From an uncultured Sphingomonadaceae bacterium (lineage in GTDB: Bacteria > Pseudomonadota > Alphaproteobacteria > Sphingomonadales > Sphingomonadaceae), in contig CALKJZ010000024.1 of assembly GCA_937995515.1 (NCBI GenBank), forward strand, positions 1-64,000: a stretch of DNA of 64,000 nt, read 5' to 3'. Below, piece by piece: positions 1 through 64,000 of this stretch (within the stretch, counting starts at the first letter, position 1; the number at the start of each line of letters is the position of its first letter). The notes under the pieces are model-generated. The model saw only the letters and a list, made by a program, of their open reading frames with translations, had not been told where the DNA came from and did not search any database. Made by a program: the position numbers and the translations under genes.

Positions 1-1
1 C

Positions 2-526
2 GGCACCCGCTGGGAGAACATCCAGCTGATGCCCTCGATGACGCAGGAGGGCCCGAACTTCAGCTATGTCACCGCCCGCATGATCGGCTTCTACCAGGCC
101 AATGGCGCCCAGTTCGCCTGGGATCCGCGGGACTTTCCGCCGGGCTTCGGCCAGAAATATGCTGCGGCCTACCTCGACGGGGCGGGCGCGTGGCTGAAGG
201 GCGAGAACAGCTACCGGCTGAGGGTTCCGGCCAATGTGCCGGTCGCCGATTTCTGGGCGCTCACCGTCTACGACAGCGAGACCCGCGCGCTCATCGAGGC
301 ACCGCAGCGGCGCGCCGAGATCAACCCGCAGGTCAACCGGCTGAAGATGAACGTCGACGGGTCGGTTGACCTCCATTTCGGCCCCCGCCCACCCGCCGGG
401 TTCGAAAGCAACTGGATCCAGACCGTGCCCGGACGGGCCTGGTTTGCCTATTTCCGCTGGTACGGGCCCACCGAGGCCTATTACGACAAGAGCTGGACAC
501 TTCCGGACTTCGAGCGCGTCAACTGA
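2..526 (+). CDS. DUF1254/DUF1214 domain protein, C-terminal part (partial)
   Basis: The reading frame is open from the first bases of the window, so the start lies upstream. About 174 residues remain. They carry the hallmarks of the DUF1214 end of DUF1254/DUF1214 proteins: a segment YRLRVPANVPVADFWALTVY, then a PQRRAEINPQ region, then GRAWFAYFRWYGPTEAYYDK close to the C terminus. These proteins are usually exported and their function is unknown. No partner gene is visible because the upstream side is cut off, and nearly 1 kb without a recognisable gene follows. Family assignment is from recognised sequence features; I propose no biochemical role. Confidence 0.8.
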   Translation, partial: GTRWENIQLMPSMTQEGPNFSYVTARMIGFYQANGAQFAWDPRDFPPGFGQKYAAAYLDGAGAWLKGENSYRLRVPANVPVADFWALTVYDSETRALIEAPQRRAEINPQVNRLKMNVDGSVDLHFGPRPPAGFESNWIQTVPGRAWFAYFRWYGPTEAYYDKSWTLPDFERVN

Positions 527-1504
527 GCGGGCAACCGAAGCCGGAGCCGGCCCCCGGCTCGCCCGGGGCTGCCGGTGGTCGCCTGGTGTCGCAGCAGTGT
601 CCGCGCCGGGGGCAGCAACACGGGCGGTCGACGCCTGGTGGCGCAACCGCGATCGGTCGGGCGACCTTAAACATCCCCGTCTTCGCCTTGCCGCCTGGCC
701 TCATGGTTGCGGCGCCGGCGCCCGTCCCTTCCAACGGGAGACGATCGCGCCGGAGGATGTCCGGCCGCTCCGGCCGGCCCTGCAGCCCGGCGCGCGCCGC
801 AGCGCTCTTGGTCGGCTCCGGCTGGCAAGGGGTCCGCGCGCGGCTGGCCATGATGCCGGTCTGCCCGCGCTTTGCGCAGATCGTCGTGCACAACCTTCGG
901 CAGCGCGCCCGTCATCATCCGCGCCGCGACAGGCAATCCCGTCCGCCGGCTGCTGTCGGGGCGTTTTCGCCGGCGCGCCCGACCGGGGTTGGCTCCGCGT
1001 CTTCCAGCCGGTCCCCGGCGCCATCTTTCCCGGCGCCATCTGCCAGCGGCATGCCCGCCCACGCGTTCCGGCTGCCCGATCGCGGTCCCGGTCGGAATTG
1101 GGAAGACGGGTTCCACCTGCAAACCCCTGTCCCCGCCGCCCGTCCCGCGCGGCTGCAAAGGGTTCATCATCCCTGGCCACGGGCGAACCGATGCGGCAAG
1201 GATGGCCGCACCCCCGCGTCGTCCCGGGCGGCCGGACGCATTGGCGACATGATCGCAAGCCTCAAGACACCCCGGCCACGGGGCCCTGCCGATGCCGCCC
1301 GCACCGGCCGCGCCCCGGGGCAGCCCGGGAGGATGACGCCAGACCCGATTCGTGCAAGCGAGGCCTTGAGCGCCGCCACCGGCGCCCTGTGCCCGGCCGG
1401 CGTTGCGCGCGATCGCAAGGCCGATGCCGGCGCGGCGCGGATCCCCAGTGCGGCAGGCGGCCTGTCCGCGGGGCTTCGGCCCCATCACGGCTTGGGAGGG
1501 ACGG
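527..1504. other. 978-bp stretch with no recognisable gene
   Basis: Several frames are open on both strands, but their translations are Arg/Pro/Ala/Gly-rich without domains, without convincing ribosome-binding sites and without membrane or signal segments. This is what very GC-rich non-coding DNA produces. I find no tRNA-like, repeat or insertion-sequence structure. It may be the remains of a deleted gene between the DUF1254-type gene and the DUF1622 gene. Confidence 0.5.
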
Positions 1505-1849
1505 ATGATCGAAGCGTTTTTCCTGGAAGGGGCGAGGACCGCAGCGCTGCTGATGGACGTGGTGGTGGTGCTGCTCCTCATCTTCGGGGCCTTGGAGGCG
1601 CTTCTTTTCCTGCTGTTGCGCGGGATCGGCAGCGACCCTGCCGGAGACGTGCGCCGCCGTGCGTGGCTCGGCTTTGCCGTCTGGATCGTGCTTGCGCTCG
1701 AGTTTGCGCTGGCGGCCGACATCATCCGCACCGCGATCGCGCCGTCGTGGGAAGCGATCGGCCAGCTGGCCGCGATTGCTGCCATCCGCACGGTTCTCAA
1801 CCTGTTTCTGATGCGCGACATCAACGAGCAGCAGGCGCGCAGGGGCTAG
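1505..1849 (+). CDS. DUF1622 family membrane protein
   Basis: A protein of 114 residues with three hydrophobic segments, roughly residues 12-40, 55-75 and 85-105, matching the small DUF1622 inner-membrane family (function unknown). Family-like features are the first helix rich in Val/Leu followed by Ala-Leu-Glu-Ala, and the ending Arg-Thr-Val-Leu-Asn-Leu-Phe-Leu. The start ATG is preceded by GGGAGG about 5 bases upstream; a longer frame starting 34 codons earlier has no domain content and no ribosome-binding site. It converges on the sulfatase gene, with a GC-rich hairpin between the two stops. Confidence 0.75.
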   Translation: MIEAFFLEGARTAALLMDVVVVLLLIFGALEALLFLLLRGIGSDPAGDVRRRAWLGFAVWIVLALEFALAADIIRTAIAPSWEAIGQLAAIAAIRTVLNLFLMRDINEQQARRG

Positions 1850-1898
1850 TCCGGCAGGGCCTGCCCGGAACGAAAGGCCCGCCGGGATGGCCGCACCG

Positions 1899-1926
1899 GC
1901 GCCGGGCGCCCGAAAACACCCGGCGC
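1899..1926. terminator. Hairpin between convergent genes
   Basis: An 8-bp perfect inverted repeat (GCGCCGGG at 1899-1906, CCCGGCGC at 1919-1926) with a 12-base loop lies in the 85-bp gap between the convergent DUF1622 and sulfatase genes. There is no clear U-tract, so termination is inferred from position and stem strength only. Confidence 0.35.
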
Positions 1927-1934
1927 GCCTGTCC

Positions 1935-5201
<3,267 letters not shown>

Positions 5202-5234
5202 CGCCGCCGAGAGCGCCGGCGCGCATCCCATGGA

Positions 5235-5270
5235 CCGGCGCCCCCGGAAGACACGCCCCGGGGGCGCCGG
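5235..5270. terminator. Strong 13-bp hairpin between katG remnant and GNAT gene
   Basis: A perfect inverted repeat, CCGGCGCCCCCGG (5235-5247) and its complement (5258-5270), encloses a 10-base loop. It sits between the end of the katG remnant and the stop codon of the convergent GNAT-like gene, the usual position of a bidirectional terminator. There is no obvious T-run. Confidence 0.55.
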
Positions 5271-5274
5271 CGCG

Positions 5275-6411
5275 TCAGATCGGCTTCTCGTAGATGCGGT
5301 AGGTGCGCGCGATCTCGGCCTCGATCGCCTGCGCGATCGAGACCATCGGCCCGTTGTCCTCGAGGATCCAGCCGATCTCGGCGTGCGTGGCGCCGTGGTT
5401 GTCGACAGCCGCGCGCCGCGAATGCTCGATCATCATGAAAGCCAGCAGCGAGGCCATGCGCGTGCCCTGCAAATGCTGGCGCACGCCCATCAGCGGCACG
5501 CGCATGAAGCGCGCCCGGCCCTTGCGGATCCGCCAGAACAGCCTTGCCCAGCCAAACGGCAGCAGGCGCCCGCCGAGGTCGGCCGTCCACTCGTTGACGT
5601 CGGGAAGCGTCATCATGAACGCGACCGGGTCGCCATCCAGTTCCGCCACCCGCACGAGATCGGGATAGATGATCGGCCGGAGCTTGCGGCCGACATGGGC
5701 GACCTCGGCATCGGTCAGCGGCACGAACCCCCAGTTGTTCGCCCAGGCCTCGTTCAGGATGCCGAGGATCAGCGCGGCCTCCGCGTCGAAGCGGCGCTTG
5801 TCCACCTCCCGCACACGGATCCGGCTGTTGCGTTCACCGGCCACCACGATCCGGTTCACCCGCTCGGGAAAGCCCTGTGTCACGGGCAGGCGCCAGCCGT
5901 GGAGATCCTTGGCGCGGGCATAGCCCGCCTGCTCGATCATCGGGCGCAGGTGGCGGGCGTGGTGCCCCATCATCACCACCGGGGCCGTCTCGTGCCCGTC
6001 GATAAGGAGGCCCGGCTCGTCCCAGATGGAGAGGCTCATGGGTCCCTGGGCCGCGGTCATCCCCTGCCCGCGCAGCCAGTCCTCGGCAGCCGCGATGAGG
6101 GCCGCACCGGCCTCGGCATCCTCCTCGCACTCGAAGAGCCCCCACTGGCCAAGGCCCGGGCGCGCGGCCTGCACCAGATCATCGACATGGGCGCTGATCC
6201 GCCCGACCACCCGACCGGCGCGGCGGGCAAGGAACAGCTGCGCGCGCCCATGCAAAAACCAGGGATTGGTGGCGGGCCCGCCGACCAGCTGGGCAACCTC
6301 GGACCGCAGCGGCGGACGCCAGAACGGGTCTTGCCGGTAGAGGCGATAGGGAAGGTCGATGAACGCGCGCCGGTCCGCGGCCGACACAACCGGCGCAATC
6401 CGGACGGTCAT
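5275..6411 (-). CDS. GNAT-like N-acetyltransferase family protein
   Basis: A 378-residue protein resembling the long uncharacterised GNAT-fold proteins common in alphaproteobacteria (YghO-like). It opens with a segment rich in [18 protein letters not shown], continues with a repeated Val-Ala-Arg/Val-Gly-Arg-Ile type beta strand of the acetyltransferase fold (residues 58-75), and has a second half with [18 protein letters not shown], which looks like the second fold copy. No substrate-specific motif is visible. It is followed by the fatty acid hydroxylase family gene on its 5' side, 30 bp away, so the two may be co-transcribed; that hints at a lipid-related role but is only inference. Confidence 0.6.
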
Positions 6412-6441
6412 TCCGCCACGACCTTCGCCCCCGGAAAATGC

Positions 6442-7233
6442 TCAGGCAGGCTCGTGCAGGTCCTTGCGGCCCTCGCCAGCGGCCCGCCGGCGGGGATGCC
6501 CGCGCGCCACGCCACCCGACAGGTCGCGGACCCAGGGCCATCTCCTCGCCACCTCGTCGGTGTAGCCCAGGTTGAACACGGTGGGCGACTTGGCCGGCCG
6601 GTCCACCCGATCGTAGAAGGTGCCGAACAGGCGGTCAGGCCAGAAGCTGGTAATCCCGAAATTGCCGGTCTCGTCATGGAAATGGTGCGCCATGTGCCGG
6701 GCCTTCATTTCGGCGAGCCAGCGGTTGCGCGGCTTGTAGGAGAGATGCTGCACGCAGTGGGCGAACTCGTAGAAGCAGGTCATGAGAAGGCCCGCTGCGA
6801 AGGCGACGGCCGCACCCCCCGCGCCGCCGATCAGCCAGCCGGCGGGGACGGTGGCGACCGCAATGGTGGGCAGGGTGGTGTGCAGCGCGCCGAAGAGCAC
6901 TTCCAGATGGTTCGGATCCTGGTGGTGGTCGTAGTGGATTCGCTTCCACGTCCGCGCCGTGAGAGGGGATTTCCACATCCACGTGCCGTGCAGCACGAAC
7001 CGGTGGAGAAGATACCAGATGAGCGGATAGGCGAGCACGGCAAAGCCTGCCGCCGCAACGCCCTGGAGGAGGGTGGGCGGAGACCAGACGGCAAGTCCGA
7101 CGCTGATGGCCGCGAGCACCAGATAGGCCTGGATCGCATAATGCTGGAAATAGGCGCGCACCAGCTCGGCAAAGCTCATCCGGTCGAGATAATGGGCCCG
7201 GCTCCAGATGCCCGGACGGTTCCTGAACGCCAT
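6442..7233 (-). CDS. Sterol desaturase/fatty acid hydroxylase family protein
   Basis: A 263-residue membrane protein with the histidine clusters of the di-iron fatty acid hydroxylase superfamily: HRFVLHG, HYDHHQDP, a HCVQH segment and HMAHHFHDE. Hydrophobic segments lie around residues 32-50, 58-75 and 125-150. Members hydroxylate or desaturate lipids, sterols or carotenoids at the membrane using iron and O2; the substrate here is not evident. The start ATG at 7233 has GAGAGG upstream; the open frame continues well beyond it but only as antisense to non-coding sequence. The downstream GNAT-like gene is 30 bp away on the same strand. Confidence 0.85.
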   Translation of the reverse strand: MAFRNRPGIWSRAHYLDRMSFAELVRAYFQHYAIQAYLVLAAISVGLAVWSPPTLLQGVAAAGFAVLAYPLIWYLLHRFVLHGTWMWKSPLTARTWKRIHYDHHQDPNHLEVLFGALHTTLPTIAVATVPAGWLIGGAGGAAVAFAAGLLMTCFYEFAHCVQHLSYKPRNRWLAEMKARHMAHHFHDETGNFGITSFWPDRLFGTFYDRVDRPAKSPTVFNLGYTDEVARRWPWVRDLSGGVARGHPRRRAAGEGRKDLHEPA

Positions 7234-7483
7234 CACGCGAAGACCTCTCACACTCCCTGCTGTGCGACTCCGGCGCCCGCCACGGGCTGGCCAGGCCTCG
7301 GGGACCGCATCGAGAGGCGGATACCGGGCCTTTGCGGCGGAAATTGGGTGGCTTCCCGCCAATGTCAAACGCCGCTGCCACATTCCGGCCGGCGGGTGCG
7401 ACGGCCAGGGCGAGGGCCGAGGTGGCAGGGCCGAGATGGCAGGCGCGGCGCGGGCGGCAGGCGGCGCGGGCAGGAGCTGCGGC

Positions 7484-8578
7484 TCATTCCTCGGTGCGGA
7501 TGAGCACGCTCTCGCCGACGAGGAGGAAGAGGAGAAACGGGGCCCAGGCGGCCGCCCAGGGCGGGAAGGTGCCGAAATCGGCCAGCGCCATTGCGAAATT
7601 GTCGGCCACGAAAAAGGCAAAGCCGAGCCCGAGCCCGACGACGGCGCGCACGAACAGCTTGCCCGAGCGGGCGAGCCCGAAGGCCGCCACGGCACCAAGC
7701 AGCGGCATGAGCACGGCCGAGAGCGGGCCCGAGACCTTGTGGTGCAGCTTGGCCACCAGCGTGTCGGTGGGCTTGCCGGCCGCATCGAGCGAGGCGATCG
7801 CGCGCCGGAGCTGGCCGAAGGGCAGATGGTCGGCGTTCACGCTGGCGGTGGTGAACTGCTCGGGTGCTGCGGTCGAGACAACGGGAAGCGTGGCGTGCTC
7901 CTCCCGGGTTCCCTCGTCCACCTCGAACCGGCGGGCCTCTGTCAGCAGCCAGCCGCCCGGCATGGGCTGCGCCTCGCGCGCGCGCACAACCGCAACCAGC
8001 CGGTCGGCCTCGCGGTCATACTGGGTGACATTGACGAGCCGCGTGGCCTCGCCCGTGCCGCGGACCTCCTCGGCGTGCCACAGGTCGTCGCCCGCGCGCA
8101 CCCAGACCTCGGTGCGCGGGCGCACCCCCCGGTCGATCGGGCGGTATTCGGCCTTCTTCCATGCATCGAGCTCGGCGTTGGCGCGGGCGAGAAACCGCTC
8201 GTTGAAGGCGAAGTTGGCCGCGGCGACGACGAAGGCGGCCAGCATGAACGGGGCGAGGATCTGGTGCGCGGAAAGGCCGGCGGCGCGAAACACCGTCACC
8301 TCGCTGGCCTGGTTGAGGGTCATGAAGGTGACAAGCGTGGCAAGCAGCACCGAGAAGGGAAGGAAGAGGGCGATGATCTGCGGCACGCGCAGCGAGACAT
8401 ATTTCCACAGTTCCGCCTCGCCATTGCCCTCCACCGCAAGGATACGGCCCGACTCGCCAAGGAGGTCGAGCGTCATCAGGATGACGACGAGCCCGCCAAG
8501 AAAGGCGAGCGTCCGCACGAGGAACATGCGCGCGGTGTAGCGCGCAAGCGTGGGCGACGGGAACAGGCGCAGCGCCAC
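7484..8578 (-). CDS. lptG: LPS export ABC transporter permease LptG
   Basis: LptG forms, with LptF and the LptB ATPase, the inner-membrane transporter that extracts lipopolysaccharide and passes it to LptC. The 364-residue protein has the expected layout: a first transmembrane helix (about 22-42), two more helices (65-85, 100-125), a periplasmic beta-jellyroll region (about 130-275) and three C-terminal helices. The start is GTG, giving the usual N terminus with PSPTLARYTARMFL before the first helix. The gene begins 6 bp after the lptF stop, so they form an operon. The ATPase gene lptB is not in this window. Confidence 0.93.
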   Translation of the reverse strand: MALRLFPSPTLARYTARMFLVRTLAFLGGLVVILMTLDLLGESGRILAVEGNGEAELWKYVSLRVPQIIALFLPFSVLLATLVTFMTLNQASEVTVFRAAGLSAHQILAPFMLAAFVVAAANFAFNERFLARANAELDAWKKAEYRPIDRGVRPRTEVWVRAGDDLWHAEEVRGTGEATRLVNVTQYDREADRLVAVVRAREAQPMPGGWLLTEARRFEVDEGTREEHATLPVVSTAAPEQFTTASVNADHLPFGQLRRAIASLDAAGKPTDTLVAKLHHKVSGPLSAVLMPLLGAVAAFGLARSGKLFVRAVVGLGLGFAFFVADNFAMALADFGTFPPWAAAWAPFLLFLLVGESVLIRTEE

Positions 8579-8584
8579 CGGCGC

Positions 8585-9814
8585 CTATTCCGCTGCGGCC
8601 GGCGCCGTGGCCCCCGCCGCCCCCGCGCGGTGACGGGGGCCAGCGAACAGGCGCCGCAGGCGCGCGCCGAGGCCTGCGGCGCCGCGTTCCAGCGCACCGA
8701 GCGGCTGGCCGCCCGGCCGGAAGGCGAGCACATGATAGAGCCACAGGCACAGGGCGGCAAACAGCGCAAAGGGGATCCACTGGGCGAGCATCGGATCCAC
8801 CCGGCCGATGGCGCCCATCCGTTCCCCATATTCGGTGATCTTGTGGTAGGTCACCAGCATCACGATCGAGAGAAAGACGCCAAGCGAAGAGGTGCTGCGC
8901 TTGGGCGGAACGGCAAGGGCCACGGCAAGCAGCGGCAGCACCAGCATCACCACCACCTGGATCACGCGGCGGTGGAAGGTCGCGCGTGCGGCCGTGGTGG
9001 TCCGGGCATCGGCGGCCGGATCGTGGACCACCTGCACGAGCTCGGGGATGGTGAGCTCGAGATTGCGGCCGCCGCGGGCGCGGAACGGCTCCATCGGTGG
9101 CAGTGCAACGGGCAGGTCGTGCTGCACGAAGGTGAGGACCCGCGGTGTCCCGCCGCGCTCCGGATCGTGCACCAGCGTGCCGTTCTTGAGGCGCAGGATG
9201 ATCGTGTCCGGGTCGTCGGTGCGCAGGAACTGGCCGCGTGCGGCCGAGACGGCGAGCGCGCGGCCCTCCCTGTCGGCGGCGCGCACGAACACCCCACGCA
9301 GGTCGGCCCCCTGGTCGAAGCTTTCCTCCACGCGCAGGGTCATGCGCTCGCCGATCCGGGCAAACTCGCCCACCTTGATCGATGCGCCGAGCGCACCCGT
9401 GCGCAGCTCGAAGCGCAGCCCCTCGTAGTTGTAGCGGGAATAGGGCTGGAGAAAGCCGACGATCAGGAAGTTCACGAGCGCGAAGAAGATGGCAAAGGCA
9501 TAGGGCACGCGCAGCAGCCGGGTGTAGCCGAAGCCGACGGCCTGCAGCGCATCGAGCTCCGAGGAGAGGGCAAGCCGGCGGAACGCCAGCAGCACCCCGA
9601 GCGTCACGCCGATCGGGATGCCGAGCGACAGATACTCGGGTATGAGGTTGCCCAGCATCCGCCAGACCACCGAGACCGGCCCACCTTCGTTCACCACGAA
9701 GTCGAACAGGTTGAGCATCTTCTCGAGAAGAAGGAGCATTGCCGAGATGACAAGCGTGGCCACCAGCGGCACCAGGATGAGCCGGAACAGGTAGCGGTCG
9801 ATGAAGCCCGGCAT
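8585..9814 (-). CDS. lptF: LPS export ABC transporter permease LptF
   Basis: The second permease half of the LptB2FG transporter, 409 residues. It opens with PGFIDRYLFRLILVPLVATL, the family's conserved N terminus, followed by FDFVVNEGGPVSVVWRML and a helix pair ending near residue 120, a long periplasmic domain, and three C-terminal helices. I chose the ATG at 9814; an ATG two codons upstream (9820) is equally possible. The frame remains open for 61 further codons, but these overlap a signal-peptide-bearing gene on the other strand. Its first codons overlap the start of the divergent DUF2141 gene, which leaves no normal intergenic promoter. Confidence 0.92.
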   Translation of the reverse strand: MPGFIDRYLFRLILVPLVATLVISAMLLLLEKMLNLFDFVVNEGGPVSVVWRMLGNLIPEYLSLGIPIGVTLGVLLAFRRLALSSELDALQAVGFGYTRLLRVPYAFAIFFALVNFLIVGFLQPYSRYNYEGLRFELRTGALGASIKVGEFARIGERMTLRVEESFDQGADLRGVFVRAADREGRALAVSAARGQFLRTDDPDTIILRLKNGTLVHDPERGGTPRVLTFVQHDLPVALPPMEPFRARGGRNLELTIPELVQVVHDPAADARTTTAARATFHRRVIQVVVMLVLPLLAVALAVPPKRSTSSLGVFLSIVMLVTYHKITEYGERMGAIGRVDPMLAQWIPFALFAALCLWLYHVLAFRPGGQPLGALERGAAGLGARLRRLFAGPRHRAGAAGATAPAAAE

Positions 9815-10466
9815 CACCATTCTGGGCGCCGGCTTAGCAGCCCGCCTCCGGCTCTGCAAAATCGCCCGGGCGCTGGCCGCCGCCCTGTGTGCAGCGGGCC
9901 CCGCTGCAGCGCCTTTCCCCGCAGCCGCAGCCGGCAAAACGGCTGCAACCGCGAGCTGCGGCAGCGGCGGGCCGGCCGTACTCGCCACCGTTTCGGGCTT
10001 CATCGACCGCGCAGGCCAGGTGCGGGTGGCCGTCTATCGCGCGGTGGAGGCGGAATATCTCGCCAGCGGCAAGACGGTTGCCCGGATCGATGCGCCGGTG
10101 CCGCCGGAGGGGCCGGCCCGCCTGTGCGTGCCCCTGCCCGCGCCCGGGCCGCATGTGGTCGCCGTGCTGCACGACCGCGACCGCACCGGCCGGATGAACC
10201 CGTTGCGCGACGGGGTGGGCTTTGCCGGCAACCCGCGGCTCGGCCTCGGCAAGCCGCCGCTGGCGCGGGTCACGGTCGAGGTGGGCGGGCTCCTGCCGGC
10301 CGATGTGGTGCTCAACTATCTCGACGGGCTGCGGGTCCGCCCGCTGCCGGCGCATCGAGCGCAGCGGCGAGCGCGGCAAAATCCGCCGGCGCGAGCGTCT
10401 CGGGCCTCAGGGTTGGATCGATGCCGAGGGCGTCGAGGGCTGCAAGCGCGCCGGGCACGCCCTTGA
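9801..10466 (+). CDS. Exported DUF2141 domain protein
   Basis: The N terminus has a signal-peptide-like region (basic residues about 15-23, then an Ala-rich stretch to about residue 45). The DUF2141 domain spans about residues 60-175, with a strand LATVSGFIDRAGQVRVAVYR, the conserved AVLHDRDRTGRMN segment and a closing VVLNYLDG. DUF2141 proteins are small secreted or periplasmic proteins of unknown function. No in-frame ATG, GTG or TTG follows 9801 before the signal sequence, so this start overlaps the divergent lptF start by 14-20 bp. The last 45 residues lie beyond the domain, antisense to the ksgA 3' end, and are probably read-through rather than selected sequence. Confidence 0.7.
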   Translation: MKPGITILGAGLAARLRLCKIARALAAALCAAGPAAAPFPAAAAGKTAATASCGSGGPAVLATVSGFIDRAGQVRVAVYRAVEAEYLASGKTVARIDAPVPPEGPARLCVPLPAPGPHVVAVLHDRDRTGRMNPLRDGVGFAGNPRLGLGKPPLARVTVEVGGLLPADVVLNYLDGLRVRPLPAHRAQRRARQNPPARASRASGLDRCRGRRGLQARRARP

Positions 10467-11178
10467 GCGACTGGCGCAGCATCTTGCGCCGCTGGCCGAA
10501 GGCAGCCGCCGTCAGGCTTGCCACGCGCGCAACCGGGATCGTGACGGCCTCCGGGCGCGGACTGAGGCAGACGACCGCGCTGCTGACCGAAGGCGGCGGC
10601 GTGAAGGCGCGCGGCGGCAGCGTGAGCGCAATGCGCGCCCGGGTGCGCAGCGCGGCAAGCACCGCCAGCCGGCCATAGGCGGCGTCGCCCGGACGGGCGA
10701 CGATCCGCTCGGCCACTTCCTTCTGGAACATGAGGGTTGCCGAGCGCCACCAGGGCGGCCAGGGCTCGGCCGCAAGCCAGCGCAGCAGCAGCTCGGTGCC
10801 GATGTTGTAGGGAAGGTTGGCCGCGATGTGGGCGCCCTCGCCAGCAAGCGCGCGCCCGTCCTCCGAGAGGGCATCGCCCTCGATGACGGTGAGCCGCCCG
10901 CCCGATTCGCGGGCGAGCTCGGCAAGGGGGGCGATGGCGCGCCGGTCGCGCTCGATGGCGACCACATGCGCCCCGGCATCGAGCAGCGCGCGCGTGAGAC
11001 CGCCGGGCCCGGGGCCGACCTCGAACACCTTGTCGCCCGGTGCCAGCGGCACCTCGCGCGCGATGCGGGCAAGGAGATTGGGATCGAGCAGGAAATGCTG
11101 GCCGAGCGACTTGCGCGCGCCGAGCCCGGCAGCAGCGATCACCTCGCGCAGCGGCGGGCGTTCAGGCAGCAGCTGCAA
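10312..11178 (-). CDS. rsmA: 16S rRNA dimethyladenosine transferase KsgA/RsmA
   Basis: The enzyme dimethylates two adjacent adenines near the 3' end of 16S rRNA using S-adenosylmethionine, late in small-subunit assembly. Visible motifs are KSLGQHFLLD at the N terminus, the SAM site FEVGPGPGGLTRAL, and the catalytic NLPYNIGTELL. I set the start at a TTG (11178) giving QLLPERPPLREVI, the usual beginning of the family; another TTG at 11205 is possible. Either start overlaps the 3' end of pdxA, so translation is probably coupled. About 12 residues at the C terminus extend beyond the family end and overlap the opposite DUF2141 gene. Confidence 0.93.
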   Translation of the reverse strand: MQLLPERPPLREVIAAAGLGARKSLGQHFLLDPNLLARIAREVPLAPGDKVFEVGPGPGGLTRALLDAGAHVVAIERDRRAIAPLAELARESGGRLTVIEGDALSEDGRALAGEGAHIAANLPYNIGTELLLRWLAAEPWPPWWRSATLMFQKEVAERIVARPGDAAYGRLAVLAALRTRARIALTLPPRAFTPPPSVSSAVVCLSPRPEAVTIPVARVASLTAAAFGQRRKMLRQSLKGVPGALAALDALGIDPTLRPETLAPADFAALAAALDAPAAGGPAARRDS

Positions 11179-12208
11179 GCCTTGCCACCGCGCAGTCGCC
11201 GGCAAGCCGGATCGCGGCGATCATCGCGTGCGGGCTCGCCACCCCCTTGCCGGCGATGTCGAAGGCAGTGCCGTGGTCGGGCGCGGTGCGCAAAACCGGG
11301 ATGCCGAGCGTCATGTTCACCCCCTCGTCGAAATAGAGGGTCTTGATCGGGATCAGCGCCTGGTCGTGATACATGCAGATGGCAACATCGTAGGCAGCGC
11401 GCGCGCCGGCGTGGAACAGCGTATCGGGCGCGTGCGGGCCCGTCACGTCAAGCCCCTCGGCGCGCAGCTGCTCGACCGCCGGGCCGATGATCGTCAGCTC
11501 CTCCACGCCGAGCGCACCGCCCTCGCCGGCGTGCGGGTTGAGGCCGGCGACTGCAACCCGCGGGTGCGCGATGCCGAAATCGCGCTGCAGCCCGCGCACC
11601 GCCGCCCGCGCGCGCGAGACGATGAGGTCGACCGAAAGCGAGGCGGGCACGTCGGCCAGCGGGCGGTGGATGGTGATCGGCACGGTGCGCAGATCCGGCC
11701 CCACCATCATCATTGCCACATTCTCGGCCGCCACGCCGCAGCGCTCGGCCACGAACTCGGTCTGGCCCGGGTGCTGGAAGCCGATCGCATAGAGCTGCGC
11801 CTTGGCGACCGGGCCGGTCACCAGCCCCGCGGCCGCGCCGGTGCGGGCAAGGCCGACCGCCAGCTCGAGGGAATCGAGCGCCGAGCGCGCGCCCGCAGGA
11901 GTCGGCCGGCCGGGAACGATCTCGCCCGGATCATCGACCTGGAGCAGCGGCAGCGCCTCGTCGAACAGGGCGATTGCAGCGCCCGGATGGGCGATCTGCG
12001 CCACCGGGCCATCCCAGACGGCCTCGACGCTGCGCCGGTCACCAATGGCGAAGAACGGCTTCAGCCCATGGATGGTGCGCATGGCCCAGGCCTTGGCGAT
12101 CACCTCCGGGCCGATGCCCGCCGGATCGCCCAGCGCAACCGCAAGCGGCAGGAGCTCCGCCGGGGTCGTCGGGCCGGGCGCCCGGGTGCGGTCGGCCGCA
12201 GGCGTCAT
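11162..12208 (-). CDS. pdxA: 4-hydroxythreonine-4-phosphate dehydrogenase PdxA
   Basis: PdxA oxidises 4-phosphohydroxy-L-threonine in the DXP-dependent vitamin B6 pathway. The 348-residue protein starts with LAVALGDPAGIGPEV and has the metal-binding histidine segments around TIHRPLADVP and, near the C terminus, MYHDQALIPIK. The ATG at 12208 lies 5 bp downstream of the surA stop codon. The order surA-pdxA-ksgA downstream of lptD is conserved in many proteobacteria. About 15 N-terminal residues precede the core and may be dispensable. Confidence 0.95.
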   Translation of the reverse strand: MTPAADRTRAPGPTTPAELLPLAVALGDPAGIGPEVIAKAWAMRTIHGLKPFFAIGDRRSVEAVWDGPVAQIAHPGAAIALFDEALPLLQVDDPGEIVPGRPTPAGARSALDSLELAVGLARTGAAAGLVTGPVAKAQLYAIGFQHPGQTEFVAERCGVAAENVAMMMVGPDLRTVPITIHRPLADVPASLSVDLIVSRARAAVRGLQRDFGIAHPRVAVAGLNPHAGEGGALGVEELTIIGPAVEQLRAEGLDVTGPHAPDTLFHAGARAAYDVAICMYHDQALIPIKTLYFDEGVNMTLGIPVLRTAPDHGTAFDIAGKGVASPHAMIAAIRLAGDCAVARLAAAA

Positions 12209-12213
12209 CGGGC

Positions 12214-13545
12214 TCAGCGATATTCCACCACGGCATCGCGCCTCAGGTCGCGCAGGTAGCGCCGCGCCGCGCTGTTCACCCGCTGGTCGGTCAGCTGGCC
12301 GTAGATCTCGTCGGCCGATGGCAGGCGGGCCTGCGCCGGCGGGTCGTCGCGGCCGCACAGCACGAGCACGCGCAGGCCCTCGTCCTGCGAGCCGAACGGC
12401 GGCGTGGCGCCGCCCACGGGCATGCGGCGCATGATCTCCTGCAGCGGCGCAGGGAGGTCGCGCATGCGGATCTGGTCGTTGGAGACAACCTCGGCGCCCA
12501 GCTCCTTTGCAACCGCATCCACCCGGCCGCAGCCACCCATGGCCTGCGTGCGCTCCTGCACGCTTGCGGCAAGCCGGCGCGCCGCCGCCTCGCTGATCCC
12601 CTCGGGGAAGGGGATGGTCAGCTGCTTGAGCGAGAGCTGCGCGTCGCCCGGGTCTGCCGAGAGCACCTGCCGCTGGTCGACCACCGCGACGATCGCCACC
12701 CCGCCCGGCACCACCACCGGGTCGGAGACAGCCCCGCGCGGCAGCGCGCTCACAACCGGCGCAAGCGCAGGCGAAAGCTGCTCGGCGCGCACCCAGCCAA
12801 GATCGCCGCCCACGGCCGCGGTCGAGGCCTCGGAGAACTGCCGCGCATAGGCGACAAAGCTTGCGCCGCGGCGGATCTGCTCGACGATGCGCCGCGCGTC
12901 GGCCAGCGTCTGCGGCAGGGTCTCCTCGGTGGCCGACAGCAGGATCTCGCCCACCCGATACTCGGTTGCCCCGCGCGACTGCTCGAGCCGCCGGATGATG
13001 GCTGTCACCTCGTCGTCGCCGACATTGATGAACGGCTCCACGCGCTTGCGCAGCAGCCGGCCCCAGGCAAGCTCGCCGCGGATCTGCTGCTTGATCGAGG
13101 CCGGCGAGGTGCCGCCTGCGCGCAGGAACGCCTCGAACTCCTCGGGCGACTGGCGGAAGTTTGCCGCCACCCGCCGGAAGGCCTGTTCCACCTCCGCCTC
13201 GGGCACGCGCACGTCGTGCTGGGCGGCCTCCTGGATCTGCAGCTTCTCGTCGATGAGGTTGCGCAGCACCTGCAGGCGCAGGATCTCGCGCTCCTCGTCG
13301 GAAATCCGCCCGCCCTGGTTGGCCAGCAGCACCAGCGCGAGCCGCTGCTCGACATCGGTGTCGGTGATGATGTCGCCATTGACGATCGCGGTTGCCTTGC
13401 GGACATTGGGATCAAACCGGCCGAGCACCCGCAGCTCGGGAAGATCAAGGCCGAGGCTTGCCATCTGCTGCGCCGAGGCGGGCAGCACCGGGTGAAGTGC
13501 GGCCACTGCGGCTGCGGCAAGGACTCGGGAAACCGTTCGGATCAT
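12214..13545 (-). CDS. surA: Periplasmic chaperone/peptidyl-prolyl isomerase SurA
   Basis: SurA escorts unfolded outer-membrane proteins, including LptD, through the periplasm. The 443-residue precursor has a signal peptide (MIRTVSRVLAAAAVAALH, cleaved after about residue 25), the SurA N-terminal chaperone domain containing IVNGDIITDTDVEQRLAL and LRNLIDEKLQIQEA, a parvulin domain around YARQFSEASTAAVGGDLGWV, and a less conserved second half. The start at 13545 is the one that places the signal sequence at the N terminus. It sits in the lptD-surA-pdxA-ksgA block, 151 bp after lptD and 5 bp before pdxA. Confidence 0.93.
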   Translation of the reverse strand: MIRTVSRVLAAAAVAALHPVLPASAQQMASLGLDLPELRVLGRFDPNVRKATAIVNGDIITDTDVEQRLALVLLANQGGRISDEEREILRLQVLRNLIDEKLQIQEAAQHDVRVPEAEVEQAFRRVAANFRQSPEEFEAFLRAGGTSPASIKQQIRGELAWGRLLRKRVEPFINVGDDEVTAIIRRLEQSRGATEYRVGEILLSATEETLPQTLADARRIVEQIRRGASFVAYARQFSEASTAAVGGDLGWVRAEQLSPALAPVVSALPRGAVSDPVVVPGGVAIVAVVDQRQVLSADPGDAQLSLKQLTIPFPEGISEAAARRLAASVQERTQAMGGCGRVDAVAKELGAEVVSNDQIRMRDLPAPLQEIMRRMPVGGATPPFGSQDEGLRVLVLCGRDDPPAQARLPSADEIYGQLTDQRVNSAARRYLRDLRRDAVVEYR

Positions 13546-13696
13546 CGGCACTGGTCTCGCATCGCGCATGAACGTCTGGGGCAGGCCCCGGGCCTCGGGG
13601 CGAGGCGCAATGCTCCCATAGGCGAGCAGGCCCCGCCCGGCCAGACCCGGGCGGGCCGGCGGCTGCCGGGGTGCAGCCTTGCGGCTGAACTCCGCC

Positions 13697-15979
13697 TTAA
13701 AGGCCGCCGCCGCCGAGGTTGCGCAGGCTGAGCGTGAACAGGATGGTATCGCCGCGGCGCACATTGGGGTTGTCCACATAGTCCTTCCGCCATGTCACCC
13801 CGAACTCGAAACACTCGTCGGCATAGTAGAGGCCCAGCCGGTGCCGGATCGCCTGGAACCCGTCGTTGGCGGTGAACGGGTCTTCCTCTCGCGAGGTGAG
13901 ATCGGCCACCACCGAGCCGAAGATCGCCCAGTAGCGCGCAAAGGCGAACCGCGCGCCGAGCCGGAGCTCCTCATGGTCCACAAGGTCCTCGAGCGCGATG
14001 TCGCGGTTGAAGCGGAAATAGCCGGCAGTCAGGAAGGTCTGCCGGCTGCCCCAGGTGACATCCACCTCGTTGCGGCGGATGGCAAGGCTGTCCCGGTCGA
14101 GCCGGACGCGCTGGGTGAGGCCGAAGCGGCGCCCGACCTGAAGCGACCAGCGCCCAACGATGTCGGACAGGCGGCCCGAAAGCCCGGTCCCGGCCGGAAA
14201 CAGATCCGGCTGCCCGTCGAAGCGGAAGCTCTGCCCCACCTGCGCGCTGAGCGAAAGGCCGTCGCGCTCGAACCGCCAGTCCACCCCATAGACGAGGCGG
14301 ACCCCGCCCTCCCACCGGTCGTAGCCGGGAAAGCGGTTGAGCGAGAAGAGGTTGCTGTCCTCGAGGTCGACCGCGCGCGCATCCTCGTTCGGAATGCTCC
14401 GATTGGCCGTGGTGGTCGAGGCGACGAACTGCACGCGCGGCGTGATCGTCTGGAAGCCGCCGGCCAGCGGCCCGGCCAGCGGCCATTCGACATCGACGGC
14501 AGCCAGCGGGATGAATCTTGCCCGCCAGCCGTCGCGCCCGGCGTAGAAGGGGTCGTCCACCAGCGCGCTGTCGGAGACATGGTAGAGGTCGGCGCGCACG
14601 AGGCCGGTCAGCGTCACCCGCTGACCGAGCGGGGTGAACAGGCTCCTGTCCCAGCGCGCCTGGGCGAGCGCGCGCGCCATCGACTGGCCGTCGCGCCGCA
14701 TCAGCGCGAGGCTGTTGGCCTCGACCGATACCCGGCCGCCGGCAAGCACACGATCAGGCTGCCAGAAGATCTCGACGAGCGGTAGCGCAAGCGGGGTGCG
14801 CCGGGCCTCATCCTCCTGCCGCAGCCCCTGGAAGGCCCAGCCGGACACGGCGACATAATGGTCGCCGCCAAAGCGCTCGAGGGCGAAGGTCGAGCGCAGC
14901 CGGTTGTCGAGCGTGATCTGGTAGCGGCCGGGGAAACTGTCTTCGGTGGTCGCGCGCACCGAGAAGCTGCTGCGCCAGCCGCGCGGGTGGGAGAGCCGGC
15001 CGTTGGCCTCGAGGAACAGCTGGAGCCTCTCGTCCGAGGTGGTGATGATTTCGCCATCCTCGCCGAACCGCTGGCCCCGGCCATAGGTGCCGCGCAGGTG
15101 CACGCGCACCGGGCCCTGCGGCAAGAGATGGCGGTATTCGAGCCCGAGCAGCGGGTTGACCTCGGTGAAGATACTGGGCGTGATGGTGAGGTCGCGGTCG
15201 GCTGCGAACGAAACGAAGTAGGGCAGCGAAAGCTCGATGCCGAGCTCGCGCGAGATCCTGAGATCCGGCGAGAGCAGGCCCGACTGGTTGCGATCATAGC
15301 CATCGGGATGGGAGAGGCTCGGCAGCGCGACGATCGGAACGCCGGCAAACTCGAAGCGCGCCTCGCGGTAGCGCACCCGGCCGCGCGCCTCGTCGTGGGT
15401 CACCCGCGCCGCGCGGATGGCCCACAGCGGCTCCTGCGGGCACCCCTCGGCATCGACGACATTGCACGGCGAATAGGCGGCACCCTCGAGCACCGTGCGC
15501 CCGCCCGCGCGGCGGCCGCTGCGGGCCGCAAGCCGGCCGTCCTCGCCGATCACCAGCAGCGCATTCTCGATGAAGCCTTCGCGCAGGGTCTCGGCGAGCT
15601 CCACCCGGTCGGCCACCAGCACGCGGCCGCCCGCATCGACCACCCGGACCGTCCCCTCGGCCACCACGGTTCCGGCCCTGCGATCGTAGGTGATCCGGTC
15701 CGCCGTCACCTGGTCACCGTTGCGGCAGGCGAGCACATTGCCGCTGGCGGTCACCCGGTCGGCCGGCTCGTCATAGACGAGAAGGTCTGCCGCGAAGATT
15801 ACGTCCTGCGCGAGCTTGGGCGCGCTTTCCTCGCGCCCTGGCGCGGGGTCGGCCGGGCAGCTCGTGCCCGGCGGCGGCAGAGCGGAATGCCCCGCGGCGG
15901 GCGGTCGGGCGGGCTCCGCGCCGGCCTGGCCGGCCAGCGCGACGAGCATCGCGGGAACAAGGCATCGGATGGGGGCCAT
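13697..15979 (-). CDS. lptD: LPS assembly outer-membrane protein LptD
   Basis: LptD with LptE inserts lipopolysaccharide into the outer leaflet. The 760-residue precursor has a short signal peptide (residues 1-21), an N-terminal OstA jellyroll (about 55-180; DLLVYDEPADRVTASGNV) and a long barrel with repeated aromatic/acidic strands. Four cysteines in the N-terminal half (for example CRNGDQV, SPCNVV and EGCPQE) are candidates for structural disulfides. The C terminus (FTLSLRNLGGGGL) ends without the usual terminal aromatic, which is common for alphaproteobacterial LptD. It precedes surA, whose product assists its folding. Confidence 0.93.
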   Translation of the reverse strand: MAPIRCLVPAMLVALAGQAGAEPARPPAAGHSALPPPGTSCPADPAPGREESAPKLAQDVIFAADLLVYDEPADRVTASGNVLACRNGDQVTADRITYDRRAGTVVAEGTVRVVDAGGRVLVADRVELAETLREGFIENALLVIGEDGRLAARSGRRAGGRTVLEGAAYSPCNVVDAEGCPQEPLWAIRAARVTHDEARGRVRYREARFEFAGVPIVALPSLSHPDGYDRNQSGLLSPDLRISRELGIELSLPYFVSFAADRDLTITPSIFTEVNPLLGLEYRHLLPQGPVRVHLRGTYGRGQRFGEDGEIITTSDERLQLFLEANGRLSHPRGWRSSFSVRATTEDSFPGRYQITLDNRLRSTFALERFGGDHYVAVSGWAFQGLRQEDEARRTPLALPLVEIFWQPDRVLAGGRVSVEANSLALMRRDGQSMARALAQARWDRSLFTPLGQRVTLTGLVRADLYHVSDSALVDDPFYAGRDGWRARFIPLAAVDVEWPLAGPLAGGFQTITPRVQFVASTTTANRSIPNEDARAVDLEDSNLFSLNRFPGYDRWEGGVRLVYGVDWRFERDGLSLSAQVGQSFRFDGQPDLFPAGTGLSGRLSDIVGRWSLQVGRRFGLTQRVRLDRDSLAIRRNEVDVTWGSRQTFLTAGYFRFNRDIALEDLVDHEELRLGARFAFARYWAIFGSVVADLTSREEDPFTANDGFQAIRHRLGLYYADECFEFGVTWRKDYVDNPNVRRGDTILFTLSLRNLGGGGL

Positions 15980-16050
15980 GCGCCGGGCCGGGCATAGGCC
16001 GGCGCCGGGCGCGGTTCAAGCAAGGCCGGCCGGGCGCCCGGCCGCAGTGC

Positions 16051-16653
16051 TCAGAAGGGCAGCACCCGCCCCGACCGGGTGAAGTGCAGATAGCCGACAT
16101 TGGCGCCCAGCCGCCACCCTGCGCCCATGCGGATGGGCACCAGCACCACCCGCCCACGCTGGTGATAGCTGGCCGAGACCCCGCCGACGAGGTAGGCGCG
16201 GCCCTCGATCGCCGGGTAGCGCTGGAAGATCTCCTCGGTGTCGTCGAGGTTGTAGACGAGCATGAAGGTGCGCGAGGCATCGCCGCCCACGTCGAAGCCG
16301 ACAGACGGACCGGTCCAGTGCACCACCCGGTCGCCCTCGGTGCGCGAGTGCAGCGTGCCCCTGCCATAGCGGATGCCAAGCCCGATCGCGCCGCCGCCCT
16401 CGCGGCCGACGATATAGGCATTGGGCAGGCCGAGATCGGCAAACACCTTCTCGATCACGCGCGCCACCGCCTCGGAGGCCTCGCCAAAGGCGCCATCGGC
16501 GGCCCGCACGATTTCGCCCATCTCGTAGGTGGCAAGCCTTGCATCCTCGATGAGCGGCCGTCCCCGCTCCGGCGGCGCCTGCCCGGCCTGCGCCGAGGCG
16601 GAAGCGGGCAGGGCTGCCCAGAGGCTGAGACAGATGGCAGGCCCGAGGCGCAT
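16051..16653 (-). CDS. Exported DUF1134 domain protein
   Basis: A 200-residue protein with a cleavable signal peptide (MRLGPAICLSLWAALPASAS). The DUF1134 domain fills the rest: GRGTLHSRTEGDRVVHWTGP, SVGFDVGGDASRTFMLVYNL and VGGVSASYHQRG are family hallmarks, with glycine-rich beta strands. The family occurs mainly in alphaproteobacteria; its function is unknown and the fold suggests a periplasmic or outer-membrane-associated protein. The start ATG is preceded by AAGGGTGG. It lies 71 bp before lptD on the same strand, so joint expression with the lptD group is possible. Confidence 0.85.
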   Translation of the reverse strand: MRLGPAICLSLWAALPASASAQAGQAPPERGRPLIEDARLATYEMGEIVRAADGAFGEASEAVARVIEKVFADLGLPNAYIVGREGGGAIGLGIRYGRGTLHSRTEGDRVVHWTGPSVGFDVGGDASRTFMLVYNLDDTEEIFQRYPAIEGRAYLVGGVSASYHQRGRVVLVPIRMGAGWRLGANVGYLHFTRSGRVLPF

Positions 16654-16718
16654 GGGCCCACCCTTGCGGTGCCGCGTGAATCCGCGCTGAATGCATCCGC
16701 GCTGCAACAGGTGCCGGA

Positions 16719-17378
16719 TCATGGTTCGTCGACGACCGGGTTCGACAGCAGCGGCAGGCCCGAGATGGCGACCTCCACCCGGTCGCCCGCCTTCAGCCAC
16801 AGCGGCGGCACCCGCTTCTCGCCCACGCCCGCGCAGGTGCCCGTTGCGATCACGTCGCCGGGGCGAAGCTCGGTGAACGCACTCACATAGGCGACCAGCG
16901 TCTCCACGTCGAACAGCATGAGGTCGATCGTGGTGTCCTGCACCACGGTGCCGTTCACCAGCGTCTTCAGCCGGTGGGCGCGATAATCGCCAAAGGCCGC
17001 GCCCGGCACCAGCTCGGGGCCGATGGCACCGGAACGGTCGAAGTTCTTGCCCGGCGTGAACTGGCTGGAGTGGCGCTGCCAGTCGCGCACCGAGCCGTCC
17101 ATGAAGGCGGTCCAGCCCGCGACATGGGCGAGTGCCCGCTCGCGGGGGATGTGCCGCCCGGCGGTGCCGATGACGGCGGCAAGCTCACCCTCGTAATCGA
17201 ACCGCCCGGACAGCTTCGGCCTGACGAGCGGCTCGCCCGCACGCACGAGCGAGGCGGGTGTGCGCAGGAAGATCATCGGGTAGGGGCCCGTCTCGCCACG
17301 CCCCATTTCCGCCCGGTGTGCCGCGTAGTTGACGGCGGCGCAGAAGATCCGCGCGCCTGCGGGCGGAAACCAGCTCAT
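16719..17378 (-). CDS. Fumarylacetoacetate hydrolase (FAH) family protein
   Basis: A 219-residue FAH-fold enzyme. The core shows AVNYAAHRAEMG, the metal-binding FDYEGELAAVIG with its Glu pair, GKNFDRSGAIGPELV, and GDVIATGTCAGVGEKR near the end. Family members hydrolyse or decarboxylate beta-diketo acids or act as fumarylpyruvate hydrolases or oxaloacetate decarboxylases; the substrate is not clear here. The start overlaps the stop of pdeM in an ATGA, so translation is coupled. The link between a small-molecule hydrolase and a DNA-repair nuclease is not explained by known function. Confidence 0.85.
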   Translation of the reverse strand: MSWFPPAGARIFCAAVNYAAHRAEMGRGETGPYPMIFLRTPASLVRAGEPLVRPKLSGRFDYEGELAAVIGTAGRHIPRERALAHVAGWTAFMDGSVRDWQRHSSQFTPGKNFDRSGAIGPELVPGAAFGDYRAHRLKTLVNGTVVQDTTIDLMLFDVETLVAYVSAFTELRPGDVIATGTCAGVGEKRVPPLWLKAGDRVEVAISGLPLLSNPVVDEP

Positions 17379-18049
17379 GCCGCCGCCGCCGCGGCCGGCA
17401 CGCGCACGAGGCCCGAATCGGTTGCCACCAGCGCCTCGCGCGCCGGGCCGAGCGCGGCAAAGGCCGCGTCCGAGACATCGAGCCCGCCGCAGAAGGCCCC
17501 ATAGGCCGGAAGCACGAGCCGGCCGCCGCCGAGCGCGAAACAGCGCCGCAGCACGCTGCGGCCAGTGCGCAGGGCGATCCGCGTGCGCGGATGGAGATGG
17601 CCGCTGATCTCGGGCCGGGTCTCCGCCGGCCGGCAGGCATGGCGCAGCACCACCCCGGCCACCTGCTGCTCGGGCGCCGTGCGGCCGCCGAGCTCGGCGG
17701 GCGCATCGCCATCGTGGTTGCCGGTGATCCACAGCCAGTCCGCCCGCGCCACAAGCGCCGCCAGCCGCTCGCGCGCACGCGCGGCCATGCGCGAAAGCGC
17801 GCCGGCATCGTGCAGGCTGTCTCCAAGCGCGGCGACCCGGGCGGCACCCGTCGTCTCGATCACCGCGGCCAGCCGGTCGAGCGTCTCGAGGCTGTCGTGC
17901 GGGGGCAGGAGCCAGCCCTGCCGCGCGAAATGGCTGCCCTTCTCGAGGTGCAGGTCGGCCACCAGCAGCAGGTTCTCGGCCGGCCAGAAGAGCGCCCCGC
18001 AGGGGAAGAGGCGCATCGCGTGCCCCGCGAACGAAAGGGAAACACCCAT
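17375..18049 (-). CDS. pdeM: PdeM-like metallophosphoesterase (ligase-associated DNA damage response)
   Basis: A 224-residue calcineurin-like phosphoesterase. The metal sites are VADLHLEKGSHFA (D-x-H), AALGDSLHD (GDxxxD), WITGNHDGD (GNHD) and SGHLHPRTRI (GHxH). The pattern AENLLLVADLHLEKGS followed by LPPHDSLETLDRL matches PdeM, a nuclease usually encoded beside an ATP-dependent DNA ligase, an exonuclease and an Lhr-type helicase. None of those neighbours is here, so the gene appears detached. The ATG at 18049 is preferred over a TTG five codons upstream. Confidence 0.82.
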   Translation of the reverse strand: MGVSLSFAGHAMRLFPCGALFWPAENLLLVADLHLEKGSHFARQGWLLPPHDSLETLDRLAAVIETTGAARVAALGDSLHDAGALSRMAARARERLAALVARADWLWITGNHDGDAPAELGGRTAPEQQVAGVVLRHACRPAETRPEISGHLHPRTRIALRTGRSVLRRCFALGGGRLVLPAYGAFCGGLDVSDAAFAALGPAREALVATDSGLVRVPAAAAAA

Positions 18050-18110
18050 GGCCTTCCATGGCAAGCCGGCCGGGCGCGCGCAAGCCCGCCCCCGAAACGG
18101 AGGCCGGCGT

Positions 18111-19643
18111 TCAGAAGCGGGTGGTCCAGCCGAACTCGCCCTCTACGCGCAGGGGCGCGCGCCCGGGCGTGTCGGGCGCATTGTCCTGCACGCGCGCCTC
18201 GAAGCGCAGGTCGCCAAGCCGGGTCGGCCATTGCACCCCGGCGGTTGCCATGGTGATGCGCTCACGGCTCTGCGACACGCGGTTGAAGCGAAAATCCGGG
18301 TTCAGCCGGCCGGCCGAGACATTGAGGTCAACGAGGCGGAACGCACCATGCCAGCGGCGGTTGCGCAGGTCCGTGTGGCTGCCGTGCACGGTGAACATCC
18401 GGGCATCGCCGTCGAGGCTGAAGCCGATCGGCCGGCGCTGGTAGGTGAAGCCGTCGGTGTAGATGAAGTTGTTGTACATCGACCCCGGAAAGCGCCTGGG
18501 GCCGAAGAAGGTGCTGGCAAGCGTGTCGGTCATCTCGATCCCGAAGGTGTAGGAGGCGCCCTGCGTCCCCACCGGCCCGGCAAGGCGGATCCCGCCCTGG
18601 CGGGCGAACTGTTCGATGATGATATTGTCCTCGTCCTCGGCGATCGTGTCGAAGTAGAGGGTCGCCGCATCGCCGCCCCTGCCGAGCGGGAAGCGATACT
18701 GGAGATCGAAGCCTGCAAGCTGGTTGCCGGGCTCGAAGGGGGTGCCGGTGTTGTCGAGGTCGCCGAGGCCGATGATCGCGCGCAGGATCGTGCCGAGCCC
18801 GCACGGCCGGCCCTCGCCGCACAGCTGCAGGCCGCGGCTCAGCCCGACGGTAAGACCGGGCGTCGGTTCGAACTCCACGCGCATGCCGCCGACTGCGGTG
18901 TTGCGGAAATCGCGCGCCTCATCCAGCACGCCGGCGAAGATGTCGAACCGCATCGGCCCCAGCCAGCGCAACACGGGTGCATCGATGCGGCGGGCATCGG
19001 CAAGCTTGATCCCCGCCTTGGGAAACGGCCGGGCGCTGGTCGAAAAAAGCAGCGCGCCATCGTGGCCCGCCCCCCACCAGAGCTCGGTATAGCCGGCATA
19101 GACGATCACATTCTCGATGACCGCGGCGGCCTGCAGCGGTCGCAGCGAAAAGCCGTTGCCGCGGGCGGTGGTGATCGCCTGCCGGTCGGTGCCAGGGCTC
19201 GTGTAGCTCGCCCCGTAGGTGAAGGTGAACTCCGGGCCGAGATCATGTTCGGCGCGCAGCTGCAGGTCTGCGGCGTTGCGTGCGGGACTTGCGAAATCGC
19301 GCACGAGCGCCGGCTCGCTGGTGAAACTGGCACGCGCCTCGAAGCGGTTGCGCTCCTGCTGGCGCGCCGAAAGCGCCGCGACCCGCCTGACCGCGGCCCG
19401 GACGGCCGGCGGGAGCGGGTGGCTGGCGGCAACGGCCAGAGCATCGTCGATGGTGCGCCAGGGCAGCGGCCAGCTGTCGACCGGGCCCTTGATGAGACCG
19501 TGCGCCTTCATGAGCTCGATGTCGGCGCGCAGGCGCGGGTCTCCCGGCTCCACCCACACGCCCGCGCGCACCGGCATGGCAAGGCCCGGAAGGACGGCGG
19601 CGAGCAGCAGCCCGGCGCGCATGGCCGCCCGCCCCGCCCCCAT
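18111..19643 (-). CDS. Wzi-like capsule assembly outer-membrane protein
   Basis: A 510-residue precursor with a signal peptide (around residues 8-28) and the Wzi family layout: an N-terminal helical bundle with DIELMKAHGLIKGPVDSWPL, then a long beta barrel with IVYAGYTELWWGAGHDGALL, GTPFEPGNQLAGFDLQYRF and a final aromatic Phe (FGWTTRF), as in outer-membrane barrels. In enteric bacteria Wzi is a lectin that anchors capsule to the surface. The gene begins 8 bp after the nucleotidyltransferase stop, so it belongs to the inositol-phosphate operon. That suggests the pathway's product reaches the cell surface (inference). Start chosen at 19643; 19622 is an alternative. Confidence 0.78.
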   Translation of the reverse strand: MGAGRAAMRAGLLLAAVLPGLAMPVRAGVWVEPGDPRLRADIELMKAHGLIKGPVDSWPLPWRTIDDALAVAASHPLPPAVRAAVRRVAALSARQQERNRFEARASFTSEPALVRDFASPARNAADLQLRAEHDLGPEFTFTYGASYTSPGTDRQAITTARGNGFSLRPLQAAAVIENVIVYAGYTELWWGAGHDGALLFSTSARPFPKAGIKLADARRIDAPVLRWLGPMRFDIFAGVLDEARDFRNTAVGGMRVEFEPTPGLTVGLSRGLQLCGEGRPCGLGTILRAIIGLGDLDNTGTPFEPGNQLAGFDLQYRFPLGRGGDAATLYFDTIAEDEDNIIIEQFARQGGIRLAGPVGTQGASYTFGIEMTDTLASTFFGPRRFPGSMYNNFIYTDGFTYQRRPIGFSLDGDARMFTVHGSHTDLRNRRWHGAFRLVDLNVSAGRLNPDFRFNRVSQSRERITMATAGVQWPTRLGDLRFEARVQDNAPDTPGRAPLRVEGEFGWTTRF

Positions 19644-19651
19644 GGCCCGGC

Positions 19652-20386
19652 TCAGGCGCAGACGGCGCGCCACCGGGCCTCGGCGATGGCGAGCGCCCGC
19701 GGATCGTCGACATCGAGCCAGGGTGCGCCGTCGCTGTCGACCGCCTCGGCCATCCCCCGGGCAGCCAGGCGGGCAACGGCCTGCGAGAGGGAAAGGCCGG
19801 GATCGGCCTCCAGCACGGCGACGAGCTCGGGGCCGATGCGGAACGCGCCGGTGTCGTGCGCGTCGTAGACCAGGAGCTCCTTGCCGATGGCGAGGATCGG
19901 CCGCCTGGCGCCGCGGCCGAGCGTGCGCACGCGCGTGACATCGGCCTCGTCGACCATCGGGTTGCCGAGCTGCCGGTCGACCGCGAGGACGACAGGCGCC
20001 GCCTGCGCGGCAAGCAGCACGCGGACGAGCCGGGGAGAGACGAGATGATCCCCCATCAGCAGCAGCGTGCCCGGCGCGATCCGGTCGCGTGCGGCAAGGA
20101 GGCTGAGCCCCTGCGGCGCCACGGCCCAGTCCGGGTTGTGACGGAAGACGACCGCAATCGGTGCGGCAGGGGCGATTGCCGCCTCCACCGCCGGCGCGCA
20201 GTTCCCGATCACGATCGTTGCCGCCCGGATGCCGGCGGAGGCCAGCGAATCGAGCACCCGCAGGAGAATCGGCCGCCCGCCCACCGGCACCAGAGGCTTG
20301 ACAGGGGCCACGCCGGCCAGCCGGCTGCCGGCCCCGGCGGCAAGGATGACGGCGCTGTCATGCGCCCCGGCCGCCGCGCCGCCCAT
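19652..20386 (-). CDS. Nucleotidyltransferase, candidate inositol-1-phosphate cytidylyltransferase
   Basis: A 244-residue sugar-nucleotidyltransferase fold. The signature VILAAGAGSRL (about 13-23) is followed by KPLVPVGGRPIL with the catalytic Lys about residue 30, and a LLMGDHLVSP motif supplies the metal-binding Asp. The enzyme would join a nucleotide to a phosphorylated alcohol. Being 4 bp downstream of myo-inositol-phosphate synthase and in the same operon as a CDP-alcohol phosphotransferase, it most plausibly makes CDP-inositol from CTP and inositol-1-phosphate, as IPCT does in di-myo-inositol phosphate synthesis. The family signature is seen; the substrate is inferred from context only. 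MobA-like or sugar-phosphate activity is the alternative. Confidence 0.7.
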   Translation of the reverse strand: MGGAAAGAHDSAVILAAGAGSRLAGVAPVKPLVPVGGRPILLRVLDSLASAGIRAATIVIGNCAPAVEAAIAPAAPIAVVFRHNPDWAVAPQGLSLLAARDRIAPGTLLLMGDHLVSPRLVRVLLAAQAAPVVLAVDRQLGNPMVDEADVTRVRTLGRGARRPILAIGKELLVYDAHDTGAFRIGPELVAVLEADPGLSLSQAVARLAARGMAEAVDSDGAPWLDVDDPRALAIAEARWRAVCA

Positions 20387-20390
20387 CCCT

Positions 20391-21515
20391 CTAGTGCTGC
20401 GTGCCGGGCAGCCGCACCGGATCGGCGCGGATGAACGCCTCGAGCGCCGCATAGGCTGCCACATCGTCCATCTGCTCGGGCGGGTGCTTGCAGAAATAGG
20501 CTGCAGGAGCCGCAATCACGCCGCCCTGGCCGCGGTCGAGCGCAAGGCGCGCGCAGCGGATGAGATCGATCGCCACGCCCGCGCTGTTGGGGCTGTCCTC
20601 CACCGAGAGCCGCACCTCGATGTTCATCGGCACACCACCGAACAGCCGACCCTCCATGCGCAGGTAGCAGACCTTGTTGTCCTTCTGCCATGCCACATAG
20701 TCCGAGGGGCCGACATGGATGTTCTCCGGGTCGAGCCGCCGGTCGGTCGCCGCCTGCACGGCCTCGGTCTTGCTGATCCGCTTGGACGACAGGCGCTCGC
20801 GCGCGAGCATGTTGAGAAAGTCGGTATTGCCGCCGGTGTTGAGCTGGTAGGTCCGGTCCAGCCGGACACCGCGGCGCGCGAACAGCTCCGCAAGGCTGCG
20901 GTGGAGGATGGTGGCGCCCAGCTGCGCCTTGATGTCGTCGCCGATGAGCGGCAGCCCGGCCGCGCCAAAGCGGCGTGCCCAGGCTGGATTGCTGGCGATG
21001 AACACCGGGATGTTGTTGACGAAGGCGGCACCTGCCCTCAGCGCCGCCTCGGCATAGAACTCGGTTGCCCGCTGGCTGCCGACGGGCAGATAGTTCATCA
21101 CCACCTCGGTGCCCGCGCGCCGCATCGCCTCGGCGACCTCGTCGAGGCTTGGCTCGGGCCGGTCCGCCACGCGGAAGCCGCGACTGGCCTCTGCCTCGAG
21201 CATGTGCGGGGCAACGCCGTCGAGCACGGGCCCCATCGCGACCTCGACGCCCAGCACGCCGACATGGTCGCAGAAGGTGGCGGTGCAGTTCGGCTCGGCG
21301 AAGATCGCCTCGCCAAGGTCGCGGCCCACCTTGCGCGGGTCGACATCGAAGGCTGCCACCACCCGCACGTCGCGGGGGCGGTAGCCCCCGAGATCCCAGT
21401 GAAGCAGGCCGATCGCCTCGTTCGCGCCGCCGTTGGCATAGTGCGCGATCCCCTGGACAAGCGAGCTTGCGCAGTTCCCGATGCCGACGAGCGCGACGGA
21501 AATGGGGGTGGTCAA
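20391..21515 (-). CDS. ino1: myo-Inositol-1-phosphate synthase (Ino1/MIPS)
   Basis: The enzyme converts glucose-6-phosphate to inositol-1-phosphate (1L-myo, also numbered D-inositol-3-phosphate) with NAD. The 374-residue protein is the short archaeal/actinobacterial type: GIGNCASSLVQG near the N terminus, VVAAFDVDPRKVG, QLNTGGNTDFLNM, and SDYVAWQKDNKVCYLRMEGR followed by SVEDSPNSAG. The start is a TTG preceded by AAGGGAG at ideal spacing; a longer upstream frame lacks family sequence. It is the second gene of the operon, 34 bp after the CDP-alcohol phosphotransferase and 4 bp before the nucleotidyltransferase. Its resemblance to actinobacterial enzymes could mean ancient transfer. Confidence 0.95.
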   Translation of the reverse strand: MTTPISVALVGIGNCASSLVQGIAHYANGGANEAIGLLHWDLGGYRPRDVRVVAAFDVDPRKVGRDLGEAIFAEPNCTATFCDHVGVLGVEVAMGPVLDGVAPHMLEAEASRGFRVADRPEPSLDEVAEAMRRAGTEVVMNYLPVGSQRATEFYAEAALRAGAAFVNNIPVFIASNPAWARRFGAAGLPLIGDDIKAQLGATILHRSLAELFARRGVRLDRTYQLNTGGNTDFLNMLARERLSSKRISKTEAVQAATDRRLDPENIHVGPSDYVAWQKDNKVCYLRMEGRLFGGVPMNIEVRLSVEDSPNSAGVAIDLIRCARLALDRGQGGVIAAPAAYFCKHPPEQMDDVAAYAALEAFIRADPVRLPGTQH

Positions 21516-21549
21516 TGTTGCTCCCTTGCCAAGACGTACCCGGGCCGCA

Positions 21550-22977
21550 TCAGGCCGCGCCATCGTGCCGGGCCGGTGCGGCCGCTGGTCCGCCCGACCG
21601 GTCGCCGCCGGCAGCCCGGCCGGCCGCCTCCGGCATCCCGCTACTCCCGCCATCGGCTTTCGGCAAGAAAGCGTAAGCTGTTGCCGCAAAACTGGCCCGG
21701 ATCGTCCCGCTCACCGCACGCCCGTGCTCGCCGAGCCGGAGGAGGAAGCGCCACTGGTGGATGGCGAAGGTGAGCGTGGCATAGGCAAGGATCATGAGCA
21801 GCCCCTCGAACCACAGGCCGAACGCGGCAAGGGGCAGGAGGCTCCAGAAAAAGGTGTTGCGCCGGCCGGCGACAAGCCGGAAGCGGCGCTCGAACGGGCC
21901 CCAGTCGTCGAGCTGGCGGCCGGTGAAGCGGCGGAAGAACTCCCCCTGCGTGGCCTCGGCGAGGGCAAAGGCGATGATGCCAAGGGCCGCGAGCCACGCG
22001 GCAAGGCCGTGGCCGGCGTGCGCCAGCCAGCCGCCGAGCGCGAGGTACCAGCTGTATTCGAGGAGCTTGTCGAGCACATGCTCGAGATCGCCCCAGCGCG
22101 AGAACTCGATGCGGCTGCGCGCGAGCTTGCCATCGACGCCGTCGAGCGGCCCGATGATGAGCACCAGTGCCAGCCCCGCCCAGGGCACCCCGAGCGCGAA
22201 GGCGGCCGTGGCCGCCAGACCGAGGAGCGCCGTGAACAGGGTGACGAGGTTGGGCGTGATCCGCGTGGGCAGCAGCAGGCGGACGAGCGCATTCTCGATC
22301 GGCGGATGGAGGAAGCGCGCCGGCCAGTCGAGGCAGCCCTTCTGCGCTTGGGCCACCACGGCCTGCGTGGCCGCAGCCAGCCCGGCGGCATCCTTCGGCA
22401 TGGCCCACAGGAGCGGCGCCGCGCGCCGGAGCGCGGGCGCATAGGTCTCGAGCGCGCGCATGTCGCGCCGCGGCACCCCGGTTTCGGCGGCGGCGCGCGC
22501 CAGCGTTCCGAACATCTCCCAGTCCCCCAGCCGGGCGAGGGTGCGCGCAGCCAGCGGCGCGGGCAAGAGCAGGAGGCCGGCGTCGAACGCTGTCGAGTCG
22601 AGCCGGAGCGCGCCTGCGGGCGGATCCGTTCCGAACACCGCCTGCGCGGGTGCCGCCGGCGGGGCGAGCATGGCGGCAATCATCCGCTGGTCCGCCAGCA
22701 GCCCGGGTGCGATCACGAGGCACAGACCATCATCGGCGGCCATCGCGCGGGCGGCCGCCTCGGGCGTTGCAACCCGCTGCACGGCCGGATCGCGGCCAAG
22801 GCGCGCCGCAAGCGCATCGGGAAGCACCGGCGCCAGCAGCAGCACCCGCTCCACCCCGGCCAGCCGCACCTGCCGCACCTGCCGCTCGACAAGGGTGATC
22901 CCTGCCACCTCGGCAAGGCCAGGCGGGCGTTCGCCGGGTGCCGCCTCGCCGATGCTCAGAAGGCAGAGGGCCACCAT
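21550..22977 (-). CDS. Nucleotidyltransferase-like/CDP-alcohol phosphotransferase fusion (DIPP synthase-like)
   Basis: A 475-residue protein in two parts. Residues 1-about 200 look like a degenerate nucleotidyltransferase domain: the strand-helix order is there (ITLVERQVRQVRLAGVERVL) but the glycine-rich LAAGxGxR signature is absent. Residues about 220-440 form a membrane CDP-alcohol phosphotransferase, opening IENALVRLLLPTRITPNLVT. Its active-site motif runs D279-x2-D282-G-x2-A-R-x8-G296-x2-E299-x3-D303, so the usual third Asp appears as Glu with one residue fewer. The same two-domain order occurs in bifunctional IPCT/DIPP synthases of thermophiles. Candidate reaction: transfer of inositol phosphate from CDP-inositol to inositol phosphate or to a lipid. 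It is the first gene of the operon. Confidence 0.75.
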   Translation of the reverse strand: MVALCLLSIGEAAPGERPPGLAEVAGITLVERQVRQVRLAGVERVLLLAPVLPDALAARLGRDPAVQRVATPEAAARAMAADDGLCLVIAPGLLADQRMIAAMLAPPAAPAQAVFGTDPPAGALRLDSTAFDAGLLLLPAPLAARTLARLGDWEMFGTLARAAAETGVPRRDMRALETYAPALRRAAPLLWAMPKDAAGLAAATQAVVAQAQKGCLDWPARFLHPPIENALVRLLLPTRITPNLVTLFTALLGLAATAAFALGVPWAGLALVLIIGPLDGVDGKLARSRIEFSRWGDLEHVLDKLLEYSWYLALGGWLAHAGHGLAAWLAALGIIAFALAEATQGEFFRRFTGRQLDDWGPFERRFRLVAGRRNTFFWSLLPLAAFGLWFEGLLMILAYATLTFAIHQWRFLLRLGEHGRAVSGTIRASFAATAYAFLPKADGGSSGMPEAAGRAAGGDRSGGPAAAPARHDGAA

Positions 22978-23098
22978 TGGCCTGACATAGAGAGGCGCTG
23001 CCGCGCTTGCCAAGCCTGCCGCGCCCACACCCCTGCCGCAGGGGCGCGCAATCAGGTGGTTCCACCGCGCGGGCTGTTGCTCTAAGCCCCCGTTCGGC

Positions 23099-24010
23099 AT
23101 GGCGGGCATCAACACGGCGGGCGAGGCGCGTGCGCGCGAGGCCGGAAGAGACACCGATGGCCCGTGGGCACGCGATCCGGCGATCGAGCCCTGGTCGAAC
23201 CGGGCGCTGATCCACCCGGCCGCGCGCGCCCTCCTGCCGGCCGCCATCCGCCTTGGCATCCCGCCCAACCTCGTGACCGCATGCGGCCTCCTCCTGGGGC
23301 TTGCGGCCGCGCTCGCCTACGCGCGCTGGCAGGCGCCCCTGATGGCGCTTGCCGGGTTCGCGCTGATGCTGGGCTGGCATGTTGCCGACGGGCTCGACGG
23401 CATGCTGGCGCGGGCCACCGGCCGGGCAAGCGCCACGGGCCGCCTGCTCGACGGCCTTGCCGACTATCTGGTGTTCATCGCCGTCTACGCAGCGCTCGCG
23501 TTCAGCTTCGAGCCAGCCGGGCCCGCGGTGGCCCTGGCCTGCGCCGCAGGTGCCGGGCACGCGGTGCAGGCCGCCTTCTACGAGGCGCAGCGGGCCACCT
23601 GGGCGCGGCGCGCGGCGGGCCAGTTCACGGCCCCGCGCCGCACGCAGGCCGGCGGGCTGCCCGAGGCCTTCTACAACCGCGCGGAGCAGCTGCTCGGCAA
23701 CCGCTCGACCGCCCTCGACACGGAGCTGGCCCGCGCCGGCCCGGCCGAGCGGGCAAGGCTGCTCGCCGCATGGCAGCAGGCCGCGCGGCCGCACCTCCGC
23801 CAGCTGGGGCTGCTGAGCGCCAATGGCCGCACGGCTGCAATCGCCATCGCCTGCCTGCTCGGCTCGCCAACATGGTTCTGGCTGTGGGAGATCGTGGCGC
23901 TCTCGGCGCTGATGGCGGCCAAGTGGGCCGCGCTCCTCAAAGCGGAGTCCCGTCTTCTTGCTGGCGTGCGCGAGGATGACCGCGCGCATCAGCCGGAAGG
24001 CGCCCCATGA
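23099..24010 (+). CDS. CDP-alcohol phosphatidyltransferase family membrane protein
   Basis: A 303-residue membrane enzyme with a complete CDP-alcohol phosphotransferase motif: D97-x2-D100-G-x2-A-R-x8-G114-x3-D118-x3-D122, preceded by IRLGIPPNLVTACGLLLGL. Such enzymes exchange the CMP of a CDP-alcohol for another alcohol, as in phosphatidylinositol, phosphatidylglycerol or phosphatidylcholine synthesis. It is transcribed divergently from the inositol operon across 121 bp and could use inositol-1-phosphate or CDP-inositol, but the acceptor cannot be read from the sequence. An insert of about 80 residues (after EAQRATWARR) lies between helices. Its stop overlaps the next gene in ATGA. The N-terminal 25 residues are polar and could be over-called. 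Confidence 0.8.
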   Translation: MAGINTAGEARAREAGRDTDGPWARDPAIEPWSNRALIHPAARALLPAAIRLGIPPNLVTACGLLLGLAAALAYARWQAPLMALAGFALMLGWHVADGLDGMLARATGRASATGRLLDGLADYLVFIAVYAALAFSFEPAGPAVALACAAGAGHAVQAAFYEAQRATWARRAAGQFTAPRRTQAGGLPEAFYNRAEQLLGNRSTALDTELARAGPAERARLLAAWQQAARPHLRQLGLLSANGRTAAIAIACLLGSPTWFWLWEIVALSALMAAKWAALLKAESRLLAGVREDDRAHQPEGAP

Positions 24011-26103
24011 GCGCGCCGGCCCCGGCCTCGCCGTTCACGCCCCTGCGGATCGCGCTGGGCGCCTCGCTTGCCTGGCTTGTGCTGCTGCCGCTGCCGGCCG
24101 GGGCAGGCTGGTCGCTGGCAGGCGCTCTGGCGCTGCTCGTCGAGCGGCCGGGCGCGGCGTGGCTTCCCGTGATCGCCTTCTTCGTGGCGGCGGGCGCCGC
24201 AAGCCTTGCCGACCGCCCCGCGAAGGCGGGCCGGCCGGACCCGGCGGCAGACCCGGAGGCCGCACTGGCGCGGCTCGACGGGGCAGCGGCGCGGGTGGCC
24301 GAGCTGCGGGCCACGCTCGCGGCCGATCTTCGCAGCATCGCCGAGGCAACGGCCACGCTCGCCGCGCAGATCGGTGCCGCGCGCGACGAGCTTGCCGAGA
24401 CCACCCGGGCGGCCGGCGCATTGGGCGAGAACGCGCGCGCGCTCGGCACGACGCTTGCGGCGGCTTCGGCCTCGGCCGAGGAGCTCGGCCGCGGGCTCCA
24501 GTCCGCGCGCCTTGACGCCGAGGCCGGCGCGCAGGCGATCCTCGGCCTTGCCGAGCGGATCGCCGCCGCCCGGGCCGCGGAGACGCGCGATGCGGGCGAG
24601 GCGCTCGCGCGCCTCGAGGTGTTGCTCGAGGCAATCGCCGCGCGCGCAGCCGAGACCAGGGCGCAGCTTGCCGAGGAAAGCGGCGCGATCGAGGCCTCGG
24701 CACGGATCGCGCTCGCCGAGACCGGGCGCGCCGCGGCCCTTCTCGGCGAGACGGTCGAGGCCCAGGCCGCAGCACTTGCCGCGCAGGCTGTCGAGGCCCG
24801 GCGCACGCTCGAACAGCTGGGCAGCGAGGCGAGCCAGCAGGTTGGCCGGCGGCTGGAAGCGCTCGCCCGCGCGGCCGAGGACGTGGAGGCGCGCCTTGCG
24901 CGCCAGCTCGCGGCCACTGAGGCCATCGGCACCTCGGCCGAGCGCGCCTTCCAGCTGCTCGACGCGCGGCTCGACCACAGCGCCTCCGTCTCTGCCGAGA
25001 CGCTCGAGAAGATGGCCGGGCGGGTGCAGGCCGTGCATGGGGGAATCGACTCGATGCTCGTGCCGCTGCGCGCGGCCCGCGAGGCGCTTCTCGAGCTCGA
25101 GACGGCAACGGACCGGCTCGCCGAGGGCACGCAGGCGGTGCTCGCGCGGCTGGCGACGGAGATGCCCGAGCGGGCCGCAGCGGTGGCCGAGATGGCGCGG
25201 GCGATGGACGGCGAGATCGCGGTCGCGCTCGACCGGCTGGAGCGCGCGGCGGCCAGCGCCGAGGCGCTGCCCGGGCCCATCCGCGAAAGCCAGGCCGCCT
25301 TCGAGGCGGCGGCGCTCGGGTTCGAGCGGCAGCGCGAGTCGGTCAAGATCGCCGGGGAGGCGCTGGTGGTGGAGCTCGAGCAGGCGCGCCAGCTGATCGG
25401 GGAAGTGGAGCAGGCCACCGAGGCCACGTCGCTTGCCGCTGCAACCCGGCTCGTCGATGCGATGACACGGGTGCGCGAAGTCGCCCAGCAGACCACGGGC
25501 ACGCTCCGCGAGATGCTGGCCGGCGTGATCGGCGAGGCGCGCGAGAGTCTCGCCCACGTGGCAGACGAGGCGATGCGGCGGAGCTTTGCCGGCCCCATCG
25601 CCGAGCAGGCCGGGGAGGCGGCCGAGGCCGCGCGCGCCGCAGCCGAGCGCACCGCAGCCAGCATGGCCGCCCTTGCCGCCACCATCGTGCGCCTCGAGGG
25701 GCGCGCCTCGTCGACCCGTGTCGATCTCGAGGAGGCCGCGCAGCGCGAACTGGCAGCCGCGGCCGCCTTCCTCGGCGACCAGCTCGCCTCGGCGTCGGTC
25801 TCGATCGCCTCCGCCCTCGGCCAGCCGATGAGCGACGAGGACTGGACCCGCTGGCGCAAGGGCGAGCGGACGATGTTCCAGCGCCGCGCGGTGCGCCTGC
25901 TCGACAAGGCCGACCGCGCACGGCTGCAGACCCTGATCGCGCAGAACCCGGCCTTTGCAGACGCCGCGCGCGCCTACACCGCCGGCTTCGATGCGCTGCT
26001 CGCCCGGTTTGAACGCGCCGGCGCGCCGGGCGTCGCCACGGCGCTCCTCGATTCCGATTCGGGCCGGCTTGCCGCCGCGCTGACCGAGGCGCTGGAAGGC
26101 TGA
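24007..26103 (+). CDS. Membrane-anchored coiled-coil protein (TipN-like candidate)
   Basis: A 698-residue protein with two N-terminal hydrophobic helices (about 17-38 and 48-66) followed by about 500 residues of Ala/Glu/Arg-rich heptad sequence, predicted to be a long coiled coil. It ends in a distinct globular part with ERTMFQRRAVRLLDKADRAR and a final LLDSDSGRLAAALTEAL. Two membrane helices plus a coiled coil and this kind of C terminus resemble TipN, the polarity landmark of Caulobacter, but this comparison is from memory and unverified. A chemoreceptor is excluded by the lack of a signalling hairpin and HAMP domain. It is translationally coupled (ATGA) to the CDP-alcohol phosphotransferase, an unusual pairing. 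Confidence 0.55.
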   Translation: MSAPAPASPFTPLRIALGASLAWLVLLPLPAGAGWSLAGALALLVERPGAAWLPVIAFFVAAGAASLADRPAKAGRPDPAADPEAALARLDGAAARVAELRATLAADLRSIAEATATLAAQIGAARDELAETTRAAGALGENARALGTTLAAASASAEELGRGLQSARLDAEAGAQAILGLAERIAAARAAETRDAGEALARLEVLLEAIAARAAETRAQLAEESGAIEASARIALAETGRAAALLGETVEAQAAALAAQAVEARRTLEQLGSEASQQVGRRLEALARAAEDVEARLARQLAATEAIGTSAERAFQLLDARLDHSASVSAETLEKMAGRVQAVHGGIDSMLVPLRAAREALLELETATDRLAEGTQAVLARLATEMPERAAAVAEMARAMDGEIAVALDRLERAAASAEALPGPIRESQAAFEAAALGFERQRESVKIAGEALVVELEQARQLIGEVEQATEATSLAAATRLVDAMTRVREVAQQTTGTLREMLAGVIGEARESLAHVADEAMRRSFAGPIAEQAGEAAEAARAAAERTAASMAALAATIVRLEGRASSTRVDLEEAAQRELAAAAAFLGDQLASASVSIASALGQPMSDEDWTRWRKGERTMFQRRAVRLLDKADRARLQTLIAQNPAFADAARAYTAGFDALLARFERAGAPGVATALLDSDSGRLAAALTEALEG

Positions 26104-26121
26104 GGGCGGAGACGCCGGCCG

Positions 26122-26139
26122 GGGCAGGGCGGCCTGCCC
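26122..26139. terminator. GC-rich hairpin between convergent genes
   Basis: GGGCAGG (26122-26128) and CCTGCCC (26133-26139) form a 7-bp perfect stem with a 4-base loop in the 47-bp gap between the coiled-coil gene and the convergent quinone reductase gene. It has no U-tract. Position and stability suggest a bidirectional terminator. Confidence 0.45.
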
Positions 26140-26150
26140 GAGCGGCCCTT

Positions 26151-27128
26151 TCAGTCCATGGTGATGACGACCTTGCCCCGCGCCTGGCGCTCCATCAGCA
26201 TGGCAATGGCCTCGGCGCCGCGCTCGAGCGGCAGGCGGGCGCTCACGTGCGGCTTCAGCTCGCCCTGTGCAAACCAGCCGAGGAGCTCCTTCATATTTTC
26301 GGCATGGGTCTCGGGCTCGCGCACCGTGAAGGCACCCCAGAACACCCCCACGATCGCCGCGCCCTTGATGAGCGGCAGGTTGAGCGGCAGGCGCGGGATC
26401 TCGCCGGCGGCAAAGCCGATGACAAGATAGCGGCCATCCCATGCAATGGCGCGGAAGGCGGGCTCGGCAAAGCGGTCGCCCACCGGATCGTAGATCACAT
26501 TGGCCCCGTGGCCTCCTGTCAGGGCCTTCACCCGCTCCTTCAGGTCTTCGCTTGTGTAGTTGATCGTCGCATCGGCGCCATAGGCGCGGGCAAGCGCCAG
26601 CTTCTCGTCGGTCGAGGCGGCCGCGATCACGCGCGCCCCCATCAGCCGCCCCAGCTCCACCGCGGCAAGGCCCACCCCGCCGGCTGCGCCGAGCACCAGC
26701 AGCGTCTCGCCCGGCTGCAGCCGCGCGCGCTGCTTCAGCGCGTGGTGGGCGGTGCCATAGGCCATGGTGAAGCCGGCTGCGACATCGAAGGGCATGTCGC
26801 CGACCATGGGGATCACGGCGTTCGCGGGCGCGACCAGCATCTCGGCAAACGCGCCGTGGCCGGTCATAGCGATCACCCGGTCGCCCGGCACCACGTGCGA
26901 CACGCCCTCGCCGACCGCATCGACCACGCCGGCCGCCTCGCCGCCCGGCGAGAAGGGCAGCGGCGGCTTGAACTGGTAGAGGTTGCGGATGATCAGCGTG
27001 TCGGGGAAGTTGACCCCTGCCGCGCGCACGCGGATCCGCACCTGGCCCGGCCCGGGTTCGGGCACCGCCAGGTCCTGCAGCACGAGCTTTTCCGGCGGGC
27101 CGTGCTCCACACAGACCAGAGCTTTCAT
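26151..27128 (-). CDS. NADPH:quinone oxidoreductase family protein (MDR superfamily)
   Basis: A 325-residue zinc-independent medium-chain dehydrogenase/reductase. The N-terminal catalytic fold has VRAAGVNFPDTLIIRN and FSPGGEAAGVVDAVG; the Rossmann site is VLGAAGGVGLAAVELG (about 150-165) with ASTDEKLALARAYGAD following. Such enzymes reduce quinones or the double bond of enones with NADPH. It ends VVITMD as is usual. Divergent from the PanE-like gene, with 51 bp between the starts. Confidence 0.88.
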   Translation of the reverse strand: MKALVCVEHGPPEKLVLQDLAVPEPGPGQVRIRVRAAGVNFPDTLIIRNLYQFKPPLPFSPGGEAAGVVDAVGEGVSHVVPGDRVIAMTGHGAFAEMLVAPANAVIPMVGDMPFDVAAGFTMAYGTAHHALKQRARLQPGETLLVLGAAGGVGLAAVELGRLMGARVIAAASTDEKLALARAYGADATINYTSEDLKERVKALTGGHGANVIYDPVGDRFAEPAFRAIAWDGRYLVIGFAAGEIPRLPLNLPLIKGAAIVGVFWGAFTVREPETHAENMKELLGWFAQGELKPHVSARLPLERGAEAIAMLMERQARGKVVITMD

Positions 27129-27179
27129 GCGCGCCTCCCTCCGCTATGCAGCCGCTGCGTTAAGACAGGGAGCAGGCGC

Positions 27180-28232
27180 ATGGCAACCAGTGGAAATGGC
27201 GTGGCGCGCGGCCCGCGGATCGCGGTCTTCGGCGCGGGCCTCGTGGGCCTGTTCGTGGGCGGCGCGCTCGCACCCCAGGCCGAGGTCACCCTTATCGGCC
27301 GCGCGGCGCGGCTTGCCCCGCTCGATGCCGGGCTGCGCCTGACCGATGTCGACGGGCGCGACACGCAACTGCCCGCCACGGCCTTCGCCCGCGCCACCGG
27401 CCCCGAGGCGCTCTCGGGTGCAGAGCTGGTGCTAGTCACCGTCAAGGGCCTGGCGACGGCCGAGGCCGGCGCTGCGATCGCAGCCCACGCGCCGGCCGGG
27501 GCGGTCATCCTCTCGTTCCAGAACGGCGTGTCCAACGCCCGGCTGCTGCGCGCCGCCCTGCCCGGGCGGACGGTGCTGTCGGGCATGGTGCCCTTCAACG
27601 TGGCAGCCCGCGGGCCCGCCCACCTGCACCGCGGCACGGCAGGCGGCCTTGTCGCCGAGGCGCATCCGGCGCTCGCCCGCTTCGCGGGCACCTTTGCCGC
27701 CGCCGGGCTGCCGCTCGCGCTTGCCAAGAACATCGAGGGCGTGCTGTGGGGCAAGCTGCTCGTCAACCTCAACAATGCCGTCAATGCGCTCTCCGGCGTC
27801 TCGCTCGTCGAGGAGCTGCGCCAGCGCGCCTACCGGCAGGCCTGGGCACTCACGATGCGCGAGGGCCTCGTGCTTGTCCGGCGCGCCGGCATCCGGCCCG
27901 AGGACCCGCTGCCGATGCCGCTCGACCTCATGCCGGCGATCATGAGCCTCCCCGACCGGCTCTACCGGTTCGTAATCGCGCAGGGCGCCGGCGGTCGCGT
28001 GCGGGTGGACCCGCACGCCCGCTCGTCAATGGCCGATGACCTGGCCCAGGGGCGGCCGACCGAGGTGGACCTCCTCAATGGCGAGATCGTCCGCCTTGCC
28101 GGGCGGGTCGGCGGCAGGGCGCCGGCCAATGCCCTCATGGTCCGCCTCGTGCGCGAGGCCGAGGCGGGCGCGCCGCCCATTCCCGGGCCTCAGCTCCTCG
28201 CCCGGCTCCGGGCTGCCGTCCGCGACGGCTGA
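27180..28232 (+). CDS. Ketopantoate reductase family protein (PanE/ApbA)
   Basis: A 350-residue 6-phosphogluconate-dehydrogenase-like reductase. The NADPH site is IAVFGAGLVGLFVGG; the middle has VILSFQNGVSNARLL and the catalytic Lys/Asn region VLWGKLLVNLNNAVNALSGV, then an alpha-helical C-terminal domain with SSMADDLAQGRPTEVDLLNG. PanE makes pantoate for coenzyme A, but many paralogues have other 2-keto acid substrates, and at 350 residues this one is longer than E. coli PanE (about 300). The ATG at 27180 has AGGGAG upstream. It is next to oxyR, convergent with a 6-bp gap. Confidence 0.82.
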   Translation: MATSGNGVARGPRIAVFGAGLVGLFVGGALAPQAEVTLIGRAARLAPLDAGLRLTDVDGRDTQLPATAFARATGPEALSGAELVLVTVKGLATAEAGAAIAAHAPAGAVILSFQNGVSNARLLRAALPGRTVLSGMVPFNVAARGPAHLHRGTAGGLVAEAHPALARFAGTFAAAGLPLALAKNIEGVLWGKLLVNLNNAVNALSGVSLVEELRQRAYRQAWALTMREGLVLVRRAGIRPEDPLPMPLDLMPAIMSLPDRLYRFVIAQGAGGRVRVDPHARSSMADDLAQGRPTEVDLLNGEIVRLAGRVGGRAPANALMVRLVREAEAGAPPIPGPQLLARLRAAVRDG

Positions 28233-28238
28233 GCAGCC

Positions 28239-29156
28239 TCAGCCCCCGGCGCGGAGCTGCCCTGCGGCCTCGGCAAGGGTTGCGGCAAGCAGCCGATATT
28301 CGCCGGCCCGCGGCGAGGCCGGCCGCCATGCAAGCGCGATCCGGCGCCATGCCTCGGGGGTGGCAAGCGGCCGCACCTCCACATGGGTGCCCTCGAGGAT
28401 CCCGGCGTCGACCGCCATCTGCGGCACAAGTGTCTGGCCGATGCCGTTTTCCACCATCTGCACGAGCGTGTGAAGCGAGGTGCCGAGCACTGTTGCATCG
28501 GGCCGGAAACCCGGCCGGCCGCAGGCCGCAAGCGCATGGTCCTTGAGGCAATGGCCATCCTCCAGCAGCAGCAGCCGCGATTCGTCGATCGCCTCCGGCG
28601 GCACGGCGCCCTCCACGCGCGGCGCATCCCCGGCATGGAAGGCAAGCCGGATCGGGTCGTCGAACAGATGTTCCGTCTCCACCTCGCCGCACGGCCAGGG
28701 CAGCGCGAGAAGCACGCAATCGAGGTGGCCGCGCTGCAGCGCGTCACACGCCGCACCCGACTGTTCCTCGCGCAGGAAGAGCCGGAGATCGGGCCAGCGG
28801 GCGCGCAACTGCGGCAGGATCCGCGGCAGCAGGAACGGCGCGATGGTGGGGATGACCCCGAGCCGGAGCTCGCCGGCAAGCGGCCGGCCGGCAGCCCGGG
28901 CGAGCTCGACGATCGCCTCCGCCTCGGCGAGCAGCCGCCAGCTGCGCTCCACCACCTTCTCGCCGAGGTCGGTAAAGCGCACCACGCGCCGGGTGCGCTC
29001 CACAAGGGTCTGCCCGAGATGGCTTTCCAGTTCGCGGATCCCGGCGGAGAGGGTCGACTGGCTGACAAAACAGGCCTCGGCCGCGCGGCCGAAATGCCGG
29101 TGGCTGTGAAGCGCCACCAGATACTGGAGCTGCTTGACGGTCGGCAGATGGGCCAT
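28239..29156 (-). CDS. oxyR: Peroxide-sensing LysR-type regulator OxyR
   Basis: A 305-residue LysR regulator with an N-terminal winged helix-turn-helix (HFGRAAEACFVSQSTLSAGI, about 21-40) and a periplasmic-binding-like sensor domain. The motif LLLLEDGHCLKDHALAACG holds two cysteines, C203 and C212, nine apart exactly as the redox pair C199/C208 of E. coli OxyR. It should therefore sense H2O2 by disulfide formation and activate the divergent ahpC. The intergenic region is unusually AT-rich and has candidate half-sites. Activator identity is strong from the Cys motif and the neighbours. Confidence 0.95.
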   Translation of the reverse strand: MAHLPTVKQLQYLVALHSHRHFGRAAEACFVSQSTLSAGIRELESHLGQTLVERTRRVVRFTDLGEKVVERSWRLLAEAEAIVELARAAGRPLAGELRLGVIPTIAPFLLPRILPQLRARWPDLRLFLREEQSGAACDALQRGHLDCVLLALPWPCGEVETEHLFDDPIRLAFHAGDAPRVEGAVPPEAIDESRLLLLEDGHCLKDHALAACGRPGFRPDATVLGTSLHTLVQMVENGIGQTLVPQMAVDAGILEGTHVEVRPLATPEAWRRIALAWRPASPRAGEYRLLAATLAEAAGQLRAGG

Positions 29157-29169
29157 GCGTCGGAATATA

Positions 29170-29206
29170 ATCGAATTACTCGATAAGAGATATAGATTTA
29201 AGTGAC
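29170..29206. promoter_or_regulatory. Candidate OxyR operator between oxyR and ahpC
   Basis: This AT-rich island contrasts sharply with its GC-rich surroundings. The palindrome ATCGAATTACTCGAT (29170-29184) has the LysR T-N11-A form. In the E. coli OxyR register (four tetranucleotides spaced by seven), the first three half-sites read ATCG, CGAT and ATAG against ATAG, CTAT and ATAG; the fourth does not match. It lies 14 bp from the oxyR start and about 125 bp from ahpC, fitting autoregulation and activation. It is a prediction from pattern matching only. Confidence 0.55.
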
Positions 29207-29330
29207 TTGCCCGCTCATGCTGCGCCTGCTACTCAGCTGCCGCGGCGGCGCTCCTGCCGGCGCGTGACACCCGTTTTCAACCTGCCCCCGCGAGCCCGCG
29301 CGCTGGGCCAGGACGCACGAGGAGAAGAAG

Positions 29331-29873
29331 ATGCTGACCGTTGGCGACAAGCTTCCCGAGTTCACCGTTCCCGTCCAGCAGGGCATCGACAAGCTGCCGG
29401 CCGGCGAGACGCTCTCCCACGACAGTTTCCCCGGCAAGTGGAAGATCCTGTTCTGGTGGCCGAAGGACTTCACCTTCGTCTGCCCGACCGAGATCATCGG
29501 CTATGGCGAGCTTGCGCAGGAGTTCGCAGACCGCGACGCGGTGCTGATCGGCGCGTCGACCGACACGGATTTCGTGCACTTCGCGTGGCGCAAGTCCGAC
29601 GAGCGGCTCGCCAAGGCAGACTTCCCCTGGATCGCCGACAACAAGAAGGAGCTCGCCCAGGCCCTCGGCGTGCTCGACAGGGATTCCGGCGTGGCGCTGC
29701 GCGCGACCTTCATCATCGACCCGCACAATGTCATCCAGCATGTATCAATCAACAACCTGAACACCGGCCGCAACCCGCAGGAGACGCTGCGCATCCTCGA
29801 CGCGCTGCAGACCGACGAGCTCTGCCCGTGCAACTGGACAGCCGGTCAGGAGACGCTTCGCCCGGCCGCCTGA
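29331..29873 (+). CDS. ahpC: Peroxiredoxin AhpC
   Basis: A 180-residue thiol peroxidase reducing H2O2, alkyl hydroperoxides and peroxynitrite. The peroxidatic cysteine is C51 in FTFVCPTEI, with the conserved Thr and Pro around it; the resolving region is DELCPCNWTAG (C165 and C167). This CPC ending is the type found in AhpC proteins partnered by AhpD rather than AhpF, consistent with the ahpD gene 81 bp downstream. AGGAG precedes the ATG at good spacing. It is divergent from oxyR. Confidence 0.95.
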   Translation: MLTVGDKLPEFTVPVQQGIDKLPAGETLSHDSFPGKWKILFWWPKDFTFVCPTEIIGYGELAQEFADRDAVLIGASTDTDFVHFAWRKSDERLAKADFPWIADNKKELAQALGVLDRDSGVALRATFIIDPHNVIQHVSINNLNTGRNPQETLRILDALQTDELCPCNWTAGQETLRPAA

Positions 29874-29886
29874 GCGGGCCGACCGC

Positions 29887-29914
29887 GGGGCCGGCCGTAT
29901 CGCCGGCCGGCCCC
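29887..29914 (+). terminator. 11-bp hairpin between ahpC and ahpD
   Basis: GGGGCCGGCCG (29887-29897) pairs perfectly with 29904-29914 across a 6-base loop, 13 bp after the ahpC stop and 40 bp before ahpD. It could attenuate read-through so that AhpC is made in excess of AhpD, or protect the 3' end of the ahpC message. No U-run follows. Confidence 0.5.
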
Positions 29915-29954
29915 TGCTGACTTCCCTTCCAGTCCCAGCCGCAGGAGCCCGGCC

Positions 29955-30476
29955 ATGCAGGTCGTCGAACTCGCGCGCGCCCTTCCCGATTTCGCGAAGG
30001 ACCTGCGCCTTAACATGTCGTTGCTGATGAACGAGACCGTGCTGAGCGACCAGCAGAAGCTCGGAACCCTTCTCGCCTGCGCGCACGCAACGGGCGTCCG
30101 GCCGCTGATTGCCGCCGCCGAGGCCGATGCGGCAGCGCTGCTTTCGCCCGAGGCGATGAACGCCGCGCGGGCTGCAGCGGCCATCATGGCGATGAACAAT
30201 GTCTACTATCGGTTCACCCACCTTGCCTCCAACCCGCAATATCGGACCTTGCCGGCACGGCTGCGCATGAACGTGATTGGCGCGCCGGGGATCGACAAGG
30301 CCGATTTCGAGCTCTTCTCGCTTGCCGTCTCGGCCATCAACGGCTGCGGCGCCTGCATCGACAGCCATGAGAAGGTGCTGGTGCAGCACGGCGTGACGCC
30401 GGAGGTGGTCCAGGCGGCCGTGCGGCTTGCAAGCGTGGTGGCAGCCGTGGGCGCAACGCTGCGCGCAACCGCCTGA
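29955..30476 (+). CDS. ahpD: Alkyl hydroperoxidase AhpD
   Basis: A 173-residue carboxymuconolactone-decarboxylase-fold protein with the AhpD active site: C131-G-A-C134 followed by H138 in NGCGACIDSHEKV. In mycobacteria AhpD links AhpC to lipoylated SucB and Lpd as electron donors. The order oxyR/ahpC-ahpD supports the same role here. The start ATG has GCAGGAG upstream. The length matches the family (about 175). Confidence 0.95.
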   Translation: MQVVELARALPDFAKDLRLNMSLLMNETVLSDQQKLGTLLACAHATGVRPLIAAAEADAAALLSPEAMNAARAAAAIMAMNNVYYRFTHLASNPQYRTLPARLRMNVIGAPGIDKADFELFSLAVSAINGCGACIDSHEKVLVQHGVTPEVVQAAVRLASVVAAVGATLRATA

Positions 30477-30584
30477 CCGGCGCGGTGCGCCGGGCGCCGG
30501 CGCCCTCTCCGTCCGGAGGGTGGATTTGAGTGGCGCTTGGAGCTATGGCAGGCCCATGCGGCAGCAAGCGCGCAAGGGGCGGCC

Positions 30585-31274
30585 ATGGGCCTGATCGCCT
30601 ACCTCGACAGCGTGAAGGCGCGCGACCCGGCGCCGCGCTCGCGCCTCGAGATCCTCACCTACCCGGGCGTCTGGGCCCTCGGCTTCCATCGCATCGCCCA
30701 TGCGCTCTATCGCTGGCGGCTGTTCCTGCTCGCGCGCATGGTCAACCACCTCAGCCGGTTCCTCACGGCAATCGACATCCACCCGGGCGCGCGGATCGGG
30801 CGCAACCTGTTCATCGACCATGGCTTTGTGGTGATCGGCGAAACCTCCGAGATTGGCGACAATGTGACCATCTACCAGGGCGCGACCCTGGGCGGCACCA
30901 ACCCGACCTCCGGCGTCGGCGGCAAGCGCCACCCGACCATCGGCAATGATGTCGTCGTCTCGCTGGGCGCAGCCATCCTCGGCCCCATCCGCGTGGGCGA
31001 TGGCGCACGAATCGGCGCCAATGCGGTTGTCACAAGGGATGTCGCCCCCGGCGCCACCATGGTCGGGATCCCGGCGCGGCCGGTTCCCGTGCCCGCGGAA
31101 GACCGGCAGCAGTTCACCCCCTATGGCGCGCCCTGCTCCGAGCGGTTCGACCCTGTCACCCAGCGGGTCGAGCTTCTGAAGTGCGAGATGGAGGAGCTGC
31201 GCGCCCGGCTGGAGGCGTTCGCGCGCGAGGAGGCCGCACGCCAGGCTGCAGCCGGCCGCGGCGAGGCGGCGTGA
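30585..31274 (+). CDS. cysE: Serine O-acetyltransferase CysE/EpsC
   Basis: Catalyses acetyl transfer from acetyl-CoA to serine, the first step of cysteine synthesis. The 229-residue protein has the N-terminal helical part [19 protein letters not shown], the catalytic FHRIAHAL, and a left-handed hexapeptide beta helix ([20 protein letters not shown] and [20 protein letters not shown]). The C-terminal tail is a polar helix. I took the ATG at 30585, preceded by AAGGGG, rather than a TTG 16 codons upstream, since the family begins at this point. Confidence 0.93.
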
Positions 31275-31344
31275 CGGGCCGCCCGACGGGACGGCTCGCA
31301 GGCAGGCCCGAGACCCGCGCGCAGCGGGGCGCAACGGGCCGGGC

Positions 31345-31680
31345 ATGATGGGGGTGACTCCGCTTTTTGCGCGGCATGGGCAGGTGGTGTTCGACCGCGC
31401 CGAGCTCGACCAGATCATAGAGCTCTACGGCCGGATGGTGGCCGCCGGCCACTGGCGCGACTATGCGATCGACCTCGGCCAGCGCTCGGCCACCTTCAGC
31501 GCCTTCCGCCGCGCCTCCGAGCGGCCCGACATGCGGCTGGTGAAGGATCCGGCACTCCGCCACCGGCAGGGGCAATATGCGCTGATCGGGGAACATGGCA
31601 CGGTGCTGAAGCGCGGCCACGACCTCGGCGCCGTACTTGCACCCGCCCGCCGGCGGCTCCTGAAGCTGGTTGCAGACTAG
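31345..31680 (+). CDS. DUF2794 domain protein
   Basis: A 111-residue protein matching the alphaproteobacterial DUF2794 family: PLFARHGQVVFDRAELDQII, then YGRMVAAGHWRDYAIDL and a basic C-terminal part PARRRLLKLV. The function is unknown. Two consecutive ATG codons are possible starts. Its stop TAG overlaps by two bases the stop of the SDR gene on the other strand, so the genes are convergent without any space for a separate terminator. Confidence 0.82.
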   Translation: MMGVTPLFARHGQVVFDRAELDQIIELYGRMVAAGHWRDYAIDLGQRSATFSAFRRASERPDMRLVKDPALRHRQGQYALIGEHGTVLKRGHDLGAVLAPARRRLLKLVAD

Positions 31681-32459
31681 CGGCTGAAGATCTCGGCCGC
31701 CGTCGGGTTGCGGCGCAGGCGCAGGCCGCCCGAGACATGGAAGGCTTCGCCGGTCATGAAACATTCGTCGGAGGCGGCAAAGACCGCTGCTGCAGCCACA
31801 TCCTCGGCGGTGCCGATGCGCCCCAGCGGATATTCCCGTGCAAAGGCCGCCTCGAAGCCCGGAACGGCCGCGAAGACGCCGCTCGTCATCGGGCTCAGCG
31901 TGAGCCCGGGCACGAGCGAGTTGGCGCGGATCCCGTATTTTCCATATTGGTAGGCAATGCAGCGGATCAGCGCGTCGCCCGCCGCCTTGGTGGCGATATA
32001 GGCGGCATGGTCGTCGATGATCCGGTCCGTCGTTGCCGACGAGACCTGGAGGATCGCGCCGCCGCCGTGCGCCGCCATCACCGGCACAAACGCCTGCAGA
32101 AGGTGGTGCACCCCCTTGAACTGGAGCGCCGAGAGCAGCTCGAGCTCCTCCTCGCTCACCTTCTCCAGCGGCGTGAGCGGGGCCACGCCCGCGCAGTTGA
32201 CAAGAATGTCCACCCGTCCGCCGAGCTGCCCGAGGGCCGTGTCCCGCAGCGCTTCCACCTCGGCGCGGTGGCGGATGTCGGCCAGCGCGAAATGCCCGCC
32301 GATCTCGGCGGCGAGCGCGGCAAGCGGCGCCTGTCTCCGCCCGGCGACGACCACGACTGCGCCTTCGGCCGCAAAGCGGCGGGCGATGGCCTGGCCGATG
32401 TTCCCCTCGCCTGCGGCGCCGACGACAACGGCCGTCTTGCCCGCCAGCCGCCCGCTCAT
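31677..32459 (-). CDS. SDR-family oxidoreductase
   Basis: A 260-residue short-chain dehydrogenase. The cofactor site reads VVVGAAGEGNIGQAIARRF, a variant of the glycine motif, followed by an Arg-rich AGRR segment suggesting NADP preference; VNCAG and the catalytic Ser (QVSSATT) and Tyr-x3-Lys (YIATK) are present. It is the last gene of the fatty-acid oxidation operon and its ATG overlaps the upstream stop by four bases. It may reduce or oxidise a hydroxyacyl intermediate; the exact substrate is unknown. Confidence 0.88.
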   Translation of the reverse strand: MSGRLAGKTAVVVGAAGEGNIGQAIARRFAAEGAVVVVAGRRQAPLAALAAEIGGHFALADIRHRAEVEALRDTALGQLGGRVDILVNCAGVAPLTPLEKVSEEELELLSALQFKGVHHLLQAFVPVMAAHGGGAILQVSSATTDRIIDDHAAYIATKAAGDALIRCIAYQYGKYGIRANSLVPGLTLSPMTSGVFAAVPGFEAAFAREYPLGRIGTAEDVAAAAVFAASDECFMTGEAFHVSGGLRLRRNPTAAEIFSR

Positions 32460-33421
32460 GCAGGAACCGCGATGCGGCCGATGCGGCCCAGCACCTCCTC
32501 CGCCTCGGCCACGGTGCGGCGCACGATTTCGCCGGCGGGCAGGATCTCGTGCACGCCACCACCGGACTGGCCGGCGGCAAGGCACTGGGTTTCCGGGTCC
32601 ACATTGTCGACGATGCCGGCAATCGGGCCGAGCCGGTTGAGCTGGGCCGATTCCATCACCTGCAGCGGGAAGGGCTTGGCCTTCTTGGTCTCATACTCCT
32701 CGGTCGTGCGGTTGCGGATGGCGCGCAGGGTCTTGCCGGTAAACGCCCGGCTGACCACCGTGTCGCTCTCGCCCATGGCCAGAATCGCATCCTTGTAGGC
32801 CCGGGCGGCGTGCGCCTCCTCGCTGGCGATGAAGCGCGTGCCCATCCACACCCCCACGCAGCCCAGCGCCAGCGCCGCGGCAAGGCCCCGGCCATCGTAG
32901 AGCCCGCCGGCTGCCACCACCGGGATGCGGACGGCATCGACCACCTGCGGCCAGAGCGCCAGCGAGGCAACCGAGCCAGTATGCCCGCCGCCCTCGGTTC
33001 CCTGGGCGATCACGGCGTCGCAACCGGCATCCTCGGCCTTCTTCGCATGGTCGACCTTGCCCACCATCGCCATCACGAGGATTCCCGCAGCCTTCAGCTG
33101 CGCGATGATGGGCGTGGGCACGCCCAGCCCGGCCACGAAGGCCTTTGCCCCCTCCTCGATGATCACGTCGACCGAGGCGGTCAGCGTTTCCGGCTGGGCG
33201 GCAAGGAGGTCGACCCCGAAGGGCCTGTCGGTCAGCGCCTTCACCTGCTGCATCTGCGCGCGGATGAAGGCCGGCGAGGTGCCGGCCATGCCGAGTGTTC
33301 CAAAGCCGCCGGCCGCGGAGACGGCGGCTGCGACCTCGGCATAGGAGACACCCCCCATGCCGGCCAGCATGACCGGATGCGGAACGCCAAGCATCTCGGT
33401 GAGCGGGGTGGAAATCGCCAT
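32456..33421 (-). CDS. Nitronate monooxygenase family flavoprotein
   Basis: A 321-residue FMN-dependent TIM-barrel protein: HPVMLAGMGGVSYAEVAAAV, the phosphate-binding GTEGGGHTG, and PVVAAGGLYDGRGLAAALALG. In the family, such enzymes oxidise nitronates or act as FMN-dependent enoyl reductases. Its position inside a beta-oxidation operon suggests a role in unsaturated or unusual acyl chains (inference). The start is the ATG that overlaps the FadJ stop by one base; the SDR follows with a 4-base overlap. Confidence 0.88.
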   Translation of the reverse strand: MAISTPLTEMLGVPHPVMLAGMGGVSYAEVAAAVSAAGGFGTLGMAGTSPAFIRAQMQQVKALTDRPFGVDLLAAQPETLTASVDVIIEEGAKAFVAGLGVPTPIIAQLKAAGILVMAMVGKVDHAKKAEDAGCDAVIAQGTEGGGHTGSVASLALWPQVVDAVRIPVVAAGGLYDGRGLAAALALGCVGVWMGTRFIASEEAHAARAYKDAILAMGESDTVVSRAFTGKTLRAIRNRTTEEYETKKAKPFPLQVMESAQLNRLGPIAGIVDNVDPETQCLAAGQSGGGVHEILPAGEIVRRTVAEAEEVLGRIGRIAVPA

Positions 33422-35619
33422 CACGCGGCCTTTCGCGCACGAGCACGACCATAGAAGGTCTCACTGCTCCCTGCCATGTCGCGCAGCAGCTGCGGCGGGG
33501 CGAAGCGCTCGCCGTGGACGGCCGCAAGCCGCTCCAGCGTCTCGACGACATGCGCGATGCCCACCGTGTCCATATGGCTGAACGGGCCGCCCGTGAAGGG
33601 CGCAAAACCCCAGCCGAAGATGGCGCCGAGATCGCCATCCTCCGGCGTTTCCAGCACGCCTTCGGCGAAGCAGCGCGCGCACTCGACCAGCTGGCGGTAG
33701 AGCAGCCGCTCCTTCACCTCGGCGGGCGAGGGCTGGCTGGCCGCCACGGGAAAGTGGGTGGCAAGCTCGGGCCACAGCTGCTTCGGGCTGCCGTCCTCGG
33801 GATAGTGGTAGAAGCCCTTGCCGTTCTTGCGCCCATGGCGGCCGAGCTCCATCATCTTCTCGATGACCGCCTCGCCAGGGCCGGCCCGGTAGGCATCGCC
33901 CAGGTCCTTCCTCGTCTGCTGGGCCACCTTGTAGGACAGGTCGAGGCCCACCTCGTCGTTGACGGCAAGCGGGCCGACCGGCATCCCCATGTGGCGGGCG
34001 CAATTCTCGATGAGCGCGGGCTTCACGCCCTCGCCCAGCATGGCCAGCCCCTCCTGCACGAAGGTGCCAAAGCAGCGCGAGGTATAGAACCCCCGGGAAT
34101 CGTTGACGACGATCGGGGTCTTGCGGATCTGCGCCACATAGTCGAGCGCCTTGGCGATCGCCTCCGGCCCCGTCTCCCTGCCGACGATGATCTCGACGAG
34201 CGGCATCTTCTCCACCGGCGAGAAGAAGTGGATGCCGATGAAGTTGGCCGGCTTCGACCAGCTGGTCGCAAGGCTGGTGATCGGAAGGGTCGAGGTGTTG
34301 GAGCCGAAGATGGTGTCGGCGCCGACCACCGCCTCGGTCGCGCGGGTCACGCTGTCCTTCACGTCGCGCGCTTCGAACACCGCCTCGATGATGAGGTCGC
34401 AGCCGGCAAGGTCGGCATAGTCGGCCGTGGGGTGGATGCGGCCCAGGATTTCGGCCATCTTCGCCTCGTCGGTGCGCCGCTTCTTCAGCCGGTCGGCGGT
34501 ATACTGCTTGCCCTTTTCGGCCGATTCGAGATCCCGGTCGAGCAGCACCACCTCGATGCCGGCCTGGGCCGAGACCATGGCAATGCCCGCGCCCATGAGG
34601 CCAGCGCCCAGCATGCCGAGCTTCCGCGTTGGCGCCCTTGCGATGCCCGCGGGGCGGCGCGCGCCCTTCTCGGCTGCCTGCTTGGAGACGAACAGCGAGC
34701 GGATCATGTTGCTGGCCTGCGGGTCGGCCACGACCTTGGCGAAATATTTGCTCTCGACCCGGATGGCGGTGTCCATCGGCAGCTGCGCGCCTTCATAGAC
34801 GGCCGAGAGAATGGCCTTCACCTGGTTCATGTTGCCGTAGGACTGCCGGTGCGCCATGGCGGTCCCGCCGATGAAGGTCTGCGCAAAGCCGGGGTGCATG
34901 TGACCCGCGCCGCCGGGGAACTTGAAGCCCTTCTCGTCCCACGGCTGGGTGGCCTTGCCCGGATTGGCCTTCACCCACGCCTTGGCGCGGGCCACGATCT
35001 CCTCGGCCGGCGCCAGCTCCTGCACCACGCCGAACGAGAGCGCTTCCTGCGGGCTCATGTTCTTGCCCTGGAGGAGGTACATGAGCGCCGGCTGCACGCC
35101 CATGAGCCGCGGCAGGCGCTGCGTCCCGCCCGCGCCGGGGAAGAGGCCGACGAGCACTTCCGGAAGCCCGAGCTGGATCTTCGGATTGTCGGCCACCACG
35201 CGGTAGTGGCAGGCGAGCACGATCTCGAGCCCGCCGCCCAGTGCAAGACCGTTGACGGCCGCCGCCACCGGCTTGCCCGAGGTCTCGAGGTCGCGCAGCA
35301 GCCGGTTGAGCCCGAACACGCCCTCGAAGAGCCGCGCCATGCGGGATTTGCCCGCGCCTGCAGCCGCCTCCGCGCTTGCGTTGCCGCCGGCGGCAAAGTT
35401 CATGCCCTTAAGATCGGCGCCGGCCACGAAGCCCGAGGCCTTGCCCGAGGTGATGACGGCGCCCCGCACCGAATCATCGGTGCGGATCCGCAGGACGGCA
35501 GCTGCGAGATCGCGCGCGAGGGCTTCGTTGATGACATTCATCGAAAGCCCGGGGCAGTCGATGGTCAGCGTCAGGATGCCGTCGGAATCCAGCTCCTGGG
35601 CGATGGCAGTCTCGGTCAT
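33421..35619 (-). CDS. fadJ: FadJ/FadB-like 3-hydroxyacyl-CoA dehydrogenase/enoyl-CoA hydratase
   Basis: A 732-residue bifunctional beta-oxidation enzyme. Residues about 1-200 form a crotonase domain (VAGADLKGMNFA oxyanion region and ALGGGLEIVLACHYRV with the catalytic Glu). An NAD site LGMLGAGLMGAGIAM starts the dehydrogenase domain (about 330), which has ANFIGIHFFSPVEKMPLVEI with the catalytic His and ends in two C-terminal helical repeats (GMPVGPLAVNDEVGLDL). It hydrates trans-2-enoyl-CoA and oxidises the 3-hydroxyacyl product. It is coupled to the NMO-like gene and 46 bp after the thiolase. Confidence 0.93.
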   Translation of the reverse strand: MTETAIAQELDSDGILTLTIDCPGLSMNVINEALARDLAAAVLRIRTDDSVRGAVITSGKASGFVAGADLKGMNFAAGGNASAEAAAGAGKSRMARLFEGVFGLNRLLRDLETSGKPVAAAVNGLALGGGLEIVLACHYRVVADNPKIQLGLPEVLVGLFPGAGGTQRLPRLMGVQPALMYLLQGKNMSPQEALSFGVVQELAPAEEIVARAKAWVKANPGKATQPWDEKGFKFPGGAGHMHPGFAQTFIGGTAMAHRQSYGNMNQVKAILSAVYEGAQLPMDTAIRVESKYFAKVVADPQASNMIRSLFVSKQAAEKGARRPAGIARAPTRKLGMLGAGLMGAGIAMVSAQAGIEVVLLDRDLESAEKGKQYTADRLKKRRTDEAKMAEILGRIHPTADYADLAGCDLIIEAVFEARDVKDSVTRATEAVVGADTIFGSNTSTLPITSLATSWSKPANFIGIHFFSPVEKMPLVEIIVGRETGPEAIAKALDYVAQIRKTPIVVNDSRGFYTSRCFGTFVQEGLAMLGEGVKPALIENCARHMGMPVGPLAVNDEVGLDLSYKVAQQTRKDLGDAYRAGPGEAVIEKMMELGRHGRKNGKGFYHYPEDGSPKQLWPELATHFPVAASQPSPAEVKERLLYRQLVECARCFAEGVLETPEDGDLGAIFGWGFAPFTGGPFSHMDTVGIAHVVETLERLAAVHGERFAPPQLLRDMAGSSETFYGRARARKAA

Positions 35620-35665
35620 GAGGTTCTCCGGAATGGCGGGTGGGCGGGGCGGGCGGGGCCGGCGG

Positions 35666-36877
35666 TCAGACGCGCTCGATGACGGTTGCCGTGCCCATGC
35701 CGGCGCCCACGCACAGCGTGACGAGGGCGGTGTTGAGGTCGCGGCGCTCCAGCTCGTCGAGCACGGTGCCGAGGATCATGCCCCCGGTCGCGCCCAGCGG
35801 ATGGCCCATCGCGATCGCGCCGCCGTTCACGTTCATCTTCTCGTGCGGGATGTCCATGTGCTTCATCATCCGCAGCACGACGCTTGCGAAGGCCTCGTTC
35901 AGCTCGAAGAGGTCGATGTCGTCCTTGGTCATGCCGAGCCGGTCGAGCAGCTTCTGCGTGACGAGCGCCGGACCCGTCAGCATGATGGCAGGCTCCGAGC
36001 CGATGGAGGCCATGCCCTTGATACGCGCGCGGGGCTTCAGGCCATATTTCGCGCCGATCTCCCGGTTGCCGACGAGCACGGCCGAGGCGCCATCGACGAT
36101 CCCCGACGAGTTGCCCGCATGGTGGACGTGGTTCACGCGCTCGACCTCAGGGTAGCGGAGCTTGGCGATCTCGTCGAAGCCCGGCATCTGCTCGCCAATG
36201 CCGGCAAACGAGGGCGACAGCGCGGCAAGCGACTGCATGTCGGTGCCCGGGCGGATATGCTCGTCGCGCTCCAGCACGATCTCGCCGATCACGTCGCGCA
36301 CCGGCACGATGGACCGGTCGAAGCGGCCCTCCTCCCACGCGCGCGCCGCGCGCTTCTGCGACTCCACGGCATAGGCATCGACATCGTCGCGCGAGAAGCC
36401 GTCGAGCGTGGCGATGAGATCCGCCCCGATCCCCTGCGGCAGGAAATAGGTCTTGAAGGCAACCGACGGATCCATCGCCCATGCGCCGCCATCCGAGCCC
36501 ATGGGCACGCGGCTCATGCTCTCCACCCCGCCGCCGATGGCAAACTCCGCCTCGCCGGCGATCACCTTGGCCGCCGCCATGTTGACCGCCTCGAGGCCCG
36601 AGGCGCAGAAGCGGTTGATCTGCACGCCTGCGGTGGTCTGGGCATAGTCCGCGTTGAGGACGGCGATGCGGGCAATGTCGGCGCCCTGCTCCCCCACCGG
36701 CGATACGACACCGAGCACCACATCGTCGACATCCTTCGTGTCGATCGCGTTGCGGTCGCGGATCGCGGCCAGCACCTGCGTGGCAAGCTGGATGGGCGTG
36801 ATCTCGTGCAGCGCGCCATCCTTGCGGCCCTTGCCACGGGGGGTGCGCACGGCGTCGTAGATAAAGGCTTCAGGCAT
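35666..36877 (-). CDS. Acetyl-CoA C-acyltransferase (thiolase)
   Basis: A 403-residue thiolase cleaving 3-ketoacyl-CoA with CoA. The nucleophile is C91 in [12 protein letters not shown], with HPLGATGG supplying the His and CVGAGMGTA the second active-site Cys near the end. The start ATG is preceded by GGAGG. It lies between the acyl-CoA dehydrogenase (86 bp) and the FadJ-like gene, completing the beta-oxidation set. Chain length preference is not evident. Confidence 0.93.
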
Positions 36878-36963
36878 GGGATCCTCCGGAGGTCTCTCGT
36901 GGGGTGCCTAGGAGCGGCGGGGCTGTCGTGCCACTCCCGCTTTTCATCAGAGGGCGTGTTTCA

Positions 36964-38760
36964 TCAGAAGGCCTCGGCCGGCATCTGCATCAGCGTGTCG
37001 GCCCCGGCCTTCACCTTGCGGGCAAGGCCGGCGCAATCGGGCAGCTGCCGCTCGAAGAAATGGCGCGCCGTCAGGAGCTTGGCTTCGAGGAACAGGCGGT
37101 CGCCGTCGCCCGCGTCGAGTAGCGCCCGGGCGGCGCGGGCCATCACCAGCCAGAAATGGCCGAAGACCACCAGCGCCATCAGCCTGAGATAGGCGGTCGC
37201 CCCGGCGCCCGCGTGGTCGGGATTGGCCATGGCATTCTCGATGAGCCACATCGTTGCGCCCTCGAGATCGGCCCGGGCGGCGGCAAGGTCGCCGGCGAGG
37301 CCTGCCAACCGCGGGTCGGCCTTCGCCTCGGCAATGCCGGCCTCCACCAGCGCAAGGAGGGCGCGCAGGCCCCGGCCGCCGTTCATGGCGAGCTTGCGGC
37401 CCACGAGATCGAGCGCCTGGATGCCGTTTGTGCCCTCGTAGATCATGGCGATGCGCGCGTCGCGAACGAACTGCTCGAGGCCCCATTCGGCGATATAGCC
37501 GTGGCCGCCCAGCACCTGCTGCGCACTGGTGGCATGGAAATAGCCCTCGTCGGTGAGGTGGGCCTTGATAAGGGGGGTCAGCAGCCCGAGCAGGTCGTCG
37601 GCCTGTTCGCGCTCGGCCGGATCGGGCGACCGGTGCGCGAGATCGGCCTGGAAGGCCGCCCACAGGCACAGCGCCCGCGCGCCCTCGGTAAACGCGCGGG
37701 CATCCATCAGCATCCGCCGCACATCCGGGTGCACGAGGATGGGGTCTGCCTTTGCCTGCGGATCCCTGGGGCCGGTGAGGGCGCGGCCCTGCATGCGCTC
37801 GCGCGCATAGCGGGCCGCGTTCTGGTAGGCGATCTCGGCCTGGCCGAGCCCCTGCAGGCCAACGCCAAGACGCGCGATGTTCATCATCACGAACATCGCC
37901 TTCAGCCCCTTCGTCTCCTCGCCGACGAGGAAGCCGGTTGCGCCATCATAGTTCATCACGCAGGTCGCATTGCCGTGGATGCCCATCTTGTGCTCGATGG
38001 CGCCGCAGGAAACGGCGTTGCGCGCACCCAGCGAGCCATCCGCGTTCACGAGGAACTTGGGCACGAGGAACAGGCTGATCCCCTTCACATTGTCGGGCGC
38101 GCCGGGCGCCTTGGCGAGCACGAGGTGGATGATGTTCTCGGCGAGGTCGTGCTCGCCCGAGGAGATGAAGATCTTGGTGCCGGTCACCTTCCAGCTGCCA
38201 TCCGCCTGCGGCTCGGCGCGCGTGCGGATGAGGCCGAGATCGGTCCCGGCCTGCGGCTCGGTGAGGTTCATGGTGCCCGTCCACCGGCCGGCCACCATCG
38301 GCGGCACGTAGACGGCCTTCTGCGCCTCGGAACCTGCCGCCAGCAGCGCGGAGACAGCCCCCTGGGTCAGGCCGGGATACATGGCGAAGGCCATGTTGGC
38401 CGACGAGAGATATTCCTCGAACGCCGAACCGAGCACGTGCGGAAGCCCCTGGCCGCCATATTCCGGCGGCGCCATCAGCGTGCCCCAGCCGCCCTCGCAG
38501 AACGCCCGGTAGGCCTCTGGGAAGCCGCCCGGCGTGGTGACGGAGCCGTCCGGATGGCGGGTGCACCCCTCGCGGTCCCCCACCTGGTTCAGCGGATGGA
38601 GCACCCCTTCCACGAACTTCGCGCCCTCCTCGAGGATGGCCTGCACCATGTCGGGAGTCGCATCGGCGAAACCGGGAAGGTTCTGGACCCGCGACAGGCC
38701 GACCACATGGTCGAGAACGAAGCGGGTATCCCGGACGGGCGCCCTGTAGGTGGCCGGCAT
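36964..38760 (-). CDS. Acyl-CoA dehydrogenase (FadE5-like, 598 aa)
   Basis: A flavoprotein catalysing the first oxidation of acyl-CoA. The N-terminal extension ([20 protein letters not shown]) and 598-residue length place it in the long ACAD group such as mycobacterial FadE5. Conserved features are [13 protein letters not shown] and [13 protein letters not shown] in the beta domain, and [18 protein letters not shown] with the catalytic Glu. The C-terminal extra domain ends with [15 protein letters not shown]. The ATG overlaps the MerR stop by four bases, so synthesis is coupled to the regulator. Confidence 0.92.
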
Positions 38761-39212
38761 CACGTCTCCCCTGCAGCTGCCGCGGGGCCCGGCGCGAGAC
38801 GCGCCTGTTCGGCCTCGAGCCTGCGGCAGAATTGTTCCAGTTCGGCGATCGTCGCCTCGATGTCGGCTTTCTGCGCCTCGAGCGCGGCAATGCGCTCGCG
38901 CGACTTGGCGAGCGCGGCCTTGAGCTGGGTGCGCCGCCCCGGGCCGGGCGCGTAGAGGTCGAGCAGTTCCCGGATGTCGGCGAGGCTGAAGCCCACGTTG
39001 CGGCCGCGCAGGATCCACGCAAGCCGCGCGCGATCGGCGCGGGAATAGAGGCGGGTGGTGCCGCGGCGAACGGGGCGCAGCAGCCCCTCGTCCTCGTAGA
39101 AGCGAAGCGTGCGGGCCGTCACCCCGAACTCCTGCGCGAGGTCGGATATGGAACGCCACTCCTCCCGCGCCGGTTGCGGCGCGGCGTGCGCCGGCTTTGC
39201 TCCCTCTCCCAT
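38760..39212 (-). CDS. MerR-family regulator of the beta-oxidation operon
   Basis: A 150-residue MerR protein. The N-terminal winged helix is [20 protein letters not shown]-type (about 21-41), followed by wing residues [18 protein letters not shown] and a C-terminal dimerisation helix (about 85-140). It lacks the cysteines of metal-sensing MerR proteins, fitting a ligand such as an acyl-CoA (inference). Its gene is first in the operon. AAGGAG lies 7 bases before the ATG and a palindromic candidate operator lies 15 bases upstream, suggesting autoregulation. Its position resembles the MerR-type LiuR regulators of branched-chain and fatty acid degradation. Confidence 0.88.
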
Positions 39213-39226
39213 GCCCGGCTCCTTAC

Positions 39227-39248
39227 TTGACCTTTACGTGAGCGTCAA
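39227..39248. promoter_or_regulatory. MerR-type palindromic candidate operator
   Basis: A 22-bp imperfect palindrome (16 of 22 positions symmetric) begins TTGAC and ends GTCAA around an ACGT centre. On the minus strand it overlaps the likely promoter of the MerR gene. Palindromes of the TTGAC-ACGT-GTCAA type are what I recall for LiuR-like MerR regulators. Binding is predicted, not shown. Confidence 0.5.
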
Positions 39249-39953
39249 TCCCCGATCGGCCGCGCCCGGAAAGTGGGCGGCAGCCGCCCCGCCGACCGCG
39301 GGACCGACGCGACACCCAACCCCTGCCGCTCCCGCTGCCGTGTCCGGCTCCCGCACATGGGAGGCCCGGGCGGCCGACAGGGCGCCATCGCCCGGGCTGC
39401 GGCTGCCGCAGGGGCACCGGGCTTGTCCCCGGGCTGGCCTCGCCGTGCGAAGGGGGGCGCCGGTGGGAGATGCCGCGCCGCGGGGCCGCCGGAGGGCCGG
39501 GCAGGCAGGGCGGCCGGCCACAGGGCAACCTCATGCGGCGCAGGGGTGCCCGCAGGCAACGGCTGGACCGCGCGCCGGGCTGGCCGCGCCGTGCACGGGC
39601 AGCTGCTGGGTGGGCTGCGGCCGCGCCGGCCGGCCCGCGCGGCATGGGGTCATGCGCGGCCGGGCGGCGCGAGGCGCGGCCAGAAGGCGAACGGCGCGGG
39701 CGGATGGCGCAAGGCGCAAGCGGAACGGGCACATCCTTCGCCGGCACCCTCGCCGGGATGCCGCGCAGGGCATCGCCGGGAATGCCGGGCGGGGCATTGG
39801 CGGGGATGCGGCAGGAAAAACCGCCCCGCCGCCCGCCGGAGGAGGAAGCGGGCAGCGGGGCGGCCGGGCTGGACCCTGCGTCGTGGCGGGATCAAGGGGG
39901 GTCAACTCCCGCCGCAGCCATGAACGGCGGGCCGGGGGCAGGGTTGCGTTCCG
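39249..39953. other. 705-bp stretch with no recognisable gene
   Basis: Frames are open on both strands, but translations are Arg/Gly/Ala/Pro-rich without domain features or proper ribosome-binding sites. The composition is even more GC-rich than the flanking genes. I see no repeats, hairpins of note or RNA genes. Confidence 0.5.
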
Positions 39954-40301
39954 TCAGGAGATTTTTTCGAGCCCGCCGTCCGCGCCCAGCCTGCGGAAGA
40001 AGCAGGATGGCGCGCCCGTGTGGCACGCGGGGCCTTCGGGCAGCGCCTGCAACCACAGGCAGTCCTGGTCGCAGTCGACAAGGATCGCTGTCACGCGGAG
40101 CAGATGGCCCGAGCTTTCCCCCTTTTTCCAAAGCCGCCTGCGCGACCGGGACCAGAAGTGCGCAAGGCCGGTCGCCCGGGTCTTTGCGATCGCCTCGGCG
40201 TTCATGTGCGCGACCATCAGCACCGCGCCCGTCCGGGCGTGGGTGACGACCGCCGTCAGCAGGCCGCTGGCATCGAACTTCGGAGCAAACATCTCAGCCA
40301 T
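39954..40301 (-). CDS. hisI: Phosphoribosyl-AMP cyclohydrolase HisI
   Basis: Opens the purine ring of phosphoribosyl-AMP in histidine synthesis. This is the stand-alone 115-residue form. The zinc/magnesium site is seen in LVDCDQDCLWLQ (Asp-Cys-Asp-x-Asp pattern), with PACHTG and the final cysteine in [23 protein letters not shown] is the conserved substrate loop. It is divergent from purF, with about 60-110 bp between the starts. No other his gene is nearby. Confidence 0.95.
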   Translation of the reverse strand: MAEMFAPKFDASGLLTAVVTHARTGAVLMVAHMNAEAIAKTRATGLAHFWSRSRRRLWKKGESSGHLLRVTAILVDCDQDCLWLQALPEGPACHTGAPSCFFRRLGADGGLEKIS

Positions 40302-40409
40302 GCCGGTTCATGACCATCTTGTGACGAGTTCGGGCGCGACAAGCGCACCCTGGCCCACTAGATGCAAGCAGCCAACGACGGCAAGGCAGGCGGGGAGCCG
40401 GGCAGCAGC

Positions 40410-41876
40410 ATGGGCGCGAGGATTTCCACCCACCCGTTCGACGACGATGGGCTCCGCGAGGAGTGCGGCGTGTTCGGCGCCTGGGGGTGCGCCGATGCCT
40501 CGGCCATCGTCGCGCTCGGCCTCCATGCCCTGCAGCACCGCGGGCAGGAAGCCGCCGGCATCGTCTCCTTTGACGGCAGCGAGTTCCACGCCCACCGCGC
40601 CATGGGCCATGTCGCGGGGAACTTCGATCGTCCGGAGATCATCGCAAAGCTCTCCGGCGACGCTGCCATCGGTCACAACCGCTATTCCACCACCGGCGAG
40701 ACGGCGCTGCGCAATGTCCAGCCGCTGTTTGCAGACCTTGCGAGCGGCGGCTTTGCCGTTGCCCACAACGGCAACCTGTCCAACGCGATGACCCTGCGCC
40801 GCGAGCTCACGCGGCGCGGCTCCATCTTCCAGTCCACCTCCGATACGGAGGTGATCATCCACCTTGTCGCCACCTCCGAATACCGCACCCTGCTCGACCG
40901 ATTCATCGACGCCTGCAAGCAGCTGGAGGGCGCCTGGTCGCTGGCCTGCCTCACCCCCGAGGGGCTGATCGCCACCCGCGATCCGCTGGGCGTGCGCCCG
41001 CTGGTGCTCGGGCGCCTCGGCCAGGGTTGGATCGTCGCCTCGGAAACGGTGGCGCTCGATGTGGTGGGCGCCTCGTTCGTGCGCGCGATCGCGCCCGGCG
41101 AGCTCCTCGTCATCAACGCCTCGGGGCTCACCTCGCTCACCCCGTTTGCGCCGCGCGCACCGCGCCCCTGCATCTTCGAACAGGTCTATTTCTCAAGGCC
41201 CGACAGCTTCGATGGCCAGCTGTCGGTCTATGAGGTGCGCAAGCGCATCGGCGCGGAGCTTGCCGCCGAATCGCCCGTGGCGGCCGACATGGTGGTGCCC
41301 GTGCCCGATTCGGGGACACCGGCTGCGATCGGCTATGCGCAGGCAAGCGGCATTCCCTTCGAGCTCGGGATCATCCGCAGCCACTATGTCGGCCGCACCT
41401 TCATCCAGCCGGGCGATTCCATCCGGCACCTCGGCGTCAAGCTCAAGCACAACGCCAACCGCGGGCTCATCGAGGGCAAGCGGCTGGTGCTCATCGACGA
41501 TTCGGTGGTGCGGGGCACCACGTCGGTCAAGATCGTGCAGATGCTGCGCGAGGCAGGTGCGCGCGAGGTGCACCTGCGCGTCGCAAGCCCGCCGACCCGG
41601 CACAGCTGCTACTACGGGGTGGACACGCCCGAGCGGTCGAAGCTCCTTGCCGCGCAGCTCGACGAGGAGCCGATGCGCCAGTTCATCGGCGCCGACAGCT
41701 TGGCCTTCCTCTCGATCGACGGCCTCTACCGCGCGCTCGGCGAGCCGGGCCGCAACCGGGCCGCGCCGACCCACTGCGATGCCTGCTTCACCGGCGACTA
41801 TCCGACCCGGCTGACCGACCGCGACGGCGCTGAGCCCGCCCCGCAGCTGCAGCTGGTGCCCGGGGGGCGCGCTTGA
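40410..41876 (+). CDS. purF: Amidophosphoribosyltransferase PurF
   Basis: Catalyses the first committed step of purine synthesis, making phosphoribosylamine from PRPP and glutamine. The N-terminal glutaminase domain begins at the catalytic cysteine in LREECGVFGAWG after a short propeptide, with LQHRGQEAAGI and GHNRYSTTG. The PRPP-binding loop LVLIDDSVVRGTTS marks the C-terminal phosphoribosyltransferase domain. I prefer the ATG at 40410 with GGAG upstream; an in-frame ATG at 40362 lacks a ribosome-binding site but would add 16 residues. The SDR gene downstream overlaps its stop. Confidence 0.94.
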   Translation: MGARISTHPFDDDGLREECGVFGAWGCADASAIVALGLHALQHRGQEAAGIVSFDGSEFHAHRAMGHVAGNFDRPEIIAKLSGDAAIGHNRYSTTGETALRNVQPLFADLASGGFAVAHNGNLSNAMTLRRELTRRGSIFQSTSDTEVIIHLVATSEYRTLLDRFIDACKQLEGAWSLACLTPEGLIATRDPLGVRPLVLGRLGQGWIVASETVALDVVGASFVRAIAPGELLVINASGLTSLTPFAPRAPRPCIFEQVYFSRPDSFDGQLSVYEVRKRIGAELAAESPVAADMVVPVPDSGTPAAIGYAQASGIPFELGIIRSHYVGRTFIQPGDSIRHLGVKLKHNANRGLIEGKRLVLIDDSVVRGTTSVKIVQMLREAGAREVHLRVASPPTRHSCYYGVDTPERSKLLAAQLDEEPMRQFIGADSLAFLSIDGLYRALGEPGRNRAAPTHCDACFTGDYPTRLTDRDGAEPAPQLQLVPGGRA

Positions 41877-42601
41877 GCGGCCCGTTCGCCGGCAGGCTTG
41901 CGCTGGTAACCGGTGCAAGCCGGGGCATCGGCGCCGAGACGGCCAAGGCGCTCGCGCGCGCGGGCGCCCATGTCGTGCTGACCGCGCGCACCGAGGGCGG
42001 CCTCGTCGAGACCGAGGATGCCATCCACGCCGCCGGCGGCACCGCCACCATCGCGCCGCTCGATCTGGCCCGGGGCGACGACATCGACCGTCTGGCCCAG
42101 GCGATCGCCGGCCGCTGGGATGCGCTCCACATCCTCGTGCTCAATGCCGCAACGCTCGGCACGCTCTCGCCGCTCGCCCACATGAGCCCCAAGGAGTTCG
42201 AGCAGGTGATCGCGCTCGATCTCGTGTCCCAGTGGCGGCTCATCCGCGCCTTCGACCCGCTGCTGCGCCGCGGCCGCCCGGCAAGCCTCGTCGCGCTCAC
42301 CTCGTCGGTTGCGCGGTCGCCGCGGGCCTATTGGGGCGCCTATGCGGCCGCCAAGGCAGGGCTTGAAAATCTCGTCGAGACCTATGCCGACGAGATGAAG
42401 GCGCTCGGCGTCCATGCGCTGATCGTCGACCCGGGCGCCACGCGCACGGCCATGCGCGCGCGCGCCTTCCCCGGCGAGGACCCGAAAACGCTGAAGGGCC
42501 CCGAGGTGGTGGCAGAGGCGATTGCCGCGCGGCTCGCTGCGGGACTTGCGCCGGGCGCGCAGCAACTCAGGGTCGAGGCGGGTCCGCCCCTTCCGGCCTG
42601 A
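41873..42601 (+). CDS. SDR-family oxidoreductase
   Basis: A 242-residue SDR with LVTGASRGIGAETAKALAR as the cofactor site, LNAATLG, and the catalytic Ser and Tyr-x3-Lys (SSVARS, YAAAK). Its TTG start overlaps the purF stop (TTGA), so the two are translationally coupled, an arrangement found in many alphaproteobacteria. There is no known metabolic reason for the pairing. Its last 35 bp overlap the 3' end of the opposite amidohydrolase gene. Confidence 0.88.
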   Translation: MSGPFAGRLALVTGASRGIGAETAKALARAGAHVVLTARTEGGLVETEDAIHAAGGTATIAPLDLARGDDIDRLAQAIAGRWDALHILVLNAATLGTLSPLAHMSPKEFEQVIALDLVSQWRLIRAFDPLLRRGRPASLVALTSSVARSPRAYWGAYAAAKAGLENLVETYADEMKALGVHALIVDPGATRTAMRARAFPGEDPKTLKGPEVVAEAIAARLAAGLAPGAQQLRVEAGPPLPA

Positions 42602-44246
42602 CCCAGACCCGCCGGCCGGCAAGCCAGGTCTCGAGCACCCGCACGTGGACGAGGTCCGCTGGCGGAATCGCGAAGGGGTCGCGGTCGAGGATGATGAAGT
42701 CCGCCCAGGCCCCGGGCAGAAGCGTGCCGACGCGGCCCTCCATCCGGCCGGCGTAGGCGGCATCGACGGTAAAGCCGGCAATCGCCTGCGCAAGGGTGAG
42801 CCGCTCGTCGCTTCGCCACCCCCCGGGCGGATTGCCTTCGGCATCCTCGCGGGTGACGGCGGCGTGGATGCCGAGGAACGGGTTGGCAGGCTCGACCGGC
42901 GTGTCGGAGCCGAACGCAAGCCGCGCACCCGCCTTGCGCAGCGAGCGCCACGCATAGGCGCCGGCGAGGCGATCCGGCCCGAGGCGCGCCTCGGCCATCA
43001 CCCGGTCGGATGGCGCGTGGATCGGCTGCATCGAGGCAATGACCGAAAGGGCGGCAAAGCGGCCGAAATCAGCCGGGTCCAGCACCTGGGCGTGTTCGAT
43101 CCGGTTGCGCAGGTCCGGGCCATAGGCGGGCAGCAGCTCGGCGAAGGCATCGAGCGCCTGCGCGTTCGCGGCATCCCCGATGGCATGGATCGCGACCTGG
43201 AGGCCGAGAAAGTTGCCGCGGCTTGCAAGGTTGCGAAGCCGGGCATCGTCGTGGAAGCGCAGGCCACGTGTGCCCGGCTCGTCGGCATAAGGGGCCTTCA
43301 GCCACGCGCCGCGGCTACCGAGCGCGCCGTCGGCATAGAGCTTGACCCCCTGGAGGCGCAGCCGGTCGGCATAGAGCCAGGGCGTGGGCCTGACCGGCGC
43401 GATCCGCTCGACCGCCTCCATGCCGTCGGCATAGGCGGTCACCCGCAGGGTGAGCCGGCCCTCGTCGCCGAAGGCGCGCAGGAGCGTCCAGTCGTCGGCG
43501 GTCGTGCCCATGTCGTGAAAGCCGGTCAGCCCGACCGATGCGAGATGCACAAGCGCGGCCTCCAGCGCCTTTTCCCGCTCGAGCGGGCTCGGCGGCGGCA
43601 CCCGGGCCGCAACAAGCTCCATCGCCCTGTCGACCAGCACGCCAGTCGGGTTGCCGGCCGCATCGCGCACGATCCGGCCACCGGGCGGGTCACGGGTGGC
43701 GCGCGTGATCCCGGCGGCCTTCAGCGCGGCGCTGTTCGCCCAGCCGGCATGGCCATCGACCCTGACCAGCCATGCCGGCCTGTTCCCCGTTGCGGCGTCG
43801 AGATCGGCCGCGGTCGGGAAGGCCGCCATGCCCCAGCGCACCTGGTTCCAGCCACGGCCCACCACCCATTCCCCGCCGCGCGCGGCCGCCGCCCGGATTT
43901 CGGCCTGCGCCTCGGCGAGCGAGCCGGTCTTCGAAAGATCGAGCTGGCGAAGGGCAAGGCCAAGCCCCATCAGGTGGCCGTGGGAGTCGATGAGACCGGG
44001 CAGCAGCACGCGGCCCTTCATGTCCTGCCGGAAATCGCCCGCGGCGAGCCTGGGCTCCGCGCTGCCTGCCGGCAGGGCTGCGAGCACCCTGCCATCCTCG
44101 CCGATGAACAGCTGGGCAAAGCGGCGCACACCGCCGCTGGCCTCCACCATGTAGCCCTTGGCATTGACGATGAGGGTGCGGCCGGCTTCAGCGGGCAGCG
44201 CTGCGGCCAGCAGCACGAGCGACAGGCCGATGAGCCGGGCGAGCAT
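42567..44246 (-). CDS. Exported YtcJ-like amidohydrolase
   Basis: A 559-residue metal-dependent amidohydrolase with a signal peptide (LIGLSLVLLAAALPAEA). The metal motif is VLLPGLIDSHGHLMG, with further conserved HGHAGW-type (DGHAGWANSAAL), YADGALGSRGAWL and IEHAQVLDP segments typical of the YtcJ/LAF3 group. It would hydrolyse an amide or related bond in the periplasm; the substrate is unknown. Start ATG at 44246, before the divergent threonine ammonia-lyase gene. Confidence 0.88.
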   Translation of the reverse strand: MLARLIGLSLVLLAAALPAEAGRTLIVNAKGYMVEASGGVRRFAQLFIGEDGRVLAALPAGSAEPRLAAGDFRQDMKGRVLLPGLIDSHGHLMGLGLALRQLDLSKTGSLAEAQAEIRAAAARGGEWVVGRGWNQVRWGMAAFPTAADLDAATGNRPAWLVRVDGHAGWANSAALKAAGITRATRDPPGGRIVRDAAGNPTGVLVDRAMELVAARVPPPSPLEREKALEAALVHLASVGLTGFHDMGTTADDWTLLRAFGDEGRLTLRVTAYADGMEAVERIAPVRPTPWLYADRLRLQGVKLYADGALGSRGAWLKAPYADEPGTRGLRFHDDARLRNLASRGNFLGLQVAIHAIGDAANAQALDAFAELLPAYGPDLRNRIEHAQVLDPADFGRFAALSVIASMQPIHAPSDRVMAEARLGPDRLAGAYAWRSLRKAGARLAFGSDTPVEPANPFLGIHAAVTREDAEGNPPGGWRSDERLTLAQAIAGFTVDAAYAGRMEGRVGTLLPGAWADFIILDRDPFAIPPADLVHVRVLETWLAGRRVWVRPEGADPPRP

Positions 44247-44260
44247 GGGCGAGGGCCCTA

Positions 44261-44302
44261 GCCGCCGTCTCTGGCCAGCGCCAGAGCTTTGGTCTAGGCG
44301 GC
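44261..44302. repeat. Nested inverted repeat before ilvA
   Basis: An inner hairpin CTCTGGC (44269-44275)/GCCAGAG (44280-44286) with a 4-base loop is enclosed by outer arms GCCGCC (44261-44266)/GGCGGC (44297-44302). It sits in the 80-bp divergent region between the amidohydrolase and threonine ammonia-lyase starts. It may be an operator or a structured 5' leader; nothing identifies a known riboswitch. Confidence 0.4.
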
Positions 44303-44326
44303 GGGCTTTCGAGCGCAGGCAGGGCC

Positions 44327-45571
44327 ATGGCAACCGCACCGCACGAGCAAGAGGCACATCTTCCGATCACGCTTGCCGATATCGAGGCGGCGGCCGATGC
44401 GATTCGCGGCCAGGTGGTGGAGACGCCGACGCTCGAGAGCCGCACGCTTGGTGCGATGCTGGGCGCGCGGGTGTTCCTGAAGTTCGAGAACCTGCAGTTC
44501 ACCGCCGCCTACAAGGAGCGCGGCGCGCTCAACAAGCTGCTGTCGCTTTCGGCCGAGGAGCGCGCGCGCGGCGTGATTGCCATGTCGGCCGGCAACCACG
44601 CCCAGGGGCTTGCCTATCACGCGCGCCGGCTCGGCGTTCCGGCCACGATCGTGATGCCGCGCCCCACGCCGCTCACCAAGGTGCAGCAGACCGAGAGCCA
44701 CGAGGCACATGTGGTGCTGCACGGCGAGAGCCTCGAGGAGGCAACCGCCCACGCCATCCAGCTGGCCGACCGGCGGGGCCTGACCTTCGTGCACCCGTTC
44801 GACGACCCGAAGATCATGGCCGGGCAGGGCACGGTGGCGCTCGAGATGCTGGCGCAGCAGCCCGGGCTCGACACGCTGGTGATCCCGATCGGCGGCGGCG
44901 GGCTGATCTCCGGCTGCGCGGTGGCCGCACACGCGCTTCGCCCCGATCTCGAGGTGGTGGGCGTGCAGGCCGACCTCTACCCGTCGATGAAGGCGGCCGT
45001 CTGCGGCGAGCCGCTGCGCGGCGACGGCGAGACGCTGGCCGAGGGCATTGCCGTGAAGCAGCCCGGCAAGCTCACCATCCCCGTGGTGCAGCGGCACGTG
45101 GCGGAGATCCTGCTGGTTGCCGAGCGCGATATGGAGCGCGCGGTCGCGCTGTTGCTCGAGATCGAGAAGACGGTGGTGGAAGGGGCCGGCGCGGCAGGGC
45201 TTGCCGCCATGCTCGCCCACCCGCGCCGGTTCCGCGGCCGCAATGTCGGGCTGGTGCTGTGCGGCGGGAATATCGACACGCGCCTCCTTGCCAATGTGCT
45301 CCTGCGCGATCTGGCGCGCTCCGGCCGGCTGGCGCGGCTGCGCATCCGGCTGAAGGACCGGCCCGGCCAGCTGTTCGGCGTGGCGCGCATCTTCAACGAC
45401 CAGCACGTCAACATCCTCGAAGTCTCGCATCATCGCATCTTCACCGGCCTGCCGGCCAAGGGGCTCATCACGGACATCGAGTGCGAGACGAGGGGGCCCG
45501 AGCACCTCGACCGGCTGATCGAGGCGCTGCGCGGCGCCGGCTACGAGGTGAGCCGGGTGGAGATGGCCTGA
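44327..45571 (+). CDS. ilvA: Threonine ammonia-lyase (PLP, ACT domain)
   Basis: A 414-residue PLP enzyme deaminating threonine to 2-oxobutyrate. The PLP lysine is K63 in FTAAYKERGALN; the phosphate-binding loop is IPIGGGGLISG, and SAGNHAQGLAYHA is the substrate loop. About 75 C-terminal residues form one ACT domain (RLKDRPGQLFGVARIF). This short single-ACT form resembles the catabolic/TdcB-like type found in alphaproteobacteria rather than E. coli IlvA with two ACT-like repeats, so the role could be isoleucine synthesis or threonine breakdown. Confidence 0.93.
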   Translation: MATAPHEQEAHLPITLADIEAAADAIRGQVVETPTLESRTLGAMLGARVFLKFENLQFTAAYKERGALNKLLSLSAEERARGVIAMSAGNHAQGLAYHARRLGVPATIVMPRPTPLTKVQQTESHEAHVVLHGESLEEATAHAIQLADRRGLTFVHPFDDPKIMAGQGTVALEMLAQQPGLDTLVIPIGGGGLISGCAVAAHALRPDLEVVGVQADLYPSMKAAVCGEPLRGDGETLAEGIAVKQPGKLTIPVVQRHVAEILLVAERDMERAVALLLEIEKTVVEGAGAAGLAAMLAHPRRFRGRNVGLVLCGGNIDTRLLANVLLRDLARSGRLARLRIRLKDRPGQLFGVARIFNDQHVNILEVSHHRIFTGLPAKGLITDIECETRGPEHLDRLIEALRGAGYEVSRVEMA

Positions 45572-46032
45572 CCGCCGCGCGGACGCGGCCGGCCGGGCCG
45601 TCCCCGGGCTTCTGCCATCCCCGCGCGGGCGGCCCACGCAAGAAGCGGCATTTCCGGGCGTAAAGGAAGCAGCCGCCGGCCACTCGGCCGGCACCAACAT
45701 CCGCCAAGGCGGCACGAGGCGGCACGCCACGGGCCGATGCCGGCGATGCGGGAACGGAGCCGGCCCGGCCGTTTCGGGCGCGACCGCCTTGGCCATTGCG
45801 TGGCCCCCGCCGCTTGTGCATCATCCCGGGCGAAGACGCGGGGGAAGTCGGAAACGAGGGCTGGCGTGACGGCGATCGGGCGTGGAGAACGGGTCGTGGT
45901 GCCGCTCGGGGCGGCCGGCCCCGCGATGCGGCACCGAGCGATTCGGCACCGAGCGATGCGTCATCCGGCGCTGCGGCGCCGAGCGAGGCAGCGGCCCCGC
46001 GCCACGATCGCCCGCCTGGGGCCCGCGGGCGC
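45572..46032. other. 461-bp stretch with no recognisable gene
   Basis: No frame in this stretch shows domain features. A short low-complexity part at 45928-45990 repeats GCACCGAGCGAT-type units in front of bpt; in the bpt frame it reads Ala-Pro-Ser-Asp repeats, but bpt starts naturally at 46033. The stretch presumably holds the bpt promoter and an ilvA terminator. Confidence 0.45.
45675..45692 (+). terminator. Hairpin downstream of ilvA
   Basis: GCCGGCC (45675-45681) and GGCCGGC (45686-45692) form a perfect 7-bp stem with a 4-base loop about 100 bp after the ilvA stop. No T-tract follows, and the region is GC-rich enough for chance stems, so the role is tentative. Confidence 0.3.
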
Positions 46033-46830
46033 ATGACCGACCAGCCGACCCGCTTCCCGCGGTTCTTCATCACGGCAGATGCGCCCTGCCCCTATCTGCC
46101 CGGGCGCACCGAGCGGAAGATCTTCGCCGAGCTTCGCGGGCGCGACGCGGCGCGCATGAGCGAAGGGCTCGGCCGGATCGGCTTCCGGCGCAGCCAGAAT
46201 GTCGTCTACCGCCCGGCCTGCGAAGGCTGCTCGGCCTGCGTTTCGGTGCGGATCGTGGCGCGGGAGTTCGTGCCCACGGCCTCGCAGCGGCGGCTGCTGC
46301 GGCGCCACGCCGATCTCGACGTAGCCGCCGCCGACCCGTGGGCGACGGAGGAGCAGTTCGAGCTCCTGAAGGCCTATCTGCGCGCACGTCATCCCGGCGG
46401 CGGCATGGCGTCGATGGACGCCTACGACTTCGCCGAGATGATCGAGACCTCGCCGGTCGAGACGGTGGTGGTCGAGTATCGCGAACCGTCGACCGACGGG
46501 CGACCGGGCCGGCTGGTGGGCGCCTGCCTGACCGACAAGCAGTCCGACGGCCTGTCGATGGTCTACAGCTTCTACGACACGGAGCGTCCGGGCCGCCCCG
46601 GCCTTGGCACATTCATCATCCTCGACCATGTGCTGCGCGCCGCCCAGGTGGGCCTGCCCTTCGTCTACCTTGGCTACTGGGTCAGCGGGTCGGCCCGGAT
46701 GGACTACAAGCGCCGCTTCCACCCGCTGGAGGCGCTTTCGGCGCGCGGCTGGAGCCGGCTTCCGCAATGGCGGCCGGAGCCGGCCCAAGCCGAACCCGAG
46801 GCCACCCACGCCGCCCGCGCGGCGCTCTAG
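46033..46830 (+). CDS. bpt: Aspartate/glutamate leucyltransferase Bpt
   Basis: Transfers Leu from Leu-tRNA to N-terminal Asp or Glu of proteins, marking them for degradation through the N-end rule. The 265-residue protein has [15 protein letters not shown] and [20 protein letters not shown] in the N-terminal half, then the GNAT-like C-terminal part with [19 protein letters not shown] and [15 protein letters not shown]. The ATG at 46033 matches the family start (FPRFFITAD); the frame is open further upstream but only as low-complexity sequence. ubiG follows with a 4-bp gap. Confidence 0.92.
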
Positions 46831-46834
46831 GCCC

Positions 46835-47638
46835 ATGGCGCCGGCATCCATGGCCTTGCCCGGGGCTGCATCGGGGGCTGCGGCCACAGTTGCGTCGGGG
46901 CGGACGGTCGACCGCGCCAATGTCGCGCTGTTCGGCACGCTGGCTGCAGGCTGGTGGGATCCGGAAGGCCCCTCGCGGCTTCTCCACCGCATCAATCCGG
47001 TGCGGCTCTCGTTCCTGCGCGCGCGCGCTGCCGCGCACTTCGGCCGGCCGGCCAGCCGGCGGCATGCGCTTGTAGGTCTTGCCGCGCTCGATGTCGGCTG
47101 CGGCGGCGGGCTGGTCAGCGAGCCGCTGGCGCGCATGGGGGCAAGGGTGGTGGGCCTCGATGCCTCGGGCGAGGCGATCGCCGTCGCGCGCGACCATGCC
47201 CGGCTCGCAGGGCTTTCGATCGACTACCGCGAGGGCGAGGCGGAAACCCTCGCCGAGACCATGCCACACGCTTTCGATCTCCTTACCTGCTTCGAGGTGA
47301 TCGAGCATGTCGCCGACGTGCCGCTGTTCCTCGGCGCGCTCCACCGGCTGCTGAAGCCGGGAGGACTTCTCGTCTTCTCCACGCCCAACCGCACCGGCCT
47401 CTCGCACGCCGTGATGATCACCGGCGCCGAACGGCTCCTGCGCGCGCTGCCCAGGGGCGCGCACGACTGGAGCCGCTTTCTCACCCCGGCCGAACTCGCC
47501 CGGCATCTCGAGCGGGCCGGCTTCGACCTCGGCCCGATCGAGGGGCTCTCGTGGCGGCCGGGCCGGGGCTTCCACTTGTCGGACGACCTGCGCGTCAACT
47601 ATTTTGGCTCGGCAGTGGCCCGGGAGAGGAGCTCATGA
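46835..47638 (+). CDS. ubiG: Ubiquinone biosynthesis O-methyltransferase UbiG
   Basis: Catalyses the two O-methylations of ubiquinone synthesis. The 267-residue SAM methyltransferase has LDVGCGGGLVSEPLARMGA (motif I), FDLLTCFEVIEHV and LLVFSTPNRTG, and the UbiG-type N terminus VALFGTLAAGWWDPEGPSRLLHRINPVRL. The start ATG follows the bpt stop by 4 bp; a second ATG five codons in is an alternative. The last codons fall within a 20-bp tandem duplication that carries the next gene's start signals. Confidence 0.93.
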   Translation: MAPASMALPGAASGAAATVASGRTVDRANVALFGTLAAGWWDPEGPSRLLHRINPVRLSFLRARAAAHFGRPASRRHALVGLAALDVGCGGGLVSEPLARMGARVVGLDASGEAIAVARDHARLAGLSIDYREGEAETLAETMPHAFDLLTCFEVIEHVADVPLFLGALHRLLKPGGLLVFSTPNRTGLSHAVMITGAERLLRALPRGAHDWSRFLTPAELARHLERAGFDLGPIEGLSWRPGRGFHLSDDLRVNYFGSAVARERSS

Positions 47639-47659
47639 CCCGGGAGAGGAGCTCATGAC
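47619..47659 (+). repeat. 20-bp tandem duplication of a ribosome-binding site and start codon
   Basis: The sequence from 47619 to 47639 recurs exactly at 47639-47659 (period 20). Each copy holds GGGAGAGGAGCTCATGA, an excellent Shine-Dalgarno site plus an ATG. The first ATG (47635) overlaps the ubiG stop as ATGA and opens a 7-codon minicistron ending at 47658; the second ATG (47655) overlaps that stop as ATGA and starts the VOC gene. The duplication thus inserted a complete tiny cistron between two coupled genes. Confidence 0.9.
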
Positions 47660-48191
47660 GGAGATGGGGACAGACCGGCTGCGCGGCATTCACCACAGCG
47701 CGTTCCGCTGCCGCGACGCGGAGGAAACCCGCGCCTTCTACGAGGATGTGCTGGGGCTTCCGGTGGCCGCCGCCCTCGCCTTCGAGGCGGAACCGGGAAG
47801 CGGCAGGCCGCACCCCTATGTGCACATTTTCTTCCGCTTGCCCGACGGCAATTTCATCGCCTTCTTCGATGCACCCGATTCGGCCCGGCCTGAGCATTTC
47901 CTTCCCGCCCATGGCTTCGACCGCCACATCGCCTTCGAGGCGGGCTCCCTTGAGGCGCTGGCCGAGTGGAAGGCGCGGCTGGATGCCAGGGGCGTGAACA
48001 GCTTCGGGCCGATCGACCATGGCTTCGTCCGGTCGCTCTACATGTGGGATCCCAACGGCCTTCAGGTGGAGATCACCGCCCGCGTGCCCGACCATGATGC
48101 GATCCTCGCGCACGAGGAAGCGCAGGCGCGCGACATTCTTGCCGAGTGGACAAGGCGCACGGCAGACGCAAAAGCCCGGTTGCGCGCATGA
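47655..48191 (+). CDS. VOC-family (glyoxalase/dioxygenase-like) protein
   Basis: A 178-residue vicinal-oxygen-chelate protein with two beta-alpha-beta3 modules. The first metal ligand His is in GIHHSAFRCRD, a second His lies around HPYVHIFFRLPDG and FDRHIAFEA, and Glu is in GLQVEITARV. Such folds serve glyoxalases, extradiol dioxygenases and resistance proteins. It is coupled to ubiG through the duplicated start region and to the alpha/beta hydrolase by ATGA. A dioxygenase followed by a hydrolase recalls aromatic meta-cleavage, but the hydrolase does not look like a typical MCP hydrolase, so the reaction is open. Confidence 0.78.
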   Translation: MTEMGTDRLRGIHHSAFRCRDAEETRAFYEDVLGLPVAAALAFEAEPGSGRPHPYVHIFFRLPDGNFIAFFDAPDSARPEHFLPAHGFDRHIAFEAGSLEALAEWKARLDARGVNSFGPIDHGFVRSLYMWDPNGLQVEITARVPDHDAILAHEEAQARDILAEWTRRTADAKARLRA

Positions 48192-49336
48192 GCGATTTCG
48201 AGCGGGTGCCGCTGCACCTCGTGTTCCGCGAGGAGGTGACGGTGCGCGACACCTATGGCGGGATCGCGGGCCTCGTCGCGCTCCAGGGCCATCTCCTGAA
48301 GCCGCCAACCCCGGCACGGACGCTCATCGTCTTCATGCACCCCATGGGCATCATGCACTATCTGCCCATGCCGATGGGGCTTGCCGCGGCGGGCCTGCAC
48401 TGCCTGACTGCGGTCTCGCGCTACCCCAACAATGATTCGGCGCTCATCATGGAGAAGGTGGCAGCCGATCTTGCCGCCTGGATGCGCCACGCGCGCACCG
48501 GGCTTGGCTACGAGAAGATCGTGCTGGCAGGCTGGTCGGGCGGCGGCTCGCTGTCGCTCTTCGTGCAGTCGCAGGCGGTCAGGCCGCGCATTGGCGCCAC
48601 GCCGGCGGGAGACCCGGTCGACCTTGCGGACATCCCGCCCGCCGACGCGATGCTCCTGCTTGCGGCCCATGTGAGCCGCGCGGCGACGCTGACCGAGTGG
48701 CTCGACCCCTCGATCACCGACGAGGCCCGCCCGTTCGACCGCGCCGCCGAATGGAACCTCTATGCCGATCCGCCGCCGGCCCGGCCGCCCTATCCCGCCG
48801 ACTGGGTGGCGGCGTTCCGCGCGCGGCAGGTGGCGCGCAACCGGCGCATCACCGAATGGGCGCAGGCGACGCTCGAGACCATCCGGCAGCAGGACGGCCC
48901 GCACGCCGAGCGGGCCTTTGTCGTCCACGGCACCATGGCCGACCCGCGCTGGCTTGACCCTTCGATCGACCCGAACGACCGGGTGCCCGGCCGCTGCTAT
49001 CTCGGCGACCCGCGCGCCATCAACGATGCCCCTGGCGGGCTTGCGCGCTTTTCCACGCTGCGCTCCTGGCTCTCGCAATGGGGGCTCGAGACGTCGCAGG
49101 CCGATGGCGTCGCCTGCGCGGCGGATTGCCATGTGCCGACGCTCGTCGTCTCCAACTCCGCCGACGACGCCTGCACGCCCAGCCACGCGCAGCGGCTGTT
49201 CGAGGCCGTGGCGGCACCCGACAAGACCCTCGCCACCATCCCGGGCGCCACCCACTATTATGCGTTCCAGCCAGAGAAACTGGCGCAGGCCGTCGGCGTG
49301 GTGAAGGCCTGGCTCGGCGAACGCGGCCTGCTCTAG
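48188..49336 (+). CDS. Alpha/beta hydrolase
   Basis: A 382-residue alpha/beta hydrolase. The nucleophile elbow is AGWSGGGSLSL (Ser 117), the acid is probably in NSADDACTPSHAQRL, and the catalytic His is in PGATHYYAFQ near the C terminus. A long insert between residues about 150 and 290 (lid-like, rich in Asp/Pro/Arg) makes it larger than simple esterases. It is coupled to the VOC gene. The substrate is unknown; an ester or C-C bond hydrolase acting after the VOC enzyme is one guess. Confidence 0.8.
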   Translation: MSDFERVPLHLVFREEVTVRDTYGGIAGLVALQGHLLKPPTPARTLIVFMHPMGIMHYLPMPMGLAAAGLHCLTAVSRYPNNDSALIMEKVAADLAAWMRHARTGLGYEKIVLAGWSGGGSLSLFVQSQAVRPRIGATPAGDPVDLADIPPADAMLLLAAHVSRAATLTEWLDPSITDEARPFDRAAEWNLYADPPPARPPYPADWVAAFRARQVARNRRITEWAQATLETIRQQDGPHAERAFVVHGTMADPRWLDPSIDPNDRVPGRCYLGDPRAINDAPGGLARFSTLRSWLSQWGLETSQADGVACAADCHVPTLVVSNSADDACTPSHAQRLFEAVAAPDKTLATIPGATHYYAFQPEKLAQAVGVVKAWLGERGLL

Positions 49337-49714
49337 GCCCTCGTCTGGCGACCGGACGACATGCCGCGCGCCCGCAATGGGCAGCGATGCCGACAGCGAG
49401 CAAGAGCACGCGCGCCATGGCCTCGGGGGCTCCCCTCTCGCCGGAAAGGTCGACCGCGTGGATCCGGCCGAGGGGAATGGGGAGGCTGCACGGCTCCGGC
49501 ATCGCCTGCGCCGGCTTGTGGGCCGCTTGTGCGCGGCTGGCCTCGGCTTCGATCCGATCCGACGCGGTGGCCGCCTGCGACCGGGGGAGGAGCGGGGCCT
49601 CGGCGGCATCGCGCTTGCGGATGACGTCTCCGGCATGATGGATGTGCTCGGCCGGGCGCGGGAGGGCGAGGCGCCAGTCGTCCAGCCAGCCGAATGGTCC
49701 GGCGCGGCGCCGTC
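49337..49714. other. 378-bp stretch with no recognisable gene
   Basis: The gap lies between the convergent hydrolase and lptA genes. Open frames here have no domain content or ribosome-binding sites. lptB, the usual neighbour of lptA, is not present. Confidence 0.45.
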
Positions 49715-50233
49715 TCAGTTCCGCCGCGCGGGCACCGTGAAGCGGCCCTGCACGCGGCCTGCGCCCTCGCCGCCGCCGGCGCGACCGTCGAGCGTCGAGC
49801 GGCCGGTATCGAGATCGATGACCAGCCGGTTGCCGCTCACCGAGGCCTCTGCGTTGGACAGCCGCACATTGCCGATGAGCGTGATGAGGCGCTGCTCCAC
49901 GTCGTAGATGGCAAAGCGCGCGCTGGCCTGCTCGGAGGGGCTGGTGAGCCGGACCGCGCCATCGGCGTCGAGCCGGCGGATCTCGGGATCGCCCGAACCC
50001 TGCCGCCGGTAAAGCACGCGGATCCGGTTGGACTGGAGGTTGAGCGCCCCCTGCTTCACCCGCACATTGCCGGTGAAGATCGCCTGCGATTCCCGGTCGA
50101 GCACCTCGACCCTGTCGGCGTTCACATCGACGGGCGCGCGCGTGTCGTGGCCGCGGAGCGCCGAGCCGGCAATCGTCTGCGCCGCGGCAGGGCCTGCGAC
50201 GAGCAGCAGCAGCAGGACCATCGCCTTCGGCAT
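49715..50233 (-). CDS. lptA: LPS transport periplasmic protein LptA
   Basis: A 172-residue periplasmic bridge protein of the Lpt pathway, with a signal peptide (MPKAMVLLLLLVAGPAAA) and an OstA-type beta-jellyroll: VNADRVEVLDRESQAIFTGN, RVKQGALNLQSNRIRVLY and EASVSGNRLVIDLDTG. The start overlaps the lptC stop by one base (TGATG). The last residues (VQGRFTVPARRN) are a basic tail. Confidence 0.9.
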   Translation of the reverse strand: MPKAMVLLLLLVAGPAAAQTIAGSALRGHDTRAPVDVNADRVEVLDRESQAIFTGNVRVKQGALNLQSNRIRVLYRRQGSGDPEIRRLDADGAVRLTSPSEQASARFAIYDVEQRLITLIGNVRLSNAEASVSGNRLVIDLDTGRSTLDGRAGGGEGAGRVQGRFTVPARRN

Positions 50234-50904
50234 CAGCCGCGCCTTCTGGCGGCGCGCGGGGCGATGCGCAAGGCGACGCCGCCTTCCATCACCACCTTCC
50301 GCCCCTCCACATCGGCGGCAAAGCTGTCGGCCCGGAAGGTGCCGAGCGGCACCTCGCCCATGACCGGCTCGGCGGTTCGCACGGTGCGGTCGTTAAGGCT
50401 CACCTCGATGCCCTGGCCATCGAGCGCGAAGCCGGATTCGCTGCGCACCTCGACCGGGCCGTCGATCAGGATCATCTGCGAGTCGAGATTGTAGCTGCCC
50501 GAAGGCGCCGTCACCGACGCGCGCCCGTCGGCGCGCAGGATCTCGGCCGAAAGCCCCGAGAGCCGCACCACCGGCACCGCGCTCGACGCCTGCACGGCGC
50601 GCCGGGCGCGAATCTCGAACGGCTCGCCGTTCTCGGTGGTGCCGCGGTAGCGCGCCTCCTCGACCAGCAGCCGCTCGCCGGCGGCCCCGGTATTGTCCTT
50701 CGACAGCAGAAAGCTGAACTCCTGCGTGGCCGCCAGCGGCAGCCACAGCAGGAGGAGCAGGAGCGCGAGCGCCGCGGCCGGCAGGCCCACCTTCAGGATC
50801 GCAACCCAGGTGTCGCGCGCGCTGCCGGGCATCATCGCGCGGCGGCGCGCCTCCCGCGCGGCCTCGGCGGCGGCCGATCGCTGCTGACCGGAAGCCGTCG
50901 CCAT
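50233..50904 (-). CDS. lptC: LPS export protein LptC
   Basis: A 223-residue bitopic inner-membrane protein that receives LPS from LptB2FG and passes it to LptA. One transmembrane helix (ILKVGLPAAALALLLLLLWL, about 36-55) is followed by a periplasmic jellyroll with YRGTTENGEPFEIRARRAV and VTAPSGSYNLDSQMILIDGP. It begins 3 bp after rnd and ends overlapping lptA. The N-terminal 30 residues are Ala/Arg-rich and cytoplasmic. Confidence 0.9.
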   Translation of the reverse strand: MATASGQQRSAAAEAAREARRRAMMPGSARDTWVAILKVGLPAAALALLLLLLWLPLAATQEFSFLLSKDNTGAAGERLLVEEARYRGTTENGEPFEIRARRAVQASSAVPVVRLSGLSAEILRADGRASVTAPSGSYNLDSQMILIDGPVEVRSESGFALDGQGIEVSLNDRTVRTAEPVMGEVPLGTFRADSFAADVEGRKVVMEGGVALRIAPRAARRRG

Positions 50905-50907
50905 GGC

Positions 50908-51519
50908 TCAGCCGTGCGCGAAGATGTCGACCTCGGGCCAGCCGGCGAGATCGAGCTCGGCCCGCCAGGGCAGGAAGGCGAAACAGGCCTCGGCGAGCGC
51001 GGCCCGCCCCTCACGCGCCAGCCGCAGGTCGAGCTCCTCCTTCAGCCGGTGCAGGTAGCGCACGTCGCTTGCCGCATAATCCTTCTGCGCCTCGGACAGG
51101 TGGGGGGCGCCCCAGTCCGAGGATTGCTGCGCCTTGGAAATCTCGATGCCGAGCAGCTCACGCACGAGGTCCTTGAGCCCGTGCCGGTCGGTGTAGGTGC
51201 GCACGAGGAGGCTTGCGGTCCGGGTGCAGTAGACAGGCGTTGCCGTGATTCCGAGCCAGTGCCGGAGCACGGCGAGATCGAAGCGCGCGAAATGATAGAG
51301 TTTCAGCCGGGCCCGATCCTCGAGCACCGCCTTGAGGACAGGCGCATCGCGTCCGGGCAGGATCCGGACCAGATGCTCATCGCCCCGGCCGTCCGACAGC
51401 TGCACGAGGCACAGCCGGTCGCGCCGGGTGTTGAGGCCCATGGCCTCGGTATCGACGGCAACCGGCCCGGGGGCGAACAGGTCGCCGGGCAGATCGCCCT
51501 CATGCAGCAGCACAGCCAT
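50908..51519 (-). CDS. rnd: Ribonuclease D-like 3'-5' exonuclease
   Basis: A 203-residue DEDDy exonuclease. Catalytic acids lie in VAVDTEAMGLN (Asp and Glu), FARFDLAVL (Asp), and YAASDVRYL (Tyr and Asp). It lacks the HRDC domains of E. coli RNase D, being the short form common in alphaproteobacteria, where it precedes lptC and lptA as here. It trims RNA 3' ends. The link to LPS transport genes is conserved but unexplained. Confidence 0.9.
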   Translation of the reverse strand: MAVLLHEGDLPGDLFAPGPVAVDTEAMGLNTRRDRLCLVQLSDGRGDEHLVRILPGRDAPVLKAVLEDRARLKLYHFARFDLAVLRHWLGITATPVYCTRTASLLVRTYTDRHGLKDLVRELLGIEISKAQQSSDWGAPHLSEAQKDYAASDVRYLHRLKEELDLRLAREGRAALAEACFAFLPWRAELDLAGWPEVDIFAHG

Positions 51520-51563
51520 GGCGCCGGCCTAGGCGAGGCGCGCCCGGCCGGCAACCGCGCGGA

Positions 51564-51674
51564 TCAGCCCTGCGACAGCCAGATGCCGACCAGCGCCGCA
51601 TAGCCCGTGGCAAGGCCGGCAAGAAATGCCGCCCAGAGCCGCCACGGCGGCCGCGGATACCCCGCCCGTCGCAT
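51564..51674 (-). CDS. 36-residue single-span membrane protein (small hypothetical)
   Basis: A short frame starts at ATG 51674 and ends at TGA 51564. The product has a basic N terminus (MRRAGYPRPPWR) followed by a hydrophobic span LWAAFLAGLATGYAALVGIW and ends LSQG, a plausible small inner-membrane protein. GGGAGGG lies 8 bases upstream of the ATG, one of the better ribosome-binding sites in the window. It sits 44 bp before rnd on the same strand, so it may be the first gene of the rnd-lptC-lptA operon. I recognise no family. Confidence 0.6.
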   Translation of the reverse strand: MRRAGYPRPPWRLWAAFLAGLATGYAALVGIWLSQG

Positions 51675-51870
51675 GCCCGAGCCCTCCCGGTGTGTCCGAC
51701 GGCTGCGCCCTTATCCACAGGCCGCGCGGGCGACAACCCCCGGCGCCGAGCTGCCGGCGCCGATTCTTGCGGGGCAGGCCCGGGATCCGCGCGGCGGCGC
51801 GCCGCCCCGGCCGGGCGGGTCTGCCGGGCTGGCCTTGCACGCAAGGGGCGAGCGCGGCACGAGAGTTGCC

Positions 51871-52548
51871 ATGGACGCCCGGCCCCAGCGCCCGCGGGAT
51901 GCCGCGACCCTCATCCTTGTGCGCCGCGACGGCCGGGCACCGCGCGTGCTGATGGGCCGGCGCTCGGGCGGGCACGACTTCATGCCGGGCAAGTGGGTCT
52001 TTCCCGGCGGGCGCATCCACCGGGCCGACTATGGGGTGCCGCTGGCAGCCGATCTTCCGCCCGAGACGGCCGCCGCACTTGCGCAAGGCCGCAGGCTCGC
52101 CCGGCAGGATGGGGCGCGCCTTGCGCGCGCGCTCGGCGCGGCCGCCGTTCGCGAGACGTTCGAGGAAACGGGGCTGATGCTGGGCCGGCCGGCCCCGTCC
52201 TGCCGGCGCATGCCGGCCGCCTTTTCGCCGATGCAGGCCTGCGGCCTTGCGCCCGATCTTTCCGGCCTTCGCTACGTGGCGCGCGCGATCACCCCGCCGG
52301 CCCGGCACCGCCGGTTCGATGCCCGTTTCCTCATGGCCGATGCCGCCGGCCTCGCCAGCCTCGAGCCCGCCGACAGCCGCGAACTCGCCGACGTTGGCTG
52401 GTTCACCCTTGCCGAGGCGGCACTGCTCGACCTGCCGACGGTCACCCGCGCCGTCATCGCGCTCCTCGGCGCGCATCTGGACGGCAGGGCTCCCGCCGAG
52501 CCGCCCTTCTGGCGCTGGACGCGAGGCGATCCCGGCTCGGCGCGCTAG
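51871..52548 (+). CDS. NUDIX hydrolase
   Basis: A 225-residue NUDIX protein. The box is split by a long loop: WVFPGGRIHRADYG, then about 35 residues, then ALGAAAVRETFEETGLMLG with the REx2EExG core. This long-loop form resembles the NUDT7/8/19-like or nucleoside diphosphate-linked hydrolases of alphaproteobacteria. The substrate cannot be predicted. Start at ATG 51871, though the frame is open for 88 further codons upstream with no family content. It converges on metH with a 21-bp gap. Confidence 0.82.
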   Translation: MDARPQRPRDAATLILVRRDGRAPRVLMGRRSGGHDFMPGKWVFPGGRIHRADYGVPLAADLPPETAAALAQGRRLARQDGARLARALGAAAVRETFEETGLMLGRPAPSCRRMPAAFSPMQACGLAPDLSGLRYVARAITPPARHRRFDARFLMADAAGLASLEPADSRELADVGWFTLAEAALLDLPTVTRAVIALLGAHLDGRAPAEPPFWRWTRGDPGSAR

Positions 52549-52569
52549 GGCCCCGCGCCAGGGGACGGC

Positions 52570-55220
<2,651 letters not shown>

Positions 55221-55224
<4 letters not shown>

Positions 55225-56291
55225 GCGAAGACCGCAGCCTCGAGGCCCGAGAGGCGCAGGGCCGGCGGCCGGGCCGGCAGCGGACGCGGCGGCAGGCCCG
55301 CGACCATCGACGCAATGCGCGCGATGTGCGCCGGCGTGGTGCCGCAGCACCCGCCCACGGCGTTGATGAGCCCGTCCTCCGCCCAGGCACGGATGAGCGA
55401 GGCGGTGGTCTCGGGGGCCTCGTCATAGCCGCCGAAGGCATTGGGCAGGCCGGCATTGGGGTAGACGAGCAGCGGCGCATCGGCGATGCCGGCAAGCGCC
55501 TGCACGTGCGGGCGCAGCTCGGTGGCGCCGAAACTGCAGTTGAGGCCGATGGTGAGCGGACGGACGTGCATCACCGAGATCCAGAAGGCCTCCACCGTCT
55601 GTCCCGAGAGGTTGCGCCCGGCAAGATCGGTGAGCGTCATCGAGAGCATGACGGGCACGCGCCGGCCGAGCGCCTCCTCGGCCTCCATGGCCGCCATGGC
55701 GGCGGCCTTGGCGTTCAGCGTGTCAAACACCGTCTCGATCAGGATGAAATCGACCCCGCCCTCGAGCAGCGCATCGACCTGCTCGCGGTAGACTGCCTTC
55801 ACACCATCGAAATCGACCTCGCGAAACCCCGGGTCCTCGACCCGGGGCGAAAGCGAGAGGGTCTTGTTGGTCGGCCCGAGCGCTCCGGCGACGAACCGTC
55901 GCCGGCCATCCCGGGCCTCGGCCGCATCCGCCTCGGCGCGCACGATCCCAGCGGCCGCGCGGTTGATCTCGGGCACCAGCCGCTCGGTGCCATAGTCCGC
56001 CTGCGAGATCGCGTTCGCGTTGAAGGTGTTGGTTGCGAGAATGTCGGCCCCGGCCTCGGCATAGGCGCGCGCGATGCCGGCGATTGCCTCGGGCCGGGTG
56101 AGGTTCAGAAGGTCGTTGTTGCCCTTCTGGTCGGAACGGACATCGAGCGCGCCGCGATAGTCGGCCTCGGCAAGGCCCAGCGCCTGGATGGCCGTGCCAT
56201 AGGGGCCATCCTTCACGAGGATGCGGGACCGGATGGCCGCACGGAAGGCGGCCTCGGCGTCAGACGGGGCAATCACGGGCGAGGCCCTCAT
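55221..56291 (-). CDS. metH: Methionine synthase, homocysteine-binding (zinc) part
   Basis: The first half of the split MetH, 356 residues. It is a homocysteine methyltransferase barrel with the N-terminal [13 protein letters not shown], and zinc ligands C252 (GLNCSFGA), C315 and C316 ([10 protein letters not shown]). Alone it could resemble betaine- or S-methylmethionine-dependent enzymes, but the coupling to the B12 part downstream (ATGA overlap) and to metF upstream (ATGA overlap) supports the MetH role. Together with MetF and the ArsR-type regulator it forms one operon. Confidence 0.93.
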
Positions 56292-57232
56292 GCGGCCACC
56301 CTCCCGGCCGGGCGCACCCCGAGCAGGTGGCAGATGGCATAGGCCAGTTCGGCCCGGTTGAGGGTGTAGAAATGGAAGTGGCGGACCCCTCCCGCATAGA
56401 GCCGGCGGACCATCTCTGCCGCCACGGTCGCCGCCACCAGCTGGCGCGCAGCCGGCAGCTCGTCGAGGCCGTCGAACAGCCGCCCCAGCCAGTCGGGCAC
56501 GGACGTGCCGCACATGGCGGCCATGCGCCTGGTGTTGGCGAAGTTCGCAACCGGCAGGATCCCGGGGACGAGCTCGGCCGAGATGCCGGCGGCGGCAGCC
56601 CTGTCGCGGAAGCGGAAGAAGATCTCGGGCTCGAAGAAGAACTGGGTGATCGCGCGCGTGGCACCGGCCTCGATCTTGCGCTTCAGGTGCTCGATGTCGG
56701 CCTCGGCGCTTGCCGCCTCCGGGTGAACCTCGGGATAGGCGCCCACCGAAAGCTCGAACGGCGCGACGGTGCGAAGCCCGGCCACCAGCTCGGCGGCATC
56801 GGCATAGCCATCGGCGCGCGGCACGAAGCGGGACTCGCCACCCGGCGGGTCCCCGCGCAGGGCGACGATGTGACGCACCCCGGCCGCCCAGTAGGCGCGG
56901 GCCACCTCGGCGATCTCGTCGCGGCTGGCGTTCACGCAGGTCAGGTGCGCGGCCACCGGAACGGAGGTGGAGGTCGCGATGCGCTGGACCGTCGCGTGGG
57001 TCCGCTCGCGCGTGCTGCCGCCTGCGCCATAGGTCACCGAGACGAAGCGCGGCGCAAGCGGCGCCAGCATCGCAACGGCAGCCCACAGCGTCTCGGCCAT
57101 GGCCGCGGTCTTGGGCGGAAAGAATTCGAAACTGACCGCCACATCGCCCGGAAGGTCGGCAAACAGCGGCGGATTGGACGCGCGCACCCGTTCGAGCCGG
57201 CAATCCACAAGGCTGGCCGCGCGCACCATCAT
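56288..57232 (-). CDS. metF: Methylenetetrahydrofolate reductase MetF
   Basis: A 314-residue flavoprotein that supplies methyl-THF to MetH. Motifs are [18 protein letters not shown] with the catalytic Glu, [36 protein letters not shown] and [16 protein letters not shown]. The start (two adjacent ATGs; the first overlaps the regulator stop in ATGA) is coupled to the regulator gene, and the end is coupled to the homocysteine-domain gene. Confidence 0.95.
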
Positions 57233-58212
57233 GCATCCGCCCTTTCCTCGGCAGCCCGCGCGGGGCCTTCTCCGGCGGCCCCGGCGCACCCCGGCGCCAC
57301 GGCCTGCCACAGCTTCACGGTCAGCGCCGGGCCGGCTTGCTCCGAGCCATTGCCAAGGCGAAGCCCGGCATCGCGGCACCAGCGGGCGATGTCGGCCGCG
57401 GCAAAGCCCAGCCGCACATGGCGAAAGCGCGCGCGCAGCTCCTCCTGGTCGTGGCGGGCATAGTCCACCAGCAGCAGCTGCCCGCCCGGCGCCAGCACGC
57501 GGGCGGCCTCGCGGATGGCCTCCTGCGGGTCGGCTGCGAAGTGCAGCACCTGATGCATCACCACGGTGTCGAACGCGCGCGCGGCAAAGGGCAGGGCCGC
57601 CATGTCGGCCTGGCGCACCTCGACACGGCGGAGGCCCAGACGGTCGAGCTTCACGCGCGCGACCCGCAGCATCTCGGGCGAGCGGTCGACGCCGATGGCC
57701 ACCTCGGCGTCCGGGCCGAGCAGCTCGAGGATCCGCGCCGTGCCGGTGCCGATATCGAGCAGACGGCCGACGCCGCGGGCGCGCGCGAGATCGACAAGGT
57801 GGGCCTCGATGCCGTCGCCTGCGCCCTCGAGCGCGCGCATGTGATCCCACTCTGCCGCGTGCTCGGCAAACCATTGATCCGCAAGGCGCTGGCGCTCGGC
57901 GCGCACCTGTGCCAGCCGGAGACGGTCGGCGGCAATCGGATCCGTGCCGTCGAACAGCTCGGCGGCAAAGTCCAAAAGCCGGCCCGAATCGACCAGCGGC
58001 CCGGCACGCACGAACACCCAGGCTCCTTCGCGGTGGCGGCGCACGAGGCCGGCCTCGGAGAGGATCCGCACATGGCGCGACACACGCGGCTGGCTCTGGT
58101 CGAGCACCTCGGCCAGTTCGCCCATCGCCAGTTCCAGCTCGCGCACGAGAAGCAGGATGCGCAGCCGCGTTGGGTCTGCCAGCGCTGCGAAGACGGCGTG
58201 CGGTTCGATCAC
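57229..58212 (-). CDS. ArsR-type regulator fused to a SAM methyltransferase
   Basis: A 327-residue two-domain protein. Residues 1-about 90 are an ArsR winged helix ([15 protein letters not shown], then [20 protein letters not shown]); residues about 140-320 are a class I methyltransferase with [16 protein letters not shown] and a [14 protein letters not shown] strand. It carries no metal-binding Cys motif of arsenic/zinc sensors. It heads the metF-metH operon, fitting a sensor of SAM or S-adenosylhomocysteine, like the ArsR-family SahR regulators of methionine metabolism (inference). The start is GTG, 12 bp from an AT-rich palindrome. Whether the methyltransferase domain is catalytic or only a ligand sensor is open. 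Confidence 0.82.
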
Positions 58213-58223
58213 GAGTGAAAGAC

Positions 58224-58239
58224 TTAAACAACTCTTTAA
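58224..58239. promoter_or_regulatory. Candidate operator before the ArsR-methyltransferase operon
   Basis: TTAAA (58224-58228) and TTTAA (58235-58239) form an inverted repeat with a 6-base spacer in an AT-rich patch that stands out from the GC-rich surroundings. It lies 12 bp upstream of the GTG start, where an ArsR-type repressor would block transcription of the metF-metH operon. No experimental support is known to me. Confidence 0.45.
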
Positions 58240-58280
58240 ATCCCGTCAATGGACCGGCCCGCACGCCGGCCGAGCACGGG

Positions 58281-58359
58281 CGGGCGGCCATGACGGCTTG
58301 CGTGACGGCGTGTCTTCAACCGGCCGTTCCAGCCTGCCATCGGGCGGCCATGACGGCTT
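58281..58359. repeat. Pair of 19-bp direct repeats, 60 bp apart
   Basis: CGGGCGGCCATGACGGCTT occurs at 58281-58299 and again at 58341-58359 in the divergent region between the methionine operon and mlaA. The intervening 41 bp are not clearly related. It may be a duplicated regulatory element or remnant of a 60-bp duplication; both copies contain an ATG without an open frame of any length. Confidence 0.6.
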
Positions 58360-58405
58360 TGCATGATGGCTTGCCGACGGGCCGCCGCGCGCCTAGCCGC
58401 CTGCC

Positions 58406-59386
58406 ATGCGCCGCCCTGCCCCGCCCGCGCCCGCCCTCCGGCTGCTGCCGCTGCTGCTGGCCGCCCTTCTTGCTGCCGGATGCGCGGGGCGCGATGCCCG
58501 CCTCGAGCGCGGCCTCGCCATGGGTCCGGCCGAGGCTGACCCGTGGGAAGGGCTCAACCGCCGCACCTTCGCCGGGGGCGGCGCGCTCAACCGCTTCCTG
58601 TTCGACCCGGCCACCGGCGCATGGAAGGCAGCCGTGCCCGAGGCCGCGCGGCGCGGCATTGCGCAGAGCTATCGCAACCTCGACGAGCCGCGCAACCTCG
58701 GCAACGCGCTCCTCCAGGGCAAGGTGCAAAGCGCCTTCCGGGCGCTCGACCGGCTGCTCGTCAACAGCCTGCTGGGCGTGGGCGGGCTTGCAGACCATGC
58801 AACGGCCATGGGCCTGCCCGAAGAGCGGCACGATTTCGGCCAGACGCTGGCCCTCTGGGGCGTTCCTTCGGGGCCGTTCCTCATTGCGCCCATCATCGGC
58901 CCCTCGACGGCGCGCGATGCGGCCGGCTTCGTGGTCGACTTCCTCGCCGACCCGACCCGCGCGGGCGAGCGCCTCCTGCTGGGGCGAAGGGAGCGGTTCG
59001 TCGAGCTTGGCGTGGAAATCATCAGCCGCCGGGCCGAGCCGACGGCACCCGACTGGAGCGCGGCCGCCTTCTCCGGCGCGGGCGACCCCTATGTGGCCAT
59101 GCGCACGCGCTTTCTGGAATGGCGCCGCGCCCAGCTGCTCGACCAGCCGCAAGACCCGGGCCCGCCCGCGGGGCCGGTCTCAGGCGAGCGCGCGGATCAT
59201 CCGCACCTCGCGCGCCTGGTGGCGCACGAGCGCCCGCCACAGCGGCAGGCCGAAATCCGGCTCGAGCCCCTCGGCGAGCCTCAGGATCTGCTGGTAGAAC
59301 CAGGCCTGGGTGGCGACCCCGTTCAGCATCCGCGCAACCGGCCAGCGGCTGTGCCGGCCGAAGGGCCCGGGGCCGAAGGCGGCTGA
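58406..59386 (+). CDS. mlaA: MlaA (VacJ) family outer-membrane lipoprotein
   Basis: Extracts phospholipids from the outer leaflet of the outer membrane as part of the Mla system. A lipobox LLAAGC places the lipidated Cys at residue 26. Family features are DPWEGLNRRTF, NRLLVNSLLGVGGLADHA (as RLLVNSLLGVGG), FGQTLALWGVPSGPFLIAP and a GPSTARDAAGFVVD segment. The family domain ends around residue 255; the frame runs on for about 70 residues opposite the 3' end of the OYE-type gene without family content, so the true protein may simply carry a long tail or the original stop was lost. Confidence 0.85.
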   Translation: MRRPAPPAPALRLLPLLLAALLAAGCAGRDARLERGLAMGPAEADPWEGLNRRTFAGGGALNRFLFDPATGAWKAAVPEAARRGIAQSYRNLDEPRNLGNALLQGKVQSAFRALDRLLVNSLLGVGGLADHATAMGLPEERHDFGQTLALWGVPSGPFLIAPIIGPSTARDAAGFVVDFLADPTRAGERLLLGRRERFVELGVEIISRRAEPTAPDWSAAAFSGAGDPYVAMRTRFLEWRRAQLLDQPQDPGPPAGPVSGERADHPHLARLVAHERPPQRQAEIRLEPLGEPQDLLVEPGLGGDPVQHPRNRPAAVPAEGPGAEGG

Positions 59387-60478
59387 AGGCTCGGCAGCCG
59401 GCAGGCGACAGCTCGGGTCGGCGAGCAGCCGGGCGGGCGCATCGGGCGCCACCACCAGCGGCCGCGCGAGGCCGATGACGTCGCAGACCCCTTCGCCGAG
59501 CGCGGCCTCCATTGCCGCGCCGGTGCGGAAGCCGCCGGTCAGCATCAGCGGCACGCGGGTGGCCGCGCGAAGCCGCGCCGCCTCGGCAAGGAAATAGGCC
59601 TCGCGCGCGGCCGTTCGCGCCTCGGGGTCCTGCGGCCGATCGGCCGGCCCGGCGGGTTCGAGCCCGCCAAGGCCCACCATGCGGGGCGCTTCGTAGTTGC
59701 CGCCCGAAACCTCGAGGAGATCGATGCCTTCCGCCTCGAGCATCGCGGCCACCGCGCAGGAATCGGCAATGTCGAAGCCGCCGCGCTGGAAATCCGCCGA
59801 GTTGAGCTTGACGGAGACGAGAAAGCCTGGCCCGCAGGCGGCGCGCACGGCGCGCACCGCCCCGAGCAGCGGGCGCGCGCGGTTCGCGAGGCTGCCGCCC
59901 CAGCGGTCGCGCCGCCGGTTGGCAAGCGGCGACAGAAAGCCCGAGAGGAGATAGCCGTGCGCCGCGTGCAGCTGCACGCCCGAAAAGCCGGCCTCCTGGC
60001 AGGCGCGGGCGGCCGCTGCGAACCGCCCGGCGAGCGCATCGACCGCCGAGTCCGGCATTTCCACCGGAAATCCGAACTGGCGGCCCGGAAGCGCAACCGG
60101 AACGGCCGAGGCGGCCTGGGGCCGCGGGTTGATGGCCGCCGGCGTCTGCCGCCCGGCGTGCGAGAGCTGGACGACCGCCACCGCGCCGAGAGCGCAGGCC
60201 GCGCGTGCCATCTGGCCGAGCCTTATGGTGCCAAGCGCATCCGGCGCGCCATCGAGCGCGATGTTGCCGGCCCGCTCGAGATGCCGGCGGCAGATCTGCA
60301 CATTGCCGGTGATGAGAAGCCCCGCACCACCCCCGGCCCAGCGGCGATAGAGGCGCGCATGGGCCTCGGTTGCGCGGTTGTGCCGGTCTGCCAAGCCTTC
60401 CGTCATCGCTGCCTTGGCCAGCCGGTTGGGCAGCGCCACCCCGCAGGGCAGCCGCAGCGGGCTTGCCAGCAGGCTCAT
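59180..60478 (-). CDS. NADH:flavin oxidoreductase (Old Yellow Enzyme family)
   Basis: A 432-residue FMN barrel. Features are PNRLAKAAMTEGLAD, QLSHAGRQTP with the conserved His-Ala-Gly-Arg, the VQLHAAHGYLLSGFLSPLAN catalytic segment, and DRWGGSLANRARPLL. It would reduce activated double bonds or demethylate. The start ATG at 60478 lies 9 bp from the start of the divergent lipoprotein gene, leaving little promoter space. Its last 207 bp overlap the tail of the mlaA frame. Confidence 0.88.
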   Translation of the reverse strand: MSLLASPLRLPCGVALPNRLAKAAMTEGLADRHNRATEAHARLYRRWAGGGAGLLITGNVQICRRHLERAGNIALDGAPDALGTIRLGQMARAACALGAVAVVQLSHAGRQTPAAINPRPQAASAVPVALPGRQFGFPVEMPDSAVDALAGRFAAAARACQEAGFSGVQLHAAHGYLLSGFLSPLANRRRDRWGGSLANRARPLLGAVRAVRAACGPGFLVSVKLNSADFQRGGFDIADSCAVAAMLEAEGIDLLEVSGGNYEAPRMVGLGGLEPAGPADRPQDPEARTAAREAYFLAEAARLRAATRVPLMLTGGFRTGAAMEAALGEGVCDVIGLARPLVVAPDAPARLLADPSCRLPAAEPSAAFGPGPFGRHSRWPVARMLNGVATQAWFYQQILRLAEGLEPDFGLPLWRALVRHQAREVRMIRALA

Positions 60479-60487
60479 CGGCTTGCC

Positions 60488-60733
60488 ATGGGCCGTGGCA
60501 TGCGTCGCACGCGCCTGCCCCACCCTTGCGGTCTTGCGGCCATCCTCGCCCCCGCGCTCATGCTGGCCGCGTGCGCGGAGCGCGAGACGCCGCAGGCGGG
60601 CGAGTCCGACGCGGAGGCGGTCCGCCACGGGGTCGATCTCGCAGTTGCCGACGTGCTGGCCGCAGAGCAGGCTGCCAGCACGCCGCTTCCCGCCCGGAAC
60701 CCGGCCGAAGCCGGGGCTGCGGCCACCGAATGA
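60488..60733 (+). CDS. Small lipoprotein (hypothetical)
   Basis: An 81-residue protein with a hydrophobic N terminus (CGLAAILAPALMLAAC) ending in a lipobox (LMLAAC, lipidated Cys about residue 29). The remainder is acidic, Ala/Glu-rich and without a known family. The ATG at 60488 is 9 bp from the divergent oxidoreductase start, and a second ATG at 60500 is possible. No strong ribosome-binding site is seen, so this call depends mainly on the lipobox. Confidence 0.5.
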   Translation: MGRGMRRTRLPHPCGLAAILAPALMLAACAERETPQAGESDAEAVRHGVDLAVADVLAAEQAASTPLPARNPAEAGAAATE

Positions 60734-60747
60734 CTGTCACCGGATGA

Positions 60748-61473
60748 TCAGCGCAGCATAAGCCCGCCGTCGATGGCGACGGACTGGCCGGTGATATAGG
60801 CTGCGCGCGGCGAGGCAAGGAACAGCACGACCTCCGCCACCTCCTCCGGCTCGCCCCAGCGCCGCATCGGCACGGCGCGCAGCAGCCGCCGCTCATAGTC
60901 CGCGTCGCTGCGCTGCATCTGCGTCATCCGGGTGCGGATGAAGCCCGGCGCCACGAGGTTCACGCGGATCTTGTCGGGCGCCCATTTGTCGGCAAGCGCG
61001 CGGGTGAGCCCGAGGAGCCCGGCCTTGGAGGCTGTGTAGGCCGGAGTCTCGCGCAGTGCGAGAAAGCTCGAGAGCGAGCCCATGGTGACAATGGCGCCCG
61101 CGCGCGCCTTCAGCCCCGCGTGGAAGGCCAGCGCGAGATCCATGACAGCGTTGAGGTTGATCTCGATGACGGCACGGAACCCCTCCTCGCCATATTCGTC
61201 GGGCCGGCCGGTGCCCGCATTGGCGACAAGAACGTCGACCGGGCCGACGCGCTCCGCGAGCGCGCGGGCGGTTCCCCGCTCGGCGAAATCGGCGCGGACA
61301 TAGGCAAGGCCCGAGAGGTCCCCGTCATAGTCGCCGGGCGCCCCGCGCGTGCCGGTGACAAAGACCTCGGCCCCGTTTGCGGCGAATGCGCGCGCGGTTG
61401 CAAGTCCGATGCCCTGGCTGCCGCCGGTCACCAGCACCCGCCTGCCCCCGAACTCCGGCCAGCTTGCTGCCAT
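60748..61473 (-). CDS. SDR-family oxidoreductase
   Basis: A 241-residue SDR with VLVTGGSQGIGLATARAFA, VANAG, the catalytic Ser (TMGSLSS) and Tyr-x3-Lys (YTASK), and a C-terminal YITGQSVAIDGG typical of the classical branch. AAGGAGG is close to the ATG at 61473, confirming this start over a longer frame. The substrate is unknown; the divergent lipoprotein gene at 61651 suggests no partner. Confidence 0.9.
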   Translation of the reverse strand: MAASWPEFGGRRVLVTGGSQGIGLATARAFAANGAEVFVTGTRGAPGDYDGDLSGLAYVRADFAERGTARALAERVGPVDVLVANAGTGRPDEYGEEGFRAVIEINLNAVMDLALAFHAGLKARAGAIVTMGSLSSFLALRETPAYTASKAGLLGLTRALADKWAPDKIRVNLVAPGFIRTRMTQMQRSDADYERRLLRAVPMRRWGEPEEVAEVVLFLASPRAAYITGQSVAIDGGLMLR

Positions 61474-61650
61474 GTCGCCCTCCTTAAAGGCCCCTTGCAG
61501 CGCGCAATGCCGCAAGGCGCCACCGCCATTCCTGAGAGGGCGCCCGTTCCTCGGGCTTCTCTGGCCCCGGCGGCCCGGATGTGGCAGGCAGCCCCGGTCG
61601 GCGGCGGCAGGTGCGGCAGGGCCGGCCGTTTGGGCAGGGAAGGACCAACC

Positions 61651-62118
61651 ATGATCATGAGACTGACCGGACTTGCAGCGGCGGCACTCTGGCTTGCCGG
61701 CTGCGGCGGATCCGGCGAGACAACCCGGACGGTGACAACCGACAGCGGCGAGCAGGTGACGGTGGCCGCCACGACCAACAGCCGGGCGCTGGAAGCGCAG
61801 ACGGTCGAGATTGCGAAGAGATTGCCGAGCTTTGCGCCCCTCTACCCGGGCGCGACGGTGGTCGCCACGATGGATGCGCAGGGCTCCGGCGGCGCAGGCC
61901 AGATGGTGACCCTCGAAAGCAAGGACCCGCTCGACAAGGTGCTCGCCTTCTACGACGCCAGGATCGCCGATGCGGGTGGCGAGGCCTCGCTGCGCACCCA
62001 GACGGCCGATTCGGCCACCCGCGCGGTGCGCATGCCCGATGGCTCGGGCGGGATGATCAGCGTCGCCACCGACGGCAAGACGACGACCATCGGCATCATC
62101 CACGGGCAGCAGATGTGA
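61651..62118 (+). CDS. Lipoprotein (hypothetical)
   Basis: A 155-residue precursor with signal peptide and lipobox LWLAGC (Cys about 18). The rest has a repeated beta-strand pattern with FAPLYPGATVVATMDAQGSG and KDPLDKVLAFYDARIADAGG, like small periplasmic proteins with a PsiF/DUF-type fold, but I do not recognise a family. GGAAGG precedes the ATG. It may stand alone; the next gene starts about 95 bp later. Confidence 0.7.
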   Translation: MIMRLTGLAAAALWLAGCGGSGETTRTVTTDSGEQVTVAATTNSRALEAQTVEIAKRLPSFAPLYPGATVVATMDAQGSGGAGQMVTLESKDPLDKVLAFYDARIADAGGEASLRTQTADSATRAVRMPDGSGGMISVATDGKTTTIGIIHGQQM

Positions 62119-62213
62119 AGGGGCGCGGGCAGCCGATGTAAGGCGCGAGGCCGGGGCGCCCTCCCCGGCTTTGCAGCTTGGCCCGGCGGGCGCGCGCGCC
62201 TAGCGTGGCGGCC

Positions 62214-63395
62214 ATGTTTCTCGGCTTTCTCGACGCGCTGCGCGGCGCGGGCATTCCGGCCTCGCTGAAAGAGCATCTGCTGCTGCTCGAGGCCATGCGG
62301 GCGGGCGTTGTCGGGCCCTCGGTCGAGGAGTTCTACTATCTCTCGCGCACCATCTACGTGAAGGACGAGGCGCTGCTCGACCGGTTCGACCAGGTGTTCG
62401 CAAGGGTCTTCTCCGGGCTCGACATGGCGGTCGAGACGGGCGCTGCCCAAATCCCGGAGGCGTGGCTGCGCAAGGTGGCCGAACTCTATCTGTCGGCCGA
62501 GGAGATGGCGAAGATCGCAGCGCTGGGCTCGTGGGACGAGATCATGGCGACGCTGCGGCAGCGCCTCGAGGAGCAGGAGGGCCGACACCAGGGCGGCGCG
62601 AAGTGGATCGGCACCGCTGGCACCTCCCCCTATGGCGCGCACGGCTACAACCCGGAGGGCGTGCGCATCGGGCAGGACGAGGGGCGGCACGGCCGTGCCA
62701 TCAAGGTGTGGGACAGGCGGGAGTTCCGCAACCTCGACTCGACGGTCGAGCTTGGCACGCGCAACATCAAGGTGGCGCTGCGCCGGCTGCGCAGGTTCGC
62801 GCGCACGGGGGCTGCCGAGGAGCTCGATCTCGACAGCACGATCCGCGAGACGGCCAAGAAGGCCTGGCTCGACGTCGTGATGCGCCCCGAGCGGCACAAT
62901 GCGGTCAAAGTGCTGCTGATGCTCGACGTGGGCGGATCGATGGACCCGCACGTGCGAATCTGCGAGGAATTGTTTTCGGCTGCCCGGAGCGAGTTCAAGC
63001 ATCTCGAGTTCTTCTATTTCCACAACTGCCCCTACGAGGCCCTGTGGAAGGACAACCGCCGCCGCTGGTCAGAGCGGACCGCAACGATTGATGTGCTCCA
63101 CACCTTCCCGCACGACTACAAGCTGATCTTCGTGGGCGATGCCTCGATGAGCCCCTACGAGATCACCACCCCGGGCGGGTCGGTCGAGCACTGGAACGAG
63201 GAGGCCGGCGCCGTCTGGCTCGAGCGCCTGACCGGGGTCTATCATTCGGCGGTGTGGCTGAACCCGGTTCCCGAACGGCACTGGGACCATTCCCAGTCGA
63301 TCCAGATCATCCGCAGGCTGATGGGCGAGCGGATGTACCCGCTCACCCTCGAAGGGCTCGACCGCGCGATGCGCGAGCTCACCCGCACGCACTGA
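62214..63395 (+). CDS. CoxE-like VWA domain protein
   Basis: A 393-residue protein of the CoxE-like VWA family. The N-terminal part (FLDALRGAGIPASLKEHLLL, then VEEFYYLSRTIYVKDEALLDRF) is typical, followed by GTAGTSPYGAHGYNPEGVRI and a VWA domain with the metal-ion-dependent adhesion site DVGGSMD. Such proteins work with MoxR-type AAA+ ATPases in assembling metal enzymes or complexes. The MoxR partner is not in the window. The ATG at 62214 matches the family start; an earlier GTG/TTG-like start would add 12 residues. Confidence 0.85.
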   Translation: MFLGFLDALRGAGIPASLKEHLLLLEAMRAGVVGPSVEEFYYLSRTIYVKDEALLDRFDQVFARVFSGLDMAVETGAAQIPEAWLRKVAELYLSAEEMAKIAALGSWDEIMATLRQRLEEQEGRHQGGAKWIGTAGTSPYGAHGYNPEGVRIGQDEGRHGRAIKVWDRREFRNLDSTVELGTRNIKVALRRLRRFARTGAAEELDLDSTIRETAKKAWLDVVMRPERHNAVKVLLMLDVGGSMDPHVRICEELFSAARSEFKHLEFFYFHNCPYEALWKDNRRRWSERTATIDVLHTFPHDYKLIFVGDASMSPYEITTPGGSVEHWNEEAGAVWLERLTGVYHSAVWLNPVPERHWDHSQSIQIIRRLMGERMYPLTLEGLDRAMRELTRTH

Positions 63396-63417
63396 CCGGC
63401 GGGCAGCGGCGCGGCGG

Positions 63418-64000
63418 TCAGGCGTCCTGCAGCCGGTTGCGCAGCCGGCGGGCGGCAAAGGCGATTGCGAGATACGCCACCCCCTCGAACAGCAGCGCCA
63501 CGCCGATCAGGATCCCGGGCAGGACGGCAAAGGCCGACGAGATGGCCACCATCACCCAGATGCCGAGCGCAAGCGAGATGATGCCCGAGGCGAGGATCCA
63601 GCCCCAGCCGTCGTTCGGCCGAAGTGCGGCGCCGAAGATCATCTTGGCGGCCCCGTCGATGATGAAGACGATGCCGAAGAAGATGGTGAGCGCGAAGGCG
63701 CCGATCGCCGGGTTGAAGACGAGATAGCCACCGAAGACGATCTTCAGCACACCCACCAGCAGCTGCCAGAGCGTTCCCTTCCAGCCCGGAACCGAAAAGG
63801 ACTGGATGGCCTGCACCACGCCGGCTGCGATGATGAGAAAGGCAACCAGCCAGACCACACCCAGCGTTGCCGGAACGGGAACGACCATCGCGAAGATGCC
63901 GACCGCCACCATCACGAGGCCGAGCAGCAGGAACCCCCACCAGGCCTTGCGCACGCCCTTGGAAATGCCCTCCTTCAGCTCCTGCGTTGCCGGACTGAGC
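63418..64000 (-). CDS. HdeD-family membrane protein (partial at window end)
   Basis: A DUF308/HdeD-type protein with six hydrophobic helices: RKAWWGFLLLGLVMVAVGIF, then VVWLVAFLIIAAGVVQA, LLVGVLKIVFGGYLVFNP and more, ending YLAIAFAARRLRNRLQDA. HdeD proteins are linked to acid resistance in enterics; elsewhere the role is unknown. An in-frame GTG at 63954 exists, but upstream codons encode a plausible continuation (TQELKEGISKG), so the true start is probably beyond the window. Confidence 0.85.
   Translation of the reverse strand, partial: LSPATQELKEGISKGVRKAWWGFLLLGLVMVAVGIFAMVVPVPATLGVVWLVAFLIIAAGVVQAIQSFSVPGWKGTLWQLLVGVLKIVFGGYLVFNPAIGAFALTIFFGIVFIIDGAAKMIFGAALRPNDGWGWILASGIISLALGIWVMVAISSAFAVLPGILIGVALLFEGVAYLAIAFAARRLRNRLQDA

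Follow-up and report, generated by a model that had tools for sequence, protein, structure and literature searches.

MIRUs are short repeats at gene starts with a small ORF that is coupled to the next gene at a -4 spacing, as described in PMC12548453, and according to PMC3914561 they measure 46-101 bp, occupy 41 loci in M. tuberculosis H37Rv, appear mobile and also occur in tandem copies. In the account given by PMC10666635, the -4 overlap is the commonest spacing, reinitiation is efficient at overlaps and falls steeply with distance, with a loss of 40-80% at +14 nt in three E. coli pairs, and a distance of about 20 nt nearly abolishes it. Short leader genes, as presented in PMC4833913, are short ORFs from which reinitiation is proposed to boost the start of translation at the following gene; they do not overlap the structural gene, with distances that peak at 10-13 bp in Proteobacteria. 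Bicistronic designs (BCDs) of synthetic biology, in turn, are engineered behind a promoter. A short leader cistron ahead of the target gene is named in PMC5995908. The excerpts of the literature matches listed hold no report of a stop/start junction that was duplicated in tandem and so made a minicistron.

At the locus described here, from an uncultured Sphingomonadaceae bacterium, the stop/start junction between ubiG and a VOC (glyoxalase-fold) gene is present as an exact tandem duplication. Read directly in the window, meaning the whole stretch of 64,000 nucleotides that was analysed, positions 47619-47659 hold 2.05 exact tandem copies of CCCGGGAGAGGAGCTCATGA (41 bases in all), the C at 47659 continuing the match to the unit for one base beyond the second copy, and 47615-47663 reads GTGG-CCCGGGAGAGGAGCTCATGA-CCCGGGAGAGGAGCTCATGA-CGGAG. 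The features of the locus are the following.

46835..47638, plus strand: ubiG, 267 aa, identified by translation and by UbiG TIGR01983 (227.8 bits, cutoff 102.95).
47619..47638, plus strand: repeat copy 1, CCCGGGAGAGGAGCTCATGA, which encodes the end of ubiG, Shine-Dalgarno 1 and ATGA 1 (sequence, Tandem Repeats Finder).
47635..47658, plus strand: seven-codon minicistron MTRERSS, between the ATGA at 47635-47638 and the ATGA at 47655-47658 (translation).
47639..47658, plus strand: repeat copy 2, identical, with Shine-Dalgarno 2 and ATGA 2 (sequence, Tandem Repeats Finder).
47655..48191, plus strand: VOC gene, 178 aa (PF00903, 51.6 bits, cutoff 20.6).
48188..49336, plus strand: alpha/beta-hydrolase gene (PF12146, 32.0 bits, cutoff 27), with one ATGA overlap with VOC.

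Tandem Repeats Finder (TRF) reports 47619-47659 with a period of 20, 2.0 copies, 100% matches and a score of 82, which ranks second of the 70 rows in the window and first among those with 100% matches. The top row of the window (score 84) is an imperfect 15-bp array of 4.3 copies at 45923-45986, upstream of an arginyltransferase gene with a called start at 46033. The last residues of UbiG, ARERSS, are encoded within the first copy, with the stop TGA at 47636-47638, and the minicistron runs ATG ACC CGG GAG AGG AGC TCA TGA, its two stop/start overlaps, at 47635 and 47655, both being of -4 nt (ATGA), as in a termination-reinitiation pair. Other starts are possible for both flanking genes, an ATG at 46850 for ubiG, picked by a home-made gene finder, and an ATG at 47664 for VOC. 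The 21-base unit was found nowhere else in the 2.42-Mb assembly with up to three mismatches, beyond the two adjacent copies. Unrelated sequence would not give a perfect 20-bp tandem copy by chance, although events of this kind are frequent in this genome.

The sequence-only reading of this DNA had claimed that the ribosome-binding site (RBS) and ATGA are doubled and that a seven-codon cistron lies between two ATGA overlaps, an anatomy confirmed by the sequence, TRF and translation. Taken as a whole that reading, which also suggested double reinitiation and possible tuning of the downstream genes, is partly supported; the double framing comes automatically with a 3n+2 copy. As the frame changes by -1 at the ATGA overlap, and 20 bp is likewise -1 modulo 3, translation from the first ATG takes the second copy in the frame that ubiG uses for the first, so the minicistron is necessarily open up to the second ATGA. 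When duplications of 12-40 bp that include the ATGA were simulated on a one-copy junction, every one of 3n+2 bp (207/207) produced a minicistron whose stop lies in the VOC ATGA, while simulated 3n-bp duplications extended VOC at its N-terminus (225/225) and those of 3n+1 bp gave an ORF ending within VOC (235/235). The double ATGA framing and the peptide thus follow automatically from duplicating an ATGA-containing unit of 3n+2 bp.

The junction was compared with that of nine other genomes in which ubiG lies directly upstream of VOC (G001-G004, L025, L026, L031, L061 and L062). They came from a genus sample of five genomes, the window's own included, from a scan of named genomes that gave seven loci, four of them on the same contigs as G001-G004, and from a family search of 298 genomes, 28 of which matched the VOC profile at an E value no higher than 1e-40, with neighbours checked at 30 loci. 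The junctions of L026 and L060 are identical; L064 and L066, in which ubiG lies about 1.3 kb upstream, were not counted, and neither were the other family loci, which had no ubiG match in the stretch examined. The order ubiG-VOC-hydrolase is the same in all five genus genomes, and the VOC protein shares 76-81% identity with its counterparts in the four genus relatives.

None of the nine comparable genomes, all from other species, carries a tandem duplication at this junction. Eight have a spacer of 16-105 nt and one, L031, has a single ATGA overlap. From the ubiG stop to the likely VOC ATG, the spacer measures 16 nt in L027 and L028, 51 in L030, 61 in L026, 64 in L062, 76 in L061, 94 in L029 and 105 in L025, the ATG in L025, L026 and L030 being our choice among several candidates. 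In the window, VOC has a full Shine-Dalgarno and starts 16 nt past the ubiG stop, a spacing equal to that of two sister species (L027, L028). Leaders resembling the unit precede VOC in L030 (GGGAGAGGAGAGC-ATG) and in L026 (GGGAGAGAGAGC-ATGAC), both well behind the ubiG stop, and those of the remaining relatives are less similar to it. An ancestral fixed arrangement is ruled out, with the duplication missing from nine of nine relatives. The sister comparison that the sequence-only reading had called for bears out a lineage-specific status, and its phrase "operon remodelling" is justified, an overlap between ubiG and VOC being unusual in itself when eight of the nine have a spacer. In short, the copies are adjacent and identical, and the relatives compared, all of other species, have one copy or none.

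We consider it likely that the repeat is a recent slippage duplication, near-neutral and tolerated because both flanking proteins stay intact. In a first step, the spacer would have been lost and the 3' end of ubiG fused to the VOC leader, which would have left one ATGA overlap, as in L031, and given ubiG a new tail. In a second step, the 20-bp junction, comprising the VOC RBS leader and the ATGA, would have been copied in tandem, probably by replication slippage, whereupon a minicistron ending in the second ATGA would arise with no further change. In L025, L026 and L061 UbiG closes with GTAV and two further residues, in the window with GSAV plus ARERSS, so the ubiG tail of the window reads through the VOC leader. 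This fits simulations in which gene overlaps form more often by 3' elongation of the upstream gene, as summarised in PMC3887535. In the cell, a ribosome that has finished ubiG would either take up again at the first ATG, go through the seven codons and start once more at VOC, or reach VOC and its own strong Shine-Dalgarno directly over 16 nt, which would be less efficient than two hops; VOC might also be started de novo, and we would expect little net effect on VOC output. We infer slippage, the order of the steps, the behaviour of ribosomes and near-neutrality as the most likely account of the sequence. Judged from one assembly and from relatives of other species, the duplication looks recent.

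The strongest rival to a near-neutral duplication, which we nonetheless hold to be unlikely, is that the minicistron is a selected functional coupling element that would load ribosomes, keep Shine-Dalgarno 2 open and hand over to VOC, much like a synthetic BCD. In its favour, the predicted Shine-Dalgarno pairing is identical and strong at both ATGs (-8.3 kcal/mol), against -2.4 kcal/mol at the ubiG ATG 46835 and at the hydrolase start (computed against a 16S tail), and with equally strong pairing at both, the doubling might well change how much VOC is made. That two overlap hops could pass ribosomes better than a 16-nt jump is consistent with the distances given in PMC10666635, and PMC12548453 discusses short ORFs that bring ribosomes to a following gene; both lend the coupling element some support. 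Against it, the arrangement is missing from all nine relatives with the same gene order, eight of which have no overlap of any kind, and the conservation among relatives that marks a leader cistron was seen in 0/9; moreover, peptide and framing are already produced by the simulated duplication alone. Nor does the predicted accessibility of the VOC start favour it, as opening energies for two copies versus one (9.25/8.25, 10.90/6.67 and 10.85/10.77 kcal/mol at three fold lengths) vary with fold length and reveal no consistent change. A special RNA structure was also considered and rejected: a CCCGGG-CCCGGG pairing is possible around Shine-Dalgarno 1, and the junction folds no better than shuffled sequences (z 1.15 over 96 nt and 0.02 over 60 nt). 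Double reinitiation is possible and need not matter.

An assembly artefact, arising from the joining of two contig ends whose 20-bp overlap went unnoticed or from a repeat doubled by the assembler, is improbable. Ordinary sequencing reads are longer than the 41-bp tract, which counts against an artefact even though the record is a 31-contig draft, and the other duplications of this genome behave as real ones would, keeping frame inside called genes. Exact tandem duplications with a unit of at least 12 bp form 41 rows in 802,648 bases of the same genome (the window plus 40 stretches; some rows overlap). The units are multiples of 3 in 11/11 rows inside called genes versus 9/26 intergenic rows (Fisher p 0.0002), a test that omitted four of the 41 rows as edge rows, the ubiG/VOC repeat among them and none a multiple of 3, and that is biased, a frame-breaking copy shortening the called gene and being classed as edge. 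With three genus relatives added, the four genomes pooled give 18/18 coding and 12/34 intergenic rows, six edge rows being omitted. These figures suggest that the duplications are real and frame-filtered by selection, within the bias from edge classing. A first, cruder home-made gene finder gave one of 14 coding duplications off frame, versus 0/11 with the second; the first finder got the strand of ilvA and bpt wrong, and its calls were dropped in favour of those of the second, also home-made.

The three genus relatives contain 17 rows of the same class in 800,000 bases (6 in 400 kb of G001, 5 in 200 kb of G004 and 6 in 200 kb of G003), and the own genome, in the part sampled and with the window counted in, exceeds this about 2.4-fold (41/803 kb vs 17/800 kb; binomial p 0.002). 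Separately, a 13-bp tandem repeat (TCGGCGAGGAGCG) with similar flanks lies at or near four contig ends of the own genome (L040:4, L044:4, L099:107 and L102:10462), which suggests a multicopy element that breaks the assembly.

The last alternative, a copy-number-variable repeat switching VOC expression by slippage, is highly improbable: tandem repeats can vary in copy number and each extra 20-bp copy would add a similar minicistron, but the VOC start stays intact at any copy number, which leaves no on/off state, and a repeat of just two 20-bp copies should seldom change.

Framing by two overlaps is found elsewhere in the genus. ORFs with overlaps at both ends, counted with ATGA or GTGA at the first stop and dependent on called starts, occur at 22 of 1,039 called same-strand pairs, the ubiG/VOC case included (11/507 in G000, 5/267 in G001, 1/149 in G004 and 5/116 in G003), and in nine of the 22 both overlaps are ATGA. 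Overlaps of -4 nt as such are found at 106 of the 507 called same-strand pairs of the own genome. The other 21 minicistrons were considered as duplication remnants and rejected, no matching run being as long as the unit (longest 9 of 17; shortest case 6 of 8). The two-overlap architecture is therefore not peculiar to the ubiG/VOC locus, whereas its origin by duplication is. Within the window itself, a small ORF framed from GTGA to ATGA lies between called genes at 31274-31344 (in the genes' own direction), with no duplication. In G001, a 14-bp unit (3n+2) that carries GTGA is repeated 4.79 times from the stop of a called gene (L119:3816-3882), giving a series of five-codon ORFs that are all bounded by GTGA, with the next called gene, at 3982, uncoupled; it parallels the ubiG/VOC repeat in following the same 3n+2 arithmetic.

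What the locus offers beyond an ordinary feature is twofold. If translated, it would be a natural experiment, useful for measuring serial reinitiation, in which a Shine-Dalgarno/ATGA module stands twice between genes that relatives keep with no duplication. It also illustrates a rule by which an ATGA junction copied by 3n+2 bp yields a minicistron with the flanking proteins unharmed, so such minicistrons could accumulate with no selection. A bolder proposition, to which we give little credence, is that frame-neutral 3n+2 copying of stop/start overlaps would be a general one-step route to coupling minicistrons, a de novo, small-scale counterpart of MIRUs, of which the ubiG/VOC repeat and the 14-bp GTGA repeat of G001 would be two snapshots, and that the minicistron would alter downstream expression.

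Set beside the described systems, the ubiG/VOC locus resembles each in part. Like ATGA-overlap pairs, it has -4 overlaps at both junctions, but it has two of them in series, 20 bp apart and made by duplication. It shares with short leader genes a short ORF ahead of the next gene and differs from them in overlapping it. As in a BCD, a short leader cistron stands before the target gene, although here within a gene row behind ubiG; in both, the second Shine-Dalgarno lies within the first cistron, whose stop overlaps the target's start. With MIRUs, judged by sequence only, the unit has in common the short repeat at a gene start and the -4 overlap of a small ORF to the next gene, and it differs in length, at 20 bp, and in dispersal, being confined to one locus, so that a dispersed MIRU-like mobile repeat family is ruled out (up to three mismatches, whole assembly). 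Unlike MIRUs, it looks copied from its own junction. The ubiG/VOC unit would accordingly work like a one-locus MIRU and yet is not a MIRU, and MIRUs are the closest natural parallel that we found.
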